Origin: Planctomycetaceae bacterium | GTDB taxonomy: Bacteria; Planctomycetota; UBA8742; UBA2392; JABWBM01 | Direction: 5' to 3' | Assembly: GCA_013360495.1 (NCBI GenBank) | Contig: JABWBM010000015.1 | Coordinates: 1-32,861, forward strand | DNA: 32,861 nucleotides | In this document: one piece after another, positions 1 through 32,861 of the stretch | Layout of the letters: each line of letters starts with the position of its first letter | Position numbering within the stretch: the stretch's first letter is position 1 | Program-made: the position numbers and the translations under genes | Notes under the pieces: generated by a model | Databases searched by the model: none | The model's input: the letters and a program-made list of their open reading frames with translations, nothing else | Told to the model about the DNA's origin: nothing

Positions 1-1047
1 CAGAAACTCGAAATCCTCCTTCGCTCGAGCGTGATCGCCCAAGCCACGACGAAGACCATGGTGACGATTTCTGTGGTGGCGGTGCTGAGTCTGATTATCG
101 CCATCACGATCGCGTTCATCATGGGCGGCAGCATCACAGCACCCATCCAGCAGTTGATGAAAGATGTCAACATCATCGCCACTGGAAATTTCTCCCATCA
201 GCCCAAGGTGCGGACCAAGGACGAGGTCGGCGCGCTGGCCAAGGTGCTCGGCGAGATGGCCCAATCGCTGAAAGTCGGTCAGGACATGTTCCGCGAAAAC
301 ATGGAGCGCAAACATGAACTAAGCCTTGCCACCGAGATTCAGGAAAACCTGCTGCCCAAGAAGACGCCGAAGATTCCCGGCTATGACATCTCGGCCTTTT
401 ATTCCACATCCAAGGAAGTGGGCGGCGACTACTACGACTTCTTCCTGCTCGATAAGTTCCACCTCGGCGCAATCTGCGCCGACGTCTCGGGCAAGGGCGT
501 TCCCGGATCGATGGTGATGATGATGGCAAAGGCGTTGATCACCTATGAGGCCATGGACAACCTTTCGCCCAAGGACATTTTCGTCAAGGTCAACAAGGCC
601 ATCGCGAAAGACATCAAGCGCGGCATGTTCGTCACCGCCTTTTACGCGGTACTCGATATCCAGCACAAGGAAATGACCGTGGCGAGCGCCGGCCATAACC
701 CGATGCTCGTTTACCGCGCCGCGACGGGGCAGATCGAAAAGGTCAACCCCGGCGGCATCGCGCTCGGTTTCGACAAGTCCGGCCTGCTGTTCGAAAAGAA
801 TATTCAGGAGCAGAAGGTCAAGCTGAATAGCGGCGACCGCGTCGTGATATTCACCGACGGCGTGACGGAAGCCATGAGTCCGGAAGGCGAAGAGTTCGGT
901 GATGAGCGTTTCATCGGGCTGACAAAGCAATGCAAGGGCTTGTCAAGCGACGATTATCTACAGAACCTGACGGCGGCACTACGCGCGCACGCGCAAAGTG
1001 ATGAGCAGCATGATGACATCACGATTGTTACACTGTTAGTGAAGTAG
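1..1047 (+). CDS. SpoIIE-type PP2C serine phosphatase with HAMP domain (5' truncated by window)
   Basis: This is probably an RsbU-like phosphatase that dephosphorylates the STAS antagonist two genes downstream and so releases the partner-switch output. The frame is open to base 1, so the GTG at 31 in the ORF track is not the true start and the N-terminal sensor part lies outside the window. What remains shows a membrane helix (about residues 24-39, counted from base 1), a HAMP linker, and a SpoIIE/PP2C domain with the metal-site motifs GGDYYDFF (about 141) and ADVSGKGVPG, then FTDGVTEA (about 285) and a terminal DDITIVTLL. It is 11 bp from the anti-sigma kinase gene and clearly in the same operon. 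The phosphatase family is certain by motif. The exact stress or signal is unknown because the sensor is missing. Confidence 0.9.
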   Translation, partial: QKLEILLRSSVIAQATTKTMVTISVVAVLSLIIAITIAFIMGGSITAPIQQLMKDVNIIATGNFSHQPKVRTKDEVGALAKVLGEMAQSLKVGQDMFRENMERKHELSLATEIQENLLPKKTPKIPGYDISAFYSTSKEVGGDYYDFFLLDKFHLGAICADVSGKGVPGSMVMMMAKALITYEAMDNLSPKDIFVKVNKAIAKDIKRGMFVTAFYAVLDIQHKEMTVASAGHNPMLVYRAATGQIEKVNPGGIALGFDKSGLLFEKNIQEQKVKLNSGDRVVIFTDGVTEAMSPEGEEFGDERFIGLTKQCKGLSSDDYLQNLTAALRAHAQSDEQHDDITIVTLLVK

Positions 1048-1058
1048 GCAGAGGGGGC

Positions 1059-1508
1059 ATGGGCGAAGGACCGATCGAGGCGACAACAGGAATCCGCGCG
1101 AGCACCGACCAGCTCGTCGTGGCGCGCGAGTTCCTGATCGAACTACTCAAGCGCTCCACCATGCCGGAGAAGGACGCGCGTGCGGTGGTGCTCGCCGTCG
1201 ACGAGGCCCTCGCCAACACTATCGAACATGGCTTTGGCGGCGCCGAAGGCGAAATCACGTTGAAAGTCGCCTGCGACGCCCGGCGTTTCAGCATCACCAT
1301 CGTCGATCAGGCCAAGCAGTACGACTCCGCTTCCCGCGTCAGCCAATCGAACGTGGACATGCAAAGCCATGTGGACGCCGGCAAGCGGCGCGGCCTCGGC
1401 CTCTTCATCATGCGTAAGGTGATGGACGAGGTGAAGTACGCCTACCGTGACGGCAAAAACAATGAATTGACGCTCGTAAAGTACATCAAACCTGCGGAGA
1501 ACGCCTGA
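1059..1508 (+). CDS. Anti-sigma factor-type serine kinase (RsbW-like, HATPase)
   Basis: This 149-aa protein belongs to the GHKL ATPase group that includes RsbW and SpoIIAB. Such proteins bind a target (classically a sigma factor) and phosphorylate a STAS antagonist. Visible motifs are the N-box region LAVDEALANTIEHGF and the G2-like RRGLGLFIMRKVMDEV near the C-terminus. The ATG at 1059 sits just behind a GAGGGGG run, so the ribosome site supports this start. It lies between the phosphatase and the STAS gene, the usual order of a partner-switching operon. No sigma factor gene is nearby, so the regulated target could be a distant sigma factor or another effector. Confidence in family is high; the target is unknown. 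Confidence 0.88.
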   Translation: MGEGPIEATTGIRASTDQLVVAREFLIELLKRSTMPEKDARAVVLAVDEALANTIEHGFGGAEGEITLKVACDARRFSITIVDQAKQYDSASRVSQSNVDMQSHVDAGKRRGLGLFIMRKVMDEVKYAYRDGKNNELTLVKYIKPAENA

Positions 1509-1554
1509 AAAGACTGACAAATGTGCGTTTTCGCGATATTGTAGAGGTCGGCAT

Positions 1555-1911
1555 ATGAGGAAGTTCGATATTGGAAGCAAGAAAGTCGCCGACGGGATCG
1601 TCTTGATCCGCGTCACGGGTTGGCTTGACGCCCACACCTTCGACTTGATGGATCAGGCGATCAACAACCATTTCTCCGAGGGGAATGTCAAGCTGATCAT
1701 CGATATCGAACACGTCGAATACATCTCGTCAGCCGGCGCGGGCGTTTTCATCGGCGCCTTCAGCACCGCGCAAGAACAGGGCGGCAACGTCGTGCTGCTG
1801 AACCCGGCTCAAGGTGTGCGTGAAGTCTTCGATCTCCTCGGCCTGAGCCAGATCTTCAAATTCGCCACTACCATTCAGGAAGGCGTTCAACTCGTCAACA
1901 GCCCGGCGTAG
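1555..1911 (+). CDS. STAS-domain anti-sigma factor antagonist (RsbV/SpoIIAA-like)
   Basis: A 118-aa single STAS domain. The conserved segment YISSAGAGVFIGAF holds the serine pair in which the phosphorylatable serine of SpoIIAA/RsbV proteins lies. In the family scheme the unphosphorylated antagonist captures the anti-sigma kinase, and phosphorylation by the kinase (gene 1059) and dephosphorylation by the phosphatase (gene 1) toggle this. The start ATG at 1555 has an AGAGG ribosome site 7 bp upstream. The 46-bp gap after the kinase gene shows no terminator, so all three genes probably share a transcript. The heptamer repeat block follows two bases after the stop codon. Confidence 0.9.
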   Translation: MRKFDIGSKKVADGIVLIRVTGWLDAHTFDLMDQAINNHFSEGNVKLIIDIEHVEYISSAGAGVFIGAFSTAQEQGGNVVLLNPAQGVREVFDLLGLSQIFKFATTIQEGVQLVNSPA

Positions 1912-1912
1912 G

Positions 1913-1960
1913 GAACAGTACGGAGTACGGAGTACGGAGTGCGGAGTACGGAGTACGAAG
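1913..1960. repeat. Heptamer tandem repeat (ACGGAGT)n
   Basis: Five contiguous copies of ACGGAGT (the fourth reads GCGGAGT) run from 1920 to 1954, preceded by GAACAGT and followed by a partial copy. The block fills the gap between the STAS and epimerase genes and provides the epimerase GTG start and a GGAG in front of it. A diverged inverted-orientation copy, including the same flank (ACTGTTC), lies at 16346-16373. It resembles the short tandemly repeated repetitive elements known from cyanobacteria and other bacteria. Confidence 0.85.
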
Positions 1961-2919
1961 CCGGAACCACTGTCCTCGTCACGGGAGCTGCGGGGTTTAT
2001 TGGGTGCAATCTCGTGAATGCCCTGCTGGCGCGGGGCAGTTCCGTCGTCGGTGTCGACAACTTCAATGACTTCTATAGCCCCGCGATCAAACGTTCCAAT
2101 GTCGCTGATGCTCTCCAACATAAAGCATTTACGCTCATCGAAGCCGACATCTGCGGCCGCGACGCCATGAAGGCGGCGCTTGCAACCCACAAACCTGACA
2201 CGGTCGTTCATCTCGCCGCCTGGGCGGGTGTTCGCCCGAGCCTTGAACGCCCCGCCGTTTACGTGCGAAACAACGTCGAGGGGACAACCAATCTTCTCGA
2301 ACTCGCGCGCGCGTTGCCGAAGACGCGCGTCATTCTCGCCAGTTCCAGCTCGGTGTATGGAAGCAACAACGCCGTCCCCTTCCGCGAGGACATGAACGTC
2401 GATCAGCCCATCAGCGTCTACGCCGCCACCAAGCGCGCCTGCGAGATCATGGCGCACACCTACCATACGCTCTATGGTATGGATATCTGGTGCCTGCGCT
2501 TCTTCACATGCTACGGGCCGGCGCAACGCCCGGACCTCGCCATCCACCGCTTCACGCGCCTGATCGATGAGGGAAAACCAATCACCGTTTACGGCGACGG
2601 CTCCACCACACGCGATTACCTCTATATCGATGACTGTGTGGCAGGCGTGATGGCCGCCATGGAACGATGCAAAGGTTTCGAAATCATCAACCTCGGCGAA
2701 GAACAAACTGTTCGCCTCGACCGGCTGGTCGAAATGCTCTCACAGGCGCTTGGCAAGACCGCGAAGATTGATCGCCAGCCCGTTCATCCAGGCGACATGC
2801 TCCACACTCGCGCCGATGTGACCAAGGCCAGAAAACTGCTTGGTTATCAGCCCCATACAATGATTGAAGAGGGCTTAAAGCGGTTTATAGGCTGGTACCG
2901 GAAGAAGGATCAGTCATAA
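1939..2919 (+). CDS. NAD-dependent sugar-nucleotide epimerase/dehydratase (UDP-glucuronate 4-epimerase-like)
   Basis: A short-chain dehydrogenase of the extended (GalE-like) group, 326 aa, expected to interconvert nucleotide sugars for polysaccharide or glycan synthesis in the cytoplasm. The Rossmann motif TGAAGFIG is at residues 15-22, the serine cluster ASSSSVYG at about 134-141, and the catalytic YAATK at 161-165. Phrases such as RFFTCYGPAQRPDLAI and YIDDCVAGVMAA are typical of UDP-glucuronate 4-epimerases. The only in-frame start is the GTG at 1939, which lies within the heptamer repeat, with a repeat-supplied GGAG upstream; the first nine residues are therefore repeat-encoded. Substrate cannot be fixed from sequence alone. 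Confidence 0.88.
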   Translation: MRSTEYEAGTTVLVTGAAGFIGCNLVNALLARGSSVVGVDNFNDFYSPAIKRSNVADALQHKAFTLIEADICGRDAMKAALATHKPDTVVHLAAWAGVRPSLERPAVYVRNNVEGTTNLLELARALPKTRVILASSSSVYGSNNAVPFREDMNVDQPISVYAATKRACEIMAHTYHTLYGMDIWCLRFFTCYGPAQRPDLAIHRFTRLIDEGKPITVYGDGSTTRDYLYIDDCVAGVMAAMERCKGFEIINLGEEQTVRLDRLVEMLSQALGKTAKIDRQPVHPGDMLHTRADVTKARKLLGYQPHTMIEEGLKRFIGWYRKKDQS

Positions 2920-3110
2920 CTATTGTTATTATTGCGATTTGCGCCTTGATCGATGGGGCCATCTTGAATCCAGATTTTGTCGATTATGGCGGTTTTTCAG
3001 GTTATCGAAGACGATCCTCGCGCGTTAAACACATCGAAACCAGCGAGCGGAATATCACATTGACACCACTCCGTCGCATGACAAAGGACACTTAGACAGA
3101 GGAGATCGCA

Positions 3111-3953
3111 ATGAGCAATGCGTTGATTATCGGGTTTATCGCTGCCGGTGTTTCGGCTGCGACGGTTATCGGGCTTGAGGTGTCCGGTGTAAAGAAAGCC
3201 ATTGTCGGGAGTGAAAGCAGTACGCTTGCGCTCGCCGGGGACGAAGAAAACGACCCCGAGGCGCTCAAGCAGCGCATTGTCGAACTCGAAGAGCAGATCG
3301 AATCTCTCAATAACTCCGTAGCGACGGACGCTGAGGCCGACGGCTTGCGCCGCGACCTCAAGAAGGTTGAAGACATCGCCCGCGATGCCTACTCGCTCGC
3401 CTCGTCCGGAACGGCGGGTGGCGGCGAATACGCGGCGACAGAGTCCAGCGAAACCACGGATATCGAGGTATTGGTCAACGACGCCCTCGACAAGCGCCTC
3501 GCCGAGGAGAAGGCTGCCGCTGAAGCCGAGAAAAAGAAGAAGCAGGAAGAGCACAAGGCCAAGACTCGCGAGCAATTCCTCGAGCGCACCACGAAGACAT
3601 TCAACGATCTCAAGGACAAGCAGGGACTCACGGAGTCCACCGTAGCTCAGGCGATCCAGTATGTGATGCTCGGTTACGACAACACCGTGGCGTATAACGA
3701 CGACATCAAGGTGCGCCGCGAACAAGGCCAGACCATTACCGAGGAAGAGATCAAGACGGAGCGCGAACGCATCAAGACGGAAACCAATACCGCGCTTGAA
3801 ATGCTCTTCTCCAAAGATCAGTGGGTCGAGGTGTCCAAGGCCGTCGAGCGCATCCCGCGCGACATGGGCGACAACCGCGGCAACGAAACTCCCCGCGCTT
3901 CGGCGGATTCACCGCGCGCGAAGCCCAAGGGGGATGGCGGCGCCCGCCGGTAA
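3111..3953 (+). CDS. Membrane-anchored coiled-coil protein, unknown function
   Basis: I do not recognise a family. The 280-aa product starts with a hydrophobic helix (about residues 4-23), then a long highly charged region rich in Glu, Lys and Ala, including a leucine-spaced segment around residues 50-90 and a Lys/Glu block (EKKKKQEEHKAK). This fits a single-pass anchored coiled coil, or an exported protein with an uncleaved signal. The start ATG at 3111 has a clear GAGGAG site. The tail is Pro/Arg/Gly-rich and looks disordered. It precedes by 60 bp another charged helical secreted protein (4014), and the two are probably co-transcribed. Possible roles are envelope structure or scaffold; this is unproven. 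Confidence 0.75.
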   Translation: MSNALIIGFIAAGVSAATVIGLEVSGVKKAIVGSESSTLALAGDEENDPEALKQRIVELEEQIESLNNSVATDAEADGLRRDLKKVEDIARDAYSLASSGTAGGGEYAATESSETTDIEVLVNDALDKRLAEEKAAAEAEKKKKQEEHKAKTREQFLERTTKTFNDLKDKQGLTESTVAQAIQYVMLGYDNTVAYNDDIKVRREQGQTITEEEIKTERERIKTETNTALEMLFSKDQWVEVSKAVERIPRDMGDNRGNETPRASADSPRAKPKGDGGARR

Positions 3954-4013
3954 CCTCTATCATATTCTTTGCGAATGTTCCCTCAGACATTGGCATGAAG
4001 CAGGAGATACGCC

Positions 4014-4958
4014 ATGCGATGGAACATCATGACCGGGGTGTTGTGCGCGGTACTCGCGCTGGCCGGAGCGCAGACCTTCGCCGAGAAGGATGAAAAGAAA
4101 GAGAAGGGCGAGCGCAAGGAGCGCGATCTCGCCGATGTTTACCGCATTCCCAAAACACCCGACCAATCCCTCTCCAATGCTATCGCTATCGAGCGTTCGC
4201 GGGCAACGGTGAAATCGCTCTCGCTAAATGAGAAGGCAGCCTCCGGTTTGGAGAAGCTCTATACCAATGCCGCGCAGAAGAAGATCGACACCATCAAGCA
4301 TGCCCATGAGCGGCGCGCCGAGATCGAAACCGCCTGCCGCAAGGCGATAGCCGCGCTGAAGAGCCAAGACTCCGGCGGGGAGGGGAAAACTTCATCGCGC
4401 GATGAAGATGCAGTGGATGGCGAGGCCGTGCTGCGCATGATCGCTGCAGCCAAGCTGCCTCGCGGGCGGCGCATGCAGTTGAAGGACACGCGGGAAGCCC
4501 CGGCTGCCGTATTCGACGAACTTGTGAAGGAGCTTGAAACGACGGCGGAGGCATTGGAGAAGAAGGTCGATAAGATCGCGGGTCTCATCGACGACGACGA
4601 TCCCTGGGCCTATCCCGAAAAGATCGAGGCGATCGATACGGCCATCGAAGAGGACATCAAGCGCGTGCTTTCACCCGAGCAGTATCTCGCCTTTACCGAA
4701 GGCGCGGCGAATGAAAAGGGCGAGAAAGGCGATTACTTCACGTTTCTGGACGGGCTGACGCGAGTCCCCGGCATGAGCGACGACCAGCGAACGAAGATTC
4801 TGGAAGTCTTGAAAACTACCGACATAGATTCAACGGAGAAAGAAAAACGCATCCGCGACCAACTCACCGCCGACCAAAGAAGGGCGCTCGCTCCCCGCCA
4901 CGACAAGGAACCCAAAGACGGCGGCCCGCTCTCGAAGGCGAAACACAAGAAGAGTTGA
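4014..4958 (+). CDS. Secreted charged helical protein, unknown function
   Basis: A 314-aa product with a clean Sec signal peptide (MRWNIMTGVLCAVLALAGAQTFA, shown as a short n-region, hydrophobic core and likely cleavage after TFA), followed by a Lys/Glu-rich, almost wholly helical mature part. Two short phrases, LSPEQYLAF and LTADQRRAL, look like the LTxxQ motifs of Spy/CpxP-type periplasmic proteins, but overall length and composition differ, so this is only a hint. The ATG at 4014 is preceded by CAGGAGAT with good spacing. The gene ends just before a strong bidirectional terminator and shares orientation with the anchored coiled-coil gene at 3111. Confidence 0.78.
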   Translation: MRWNIMTGVLCAVLALAGAQTFAEKDEKKEKGERKERDLADVYRIPKTPDQSLSNAIAIERSRATVKSLSLNEKAASGLEKLYTNAAQKKIDTIKHAHERRAEIETACRKAIAALKSQDSGGEGKTSSRDEDAVDGEAVLRMIAAAKLPRGRRMQLKDTREAPAAVFDELVKELETTAEALEKKVDKIAGLIDDDDPWAYPEKIEAIDTAIEEDIKRVLSPEQYLAFTEGAANEKGEKGDYFTFLDGLTRVPGMSDDQRTKILEVLKTTDIDSTEKEKRIRDQLTADQRRALAPRHDKEPKDGGPLSKAKHKKS

Positions 4959-4994
4959 TGTCGTAGCGCCACGCGGCCGGTTGCGCTACTTTAC

Positions 4995-5026
4995 AACCGA
5001 AGGGGCCGTTGCCGGCCCCTTCGGTT
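4995..5026. terminator. Bidirectional intrinsic terminator
   Basis: A perfect 13-bp inverted repeat, AACCGAAGGGGCC and its complement, encloses the six-base loop GTTGCC. It lies exactly between the convergent genes 4014 (plus) and secDF (minus). The A/T flanks are short, so termination strength on each strand is uncertain, but position and stem perfection strongly support it. Confidence 0.85.
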
Positions 5027-5045
5027 GAGATGTAGATGTGAAAGC

Positions 5046-8000
5046 CTACTTCGAGCCCTGGGGTTGCGGCTCGTCGCCGGAGTTCTCCGCCGCTTCGCGT
5101 TCGAGGGAGATGGCGGCCATGGCCTCCGCCTCCGCCCGCTCGGCCTCTTTCTTCGCCGCCAGTTCGCGCTCGAACTCCGCGAGCACGTCCTTGCTCTTTC
5201 CGGTGAAGAAGAGCAGGAATGGACCGGCACGGACGATGGAGAAGTAGGTGCCGAACAACAGGCCGAAGAACAAGGTCAGCGAGAACGACCTGATAGCCGG
5301 CCCGCCGAGTACCAGCATCGCCAATACCACGGCAAACACCGATGCTCCCGTCAACACGGTACGCGAGAAGGTGCGGTTCACCGCGACGTTGATCACCTCC
5401 GGGAAGGGGCGCTTGCGCCCGGTATCGAAGTCGATCTTCAATTCCTCGCGGATACGGTCGAAGATGACGATGGTATCGTTAATGGAGTAGCCGATCACGG
5501 TGAGTAACGCGGCGACGGCGTTGAGGTCGAGCTTGATATCGCCGAAGATCTCGTCGGCCACGGCGAGCGCACCGAGCGTGATCAACACGTCCTGAATCAA
5601 CGCTGAAACGCCGGCATAGCCCCACGCAGCGCCTTTGAAGCGCACTCCCATATAAATAATGATGCCGATCAACGAAAGGATGAGCGCGATCACCGCGCGC
5701 GCTTGTGTCTCGCCGGCCACGCGGCTGCCGATGGCGCTCGCCCGAGGGAAGGGGTTCGAGACGTGGTTTCCGCTCCCGTCCTCGTTGAACCAGTCCTCGA
5801 TCTGCGGCTGCAGGCGTTCCAGAGCCGCAACGGTCTGGGCGCGGCCATTATCGTCCCAGGTGATCTTGCCGCTCGGCGTCTTGATCTCGAACTCGCGGCC
5901 GGCGTTGTTCTCGATAGCGCCTGTCGCGTTAACGATGACGATACCGGACTGGATCAGCGAGTCTTCGAGTTTCCCGCTCAATTCCCGGAGTTTGGCTGAG
6001 AAGACGGCGGTGTCCTCAGGTTTGTCGAGACGGACGAGGGCGGTGATTTGCCCCTTGCTCGCGCGTGCCTGAACGATGTCGTCTTTCGCCGGGAAGGCAT
6101 CGTCCTTCGACATCACTCCTGCGCCGATGGCCGTCAACTTGTCCTTGAGCGCGCCGTGGAACTTCTGGGCCGCATCGTCCAACTTGTTGCCTTTGATCTT
6201 TACATCGGCGATCACAAAGGTAATGGCCTGCGTCTGCTTGTCGGTTGCCGTCTTGAACGACGGTGTCTGCACCGTGCCGTCGATGTCCTTGAACCAGTCG
6301 TTCTTGAGCTTGTCTGTATCCCCGGCGTCGAAGCCCGGGAGGTAGTTGAGCCAGTTGTCGGTATCGAGCATGGAAGGCTCGATGCCTTCGGGCCGGCTGA
6401 CGCTCACGGTCGCGCGAAGCTCGGCTTCCTCGACAGTAGAGAAACTGGTGGAGAATCCGTCTTGCACCAGTTTTGGCTTTCCGTCGAGGCCGTTGAAGGC
6501 TTGCCGCAAGTCGGATTTGATCTCCTCGCTGCGCGCGTCGGTGACATCCGCTCCGGTCTTGCTCGGGAAGCGGATTTCAAAGCTTTTGCCGCCGGAAGAA
6601 GTTCGCTCGTTCTCGTCAGCATCCTTTTCGTCAGCGTCCTTGAGCGCAAATCGCGCTTGAGCCTCGACGGCGCTGTATTTCGGAAGGCCGTCGGCATTCT
6701 TGATTGACTCTACAGCCTTAAGCACGCTTTCACGCGACGTAGGCTCGGTGAATTGAACGACGATCTGGTTGCCGCCGAGGAAGTCGAGACCAAGGTTCTT
6801 GTCCCAGCGGTAGAGAAAGAAACTGAACGTTCCCAACATGACGATCAGGTTGATGAGCGCGATCTTGCGCCCGAAGCCGACGATATTCCAATTGGTCTGC
6901 TTGAAGAGCTCGAGTCCCTTGACCTCGGTAATCACGCCCTTCTCGAAGCACCAGTACATCGAGGTCTTGTAGACCAGCAACGCGACATAGAGGGTGGCGA
7001 GAATTCCGATGCAGAGCGAAAGCGCAAAGCCTGCAACGGCGCCGGAACCGACCTTCGTCAGGATGATACCGGTGAGCAGCGTGGTGAGGTTGCCGTCGAC
7101 GATGGCGGTAAACGCTTTGTTAAACCCGGCGTGCAGAGCGGCCCTCGGGCCTGCGCCAAGCCGCCGTTCTTCTTTGATGCGCTCGTTGATAAGCACGTTG
7201 GCGTCGATGGCCATTCCGAGGGTGAGCACGAGGCCCGCGATACCCGGCAACGTCAGTGTCGAGAGGAAGAGCGACATGATAGCGAGAATCAAGAGCACGA
7301 TCAGCACGAGGTTGAGCATCGTGAGCAACCCGGTGCGCCGGTAGAAGATCAACGCGAAGACGAATACGGCCACCGCGCCGATCAGGAGCGACATCATGCC
7401 GCGGTGAATGTTGTCGGCGCCTTCCGACGGGCCGACGGTTTCCTCGCTGGTGAGTTTGAGGCTCACCGGTAATTGGCCGGATTTCAGCGTATCGATAAAC
7501 TGCTTTACCTCGGCGCGGGTAAAGCTGCCGTGAACCTGAACGTCCTCTCCGAGCTTCTCGTTAATGCCCGGCGCGCTGTAGACGCGATTGTCGATGGCGA
7601 CTGCGAGATGGCGCGGGTCGTCCGAGTGCTGGTGGTGCTTCCCCGTGATCGCTTGCATCACGACGATGCCCTGATTCTTGAGCTTGAAGCTCACGGCGGG
7701 CGCGCCGAATTTGTCGGCTGACGGTGTGGCGTCGGCAAGGAACTTACCGCTAATGGGGTAATTCTCGCTTACTGATGGATCGGGGAAATGTTTTTGAACG
7801 AGAACGGCTTCGAGTCGGATGCGCGCCGTGCGTTCCTGGCCCTTCTTGTCGGTAAATTTTGTAATGACCGTGCGGTCGAGGACGACGGCCAACTTGTTGG
7901 CGTCGGTATCGCCGCCGAAGACCGGCTCTTTACGATCCGCGTCCGCCTCGACTTCGATGCCTTCCTCAGGGCTGTACTTCAGACCGCCGTCTTTGGCGAA

Positions 8001-8996
8001 GAGATCCGCCGCCGTCTGGTTCGGCTGGATCTCGTACCATTCATACCACGTCGGGTTTTTGTCCGGCGGGTTGGGATAGATGTCTTTGGCCGTCTTGTCT
8101 CCGAGAACATCCTTCACGTTCGGAAGCAGCATGAATTCCAGCGCGCCGGTGGAGCGCAACGTCTCCTTGATACGCTCCGTATGGGCGGCTGCGAGCGCCG
8201 GAATCTTCACCTCGATCTCGTTCGTACCCACGCCACGAATGTTGAGCTCGGTCATACCGCTCGCATTGAGGCGGCGGTTGAGGGTTTCGATCGTCTGGCC
8301 CACCATGTCTTTGGCGCCGGCTTCCCTCTCGGCGGCCGCGCGTTTGGCCGTATCGGCGTCGAGCGCGTCCAATTCAGACACGGGGACGGCGCCGGAGTTC
8401 CGCAACAGCGCGCGCTCAGCGTCCGTGAATACGGGGACGCGATCCGGATTATCGCGGAACTTATTGAGCGCAAGGGCGATGTCGTCCGGGAAGTTGTTCG
8501 ATCCGCTCTTGATGCGGTTGATCCAGGCATTGTAGAGATTGGAAAGGCGCGTCTCCGCGTCCACCACATCCTTGCTGCGAATCAGGAAGCGCAGGGACGT
8601 GCCGCCCGCGAGGTCCTGCCCAAGGTTTACCTTGAAACGGTGCCAGGGGTAATAGAACGAGAAGCGTCCGGAGACTTTTTCCTGAGATTGTTTGCGGATC
8701 TCGTCCGTCAAGGCGACGGTGAAGGTTTTGGGGTCTTCCTTTTCCGTTTTCCCGTCGGGGCGCGTATCGATGCTGACGCTCGCCCGGTCGAAGACCAGTT
8801 CCTCGTCGTCTTCCTTGTCGAATTCCCTTTCGTCTTTGAGCGTGATCTCGTAGCCGTCGGTGGTTTTCAGCGACGTGCTTTTCGGCAGATAATCGGCCGT
8901 TGGCGCGTAGATCGGATCCGACGGTTTCGGAATCGAGAAATAGACAGCGAAGATAATCGCAACCCAGACGTGCCACTTCTTGAGCCAGTTCAACAT
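5046..8996 (-). CDS. secDF: SecDF protein-export membrane protein (SecD-SecF fusion)
   Basis: SecDF uses the proton gradient to help pull proteins out of the SecYEG channel. The 1316-aa product is a single-chain fusion. The SecD half has an N-terminal membrane helix, the GQDLAGGTSLRF motif (about residue 126), and GMAIDANVLINERI in TM4 (about 592). The SecF half has LGLDFLGGNQIVVQF (about 734) and SINDTIVIFDRIREEL (about 1169). It is much longer than the roughly 740-aa Bacillus SecDF or the E. coli SecD plus SecF total, owing to enlarged periplasmic regions in both halves. The C-terminal tail is a charged coil rich in Ala/Glu. It sits downstream of yajC on the same strand, as in many bacteria, with one small secreted gene between. 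The ATG at 8996 gives a normal TM1. Confidence 0.97.
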   Translation of the reverse strand: MLNWLKKWHVWVAIIFAVYFSIPKPSDPIYAPTADYLPKSTSLKTTDGYEITLKDEREFDKEDDEELVFDRASVSIDTRPDGKTEKEDPKTFTVALTDEIRKQSQEKVSGRFSFYYPWHRFKVNLGQDLAGGTSLRFLIRSKDVVDAETRLSNLYNAWINRIKSGSNNFPDDIALALNKFRDNPDRVPVFTDAERALLRNSGAVPVSELDALDADTAKRAAAEREAGAKDMVGQTIETLNRRLNASGMTELNIRGVGTNEIEVKIPALAAAHTERIKETLRSTGALEFMLLPNVKDVLGDKTAKDIYPNPPDKNPTWYEWYEIQPNQTAADLFAKDGGLKYSPEEGIEVEADADRKEPVFGGDTDANKLAVVLDRTVITKFTDKKGQERTARIRLEAVLVQKHFPDPSVSENYPISGKFLADATPSADKFGAPAVSFKLKNQGIVVMQAITGKHHQHSDDPRHLAVAIDNRVYSAPGINEKLGEDVQVHGSFTRAEVKQFIDTLKSGQLPVSLKLTSEETVGPSEGADNIHRGMMSLLIGAVAVFVFALIFYRRTGLLTMLNLVLIVLLILAIMSLFLSTLTLPGIAGLVLTLGMAIDANVLINERIKEERRLGAGPRAALHAGFNKAFTAIVDGNLTTLLTGIILTKVGSGAVAGFALSLCIGILATLYVALLVYKTSMYWCFEKGVITEVKGLELFKQTNWNIVGFGRKIALINLIVMLGTFSFFLYRWDKNLGLDFLGGNQIVVQFTEPTSRESVLKAVESIKNADGLPKYSAVEAQARFALKDADEKDADENERTSSGGKSFEIRFPSKTGADVTDARSEEIKSDLRQAFNGLDGKPKLVQDGFSTSFSTVEEAELRATVSVSRPEGIEPSMLDTDNWLNYLPGFDAGDTDKLKNDWFKDIDGTVQTPSFKTATDKQTQAITFVIADVKIKGNKLDDAAQKFHGALKDKLTAIGAGVMSKDDAFPAKDDIVQARASKGQITALVRLDKPEDTAVFSAKLRELSGKLEDSLIQSGIVIVNATGAIENNAGREFEIKTPSGKITWDDNGRAQTVAALERLQPQIEDWFNEDGSGNHVSNPFPRASAIGSRVAGETQARAVIALILSLIGIIIYMGVRFKGAAWGYAGVSALIQDVLITLGALAVADEIFGDIKLDLNAVAALLTVIGYSINDTIVIFDRIREELKIDFDTGRKRPFPEVINVAVNRTFSRTVLTGASVFAVVLAMLVLGGPAIRSFSLTLFFGLLFGTYFSIVRAGPFLLFFTGKSKDVLAEFERELAAKKEAERAEAEAMAAISLEREAAENSGDEPQPQGSK

Positions 8997-9033
8997 GGGA
9001 AACTCCAGAGAAAGAACAACGTTTTTAGCCGTA

Positions 9034-9060
9034 GATGAACACGGATGAACGCGGATAAGG
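9034..9060. repeat. 10-bp tandem repeat (GATGAACACG)n
   Basis: GATGAACACG, GATGAACGCG and a truncated GATAAGG follow one another with period 10 in the 79-bp gap upstream of secDF. The unit resembles short intergenic tandem repeats seen widely in environmental bacterial genomes. It is too close to secDF to exclude a role in the leader. Confidence 0.6.
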
Positions 9061-9075
9061 AGCGTTCAACGAAAG

Positions 9076-9534
9076 CTATACCAAAGATGGTGGAGCGCGT
9101 GCGCCGGCGTAACCAGCAATGGCCTGACCGATCTCGGTTCGTTCGTGTGATGGCCATGGAGCAGGAGGATCCATATTCAAATCGGGCAACGGCGGGGCGC
9201 GGGGTGTCAGTGCCGCGCTGTCATTGGCAGGAAATGCAAGCTGGATATCGTTCGACACCGAATGATCGAACGCCTCGATACATTCACCATGATCTTCCGG
9301 TTCCGGCGCAGGAGCCGGCAATTGGCAGGGCAGCGAAGCCGCGTGATTGGCGAGAACAAGCGCCCGGGATTCGCTTTCCTTGTGTTCAGGACACTCGCGG
9401 CTACGCTCGCGGGAATCGCTCGCGCCGGCAGCCGCGAGCAGTAAGCCCTCGGCGGATGCTTGGGCGATCGCGATACGTGGCGCAGCGAGCGAGAGCAGGA
9501 ACGCGACGATGGCGAGGGCGGCGCGTCGGCGCAT
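9076..9534 (-). CDS. Small secreted proline-rich protein between yajC and secDF, unknown function
   Basis: The ORF-track version (242 aa from 9804) overlaps yajC in another frame and begins with repeat-derived sequence. The plausible gene starts at the ATG at 9534, giving 152 aa that open with a good signal peptide (MRRRAALAIVAFLLSLAAP, cleavage probably near IAIAQA). The mature part is rich in Pro, Ala, Ser and acidic residues, with a few Cys and His, and shows no recognisable domain. The start codon is only two bases from the REP-like palindrome at 9537, and no convincing Shine-Dalgarno site is visible, so expression may depend on coupling or on that leader. It lies in the yajC-secDF transcript, which hints at export but proves nothing. 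Confidence 0.6.
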   Translation of the reverse strand: MRRRAALAIVAFLLSLAAPRIAIAQASAEGLLLAAAGASDSRERSRECPEHKESESRALVLANHAASLPCQLPAPAPEPEDHGECIEAFDHSVSNDIQLAFPANDSAALTPRAPPLPDLNMDPPAPWPSHERTEIGQAIAGYAGARAPPSLV

Positions 9535-9536
9535 CG

Positions 9537-9614
9537 CGTCATTCCGGCGGAAGCCGGAATCCAGAGATGAATCATGGACGGCGAGACTGGATACCGGCTT
9601 ACGCCGGTATGACG
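9537..9614. repeat. REP/BIME-like twin palindrome
   Basis: Two 28-bp arms (9537-9564 and 9587-9614) are imperfect inverted copies of each other with three mismatches. Each arm is itself a hairpin: ATTCCGGC/GCCGGAAT with loop GGAA, and ATACCGGC/GCCGGTAT with loop TTAC. Translated, it gives the familiar WIPAYAGMT-type peptide known from dispersed palindromic repeats in many genomes. It lies in the yajC to 9534 gap and could stabilise or attenuate the transcript between them. Confidence 0.85.
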
Positions 9615-9637
9615 GTGCCTGCGCGTCTTTTGCTGTC

Positions 9638-10168
9638 CTACTTGCGTACATTCTGCTTGTCCACCTCGTCCGCCCGCATGGAAACGGCATTCTTGTGGTA
9701 TTCCTCGAGAACGCTGCGGTTCTTGTCGGCAAAGACGAAGATACGGTCGTTCTCGACGCGGTCGATGGTGACGAACTTGCCGTTTTGCAGCATGACGCGG
9801 TCATCGCGCTTGAGCGCGTTCATCATTTCGTCGAATTTCTTCTGCTGCTTCTTGCGCGCGCGGGCGGGCAGGATCATGAAGAATATCAGCATCACCGCCA
9901 GCAGAATGAAAGGCAGCAGCAAACCCTCCATGCCTGGCGCCGGGGCGCCGCCTTGAGGCTGCTGCAACGACCCATCGGCGCGTCCGGTATCGACCTGACT
10001 GGCGGCAGGCGCCGCGCTATTGGCAGCAGGCGTTCCGGCGTTCGCCGGAGCGGGGGCAGCATTCGGTGCGGGCGTTGCCGGGGCCGGAGCGTTATTGTCC
10101 TGCGCCAGCACCAAGCCGTTCATATTCCATTCGTTCATCATGTTGGTCCCATTGCTCCTGTGTGTCAC
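9638..10168 (-). CDS. yajC: YajC, Sec translocase accessory subunit
   Basis: YajC forms an accessory complex with SecDF in the inner membrane. The product has a membrane helix (LLLPFILLAVMLIFFMIL) followed by ARARKKQQKKFDEMMNAL and the conserved DRVMLQNGKFVTIDRV, which is the YajC core. It is longer than the usual roughly 110 aa because of an Ala/Pro/Asn-rich N-terminal extension of about 70 residues before the helix. The track start is a GTG at 10168 with GGAG eight bases upstream; an ATG pair at 10141/10138 has AGGAG 13 bases upstream, so the start is not settled and the protein is 167-176 aa. It is cotranscribed towards secDF and lies about 100 bp downstream of infB. Confidence 0.93.
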   Translation of the reverse strand: MTHRSNGTNMMNEWNMNGLVLAQDNNAPAPATPAPNAAPAPANAGTPAANSAAPAASQVDTGRADGSLQQPQGGAPAPGMEGLLLPFILLAVMLIFFMILPARARKKQQKKFDEMMNALKRDDRVMLQNGKFVTIDRVENDRIFVFADKNRSVLEEYHKNAVSMRADEVDKQNVRK

Positions 10169-10204
10169 TGGTTCATCTCCGGATCCCCGGTTACCTGGCG
10201 TAGC

Positions 10205-10226
10205 GCTCGCTATTCGCTCGCTTGCC
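10205..10226. repeat. 11-bp tandem repeat (GCTCGCTATTC) in the infB-yajC gap
   Basis: Two units, GCTCGCTATTC and GCTCGCTTGCC, lie head to tail in the 98-bp gap between infB and yajC. Next to them is CCTTCGCGGGGACGACG, which looks like one half of another common dispersed palindrome family. This gap is probably repeat-derived filler, but it would be transcribed as the yajC leader. Confidence 0.45.
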
Positions 10227-10266
10227 TCATGCCTTCGCGGGGACGACGTCGCCTATGGCTTTTCTG

Positions 10267-12915
10267 TCAAGAATTCAGCGTGCGCTCCCGTTGTTCGATG
10301 CGATAGGGTTTCATCACGTCGCCTTCCTGCACGTCATTGAAACGCTGCAAGACGATGCCGCAATCGAAACCTTCGCGTACTTCCTTCACTTCGTCCTTGA
10401 AGCGCTTGAGCGAGGCGATCGGCCCGTCAAAAATCTTCTCGCCGCCGCGGTAGAGGCGCACGTGAGAAGTGCGGGAAATCGTTCCCTCGGTGACAAGGCA
10501 GCCAGCGATATTGCCGATCTTGCTCGCCTTGAAGACCTTTCGCACTTCGACGACGCCTTCTTCGACTTCGACTTCCTCGGGTTTGAGCAAACCGGAGAGC
10601 GCGTCACGGATATCTTCGAACAGGCGATAAATCACTTCGTATTCGCGGATGTCGACATGGTGGTTGTCGGCCAGTTCCTGCGCCGTGGGTTCTACGCGCG
10701 CATTGAAGCTGATGATGATCGCGCCCGAAGCTTCGGCGAGGCGTACGTCGGTCGTCGTCACCGAGCCGACGCCGGAGTGCAGAATGCGGATCGACACTTC
10801 CTCGTGCTTGAATTTCTCGAGTTCCTCGCGGATTGTCTCGGCCGTGCCGGCGACGTCAGTCTTGATCACGAGGCGCAGTTCGGCTTGCTGGCCGCTCTTC
10901 TTTTCCTGTGACCATTGCTCGAGCGTCATCGCCTTGCCTGCGCGGGCGCGCTCCAGTTCCTTTTCCTGCGCGCGAACCTTGGTGGCGATCTCCGAGGCCT
11001 TCTTCAGGTCTTCGACGCCATAGAAACGCGCCCCGGCCTCGGGGATCTCCGAAAGACCGGTGACGGCGACGGGTACCGACGGGCCGGCCTCATCAAGCTC
11101 GTGGCCGCGCGAGTCATACATGGCGCGAACGCGGCCAAAGCCATGCCCGGCAACGATCGCCTGTCCTTTATGGAGTGTGCCTTCCTGCACGAGCACGGTG
11201 GCGACGATGCCTCGCCCCTCGCTCAGGTCGGCTTCGAGCACGGTGCCGACGGCCGGCTTATCGGGGTTCGCTTTCAGTTCGAGGATTTCCGCCATGTCGG
11301 TGAGCGTTTGGATCAGTTTCTTGAGTCCCGTTCCTTTAATGGCGCTTACTTCGACGATTTCCGTCGATCCGCCCCAATCGGGACTCATCAAATTATGGGT
11401 GGCCAGCATTTGGCGCGCGCGCGCGATGTTGGCTTCGGGCTTGTCGATTTTGGTGATCGCGACAACGATTTCGACCCCGGCGGCTCGTGCGTGGCTGATA
11501 GCTTCCACCGTTTGCGGCATGACGCCGTCGTCGGCGGCGCAAACGATCACGGCAATATCCGTCACTTGGGCGCCACGGGCGCGCATATTCGTGAACGCTT
11601 CGTGGCCGGGGGTATCGATAAAGGTGACTTCCATCGGTGATCCGCTTTCGCGTTCGACGGAGACGCGGAACGCGCCGATATGCTGGGTGATGCCGCCCGC
11701 TTCGTGGGCGGCGCGATCCATCTTGTTGATGGCGTCGAGCAGCGACGTCTTGCCATGGTCGACGTGGCCCATAATCGTTACGACGGGTGCGCGGATGGCA
11801 AGATTTTCTGCGGCATCGTCGTGTTTGCCAAGTTCCGCCTCGATCAATTGCTCGGCGCTCTTGGCGCTCTTGACGGTGATTTCACGGTCGAGTAGCACAG
11901 CGATATCGGCAATGATCTCGGCGGAGAGGGAGTCGTTGATGCGAATCAACATGCCCTCTTTCATCAACACTTCCATGATGGCATTGATTTTCACGCCCAG
12001 AACTTCCGAGAGCTGGCGCAGGTTGATCGGCAGTTCGACGGTCACCGGCTCGGCGGGGCCTTCGAGTTTCTGGGTGCCCTTGCCTCCGGCGGCGCCGGGA
12101 AGGTGTCTCGTCTGGCGCTGGCTGGCGTATGTCGAATCCTTCACGTCAAAACGCTGACGGCCCGTCCGCGTGGTATCGCGGCCGAGACCGCCGGAGCGTC
12201 TTCCGCGAGCCGCGGCGCCCTGATCTCCGGCAGGCGGCGGTCCGCCTGGACGAGTTGGCCCTGATGCGCCCTGCGGCCTCGCCTTTGCTGCAGCGCGAGG
12301 TTCGGCTTCGACGGCTTTGTTGCCCGTTGGCGCCGCGAATTTCGGTCCGCTCTGTTCTTCTTCGCGCTTGACCGCTGGCGCGCCAGCAGCGGCAGCACCA
12401 AACTTCGCGCGGAAGCTTGCTTTGAGAAGCAACTTTTCAGGGCTCGTCAGCCCTTTGTACCCGCTGCGTCCGATCTCGATACCGATGTTGCGGCCGAGTT
12501 GAACCAGTTCTTCAAAAGTAATGCCAAGCTCTCCCGCGAGATCCCACGCGAGCTTGCACGACGCGATACGCGCGCGGTCATCTTCGCTGACGGCGGCGAA
12601 ATCGGCGATATTGATCTTGAGCGTCTTCGCGATCAAGCCAAGCGCCCCTTCATCGAGGCCGAGCTCGCCCTTGACCTTCTGGGCCACTTCCTGACGCTGG
12701 GCTGCTTCGGCTGCCTGGGCCTGCTGCGCTGCCGTCACGGCGTTGTGCTTCTTATGAGCGTCGCGGATTTTCTTCGCGTCGTCCTCGGATATGGACGTAT
12801 TCCAGACCTTCACCTCAACGCCGACGGACGCGGCGATGTCTTTTAACGCATTCATCTCAATACCGAGCTCGGTATAGAGTTCCTTCGCGCGAATTTTCGC
12901 CTGTGCTTTGGCCAC
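10267..12915 (-). CDS. infB: Translation initiation factor IF-2
   Basis: The GTPase that brings initiator tRNA to the ribosome; 882 aa, normal for bacterial IF-2. There is an N-terminal IF2_N-type helical domain (KAQAKIRAKELYTELGIEM), a Pro/Gly/Ala/Arg-rich linker (about 205-260), a second IF2_N-like segment, then the G domain: G1 GHVDHGKTSLLD (about 382), G2 GGITQHIGAF, G3 DTPGHEAF (about 434) and G4 TKIDKP (about 487). Domains II-IV follow, with the expected FDCGIVLQRFNDVQEGD near the C-terminus. The G4 motif has Thr where NKID is usual. The GTG start at 12915 follows a GAGG site. nusA and rbfA, common infB neighbours, are absent, and a good promoter precedes it. Confidence 0.98.
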   Translation of the reverse strand: MAKAQAKIRAKELYTELGIEMNALKDIAASVGVEVKVWNTSISEDDAKKIRDAHKKHNAVTAAQQAQAAEAAQRQEVAQKVKGELGLDEGALGLIAKTLKINIADFAAVSEDDRARIASCKLAWDLAGELGITFEELVQLGRNIGIEIGRSGYKGLTSPEKLLLKASFRAKFGAAAAGAPAVKREEEQSGPKFAAPTGNKAVEAEPRAAAKARPQGASGPTRPGGPPPAGDQGAAARGRRSGGLGRDTTRTGRQRFDVKDSTYASQRQTRHLPGAAGGKGTQKLEGPAEPVTVELPINLRQLSEVLGVKINAIMEVLMKEGMLIRINDSLSAEIIADIAVLLDREITVKSAKSAEQLIEAELGKHDDAAENLAIRAPVVTIMGHVDHGKTSLLDAINKMDRAAHEAGGITQHIGAFRVSVERESGSPMEVTFIDTPGHEAFTNMRARGAQVTDIAVIVCAADDGVMPQTVEAISHARAAGVEIVVAITKIDKPEANIARARQMLATHNLMSPDWGGSTEIVEVSAIKGTGLKKLIQTLTDMAEILELKANPDKPAVGTVLEADLSEGRGIVATVLVQEGTLHKGQAIVAGHGFGRVRAMYDSRGHELDEAGPSVPVAVTGLSEIPEAGARFYGVEDLKKASEIATKVRAQEKELERARAGKAMTLEQWSQEKKSGQQAELRLVIKTDVAGTAETIREELEKFKHEEVSIRILHSGVGSVTTTDVRLAEASGAIIISFNARVEPTAQELADNHHVDIREYEVIYRLFEDIRDALSGLLKPEEVEVEEGVVEVRKVFKASKIGNIAGCLVTEGTISRTSHVRLYRGGEKIFDGPIASLKRFKDEVKEVREGFDCGIVLQRFNDVQEGDVMKPYRIEQRERTLNS

Positions 12916-12986
12916 ATCACCTCAAACATTCATCCAGCGCCGCCCGGGACGGCGCAATCGGATCGTTTTCGAACCAAGGGCGCGAT

Positions 12987-13015
12987 ACTATAAGTGCCAG
13001 CTTCCTTCACCGCAA
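12987..13015 (-). promoter_or_regulatory. Putative sigma70-type promoter of infB
   Basis: Read on the minus strand: TTGCGG, a 17-base spacer, then TATAGT. This is the optimal spacing and a near-consensus -10 box, and transcription would begin about 65 bp ahead of the infB GTG. The same TTGCGG-17 arrangement appears before trxA, which supports it. Confidence 0.55.
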
Positions 13016-13103
13016 GTGTTTGAAAAGCCGTTATTTATCACATCTCGGGCGGCGAAAAACGTCCGTCATGGGGTTATGATGGCGGAAGGGTTCGAGGACG
13101 CGC

Positions 13104-13565
13104 ATGCGGGATTTCTCGTGGATCAAGAAGGGGCAGCTTGCCGGCATGGCCATGCCGGGCAGCGCTACCGACATAGAAGACGATCTCCAGTTCCTCCGTG
13201 ATTCTGGCATCCGGCTTCTGGTTTCGCTTTCCGAGCGTCCGATCGACCCCCAGCTTCTTGCCCGCTATGACATTTCCGCCCTGCATCTTCCGGTGGCGGA
13301 TTTCACGCCGCCATCGATCGAGCAGCTTCGCAAATTTCTCGACCATGTCCGCTTTACGCTCTCCCAGGGCGGGGCCGTGGGGGTCCATTGCCGCGCCGGC
13401 CTTGGGCGTACTGGCACGGTGCTCGCGAGCTATCTGATCAGCGAGGGCATGGACACGGCGAGCGCCATGGCTGAAGTTCGCCGCATCCGGCCCGGTTCCA
13501 TCGAGACGGACGAGCAGGAAGCGGTGCTCGAGGAGTTCGAGCGCGCGCTCCGTAAAAAGAAGTGA
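13104..13565 (+). CDS. DUSP23-like dual-specificity protein phosphatase
   Basis: A 153-aa cysteine phosphatase. The P-loop HCRAGLGRTG is at residues 95-104 (nucleophile C96, R102), with a general-acid Asp at about 66 in VADFTPP. From memory the protein follows the small eukaryotic phosphatase DUSP23/VHZ over almost its whole length: FSWIKKGQLAG near the start, LLVSLSE, AVGVHCRAGLGRTGT, and RRIRPGSIETDEQE near the end. It may act on phosphotyrosine, phosphoserine/threonine or other phosphate esters. The ATG at 13104 is chosen because the family begins at this FSW segment. It lies divergent to infB and just ahead of trxA, which has its own promoter. Confidence 0.85.
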   Translation: MRDFSWIKKGQLAGMAMPGSATDIEDDLQFLRDSGIRLLVSLSERPIDPQLLARYDISALHLPVADFTPPSIEQLRKFLDHVRFTLSQGGAVGVHCRAGLGRTGTVLASYLISEGMDTASAMAEVRRIRPGSIETDEQEAVLEEFERALRKKK

Positions 13566-13583
13566 GCGGGAATATTCCCGCGC

Positions 13584-13612
13584 TTGCGGGCGTTGTCCCA
13601 TCCGCATACAAT
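13584..13612 (+). promoter_or_regulatory. Putative sigma70-type promoter of trxA
   Basis: TTGCGG, 17 bases, TACAAT. The -10 box matches five of six consensus positions, spacing is ideal, and it sits about 52 bp upstream of the thioredoxin start codon, which has its own strong ribosome site. Confidence 0.6.
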
Positions 13613-13663
13613 TCGCTCCGGGCTAACGAGCGAAAGTTTCGAGCACACAAAGGAGAAATCATC

Positions 13664-13987
13664 ATGGGCGCCGCACTTCAAGAGATCACTACGGACAGTT
13701 TCGACAGCTTCGTCAAGGCGACGCCGGTGACGGTGGTCGATTTCTCCGCGACGTGGTGCGGTCCCTGCCAGGTGTTGAAGCCAACGGTCGAGCAACTCGC
13801 CGGCGAATACGCTGGCAAGGTGAACATCGGCAAGGTGGACATCGACCAGAATCAGGACCTCGCCGTGCGCTTCGGCGTGATGAGCGTTCCGACGCTGTTA
13901 TTTTTTAAAGGCGGCAAGCAAGTGGACAGCATGCTCGGCGTCCAACACAAGAACACTATTCAGGCCAAGATCAACGCGCTACTGTAG
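13664..13987 (+). CDS. trxA: Thioredoxin
   Basis: A 107-aa cytoplasmic disulfide reductase of standard thioredoxin length. The active site WCGPC is at residues 31-35, preceded by VVDFSATWCGPC and followed by the cis-proline segment MSVPTLLFF, with GVQHKNTIQAKINALL at the C-terminus. The ORF track begins 34 codons upstream, but the ATG at 13664 has an excellent AAAGGAGAAATC ribosome site and matches the normal thioredoxin N-terminus. A promoter-like TTGCGG-17-TACAAT and a terminator hairpin bracket it, so it is probably a single-gene transcript. Confidence 0.97.
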   Translation: MGAALQEITTDSFDSFVKATPVTVVDFSATWCGPCQVLKPTVEQLAGEYAGKVNIGKVDIDQNQDLAVRFGVMSVPTLLFFKGGKQVDSMLGVQHKNTIQAKINALL

Positions 13988-14015
13988 AAAGAACTGCGAG
14001 TAGCACGTTCAAATG

Positions 14016-14046
14016 AAAACCGCCCCTCGCATGGGGCGGTTTTTTC
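14016..14046. terminator. Intrinsic terminator after trxA (bidirectional)
   Basis: AAAACCGCCCC, loop TCGCAT, GGGGCGGTTTT, then further T residues. It is 28 bp beyond the trxA stop. The A-run on the left makes it a terminator for the opposite-strand LysM gene as well. Confidence 0.93.
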
Positions 14047-14075
14047 AATGTCCTGAAATTCTGACGGCGTCGCGA

Positions 14076-14573
14076 TCAACCCGGGATCGTCAGCTTGACG
14101 CCGGGGCGCAGGTCGTTGCCGTATTTCTTCACCACGTCAGGATTGGCGGCCTTCCAGTCGTCCTGGGTTTTGCCGAGAAATTTGAAATGCGTGTCTTTGT
14201 AGGCGATCTTCCACCAGTTGTCGCCCGACTGCACGGTATAAACGCCGTCCTTAACATTGTTCGCGAGCTGGGGCGACATGGCGAGATGGCTTGCGGCGTT
14301 GCTTCGTTGTTCCGCGGGCGGTTGACCGGCGACCGGAGCATCGTTCGTCTGCGAACCGCTCGTCGCGGGGGTCTGCGTGGAAACCGGACGCGCGCGCGAA
14401 GGCGTCGTCATATCGCCCACACGCAAAGCAACCGTATCGGGGGACATGCTCGAAACCGGATTCTCCGGCCTCACCGCGTCGCGGCCAAAGTCGATGACAC
14501 TATCCCAAATCAAGCCAAGCCCAAGACTTAAAACGCAGGCGATGACAATGGCGATCTTGATTCCGCGGTCCAT
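14076..14573 (-). CDS. Membrane-anchored LysM-domain protein
   Basis: The 165-aa product has an N-terminal membrane helix (IKIAIVIACVLSLGLGLIW) that anchors it in the inner membrane, a low-complexity Pro/Ser/Thr/Ala/Gln linker, and one C-terminal LysM domain: YTVQSGDNWWKIAYKDT at the start and GNDLRPGVKLTIPG at the end. LysM domains bind N-acetylglucosamine-containing glycans such as peptidoglycan, so the protein probably links membrane and wall. There is no enzymatic domain. The ATG at 14573 has AGGAG five bases upstream; that site falls in the stem of a long leader hairpin (14582-14636), so translation could be structure-controlled. It is convergent with trxA and shares its terminator. Confidence 0.85.
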   Translation of the reverse strand: MDRGIKIAIVIACVLSLGLGLIWDSVIDFGRDAVRPENPVSSMSPDTVALRVGDMTTPSRARPVSTQTPATSGSQTNDAPVAGQPPAEQRSNAASHLAMSPQLANNVKDGVYTVQSGDNWWKIAYKDTHFKFLGKTQDDWKAANPDVVKKYGNDLRPGVKLTIPG

Positions 14574-14581
14574 AACGGCTC

Positions 14582-14636
14582 CTCACAACGGGCGGCGCGC
14601 ACCGCGATGTGCGGCGTGCAGCCCCCCCCGTGAGGT
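14582..14636 (-). promoter_or_regulatory. Leader hairpin that could mask the LysM gene ribosome site
   Basis: On the minus strand the RNA would read CCTCAC, a run of eight G, an inner hairpin (CGCAC with GTGCG), then CCCG and GTGAGG immediately before AG CCGTT ATG. The outer stem CCTCAC/GTGAGG covers most of the GAGGAG ribosome site. This is a direct reading of complementarity; a regulatory role is inference. Confidence 0.45.
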
Positions 14637-14844
14637 ATCGGCAGGATGAGCGCTTCCTTTAAGGAAATCGCAAATCGAAACGGCGCCCCTTGCGCCATTC
14701 ACCACTGGCGCTTTCCCAAGACGGCTGGTATAAATCCCGGCAATTCAGACCTTTGTGCGGTGTGCGCGATTCAGGCATTGGCGTGGCCGCGAGGGAAAAA
14801 TTCCGCCTTCCGGGTCGGCGAAGGCCGGTGGAATGGGGTTCCGT

Positions 14845-15633
14845 ATGAAATGTTTTGCCGTTGTGGTTGCCGCGCTTGCTTTGTGCTGCGTTTCCGCCTG
14901 TTCGATATTCAAGCGGGATATCTATCCGGAGAATCCGTACACCGGAAGCATAGAGATCAAGTCTGTCGCGGTCGCTCCTTTTATCGTGGCGGACGATATC
15001 GCCATGCAGCCGAGCCCGCAGTTCGGTCTTGGCATGTTCAAGGCCGGCGACGGACGGACGATTTGCTATTCCACTGAATTCGCCGCGACCTTCGCGTCCA
15101 ACCTTTCGCAGTTCGGGCTCACAATCTATCCGCCGCACAAGGTGGAAGCCGCGTGGATCGAAGCGGAAAAGAACGGCCAGCCGTCCAACCCGATGGCGAC
15201 CAAAGATCAGGCGATGGCGCTTGGGCGTATGCTCAAGGTAGACGCCATTCTCGTGGGCGAGGTTATGACCTGGAAGCCCTATGACGAAACGGTGCTCCGC
15301 CTGCACTGGAGCCTGTTCTACACGCGCTCGCGCGCGACATCGGCGGGCGATGTGCGCGAGGCCGAGCGTTCCGGGCTTGGCGGCGGCGAAGCCGGCATGG
15401 ATTATTCGAAAATGCCGGTGTTCAGCGAACAGTTGGTGCTCGATTCAGGAACGAAGAAGACGATTGAGGATCTGGAAACCTACACGTCGTCCCTTGGCGA
15501 TATCGACCCGTACCACAACAAGACCAAGGCCATCACCGCGCGCTCCTATCCTTACTACGTCGAGTTCGCTTCGTGGGTTGCCATGCGCAATGCGTTCATC
15601 GACTGGGAAGCGAATAGCAAGTCCGGCAGGTAG
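14845..15633 (+). CDS. Outer-envelope lipoprotein, possibly GNA1162/CsgG-like
   Basis: A 262-aa lipoprotein: the signal MKCFAVVVAALALCC leads to the lipobox VSAC with the lipidated Cys at residue 19. The ORF-track start is 30 codons upstream and would bury the signal, so the ATG at 14845 is preferred (14833 is an alternative). The mature domain begins IEIKSVAVAPFIV, has a helix FAATFASNLSQFGLTIYP, then ALGRMLKVDAILVGEV. That alternation resembles the assembly-domain fold of CsgG/LpoB/GNA1162-type lipoproteins, which collect around outer-membrane machines; this is a weak fold-level guess. The middle holds a Gly/Ser/Glu stretch. It ends 18 bp before coaC and probably shares its transcript. Confidence 0.8.
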   Translation: MKCFAVVVAALALCCVSACSIFKRDIYPENPYTGSIEIKSVAVAPFIVADDIAMQPSPQFGLGMFKAGDGRTICYSTEFAATFASNLSQFGLTIYPPHKVEAAWIEAEKNGQPSNPMATKDQAMALGRMLKVDAILVGEVMTWKPYDETVLRLHWSLFYTRSRATSAGDVREAERSGLGGGEAGMDYSKMPVFSEQLVLDSGTKKTIEDLETYTSSLGDIDPYHNKTKAITARSYPYYVEFASWVAMRNAFIDWEANSKSGR

Positions 15634-15651
15634 AGGTTGCCGTATTTCCCC

Positions 15652-16233
15652 ATGAAGAAGCTCGTCATTGGCGTGACCGGTTCCATCGCTGCCGTGAAGA
15701 TTCCGGCGCTGCTGACCTTGCTTCGCGGCAAACTTGATGTGACTATCGCCATGACCGATTCCGCGCGCGAGTTCGTCGGGCCGCAAGCCTTCCTCGCGCT
15801 CACCGGAAACCCGGTGATTACGACGATCTGGGAGCCGGCCTACTCGAAACCGAAACACATCGACCTCGCGGATGAACTCGACGCTCTGCTGATCGCGCCG
15901 GCAACGGCGAATATCATCGGGAAGATGGCGAACGGCGTCGCTGACGACCCGGTCAGCACGCTCGCCATTTCTGTGCTGCCAAACGAAAAACCTGTGATCG
16001 TTGCGCCCGCCATGAATACCCGCATGTGGAAGCACCCCGCGACCCAGCATAACGTGGAAACACTGCGAAGCTGGGGCATTCACATCGTCGATCCCGCCGA
16101 GGGCGATCTCGCCTGCGGCTGGCAGGGCGTTGGCCGCCTCGCCGAGCCGGATGCCATCGCCGAGGCGGTGCTGCGCATCGTTGGCGAAGGCACGAAGCGA
16201 AAGAACGCCGCTTCGCAGCCTAGGAGGAAATAG
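15652..16233 (+). CDS. coaC: Phosphopantothenoylcysteine decarboxylase (standalone CoaC flavoprotein)
   Basis: This FMN protein decarboxylates phosphopantothenoylcysteine in coenzyme A synthesis. The 193-aa chain covers only the CoaC part of the usual CoaBC (Dfp) fusion. Motifs in order: GVTGSIAAVK (7-16), the catalytic His in KHIDL (69), APATANIIGKMANG (82-95), the substrate-binding APAMNTRMW (118-126) and LACGWQGVGR (153-162) with the active-site Cys155. All are present, so it looks functional. The track start is a TTG at 15637; the ATG at 15652 is chosen because it gives the MKKLVIGVTG start typical of the family. The CoaB partner is not in the window. A paralogous decarboxylating flavoprotein is possible but less likely. 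Confidence 0.88.
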   Translation: MKKLVIGVTGSIAAVKIPALLTLLRGKLDVTIAMTDSAREFVGPQAFLALTGNPVITTIWEPAYSKPKHIDLADELDALLIAPATANIIGKMANGVADDPVSTLAISVLPNEKPVIVAPAMNTRMWKHPATQHNVETLRSWGIHIVDPAEGDLACGWQGVGRLAEPDAIAEAVLRIVGEGTKRKNAASQPRRK

Positions 16234-16345
16234 GCGCCGGAACTTTCCAGGTGATAGCAGAGTTTGGCGCTTCTCAGGCCGATCTTGCCCTGTTCGCCAA
16301 AGAATGGATCGTGACCCTTTGCCTGCTTTCTCACGCTTTTCTTGA

Positions 16346-16373
16346 ACTCCGCACGCCGTACTTCGCACTGTTC
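16346..16373. repeat. Diverged second copy of the heptamer repeat
   Basis: ACTCCGC, ACGCCGT, ACTTCGC, ACTGTTC: four heptamers that match the complement of the 1913-1960 block with four differences in 28 bases, including the shared terminal ACTGTTC. It lies in the 252-bp gap between coaC and the tRNA gene, which otherwise shows only a perfect 13-bp palindrome (CGGTTGACAACCG, 16471-16483) just ahead of the tRNA. Confidence 0.55.
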
Positions 16374-16485
16374 TTGCGATTGCAAAGTGCCGCAAAAGCG
16401 TTAAAGTCTTTGGACTCGCGACGGCGTAGCTTGCTGATGCTGATTGGCCTGCGCGCGGCGTCGTCGGCGCCGGTTGACAACCGAA

Positions 16486-16560
16486 GGTGGCGTAGCCAAG
16501 TGGTTAGGCAACTGATTGCAAATCAGTCACACGTCGGTTCGACTCCGACCGCCACCTCCA
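16486..16560 (+). tRNA. tRNA-Cys (GCA), CCA encoded
   Basis: A full cloverleaf can be read: acceptor GGTGGCG with CGCCACC, D-arm GCC...GGC, anticodon stem ACTGA/TCAGT with loop TTGCAAA (anticodon GCA), variable CACAC, and T-arm GTCGG/CCGAC with loop TTCGACT. The discriminator is T, as expected for cysteine tRNA, followed by an encoded CCA. It is 75 nt. The part from the anticodon stem to CCA is repeated 6827 bp downstream, so the 3' half of this gene may have been supplied by an integrating element. Confidence 0.97.
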
Positions 16561-16561
16561 A
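16510..16561 (+). repeat. Left direct repeat (putative attL) in tRNA-Cys
   Basis: 52 bases that recur at 23337-23388 with one mismatch; the stretch 16516-16561 (46 bp) is identical. The repeat begins at the 5' strand of the anticodon stem, runs to CCA, and continues one base beyond. Anticodon-loop crossover is a classic site choice of tyrosine integrases. Confidence 0.85.
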
Positions 16562-16569
16562 GCCTCATC

Positions 16570-16598
16570 AGCCCCGGAATCGTCTCCGGGGCTGTTTT
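16570..16598 (+). terminator. Intrinsic terminator of tRNA-Cys
   Basis: AGCCCCGGA, loop ATCGTC, TCCGGGGCT, followed by GTTTTCTT. The nine-base stem is perfect and lies ten bases beyond the tRNA end. Confidence 0.9.
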
Positions 16599-16680
16599 CT
16601 TGAAGTTCTACACGGGTTTGAGGCTCGTCGGTGGATTCGTATGCCACACGATGACGTTGTTGCTCATGCAATGGTTCAAT

Positions 16681-16772
16681 AACCTGCCATTCGGACGACA
16701 TAGAACCTACCATTTAGCCGACACTAAACCTACCATTTGGCCGTAAGCTAAAGTACCATTTGGCCGAGACGA
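16681..16772. repeat. Four iteron-like direct repeats, period 23 bp
   Basis: Four head-to-tail units start at 16681, 16704, 16727 and 16750. The common core is TACCATTTGGCCG; unit 1 is the most diverged (TGCCATTCGGACG). They occupy the gap between the tRNA terminator and the ATPase gene, immediately inside the island. Regularly spaced repeats like this are typical of transposase- or initiator-binding ends and of operator arrays. No spacers separate them, so they are not CRISPR. The rest of the 16599-16815 gap shows nothing else. Confidence 0.8.
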
Positions 16773-16815
16773 GTTTTCGGGGGAGGCGGTGAGCTTCCGT
16801 TACTTTGAGGCCAAT

Positions 16816-18060
16816 ATGGCTACTGCATCCCAATATCCACGATACATTCGCCCTCGCATTGAAGAGGCGCTGGCAGACACCCCTGTTGTCCTGATTCACG
16901 GGCCGCGCCAATGTGGTAAGACGACATTAGCGCGAATGATCGGTGATGACGCGGGCTACGCATACATCACGTTCGATGACGAAATTCATCTTACCGCAGC
17001 AATCGAAGACCCCGTGGGTTTTGTGGCTGAATTGCCCGACAAGGTGGTATTGGATGAAGTTCAACGAGCGCCGCAACTCTTCATGTCCATCAAAGCGGCA
17101 GTGGATCGGCAGCGCAAGCCGGGGCGCTTCCTCTTGACTGGTTCAGCCAATGTTCTGGTTGTCCCCAAGCTCGCCGACTCCTTGGCTGGCCGCATGGGGA
17201 TACTGCGTCTTCATCCCTTGGCTCAATGTGAATTGATTTCTCATCGCCCCGGATTTTTCAATGCCTTGTTCGCAGGGAAATTCACCTTCAAGCCGGGGGA
17301 ACGACTTGGGAAGAACCTAGCACAGCGGGTCATTAGCGGCGGATATCCTGACGCACTGCGTCGAGGAAGCTCCGAACGTCGTGCAGGGTGGTATCGCGAT
17401 TACATCGAAACGCTGGTACAGCGGGACATTAGCGATCTGGCACGGATCAGCGCCTTGGACGCGCTGCCACGATTGCTTGAACTCGCCGCTGGCCAGACGG
17501 CAAGGTTGGTCAATGTGTCAGAGCTTGCTGGCCCATTCAACCTCAACCGAAAAACGATTCGTGACTATGTCACCCTCTTGGAGCGAGTATTTCTGCTTGA
17601 ACTCTTGCCGCCTTGGCATACCAATCGTTTGAGCCGCCTCATCAAGAAGCCAAAGCTTCATCTGGGGGACACCGGTCTTGCCGCCGCATTGCTCAATTTC
17701 GATGCTGACGGCTTGATGCAGGATCGCGACTTTTTTGGACAGTTGCTTGAGACATTCGTTTTTCAGGAGTTGCGGCGTCAGGCCAGTTGGTACGAGAAAC
17801 ACATCGCGTTCTACCACTTTCGCGACAAAGACGGCGCTGAGGTTGACATTGTCGCAGAACTTGGCGCACGCGGGGTGGCGGGCATTGAGGTCAAAGCCTC
17901 TTCGACCGTAACCGGGTCGGACTTTCGCGGGTTGCGTAAGTTGCAGGAAGTTACGGGCAAACGCTTTCTGGCGGGAGTCGTCCTCTATGACGGCGATAGC
18001 GTGGCGCGATTCGGTGAAGGTCTCTATGCCGTTCCGATCAGCGCCCTGTGGGAAGCATAG
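16816..18060 (+). CDS. DUF4143-type AAA ATPase with PD-(D/E)XK-like C-terminal domain
   Basis: A 414-aa protein of a widespread, poorly understood ATPase family often found in accessory DNA. The Walker A motif GPRQCGKTT is at residues 29-37, Walker B VVLDEVQ at 77-83, and sensor-like LLTGSAN at 106-112. A winged-helix-like middle follows (LVNVSELAGPFNLNRKTIRDYV). The C-terminal part has the nuclease-fold pattern DGAEVDIVAE ... GIEVKAS typical of the DUF4143 domain. The ATG at 16816 is chosen over the track GTG at 16789 because GAGG lies five bases upstream and the family begins near RYIRPRIEEAL. The iteron-like repeats lie directly upstream. Its role is unknown; antitoxin-like or DNA-related functions have been suggested for relatives. 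Confidence 0.88.
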   Translation: MATASQYPRYIRPRIEEALADTPVVLIHGPRQCGKTTLARMIGDDAGYAYITFDDEIHLTAAIEDPVGFVAELPDKVVLDEVQRAPQLFMSIKAAVDRQRKPGRFLLTGSANVLVVPKLADSLAGRMGILRLHPLAQCELISHRPGFFNALFAGKFTFKPGERLGKNLAQRVISGGYPDALRRGSSERRAGWYRDYIETLVQRDISDLARISALDALPRLLELAAGQTARLVNVSELAGPFNLNRKTIRDYVTLLERVFLLELLPPWHTNRLSRLIKKPKLHLGDTGLAAALLNFDADGLMQDRDFFGQLLETFVFQELRRQASWYEKHIAFYHFRDKDGAEVDIVAELGARGVAGIEVKASSTVTGSDFRGLRKLQEVTGKRFLAGVVLYDGDSVARFGEGLYAVPISALWEA

Positions 18061-18073
18061 GCAGGACGTGCGT

Positions 18074-18463
18074 TCATTCAAGGTATCGCTCAACTTCCTG
18101 AATAAGATCGAGGGGGTTGAATGGCTTTCGATAAATGAATTTTGGTTTGAGTGCGCGTAGTGTCTGTTCCTGTTCGGTCGAAGCCGCGCCTGTGATGACA
18201 CCGATCAGACTGCCATGCTCGACAGAGGAATCCTGAAGCGCCTTGATAAAATCTATGCCGTTCATGCCGGGCAGGGCGATGTCCACAAGGATGACGTTGA
18301 AAAGAAGGTCGCGACTGGTCACCAAGGAAAGCGCATACGACGCCTCCGGCGCGTCGCATACCAGCCAACCCTCGCGCTCGAACATCATGCCGACAAACCT
18401 GCGTAGCTGCACGTCATCGTCGATGATCAGCACGGATAAATTTTTCGCCCGCTTTTTCTTCAC
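18074..18463 (-). CDS. Single-domain response regulator (receiver only)
   Basis: A 129-aa stand-alone receiver. The acidic pocket IIDDD is at 13-17, the phosphoacceptor Asp61 in ILVDIALPGMNG, a Thr/Ser switch in VITGAAS, and the conserved Lys113 in YRKPF. There is no output domain, so it would act as a phosphorelay shuttle or by binding another protein. The start is a GTG at 18463 with GAGGGG six bases upstream. It follows the hybrid kinase gene on the same strand, 44 bp apart, and ends 13 bp from the convergent ATPase gene. Its receiver is similar in character to that at the start of the REC-HDOD protein (both carry GAAS followed by an acidic stretch), which suggests duplication. Confidence 0.92.
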   Translation of the reverse strand: MKKKRAKNLSVLIIDDDVQLRRFVGMMFEREGWLVCDAPEASYALSLVTSRDLLFNVILVDIALPGMNGIDFIKALQDSSVEHGSLIGVITGAASTEQEQTLRALKPKFIYRKPFNPLDLIQEVERYLE

Positions 18464-18507
18464 GTTTGTCCCCTCTTGCGGAACGCTAACGCGGTCTTCG
18501 TTTATCG

Positions 18508-20094
18508 CTATGCGCCCAGCACTTCGCGTATCTTTTTCAAGAGTTCGTCAGGAGGGCACGGTTTGTTCAGGAACGCTATGCCACCGTCAATCATTCCATG
18601 GCGGATGATAGCATGCTCGGTATAACCGGACATGAAGACGAACTTTGTTGCAGGCCGCGTCTCGTGGAACTTCTGCGCAAGGTCGGGGCCGCTCATTTTC
18701 GGCATAACGACATCAGACAGCACAAGTTGAATGGTGCTGTCGTGCTTTCCGGCAACGACGAGCGCATCTTCCCCATTAGTCGCTTCGAGCACGGTATAGC
18801 CCTTTTTGCGTAATGTTCTGCTGACGAGCTTGCGTACTCCCTCTTCATCCTCCACGAGCAAGATCGTCTCTGTTCCCATGGGCATTTCCTCGGTGATCTT
18901 GTCTGTGTCGCGTTTTTCCGCCTTCTCGTCAACGCGCGGGAAGTACACCTTGAAAACTGTTCCCTTCCCCAGCTCGCTATAGACCCAGATATGGCCGCCG
19001 CTTTGTTTGACGATGCCGTGTGCGGTGGCAAGCCCGAGTCCTGTGCCCTTGCCTGCAGCTTTCGTTGAGAAAAACGGCTCGAAGATACGCGAGCGAACTT
19101 CCTCCGTCATGCCGGTGCCGTTATCGCTCACTGAGATCAGTACGTGGGAGCCAGGGGTTACTTCCGGGTGCGTCATGGCATATGCCTCATCAAGGTAGGC
19201 ATTTTTTGTTTCGATGGTCAGCCGTCCACCCTTTGGCATCGCATCGCGCGCATTGACAGCGAGGTTCATGACGACTTGTTCGAGCTGTCCCGGATCGACC
19301 ATGGTATCACCGAGGTTCGGATCAAGCTTTGCTTCAAGTTCGATGTCTTCACCTATTAGTCTGCGTAGCATTTTCTCCATATTGTGAACGGTCTCGTTCA
19401 AATTGAGCACTCGCGGCTCCAACACCTGCTTGCGGCTGAAAGCCAGAAGCTGGTGGGTAAGAGCCGCCGCCCGGGTTCCCGCCGTCAGGATCTCCTGCAC
19501 CTGTTCTTTCTGATCCGGATGTTGAGCGAGTTCTTCAAGGAGGGTCTGGCAATAGCCATTGATGACCATGAGGAGATTATTGAAGTCATGCGCTATTCCT
19601 CCTGCCAATTGACCGACCGCTTCCATCTTTTGGGAATGGAAAAGCTGCTCTTGATTCTTGCGAAGTTGCTCCTCGACCAGCTTATGCGCAGAAATATCCA
19701 CCGAAAGAATCAGGATTCCAGCCTGATTGGGACTGATGCGCAGGTCAAACCAGCCCGTCTTTCCGTCCGGATATGTAAAGTGGTTGATCATTTGCTGAGG
19801 AGTTCGCTCGACCATGCACCGCTGAATGAGTCCGAAGACTTCGGTCGTGTCAATGCCGGGATACATGTCAACCATGCGCTTGCCGATCAGTTCTTCACGG
19901 CTGATTCTGCTATGGATCGCCGCCGTTTTATTGACGTAGACATATCGATAGTCGAAATCGAGGATTTGAATCCCCTCAAACATCCCATCAAGTATCGACT
20001 GCCAATGGTCTTCTGGCGTCGCCGAGGCTAGCTTTGCTTCGAGTGCAGCAATCTTGTGCTGCAGGGCTTCGATGGATTGTTGTTGTTCGTTCAT
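18508..20094 (-). CDS. PAS-domain hybrid sensor histidine kinase
   Basis: A soluble 528-aa sensor kinase with no membrane helix, so it senses something in the cytoplasm. Order: short coiled coil, PAS domain (about 25-140, ILDFDYRYVYVNKTAA), HisKA with the phosphorylated His in GGIAHDFNNLL (about 168), HATPase with VMNLAVNARDAMP, DNGTGM and GTGLGLATAHGIV, and a C-terminal receiver (about 405-528) with LLVEDEEGVRK, phosphoacceptor Asp in LVLSDVVMPKMSG (about 460) and Lys in FLNKPCPP. It is the only histidine kinase in the cassette and the likely phosphate source for the three separate receiver proteins around it. No histidine phosphotransferase protein is visible. The ribosome site is weak; 44 bp separate it from the HDOD gene upstream. 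Confidence 0.95.
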   Translation of the reverse strand: MNEQQQSIEALQHKIAALEAKLASATPEDHWQSILDGMFEGIQILDFDYRYVYVNKTAAIHSRISREELIGKRMVDMYPGIDTTEVFGLIQRCMVERTPQQMINHFTYPDGKTGWFDLRISPNQAGILILSVDISAHKLVEEQLRKNQEQLFHSQKMEAVGQLAGGIAHDFNNLLMVINGYCQTLLEELAQHPDQKEQVQEILTAGTRAAALTHQLLAFSRKQVLEPRVLNLNETVHNMEKMLRRLIGEDIELEAKLDPNLGDTMVDPGQLEQVVMNLAVNARDAMPKGGRLTIETKNAYLDEAYAMTHPEVTPGSHVLISVSDNGTGMTEEVRSRIFEPFFSTKAAGKGTGLGLATAHGIVKQSGGHIWVYSELGKGTVFKVYFPRVDEKAEKRDTDKITEEMPMGTETILLVEDEEGVRKLVSRTLRKKGYTVLEATNGEDALVVAGKHDSTIQLVLSDVVMPKMSGPDLAQKFHETRPATKFVFMSGYTEHAIIRHGMIDGGIAFLNKPCPPDELLKKIREVLGA

Positions 20095-20138
20095 GGGTAA
20101 CTCTGATTATGCTGTTCAGGATGTGCCACGAACACGCC

Positions 20139-21836
20139 TCACGCGCCTAGCACGCTGGCCGAGGTGGAAGCCTTGGCCGAAGCAGCAAAAAGCGGGATGC
20201 CCGGGTTTTTCCGCTTTGCCGTTTCTCCATCGCCGATCAATGCCAGCCGCTCGACGCCGCCCGAAAGTTTGATCACTTCCATCAACGTATCGCGTTCGTC
20301 CTTCGGCACGGTGTATTCGTAAACGACAACGACTTTCGGTTTCGATGACGAAAGCGCGCGCGGGAACTCATTGAAGTTGTCAACGTGCAGCACTCGGTAC
20401 CCAAGATGAGACAAGTAAATGGAACTCGCGCAGATGCCATGCGCCGGGTCGAATCCCGCGATGACGGCATTGCCCTGCCTGCGAATGATGGATGACTGAT
20501 ATTGCGTAAGGAGTTCGCTTGCTCCGAGGAAATCAAGCGTCAACACGAAATCAGCATGGAAGGTCGATACCGCCTCCTGAATATCTGCCTTTGAAATCCC
20601 GGCGATATCGAGATAGGCCGTCTCAACGTCGCAGATACGGTCATGACCGGAACTTCCGAGACCGAGCATGGCGACATAATAATCGGCGATAGCAAGCAAC
20701 GCCGCCCCGCGCCGGTCCCCGATCGCCGCCCGCTGCAACTGCTGCGGTGAGCCATGATGATGAACGATAAGTTCACGTATTTGTGCGGGGAGTTTCCAGC
20801 GTTCCAACAATTGACCGGCGATGGCGCAATGGGTGATCTGCAGAATGTGGCGTTCAGCTTCGTAAAGATGGCTCTGGTACTTCCGGGCATAGTCGCAGAC
20901 CCGCATATAGTCGTTGTTGGCGTATTCGTGAAGCAGGGCTTTCCCGATATCGTGCAGCATTCCGGCAACGAAATACGTTTCTGCTTCTTCTGTTTTCTTG
21001 AGATTGATCCCGATGCGTCGCGCAAGTACGGCAACGGCGATGGAATGAAGCCAGAGCTTTTCCTTGTCCAAGTCACCCGGCTTATTACCGCACGAACGAA
21101 GGTGCTGGAAAAGTTCAGCGGAAAGTATGAGATTTTTGACGGTATCGAATCCGAGCCGCACAACCGCTGTCTTGAGATCGACGATCTCTGCATTGGTCGT
21201 GTAGAAGCTGGAGTTGACGAGTTTCAGGATACGAGAGGTCAGAGAAGGATCATGACGGGCGATTTCGGCAATGTCTTCAGCCCCGGTTGTATCCGACTCA
21301 ATCGCGTCCGAAAGCTTGTCGATAATGGCCGGAACCGTCAAACACGTTGACACAAGTTCCAGAAGTTTTTCGGTTCCCTCGAAGTTCCCGGAGATGTCTA
21401 CGCGCGATGTTGCCGTTCCATGCGTCGCGTGGGAACCCAAGGCTCCATTTTGCACGCGGGTGACCCTGGATTTCTCAAGGTGAGATTCAAGAGTTTGGAT
21501 AAGTTCTTTTGGATCGACAGGTTTTCGGAGGTATGCAACAGGGTTGAGGCTTACAAGCAATTCCTCTTCTTCCCTGGAAGCCGCGCCGCTCATCACCACG
21601 ACAGGAACCTGCTTATCGACGCCGATCTTTTTCAACGCTCCAAGAAGCACGATGCCGCTCGGGCCGGGCATGCGAACGTCAATGACAACTGCGTGTACCT
21701 TCGTCTTGGACTGCAGGGTTTGGAGCGCGCTTTGGGCGTCTCCTGCCTGATAAACCTTCCAATTCGCTTTTTCGAAATGGCGTTTGAGGAAGTGGCGAAT
21801 CTGCGGATCATCATCGACGATCAATATGCTCGGCAT
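20139..21836 (-). CDS. Response regulator with HDOD output domain and degenerate C-terminal receiver-like domain
   Basis: The track start at 21944 adds 36 unlikely residues; the ATG at 21836 has a strong GGAGGGAG site and opens with MPSILIVDDDPQ, a receiver start. The 565-aa protein has a receiver (Asp53 in VIDVRMPGPSG, Lys104 in YLRKPVDP), a linker, then an HDOD domain from about 150 with VPAIIDKL, SSFYTTNAEIVDLKTAVVRLG and a preserved GMLHDIGKALL. Several His/Asp of true HD enzymes remain, so residual phosphohydrolase activity cannot be excluded. The last roughly 115 residues (NAVIAGFDPAHG ... KVVVVYEYTVPKDER) look like a second receiver that lost its acidic pocket and Asp. It is first in a minus-strand operon with the kinase and lone receiver. 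Confidence 0.9.
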   Translation of the reverse strand: MPSILIVDDDPQIRHFLKRHFEKANWKVYQAGDAQSALQTLQSKTKVHAVVIDVRMPGPSGIVLLGALKKIGVDKQVPVVVMSGAASREEEELLVSLNPVAYLRKPVDPKELIQTLESHLEKSRVTRVQNGALGSHATHGTATSRVDISGNFEGTEKLLELVSTCLTVPAIIDKLSDAIESDTTGAEDIAEIARHDPSLTSRILKLVNSSFYTTNAEIVDLKTAVVRLGFDTVKNLILSAELFQHLRSCGNKPGDLDKEKLWLHSIAVAVLARRIGINLKKTEEAETYFVAGMLHDIGKALLHEYANNDYMRVCDYARKYQSHLYEAERHILQITHCAIAGQLLERWKLPAQIRELIVHHHGSPQQLQRAAIGDRRGAALLAIADYYVAMLGLGSSGHDRICDVETAYLDIAGISKADIQEAVSTFHADFVLTLDFLGASELLTQYQSSIIRRQGNAVIAGFDPAHGICASSIYLSHLGYRVLHVDNFNEFPRALSSSKPKVVVVYEYTVPKDERDTLMEVIKLSGGVERLALIGDGETAKRKNPGIPLFAASAKASTSASVLGA

Positions 21837-22096
21837 AACTCCCTCCGAAGCATTTCGACGCAATGTGCGGCAGTTGTGGTACTTTTGATGAAATTCACTA
21901 AACCAGAATGGCGGGTTGTACCCTATTTTGATTTCGTATTCCAACCATTTCTAACGTACTGTAGCATAGGTGGCGTATTGTCATATTTATGCCAGGATTG
22001 CCATTTTTAGGTTTTTGCTGCTTTTCGCGCTCAAGTCATAATTGGTTATTTGCCACATTATTGATGAAATAAAACGCGAATTAGGAATCATTATTC
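21837..22096. promoter_or_regulatory. AT-rich divergent promoter region of the signalling cassette
   Basis: This 260-bp gap separates the REC-HDOD operon (minus) from the REC-cyclase (plus) and is clearly richer in A/T than its flanks. On the plus strand TTGCTG, 16 bases, CATAAT (22015-22042) would start a transcript about 48 bp before the cyclase ATG. On the minus strand a TGCTACAGT extended -10-like element lies near 21960. Neither is proven. Confidence 0.4.
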
Positions 22097-23128
22097 ATGA
22101 GTTTCACGCTTGCAACGACTGATGCGCGAATCTTGATCGTTGATGACGATGCGCAGAGCGTCGGCCTGCTCACCCATATCCTGAAATCCAAGGGGTATAC
22201 AGCAATCCAGTCCACCACAGACCCGCGAAATGCTGTCTCATTTTATCAGCAGTTTGCGCCGGATTTGATCCTTCTTGATCTCAATATGCCTCATCTCAAT
22301 GGATTTCAGGTTATGGAAGCATTGCAAAAAGTCATGGACGATACCTACCTCCCCGTCATCGTTCTCAGCGGCCAAGGTGATCAAGAGAAGCGACGGCAGG
22401 CTCTCGAACTCGGGGCGAAGGATTTCATTATGAAGCCCTTCGATCTTATCGAGCTCCGCACGCGAATTCAGAACATGCTGGAGGTACGACTGCTGCATAA
22501 CCAGATTCGCGAGCACCGCAATCAACTCGAACATTACGTAAGTCCCTCGACGCGGCGAGTCATCCGTGAGGGTAAAGACGAAGGCGCAAGCCTGGCGCGA
22601 CGCACGATTATTTTTTCCGACCTGCGGGGATTTACCAGCTTTTCGGAGCGTTACTCACCAGTACTGGTCTTTGAAATTCTCGAAGGCGTGTTGGAGGTAC
22701 AAACCGATGTCATCGAAAAGCATTCCGGCGAAGTGGATAAGTTCATCGGCGACTGCGTGATGGGAGTATTCATTGATGCCTCAAACGCCGCACGTGCGGC
22801 ACGCGAGATGATTGAGGAAAGCAAAAGATTCCTTACCCGCAGCGGGTCGCCGGAACTTATTCCCGGTATTGGCATCAACACTGGCGAGGTGATGGAAGGC
22901 GTAATCGGGCAAAAACATCGGCGAAGCTACACGCTGATTGGTGACACCGTGAACGTCGCCGCGCGTCTGTGCAGTTCAGCTCCATCCGGTCATATCGCTG
23001 TCAGTGCATCGACGTATCAGGAGCTTGATCCTTCCCTCCAACAAATGTTCGCCCTCGATAACGATGTCACCATGCGCGGGCGCAGTCAGGCCGTGAGCGT
23101 GCGAATGCAGCGCGTTAGCAACGAGTAA
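22097..23128 (+). CDS. Response regulator-class III adenylate cyclase
   Basis: A 343-aa two-domain protein: a receiver (Asp61 in LILLDLNMPHLNG, acidic VDDD 15-18, Lys113 in IMKPF) joined by a helical linker to a class III nucleotidyl cyclase. All key positions are present: metal Asp175 in FSDLRGFT and Asp219 in KFIGDCVMG, adenine-selecting Lys215 and Asp283 in IGDTVN, and transition-state Asn286 and Arg290 in VNVAAR. It should therefore make cAMP when its receiver is phosphorylated, presumably by the hybrid kinase in the divergent operon. There is no membrane segment. AGGA lies ten bases before the ATG. The cAMP receptor is not in the window. Confidence 0.94.
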   Translation: MSFTLATTDARILIVDDDAQSVGLLTHILKSKGYTAIQSTTDPRNAVSFYQQFAPDLILLDLNMPHLNGFQVMEALQKVMDDTYLPVIVLSGQGDQEKRRQALELGAKDFIMKPFDLIELRTRIQNMLEVRLLHNQIREHRNQLEHYVSPSTRRVIREGKDEGASLARRTIIFSDLRGFTSFSERYSPVLVFEILEGVLEVQTDVIEKHSGEVDKFIGDCVMGVFIDASNAARAAREMIEESKRFLTRSGSPELIPGIGINTGEVMEGVIGQKHRRSYTLIGDTVNVAARLCSSAPSGHIAVSASTYQELDPSLQQMFALDNDVTMRGRSQAVSVRMQRVSNE

Positions 23129-23132
23129 TCTC

Positions 23133-23555
23133 TCACCGCTTGTCGCCATTCCGGGGTATCAGCCCTTCAACAAGTGCCAAGATCGTTTTTCGTGCATGAT
23201 CGGGAAGCGTTGGCCACTGCGCCACAACGGCGGCAAGGTCAGGATGTTTTTCGGATAAAAACGCCAAGCAGGACGCCAAGCGGAAATCGGGGTTTTGCGT
23301 ATCCTTTGATTCATCAAGAGGTTGTGACTTTTCGATAACTGGTTGCAAATCAGTCACACGTCGGTTCGACTCCGACCGCCACCTCCAACTCTCATCAGCC
23401 CCAAATTCGCCTCCGGGGCTGTTTTCTTGAGGTGTTACGCGGGCTTGCGGCTGATCGGTGTTTTTCACAACAGCAAATGTTGATTCTGTTTTTGCGTCTT
23501 GGTGTTGAGCCAAAATCGGGCCATTTTCTGTTTCCGATGCCAAGATTTCCGCCAC
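23133..23555 (-). CDS. ORF reading antisense through the tRNA-Cys fragment; only the C-terminal part may be real
   Basis: The 140-aa frame starts outside the right repeat, crosses it antisense (WRWRSESNRRVTDLQ is the complement of the tRNA) and ends four bases from the cyclase stop. The tRNA-antisense part is surely not designed protein. The last roughly 45 residues, LASCLAFLSEKHPDLAAVVAQWPTLPDHARKTILALVEG, look like genuine amphipathic coding sequence and could be the tail of a gene whose start was lost or replaced when the repeat was formed. I have an impression of similar short tails next to tRNA-borne islands elsewhere but cannot verify it. Position at the island's inner right edge is where an integrase or its remnant would be expected. 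Confidence 0.3.
   Translation of the reverse strand: MAEILASETENGPILAQHQDAKTESTFAVVKNTDQPQARVTPQENSPGGEFGADESWRWRSESNRRVTDLQPVIEKSQPLDESKDTQNPDFRLASCLAFLSEKHPDLAAVVAQWPTLPDHARKTILALVEGLIPRNGDKR
23337..23420 (+). pseudogene. tRNA-Cys 3' fragment with degraded terminator (putative attR)
   Basis: Bases 23337-23388 repeat the tRNA-Cys sequence from the anticodon stem to CCA; 23343-23388 is identical to 16516-16561. The acceptor 5' strand, D-arm and first part of the anticodon stem are absent, so it cannot make a tRNA. Downstream, AGCCCC and GGGGCT (23397-23420) with a T-run are a weakened copy of the left terminator, with the stem cut to six pairs. Confidence 0.88.
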
Positions 23556-23999
23556 ACTTTTATCGGTTCCTGTAGCCTGCTTTTTCCCTTATGAACCAGC
23601 ATGAGTCTTGGCAGGCGTTCAAGGTCCTGTTGCTCTGCTTCGCGAAGAGAATGGATGTACGCGGGCGCAAGCGGCTGCTTGTTGAGGTGTGCGAGTCGTT
23701 TGCCGATCCGAAAACAAAAATCGTGAGGTGCCGGCCTTGAACGAGGCCACGGCGGAACATAGCCAGAAATCCGCAATCCTCGTCACGAAAAATGAGCACG
23801 AGAAAATCTTCGTGGACCACGGCGTCATCAACGCCGTTCCCATGTGGCGCCTCTTGCTCGATCTGTCCGAAGTACGGGCATGGTTCGCGATAGGCAGCGC
23901 GTACCTGTGAAAGTATCGCTTAGTGAAGCTTTGCAGCAGCGGTGGTTCGTGCTCGTTCCCAGTCAGAGCCTTGCTACAATGCGCTGCTGGAGACGGGCA
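23556..23999. other. Gap of about 440 bp after the island: two short overlapping ORFs, no recognised gene
   Basis: Two small plus-strand frames can be read. The first, 23591-23740, encodes 49 residues (MNQHESWQAFKVLLLCFAKR...); the second, in the frame one base back, continues to 23910 with AILVTKNEHEKIFVDHG. They overlap around an A-rich run (23710-23720), so they could be one roughly 105-aa gene broken by a frameshift. The first ATG has no ribosome site. I recognise no family, and minus-strand frames here look no better. The region may be a decayed gene beside the island border. Confidence 0.3.
23975..23980 (+). promoter_or_regulatory. Putative extended -10 promoter of the deacetylase gene
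   Basis: TGCTACAAT is an extended -10 element 19 bp ahead of the PIG-L start codon; no good -35 box is seen at 17 bp. A transcript from here would have a leader of only about 13 bases that still includes GGAG. Confidence 0.35.
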
Positions 24000-24629
24000 A
24001 TGGGAAAGCGGATTCTCGTTCTTGCGCCGCATACCGACGATGGCGAGCTTGGTTGTGGCGGCGCCATGTCCCGTTTCGTCGAGGAGCGCAACGATGTGTT
24101 TTATGCGGGCTTTGCGCGCGCCGACGTTGCGATGGCGGAGGAGAAGCTCCCCCCCGAACAGCCGGAAATCGAAATGCGCGCCGCAATGAAAGTCTTCGGC
24201 ATCCCGGAGAAGCACATCAGACTTTTCGATTTCCCTTGCCGTAACTTTCCCAAGCATCGTCAGGAAATACTGCAGGCGATGTACGATCTGAACCGTGAAC
24301 TGTCCCCTGATCTCGTGTTAATGCCGGCGCTCGGCGACCTGCACCAGGATCACGGCGTCGTGGCCGCAGAGGGAATGCGCATCTTCAAGCGTACGACCGT
24401 GCTCTGTTATGAACAACCCTGGAACACCGTTACGCTGAGCACCGAGGGGTTCGTGCGGCTTGAGGAACGTCATGTCGCGACCAAGATCCGCGCGCTCGAA
24501 TGTTATGTTTCACAAAAGAGCCGGAAATTCTTGAGCGCGGATTTCATTCGCGGGTGGGCGCGCACGCGCGGGGTACAGGCTGGCGTCGAATACGCCGAGT
24601 GCTTTGAGGTTCCACGGCTGATTATTTAG
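24000..24629 (+). CDS. PIG-L/LmbE family N-deacetylase
   Basis: A 209-aa zinc-dependent deacetylase; relatives remove acetyl groups from GlcNAc-containing substrates. The family signature is APHTDDGELGCGG at 9-21 (His11, Asp13, Asp14; the usual AHPDD has a Thr in the Pro position), with the second metal His in DLHQDHGV (115-118). The track start is 52 codons upstream, but the ATG at 24000 has GGAG seven bases away and begins MGKRILVLAP, the normal start of the fold. It has no signal peptide, so it is cytoplasmic. The next gene, a methyltransferase, starts four bases after the stop, and the two probably modify the same small sugar-linked molecule. Substrate is unknown. Confidence 0.9.
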   Translation: MGKRILVLAPHTDDGELGCGGAMSRFVEERNDVFYAGFARADVAMAEEKLPPEQPEIEMRAAMKVFGIPEKHIRLFDFPCRNFPKHRQEILQAMYDLNRELSPDLVLMPALGDLHQDHGVVAAEGMRIFKRTTVLCYEQPWNTVTLSTEGFVRLEERHVATKIRALECYVSQKSRKFLSADFIRGWARTRGVQAGVEYAECFEVPRLII

Positions 24630-24633
24630 AACC

Positions 24634-25317
24634 ATGCCTTCCAATCCTAATAAGCCCTCTCCGGTTGACACTGCGCGCGAGATTTTCGCTGCCGCATTCA
24701 AACATCACGGACCACGAGTTGAAGCCCTGCTCTGGTCGGGCGAAACGTCGCAACGCGAACGTTTTGGCATCATGTGCGATATTGGCGACTTGCGTGACGC
24801 GCGGGTGCTGGACGTCGGCTGTGGGTTCGCAAGTCTATACGATTATCTTTGCGAGAGATTTGGAAAGATAACTTATACGGGGATCGACATAACGCAGGAG
24901 TTTCTTTCGGTCGCGAGGGAGCGCCACTCCGGCATAGACGTGCGTCTCGCTTCGATTGACACGTTAGGCGGCGACGAGCGCTGGGACTACATCTTTTGCT
25001 CCGGCATCTTCAACCTCGCGTACGGCTTTCGCGATCTGGAACTCAATCTCAAACACATGTTCGAGCGCGCGCAAACCGCCGTAGCCGTCAATCTTCTCTC
25101 GGCACATTCGCTTGGCGCACTCAACGTCGAAGCCTCGTACTTTGATCCCGCCGACGTTGTGACACTTGCGGCGCGCTTGTCGCGATCATTCACCTTGCGC
25201 CACGATTACCGCGCGAACGATTGCACGCTTTATCTTTACAAGCGTTCAAATTATCCGGGAAGGGACGTCACGCCGGGTAACATTCGGGCAGATGCCGTCA
25301 AGCGACCGTACGCATAA
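24634..25317 (+). CDS. Class I SAM-dependent methyltransferase
   Basis: A 227-aa Rossmann-type methyltransferase. Motif I VLDVGCGFAS is at 58-67, the acidic end of strand 2 in YTGIDIT, motif III-like VRLASID, and DYIFCSGIFNLAYG as the post-I catalytic strand. It lacks a substrate domain that would name its target. It starts four bases after the PIG-L stop without its own ribosome site, indicating translational coupling. A deacetylase followed by a methyltransferase suggests stepwise tailoring of an amino-sugar or lipid-linked glycan; this is inferred from neighbourhood only. Nothing else is visible from its stop to 25394. Confidence 0.87.
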   Translation: MPSNPNKPSPVDTAREIFAAAFKHHGPRVEALLWSGETSQRERFGIMCDIGDLRDARVLDVGCGFASLYDYLCERFGKITYTGIDITQEFLSVARERHSGIDVRLASIDTLGGDERWDYIFCSGIFNLAYGFRDLELNLKHMFERAQTAVAVNLLSAHSLGALNVEASYFDPADVVTLAARLSRSFTLRHDYRANDCTLYLYKRSNYPGRDVTPGNIRADAVKRPYA

Positions 25318-25394
25318 TCATAATGCGTTGGCCGTGTTCTGTGAGCCGACTGGAGTTTCTAAGACGGCATTCGCGTAACGCGCGCCCGGTGCCC

Positions 25395-25547
25395 CTATCT
25401 GCAATGGTGGTGACGCCGGTGGCTGTGGCAGTGGTCGTCATGATCGTGGCAGTCGTCCCAACAGTCGAGGATGATACAGCCGCTCGACAGTGTCGATCCC
25501 GTTGCTAACAAGACGCCAATCGCGATACCCTTGAAATTCAGTTTCAT
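25395..25547 (-). CDS. 50-aa His/Cys/Asp-rich lipoprotein, putative metal binder (not in ORF track)
   Basis: I read this gene directly from the minus strand; it is below the track's length limit. It has an ideal ribosome site (GAGGAGG, four bases, ATG). The product begins with a lipoprotein signal (MKLNFKGIAIGVLLATGSTL), lipobox SSGC with lipidated Cys24, and a 27-residue mature peptide containing DCWDDCHDHDDHCHSHRRHH: five Cys counting the lipidated one, eight His and six Asp. Such density of ligands strongly suggests binding of Zn, Cu, Ni or similar metal at the membrane surface. I know no named family. It is divergent from the HTH-TPR regulator gene (25858) and lies downstream of a possible small ORF (25592). 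Coding reality is well supported by the signal, lipobox and ribosome site together. Confidence 0.75.
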   Translation of the reverse strand: MKLNFKGIAIGVLLATGSTLSSGCIILDCWDDCHDHDDHCHSHRRHHHCR

Positions 25548-25591
25548 CGTTCCTCCTCACGCGCTCTCGGGCGCATGAGAAGTCTACGCCA

Positions 25592-25756
25592 TCAGAAAAA
25601 GAAGCCAACCCCGGCAAGAATTCCGCCTGCCACAATTCCGGCGGAACGCGGCGGCATGGGGTCCGGCGCTTGCCATGAGCGTGGATCGATGAGTTCTGCC
25701 GCCGGTGCATTGTCAGGCATTACGGGGAACGTCAACCAGCGAGGCATGGTACGCAT
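25592..25756 (-). CDS. Possible small protein with C-terminal glycine-rich membrane helix
   Basis: The frame ends in PRSAGIVAGGILAGVGFFF, a glycine-spaced hydrophobic tail, and is 44 bp upstream of the His/Cys-rich lipoprotein gene on the same strand. Candidate ATGs lie at 25756, 25747 and 25720, none with a convincing ribosome site. It gives 42 to 54 residues. The region must also hold the promoter of the opposite regulator gene, so the reading may be chance. Included because the tail is membrane-like and the order suggests a shared transcript. Confidence 0.3.
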   Translation of the reverse strand: MRTMPRWLTFPVMPDNAPAAELIDPRSWQAPDPMPPRSAGIVAGGILAGVGFFF

Positions 25757-25761
25757 GGGTC

Positions 25762-25791
25762 TTGCCCGGAAGGAACCAGGGCGAGTACAAT
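25762..25791 (+). promoter_or_regulatory. Putative promoter of the HTH-TPR regulator
   Basis: TTGCCC, 18 bases, TACAAT, about 67 bp ahead of the ATG at 25858. The -10 box is five of six; the -35 box is weaker. Confidence 0.4.
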
Positions 25792-25857
25792 TCGGTACGA
25801 ATAATTGCCAGCCGGACACGGGCTTCTGTGGAACGAACCGCGACGACAGGGGGCGCA

Positions 25858-27384
25858 ATGGCGAGAGATGGCGACAACTCCGCGGATCAAGCGTTTCAAG
25901 ATCGGATCGCATGGCTCGTCAAGGAACACACCCTGCGCGGCCTCGCGCGAAAACTCGAGGTCAAGCATCAGAATATCCTGCGCTATCTCAAGGGCACGCA
26001 ACCCTCGGCATCGTTTTGCCGTTTGCTTGTGGAAAAGATCGGCGTCAACCCGGCATGGCTGCTGACGGGGGAGGGGAGCCCGAATCTCTCGGACGTCCCG
26101 GCGACCTTGGCAAGCACGGGGTCAGACTTGCTTGAGCTGGTGCAGGCGATGACAGCCGTTTCAAAGATGCGGCTCGGCGCGCTCGCTGGCAAGCAGCACT
26201 TGAAAGTCATGCGCGAACTGAACGACGCGATGGTGAGCTACGACACCTTGCGCAAGCGTTTGAATGCTCACAGCAAAGCTTCATTCGAAAAGATCATTGA
26301 CATGCTGCGCAGAACTATCAGGACAGACGATACGAACAAAGACCTCGATAAAGCCCAATCGCTTGTGGCTGCCGGAAAGCAGATATCGCTCCTGTGTGAC
26401 GAGCCGGTGTTGCGCCATGAATTTCTTCGCCAGGTGGCGGGTTATGAATTGCTTCGCGGGAACCCATCCGAAACCGAGCGGAACTTTCGCGAGATCGTTC
26501 TGGCGGGTTTCATGATGCGCAAGGAGGGGCTCGACGCAGGAGGGTGCAGCGACGCGCTCAATCTCGTCACCAGTTTACGCCAGCAATTCCGGCTGCCCGA
26601 GGCGTGCAGAATCGCGGAAGCCGCGCTCGACCTCTCGATGCCATCGATCAGGCGCACGCCTGAATATCATTCGCTGCTCGAATATGCCGGGCTCAACGAT
26701 TTTGAAACCGGCAATCTCAAACGCGCGCAATCCCGGTTAGCGCGAGCCATGCCAAAAGTTGGCGCCTCGTCGCGGCTATGGGGGACCATTCCGAGAATAG
26801 CGGCTCTCAATTTCTTCTCTGGGACCATGAGCTACCGGGAGGCCAAGGCGTATTGCGGAAGCCACGGGGTTCTATGGCTCGGTGTCATGGCGCTTTGGAG
26901 CGAAGAGCCAAAGCACCTCCAAGACGTACCAGAGTTCATGAACGCCTGGAAAGGGCCGCCGAATTTCTTCCTTGCGTTGCAGGCCGCTTACGCCGAGCAG
27001 GTGCTTGGCTCCCTACGCGCTGGTTCACCAAAAGCGCTCTCGTCGTTTGACAGCGCGATCGGGCGCCTGCCTGTACCCGATACCTTCGCGCAGACAAAGC
27101 GCTGTATCGCGCCGATCGTCAAAGCGCGGGTGGCAATCCATGTGAAGGACCGGAAGAATGCGGTCCGGATATTCCTGGAGGCAGAACAATACCTGAATTC
27201 CCTCGCGCCGGCTATTGCACTGCCCGTGCATTTCGCGGCGATGCACCACCGTAACGCGCTTGCCCTGAAAGGCGCGGGTGACGCCCTCGACAAAGCCAGA
27301 GCGCGCGCGTTGAAGTTTTTCCGCAAGCACGTCAAGGCAGGGTATCTGCTTTTCGAGCCGCTGCTTGAACACTCCGCCGTCTAG
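25858..27384 (+). CDS. CI-type HTH transcriptional regulator with long TPR-like C-terminal domain
   Basis: A 508-aa protein. The first 75 residues are a helix-turn-helix of the phage CI-repressor type (VKEHTLRGLARKLEVKHQN, then GVNPAWLLTGEG). Phage relatives carry a peptidase S24 domain after this; here about 430 residues of paired helices follow instead, with TPR-like phrases such as AAGKQISLLCDEPVL, EACRIAEAALDLS and FETGNLKRAQSRLARAM. The track start is 51 codons upstream; the ATG at 25858 has AGGGGG in front and fits the domain start. DNA-binding plus TPR recalls peptide-sensing regulators of the RRNPP type, although those are best known in Firmicutes. It is divergent from two small membrane-linked ORFs and precedes the large secreted protein. 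Confidence 0.85.
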   Translation: MARDGDNSADQAFQDRIAWLVKEHTLRGLARKLEVKHQNILRYLKGTQPSASFCRLLVEKIGVNPAWLLTGEGSPNLSDVPATLASTGSDLLELVQAMTAVSKMRLGALAGKQHLKVMRELNDAMVSYDTLRKRLNAHSKASFEKIIDMLRRTIRTDDTNKDLDKAQSLVAAGKQISLLCDEPVLRHEFLRQVAGYELLRGNPSETERNFREIVLAGFMMRKEGLDAGGCSDALNLVTSLRQQFRLPEACRIAEAALDLSMPSIRRTPEYHSLLEYAGLNDFETGNLKRAQSRLARAMPKVGASSRLWGTIPRIAALNFFSGTMSYREAKAYCGSHGVLWLGVMALWSEEPKHLQDVPEFMNAWKGPPNFFLALQAAYAEQVLGSLRAGSPKALSSFDSAIGRLPVPDTFAQTKRCIAPIVKARVAIHVKDRKNAVRIFLEAEQYLNSLAPAIALPVHFAAMHHRNALALKGAGDALDKARARALKFFRKHVKAGYLLFEPLLEHSAV

Positions 27385-27408
27385 CAGGCCGCTGCAAGAA
27401 GGCCTGTT
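27385..27408 (+). terminator. Weak hairpin after the regulator gene
   Basis: CAGGCC and GGCCTG pair across a ten-base loop directly after the stop codon, extendable by two weaker pairs, followed by TTTC. The T-run is poor, so termination is uncertain. Confidence 0.35.
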
Positions 27409-27717
27409 TCAAGGCCCATGGATGGTTCGGCGCTGTCGCGCGGTAAGCACGCAAAATGCGCGCTATACCAGACGAACACCATAGTCGGGCAGTTCGCGTG
27501 ATCTCCACCTGGGTTGGGATGGTCCTAAGTCGGACCGGCACCGTCATTGCGGTACGATACGAGACCAATAGTTGGTTCGGCGCCCGCTATTCGCGCTATT
27601 GAGCAATGCGTTGCCCATAAAATGACCGCACATCGATATGTCGCGCCTCTTGTGGCGAACGATGTGTCGAAGGTCTGGTTCCCCATTCTCGTGGTTGAGC
27701 GACACAGGAGAAGAAGC
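27409..27717. other. Intergenic region, about 310 bp, nothing convincing
   Basis: The plus-strand frame through here is merely the upstream extension of the secreted protein ORF and lacks a signal peptide. TGGTTCGGCGC occurs twice (near 27425 and 27573). No good promoter or RNA structure was found; an AGGAG site at its end serves the next gene. Confidence 0.5.
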
Positions 27718-30351
27718 ATGGGGTCGAAAAAATTCCCTTGGTGTACGCCGTCTGGCATCTGGTGGTCTTTTGCGGTCGTAGTTGCCTTTGCGGCGTTCAT
27801 GCCCTGCGCATTGGCGCAGGGGAACGTCGGAGATTACCAGATAACGGCCCCCTTGCCGGGGGCGAATAACCGGTTACCGAATGCGGAAGAGCAACGCACC
27901 TATTCCCCTGTGGTGTTTAAGGCGACTAGCAAGTGTGTTATCCGTGAGCCCAATAATCAGCCACATTATCCGACCCAGTGGACGATCGTATCGGGCAGCA
28001 TTCCCAGTGGGATGGAGTTCAAGGCTCTCCAGAGCGTCCGTTATAGGCCTTCGACTGGGTCTTATGTAAGCGTGCAAGACTATAATGCAGCAACCGACCA
28101 AGTCTTCCCCGAATGGTTTCAACTCACGAAAAAGCCTGCGCAAGGAACCGCTGGACAATACACCTTCACGATTCGAGCCTCGCTTCCAATGAACCCCTCG
28201 CCGCCCTATACCGGCGCTCCGCCGGCGGCGGCGGAAATAACGTATACGTTGGTCGTCGACGGCCCCGACCGCGACTATGAGATTACCGCTCCGACATCGA
28301 CAACGTTGGCGAACGCAAAGGTCGGCAACCAATACAATATCCCCTTTCGGGCGATCAGTGGCTGCATTGTCGAGCCTAGGCTGAATTCGACGGCGGGAGA
28401 ATGGAGGTATCCGACGATATGGACGGTGATTGGAAATGCACCGCCGGGTCTGGCTCTCGTTTCCAGTTCCGTCATCGGTTACGACCCAGACACCGGTTTT
28501 ATCACGGGAACGACAAGGGATTCCGTTACAGGCCAATGGATCACTCCCGACGCTCCCAATGGAATAATCTACGCTGGAGACGTTCAATTTACCGGTATTC
28601 CCGAGGACGATGCTGACGGAGCCTACACTTTTATCGTGAGAGCTTCATGGCCGAACGGCGCGCCTTATGTAGGGCTCACTCCACCAGCGCCGGTCGAAGT
28701 AGAGTACACGCTCGTTGTCGAGCCGGAATTCCCGCCGCCGGTGATTACGACCGATGCGTTGCCCCTCGCCTATGATGATGAGGGTTATGCAGCCCAGATA
28801 GCTGTCGATGACGGCGAAGCGCCGTTCGCGTGGAGTGTGGTATCAGGAGCTCTGCCTCTGGGCCTTTCGCTCTCCCAGGACGGCTTGATCTCCGGAACCC
28901 CTGAACCGGCCAGCTCTCTCAATTCTCCTTACACCTTCACTATCTCGGTCTTCGACTCCAACGGCTCCGGCGCCCGGGAAGCAAGCATGCGGTATCAACT
29001 TGAAGTCCTGCCTTCATATCTGCGTTTCACGACACAAAGCATTCCCTCCGGTTATGAAGGCCTTCCCTACCGCGCGTGGATCGAGGCGAGTGGTGGCGAA
29101 GCACCAAATTCCTTCAGCGCTATTTCAGGAATGCCCGATGGCCTCTCCATGGACACAGATGGCCGGATATCCGGAACGGTGGCGAACGATGCAGCTGGCC
29201 GGGCCGGGTCTCAGACCTATAGCCTCGTTGTGGACGTCACCGACAGTCATCCGGTCTACCCCCAGACCGTGCGACAAACTTTTGCCCTTATTGTTACCAC
29301 CGACCGTAGCGGCGCATTTCACATCAGCACGTCGAGCTTGCCAGCAGGTACTGACGGAGAAGACTATCTGACGCAGCTTGTCGCGCTTGGCGGTAGCCGC
29401 GACTATAGCTGGAGCACGGACAATCTGCTGCCGCCGGGCGTAAGCTTGAGCGATTCGGGGCAGCTTTCGGGAACGGTGGATAGCGATGCCTCGACGTTGT
29501 CACCCTATGTGTTGACCTTGACAGTCACCGACAACGACACTTCAGAGGAAGTCAGCGCCACACTCCCCCTCAACGTCCTGATGGAAGGCCACATCGCCCC
29601 GGACCTGCGCGGGACCAATATCGCGCTGCCCGACGCCGTCGAAGCTGAGGCCTACGACGTCGAACTCGAAGCCATGGGCGGCGTAGCCCCCTACGTATGG
29701 GAAGCGGTCAATGTCCCCACTGGTCTTTCAGTGCTGCGCGATGATGGGTCGTGGTTCCTGCGCGGCGTTCCCACACCGGGCGTTGCCGGACGGGCGGCGG
29801 TTATGCTTTCGGTCACGGATAGCGAGGACACCGTGGAGAGCGTCTCCTTCTCACTCAACGTGGCCGAAGCCGGCAGCAGCCCATTGGCATTCATTACGTC
29901 GGTGCTGCCGCTGGCCCGCATTGGGCAGAACTATGGCCCGGTGGTTATCGAACTCGAGAGTGGCGAAGGGCCATACACGCTCACCCAACAGGGATTGCCC
30001 TCGGGTCTATCGTTCCAATCCTCAGGCTCGACTTGGTATATCGACGGAACCGTGGAGAACGAACGATTGGGCAGCGTTTCGGGAACACCCTATGAGATCA
30101 CCATCATTGCCACCGACTCCGCCGGTTCCGTCGCGGCGCTCGTTACCACGCTCGTGGTGCAGTCAACGGCGTTGGAAGACAGCTCAACCCCCGGCATAGG
30201 CGCCATCGCAGGAGGCCTCGTCACTGGAACAGCCGCTGCGGGAGCATGCGCGCTCGAGTGCGCGCTGCCACGCTGGAATATCATATGGCTCGCATTGGTC
30301 GCGTTGGGCGCGTGCGCGGCCATTCGCGCTTCGATGGCGCGTAGAAAATGA
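27718..30351 (+). CDS. Large secreted multi-Ig (He_PIG-like) protein with C-terminal membrane anchor
   Basis: An 877-aa exported protein. The ATG at 27718 (AGGAG upstream) opens a signal peptide ending near CALAQ; the track start would bury it. Two homologous domains of about 120 residues follow, opening YQITAP and YEITAP, each with a single Cys. Then come about five repeats of about 90 residues with the He_PIG/putative-Ig hallmark, for example LPLGLSLSQDGLISGTPE and LPPGVSLSDSGQLSGTV. The C-terminus is a Gly/Ala stretch, GACALECALPR, a hydrophobic helix WNIIWLALVALGACAAI and basic SMARRK, resembling tripartite sorting or anchor signals. It is probably a surface adhesin or stalk-like protein. 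Many repeats differ, so it is not a recent expansion. Confidence 0.88.
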   Translation: MGSKKFPWCTPSGIWWSFAVVVAFAAFMPCALAQGNVGDYQITAPLPGANNRLPNAEEQRTYSPVVFKATSKCVIREPNNQPHYPTQWTIVSGSIPSGMEFKALQSVRYRPSTGSYVSVQDYNAATDQVFPEWFQLTKKPAQGTAGQYTFTIRASLPMNPSPPYTGAPPAAAEITYTLVVDGPDRDYEITAPTSTTLANAKVGNQYNIPFRAISGCIVEPRLNSTAGEWRYPTIWTVIGNAPPGLALVSSSVIGYDPDTGFITGTTRDSVTGQWITPDAPNGIIYAGDVQFTGIPEDDADGAYTFIVRASWPNGAPYVGLTPPAPVEVEYTLVVEPEFPPPVITTDALPLAYDDEGYAAQIAVDDGEAPFAWSVVSGALPLGLSLSQDGLISGTPEPASSLNSPYTFTISVFDSNGSGAREASMRYQLEVLPSYLRFTTQSIPSGYEGLPYRAWIEASGGEAPNSFSAISGMPDGLSMDTDGRISGTVANDAAGRAGSQTYSLVVDVTDSHPVYPQTVRQTFALIVTTDRSGAFHISTSSLPAGTDGEDYLTQLVALGGSRDYSWSTDNLLPPGVSLSDSGQLSGTVDSDASTLSPYVLTLTVTDNDTSEEVSATLPLNVLMEGHIAPDLRGTNIALPDAVEAEAYDVELEAMGGVAPYVWEAVNVPTGLSVLRDDGSWFLRGVPTPGVAGRAAVMLSVTDSEDTVESVSFSLNVAEAGSSPLAFITSVLPLARIGQNYGPVVIELESGEGPYTLTQQGLPSGLSFQSSGSTWYIDGTVENERLGSVSGTPYEITIIATDSAGSVAALVTTLVVQSTALEDSSTPGIGAIAGGLVTGTAAAGACALECALPRWNIIWLALVALGACAAIRASMARRK

Positions 30352-30400
30352 AACCTTTCCCATAGGGGGTCGATTCGGGCCGTCTCTCAAGCGTACCACT

Positions 30401-30436
30401 CAAAACCGCCATCGGTACGAATGTGTACCGGTTTTG
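30401..30436 (+). promoter_or_regulatory. Bulged hairpin between the secreted protein and thioredoxin-fold genes
   Basis: CAAAAC/GTTTTG outside and CGGTAC/GTACCG inside (loop GAATGT) form a stem interrupted by a one-sided six-base bulge. There is no T-run after it, so it is a weak terminator candidate or a leader element. Confidence 0.35.
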
Positions 30437-30521
30437 TGAGCATCATAGGATAAGACGGCCTTCCCATACGTAATCCATGCAGTAACGCTGGTCGATGCTG
30501 TGCGCACATAGAAAGAACACC

Positions 30522-31766
30522 ATGCATCATATCCTTGCCATCGCCCTAGCTCTCGGATGCCTAGTCAACGCCACGCCCATCCTCGCGCAGTTCTCAGACT
30601 ACAAGCCCTCGAAGTTGGTGGGCAAACCCTGCCCGGAAATCCCGCTTGAGAACTATATGTTGCAGGGCGACTTGATCGCGCAGGCGGACATGTATGGCCG
30701 CGTGGTATATATCGATTTCTATCAGACAGGCTGCCCAAGCTGCGAGAAATACGGCATGCCGCACGCTCAGGAACTCTTCGAGAAATACAAAGACAACCCG
30801 GACGTTATCGTGATGGTGGTGAATACCGCCTTCGAGAAAGACAGCAGACCGTTCACCGCGGACGAAGCAAAGACAAAGGATCATCTCGTCAAAAAGGGCT
30901 GGACCATGCCCGTCGCCCGGGACAAGGACGAACGCTGCATCGATGAAGTCTTCGGGCAAGGCACCACATCCGGCCTGATTCTCGACCCATCCGGGGTGAT
31001 CCGTTACCACCAGGTCAACCTTGGCGATGAGAAAAACATTGAGCGCATCATCGAGGAACAGATTGCAACGCTCAAAGATACCGACGTCCCAGCGCCGTAC
31101 AGCACGCACGTCGCGCTCGCCGACACCGTTCGCTTGATCGGCGAGAAGGACTACGGTGAAGCCCTCCAATCAGCGAAGGACGTTTTGGAATGGGAGGAGA
31201 GGGCGCTCAAGGAAACGGACGACAAGCAAGCAAAGGACGACGAGGGCGCCGAGAATTTTTCCAACCGCAATCCGAAGGAAGCGGCAAAAGTCGTACGCCA
31301 TGCGCGTTATTTGATTTCGCTCATCACCAACTCCTTCAAACGCCGCTGCGCTCATTGGACGCGTCTGCAGACCTATGATCCACCGGCGTCCATTCCTTAC
31401 GGAGAGACTATCGCCGAAACTTTCAGGGGTGTCGACCCGGAATTCGACGCCACGGCGGGTTTGGCAGGTTTGGCGACCATGACGGACGAGTACAAAGCGT
31501 TCGTCGCCCTCGATGAAGAGTACCAGAACGCCCTCAAACAATACGAGAAAGAGACAACCATCAAGGGCGGCGATGCCAGCAAGTCCGTGGCGCTCATCAA
31601 GGATATCGCTGAGCGCGGCAAGGGAACCCGCATCGGCGACGACGCAATGGCGTTCTTAAAAAACATTGGCGCAGCCACGGATACTGACGCGCCGTCCGAT
31701 AAAACAAACGAAGCGGATGATTCGATTCCACAGGAAGAGACGGAAAACCAGCATTCGGAAAAATGA
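30522..31766 (+). CDS. Secreted thioredoxin-fold protein (TlpA/AhpC-like) with long C-terminal extension
   Basis: A 414-aa exported protein. The signal peptide MHHILAIALALGCLVNATP begins at the ATG at 30522 (30495 in the track is possible but adds a charged leader). The thioredoxin-like domain (about 25-180) starts LVGKPCPEIPLENY and contains YIDFYQTGCPSCEKYG with a CPSC active site, and later GLILDPSGVIRYHQVNLG, typical of TlpA-like reductases. The rest is an uncharacterised, charged helical part ending in an acidic/Gln/Asn-rich tail. It would act outside the cytoplasm, perhaps on disulfides of secreted proteins such as the Cys-containing domains of its upstream neighbour. It is convergent with lepA with a 47-bp gap and no clear terminator. 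Confidence 0.85.
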   Translation: MHHILAIALALGCLVNATPILAQFSDYKPSKLVGKPCPEIPLENYMLQGDLIAQADMYGRVVYIDFYQTGCPSCEKYGMPHAQELFEKYKDNPDVIVMVVNTAFEKDSRPFTADEAKTKDHLVKKGWTMPVARDKDERCIDEVFGQGTTSGLILDPSGVIRYHQVNLGDEKNIERIIEEQIATLKDTDVPAPYSTHVALADTVRLIGEKDYGEALQSAKDVLEWEERALKETDDKQAKDDEGAENFSNRNPKEAAKVVRHARYLISLITNSFKRRCAHWTRLQTYDPPASIPYGETIAETFRGVDPEFDATAGLAGLATMTDEYKAFVALDEEYQNALKQYEKETTIKGGDASKSVALIKDIAERGKGTRIGDDAMAFLKNIGAATDTDAPSDKTNEADDSIPQEETENQHSEK

Positions 31767-31813
31767 TCTCTTCGCGGATACGTCAAGCCAGCGCGCAAAC
31801 CATACATTGCCCG

Positions 31814-32861
31814 CTACTTCGCCTTCTTCTCGCCGTCGATCGAGAGCACGCTCAAGAATGCCGCTTGGGGAACCTCGACGTTGCCGACCATCTTCATGCG
31901 CTTTTTGCCCTTCTTCTGCTTCTCGAGCAGTTTGCGCTTACGCGAAATGTCGCCGCCGTAGCACTTGGCCGTCACGTCTTTGCGTAACGCCGCAATGCTC
32001 TCACGCGCGACGATCTTCCCGCCGATGGCGGCTTGCAGCGCGACAACAAAGAGATGGCGCGGAATCTGGTCTCGCAGGCGTTTCAAGAGTGCGCGCCCGC
32101 GCTGTTCCGCGAAGTCGCGGTGGATGATCATGCTCAGCGCGTCCACTTCCTCGCCCGCGATTAGAATGCGAACCTTCGCCAGATCGCCAGCTTTGTAGCC
32201 GCGCAGCTCGTAGTCCATGGTGCCGTAGCCGCGCGTAGCCGACTTCATCTTGTCGTGGTAATCGAGGATCACCTCGGCGAGCGGCATGTCATAGGTAATG
32301 ATCACGCGCTCCTTGCTGAGATATTCCTGATTCACGAACTCGCCACGCTTGTCGGTGCAAATGGCCATGATCGCGCCGACGAACTCTGCCGGAACGATGT
32401 TGGAGACGCGCACGATCGGTTCGCGCACTTCCTGAAAACGCGTGGGATCGGGCAACTCGCTGGCTGCCTCGATCAATTGTACCTCGCCGTTGTTCATCAG
32501 GATTTCGTAGTTCACGTTCGGCGCGCTTTGCACAAGGTCGAGGTTCATCTCGCGCTCGAGCCGCTCTTGCACGATCTCCATGTGCAAGAGACCGAGGAAG
32601 CCGCAGCGAAAGCCGAGACCAAGCGCGCTCGACGTCTCGGGAACATACGTCAGCGAACTATCGGAGAGGCGCAGCCGTTCCAACCCCTTGCGCAGGTTCT
32701 CGTAATCGGCGGGGTTGGTCGGGTAGATGCCGCAATACACCATGGGTCGCGGCTTGCGGTAGCCGGGCAAAACTTCGATGGTGTCGGCAAATCCAAGGCG
32801 CGTGACCGTATCGCCAATGTCCACGTCCTGCACCGATTTAATGCCGGCGATGATGTAGCCC
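31814..32861 (-). CDS. lepA: Elongation factor 4 (LepA), C-terminal part; 5' end beyond window
   Basis: The frame is open to the right edge (GYIIAGIKSVQDVDIGDTVT reads from the last bases), so the track start at 32833 is artificial. About 348 residues remain, covering domain II, the EF-G-like domains and the LepA-specific C-terminal domain: LGFRCGFLGLLHMEIVQERL, ATRGYGTMDYEL, DALSMIIHRDFA, and the hallmark ITAKCYGGDISRKRKLLEKQ-type segment (here VTAKCYGGDISRKRKLLEKQ). LepA is a ribosome-associated GTPase; the G domain lies outside the window. All visible conserved motifs are intact. Confidence 0.97.
   Translation of the reverse strand, partial: GYIIAGIKSVQDVDIGDTVTRLGFADTIEVLPGYRKPRPMVYCGIYPTNPADYENLRKGLERLRLSDSSLTYVPETSSALGLGFRCGFLGLLHMEIVQERLEREMNLDLVQSAPNVNYEILMNNGEVQLIEAASELPDPTRFQEVREPIVRVSNIVPAEFVGAIMAICTDKRGEFVNQEYLSKERVIITYDMPLAEVILDYHDKMKSATRGYGTMDYELRGYKAGDLAKVRILIAGEEVDALSMIIHRDFAEQRGRALLKRLRDQIPRHLFVVALQAAIGGKIVARESIAALRKDVTAKCYGGDISRKRKLLEKQKKGKKRMKMVGNVEVPQAAFLSVLSIDGEKKAK

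Follow-up and report, generated by a model that had tools for sequence, protein, structure and literature searches.

A 50-residue open reading frame for a candidate His/Cys-rich lipoprotein, with a hairpin over its Shine–Dalgarno site, in a planctomycete genome

Introduction

Does a very short open reading frame (ORF) with an extreme content of histidine, cysteine and aspartate encode a real lipoprotein and, if so, what would such a peptide do? The question is raised by a minus-strand ORF at positions 25395–25547 (stop codon included) of a 32,861-nucleotide stretch of planctomycete DNA, here called the window. The first-pass annotation had read it as a real gene outside any named family, whose product might be a membrane-tethered metal buffer or a sensor ligand. 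Short, low-complexity genes of this kind are easily missed by gene finders.

Results

Anatomy of the small lipoprotein gene

The ORF has the signal peptide, lipobox and ribosome site ascribed to it, and its full product is the 50-residue peptide MKLNFKGIAIGVLLATGSTLSSGCIILDCWDDCHDHDDHCHSHRRHHHCR, which contains no proline. Codons 1–23 (25479–25547, minus strand) specify the signal peptide MKLNFKGIAIGVLLATGSTLSSG, located by a pattern scan: Lys2 and Lys6 lie in its n-region, the short hydrophobic core reads IAIGVLLA, and the lipobox L-S-S-G is followed by Cys24. The peptide therefore displays the marks of a lipoprotein, namely a basic n-region, an h-region and a lipobox cysteine within the first 40 residues. 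The lipobox fits the PROSITE PS51257-type rule and departs from the strict L-[AS]-[GA]-C box: the strict form wants leucine at −3, whereas this one has serine at −3 and leucine at −4.

The mature part, CIILDCWDDCHDHDDHCHSHRRHHHCR (25398–25478, minus strand), forms the candidate metal-binding tail. Its 27 residues comprise five Cys, eight His and six Asp, as originally counted, and His and Cys together make up almost half of it. Because Cys24, at position +1, is the predicted lipid acceptor, four of the five cysteines would be free. The cysteines are spaced C-x4-C-x3-C-x6-C-x8-C, and the tail also contains HxHxxHCHxH. Synonymous codons are mixed along the tail (CAC/CAT, GAC/GAT, CGG/CGT), which argues against a simple DNA repeat. 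The Shine–Dalgarno (SD) sequence AGGAGG (25552–25557, minus strand) stands 4 nt before the ATG.

Comparison with chance and codon usage

ORFs that join a basic n-region, a hydrophobic stretch and a PROSITE-type lipobox (lipobox ORFs) are expected by chance about once per 33 kb. A simulation of 1,000 windows, equal to 32.9 Mb or nearly ten genome equivalents, produced 966 of them. Seven of these carried at least five SD bases, none was preceded by AGGAGG, and none had a mature part with at least 40% His + Cys. In 529 kb of real sequence from the same genome, for which 40 further stretches were taken in, a single lipobox ORF is preceded by a full AGGAGG and a single short ORF has such a His/Cys tail; both times it is the ORF at 25395–25547. 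A full AGGAGG precedes the first ATG in just 3 of 302 long ORFs in this background, so the site is strong by local standards. The combination of AGGAGG, signal and lipobox in one ORF exceeds chance.

Codon usage supports coding status weakly. The sense frame has the highest synonymous-codon score of the six frames, near the scores of the two neighbouring genes; it sits at the 17th percentile of real gene windows (17% score lower), and 35% of wrong-frame windows exceed it. An antisense origin, in which the His-rich reading would be the shadow of a Val-rich plus-strand ORF (25323–25508), was rejected: that ORF lacks an SD sequence, and its codon score resembles that of non-coding DNA. The anatomy, set against the null model, thus gives good support to the initial claim of a real gene, although neither conservation nor expression adds to it.

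A hairpin over the ribosome-binding site

The SD sequence is embedded in a 12-bp stem-loop (25553–25582, minus strand; arms CUUCUCAUGCGC...GCGCGUGAGGAG), for which folding gives −20.4 kcal/mol and a z-score of about −4. Its 3′ arm includes five of the six SD bases, and those within the stem pair with a probability of about 1. In the same genome, 96% of 188 long ORFs have a leader that folds less stably. The ribosome site, described at first as ideal, is so in its motif and its distance from the ATG; lying mostly inside the 3′ arm of the stem, however, it may not be freely accessible.

No second copy of the palindrome within 3 mismatches occurs in the genome, which rules out a REP-like repeat as its origin. 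The hairpin is thus no repeat element and, as it lacks a T-run, no intrinsic terminator. An Rfam scan of the window gave a tRNA elsewhere as its sole match. The promoter scan found no consensus promoter upstream of the ORF on the minus strand; a weak TTGGCT-N16-TAGACT, picked out by eye and below the scan threshold, is suitably placed for a start inside the 5′ arm. This leaves three readings: regulated translation, transcription that begins within the 5′ arm, or an SD sequence that came with the palindrome as a by-product. The hairpin hints at control of the lipoprotein at the level of translation. In a more elaborate version, which we consider quite improbable, the envelope metallopeptide would be specific to its lineage and equipped with an RNA switch: the hairpin would open in response to metal or stress, and the lipid-anchored His/Cys trap for metal would be produced only when needed. 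If true, a single gene would form a self-contained buffer for metal, with neither a transporter nor a dedicated regulator.

Search for relatives

The absence of a named family was borne out: the peptide has no match in Pfam and NCBIfam at E up to 1, nor in the PDB at E up to 10. Plasmid sequences contained no match, and GTDB and viral contigs, queried with short peptide seeds that reach close relatives only, gave no confirmed relative. Short homologues with the same signal and His/Cys-rich pattern, looked for in relatives as the first-pass annotation had suggested, were not found in 392 genomes of the phylum, where the best matches were noise and the genomes nearest to the host are related at order level. 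The host itself probably belongs to Planctomycetota, since its LepA comes closest to those of Planctomycetota MAGs, at 62%. The coding pattern for CHDHDDHCH, with up to 2 mismatches, occurs in these genomes only at this locus and once in a long His-rich frame. Weak matches (E 0.002–0.6) came from searches of 40 relatives and of the 392 genomes; those checked were wrong-frame or low-complexity segments within other genes, and the best of the weak matches (GSLPAGGCFFLNCW..., locus L131) is an intergenic frame without ATG or SD sequence. With the nearest relative in the collection at order level, the absence of homologues is equally compatible with a lineage-restricted gene and with a spurious ORF, and for want of a homologue conservation of the Cys and His positions cannot be shown.

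A repeat family of His/Cys-rich lipoproteins in the phylum

A DNA pattern consisting of a lipobox cysteine followed by HxHxxHC led to a 77-residue lipoprotein (L193/L205) in another family of the phylum, and from there to an unnamed family of lipoproteins built on the repeat H-x-H-x3-C-G-H-x-[YFW]-x4-W. The family is present in 14 of the 392 genomes, at loci L205 (G097), L210, L214, L224, L225 and others within L205–L229. Its lipoproteins range from 77 to over 400 residues and carry one to several units of about 22–25 residues with a near-invariant tryptophan; none of the members tested matched Pfam or NCBIfam above the cut-off.

The window peptide and this CGH-repeat family have in common the phylum, a lipoprotein signal, a very high content of His and Cys in the mature part, and the HxHx3C spacing. 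In contrast to the family, whose members are longer, the 50-residue peptide lacks the aromatic residues of the unit and has no repeats; nor does it have the CGH of the H-x-H-x3-C-G-H signature or the tryptophan that follows at position 16. Pairwise comparison gave E=0.11. A hidden Markov model of 59 repeat units scored the tail at 8.2 bits, a value reached by 399 of 2,000 shuffles of the same tail, and this control rules out membership. The HxHxxHC likeness itself was selected by the search pattern. The recurrence of His/Cys-rich lipoproteins as an independent conserved family indicates that such tails are kept by selection in the phylum, and shows that these lipoproteins are a recurring, selected type there. 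The CGH-repeat family is a better candidate for a metal-binding family than the window peptide. Taken together, and if the small gene is real, the two suggest that His/Cys-rich lipoproteins are employed at the envelope of Planctomycetota to a greater extent than annotation reveals.

Genomic neighbourhood

By domain match, the convergent neighbour (24634–25317, plus strand) is a class I methyltransferase and the divergent neighbour (25858–27384, plus strand) is an HTH_3 + TPR-like regulator, for which a paralogue search found more than 30 copies in this genome. As the methyltransferase gene comes next downstream, no same-strand gene directly follows the lipoprotein gene, which is probably monocistronic. 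The neighbours scanned encode signalling, SecDF, epimerase, PIG-L deacetylase, He_PIG and thioredoxin-like proteins, including a ResA/DsbE-like thioredoxin-fold protein at 30495–31766; no metal transporter, oxidase or metal regulator is among them. SecD and SecF form a single 1,316-residue fusion (5046–8996, minus strand). Just upstream of the lipoprotein ORF, on the same strand, lies a 42-residue frame (25592–25720) with the hydrophobic end MPDNAPAAELIDPRSWQAPDPMPPRSAGIVAGGILAGVGFFF, no SD sequence and a neutral codon score.

The HTH-TPR family is lineage-expanded, with 38 matches in this genome, 3–18 per genome in the same order and near absence outside the order. As a partner of the lipoprotein, the regulator was rejected: 20 regions around its paralogues were scanned and none contained a similar small lipoprotein. 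The idea of a sensor ligand found no backing, as the transcription unit holds no two-component or other sensor gene and the other scanned HTH-TPR copies have no such peptide adjoining them. A separate association concerns He_PIG-like (Ig-like) secreted proteins, recognized by a simple motif. They occur in 7 of 22 stretches with an HTH-TPR paralogue (window 25858–30351; L113, L114, L115, L116, L117 and L125) versus 0 of 39 others, all from this genome, and the two may possibly be dedicated regulator/surface-protein pairs.

Discussion

Function of the tethered tail

The reading that we favour, at just short of an even chance, is that of a real, lineage-restricted, monocistronic gene whose Sec-exported, lipid-anchored product serves as a small envelope buffer or sink for metal. 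On Sec export, Cys24 would be lipidated and the signal peptide cleaved. The 26 residues that follow Cys24, among them four free Cys, eight His and six Asp, would remain tethered to a membrane surface outside the cytoplasm. There they would bind soft or borderline transition-metal ions and act as a small buffer or sink. The metal preference is not inferable from sequence; His, Cys and Asp would suit Cu, Zn, Ni or Co. We infer expression, lipidation, metal binding and buffering alike. Composition makes the metal binding in the earlier proposal of a membrane-tethered buffer chemically plausible, whereas the absence of a homologue and of any metal gene among the neighbours scanned, the weak codon score and the lack of a consensus promoter in the scan count against it. 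In an oxidizing periplasm, the tail cysteines could also be engaged in disulfides rather than serve as metal ligands. A new small metallo-lipoprotein is thus plausible but unproven; if real, it would be among the smallest conceivable tethered metal traps, with 26 residues on a lipid anchor.

The same facts can be read in other ways. The gene may be real but young, an orphan whose His/Cys/Asp tail has no part in metal homeostasis and makes a structural, neutral or disulfide-cross-linking envelope peptide. This would account for the lack of homologues in 392 phylum genomes and of metal genes around the locus, and Cys-rich cell-wall proteins, which may cross-link by disulfides, are known in Planctomycetes (PMC8567305); the ResA/DsbE-like protein encoded in the window also fits. 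Disulfide cross-linking, however, has no need of eight His and six Asp, typical metal ligands, in 27 residues, and we regard such an orphan as somewhat unlikely. Alternatively, the ORF could be spurious, its AGGAGG a by-product of the palindrome and its tail an accident of CAY/GAY-rich DNA, in keeping with the five SD bases inside the 12-bp inverted repeat, the weak codon score and the lack of conservation. Against this, the same frame independently contains a signal peptide and a lipobox, their combination with AGGAGG is unseen in 32.9 Mb of simulated sequence, and the palindrome, having no second copy, is not REP-like; a spurious ORF is therefore unlikely.

The gene might instead specify an exported peptide of the CutF/CruR/CopL type. 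Its synthesis would respond to metal and be controlled at translation, and its translation or export would in turn regulate a gene by way of RNA structure. In favour of this, the peptide is small and predicted to be exported, its tail is rich in Cys and His, and a hairpin covers a ribosome-binding site, as in the cutF-cutO system (PMC9973294). Yet the hairpin of the cut operon covers the ribosome-binding site of the downstream gene, and the one described here covers that of the peptide itself. With a convergent methyltransferase gene next to the ORF, no metal gene lies directly downstream on the same strand, and the C terminus has no proline-rich stalling motif; both features make a CutF-like role highly improbable.

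Comparison with known metal-binding systems

In anatomy the 50-residue lipoprotein resembles CutF, CruR and Xanthomonas CopL, proposed metal sensors that are likewise short, exported by Sec and equipped with Cys or His motifs. Their place is upstream of metal genes whose production they govern, and the C terminus of CutF carries a Pro-rich, stalling-like motif (PMC9973294); the lipoprotein has neither feature. The CopL of Staphylococcus aureus is a membrane-anchored lipoprotein, proposed to bind copper extracellularly and so limit its uptake (PMC10233261). Compared by description, it differs in that its gene and that of a copper ATPase (copXL/copBL) stand together under CsoR, whereas no copper gene surrounds the gene in the window. 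In composition, the peptide resembles Hpn of Helicobacter pylori and bacterial metallothioneins, which are small metal stores with an extreme content of metal ligands. Hpn and metallothioneins are cytosolic and have neither signal nor lipobox, unlike the lipoprotein described here. Hpn, a small His-rich Ni2+-binding protein, takes up as many as six Ni2+ per monomer (PMC5312948).
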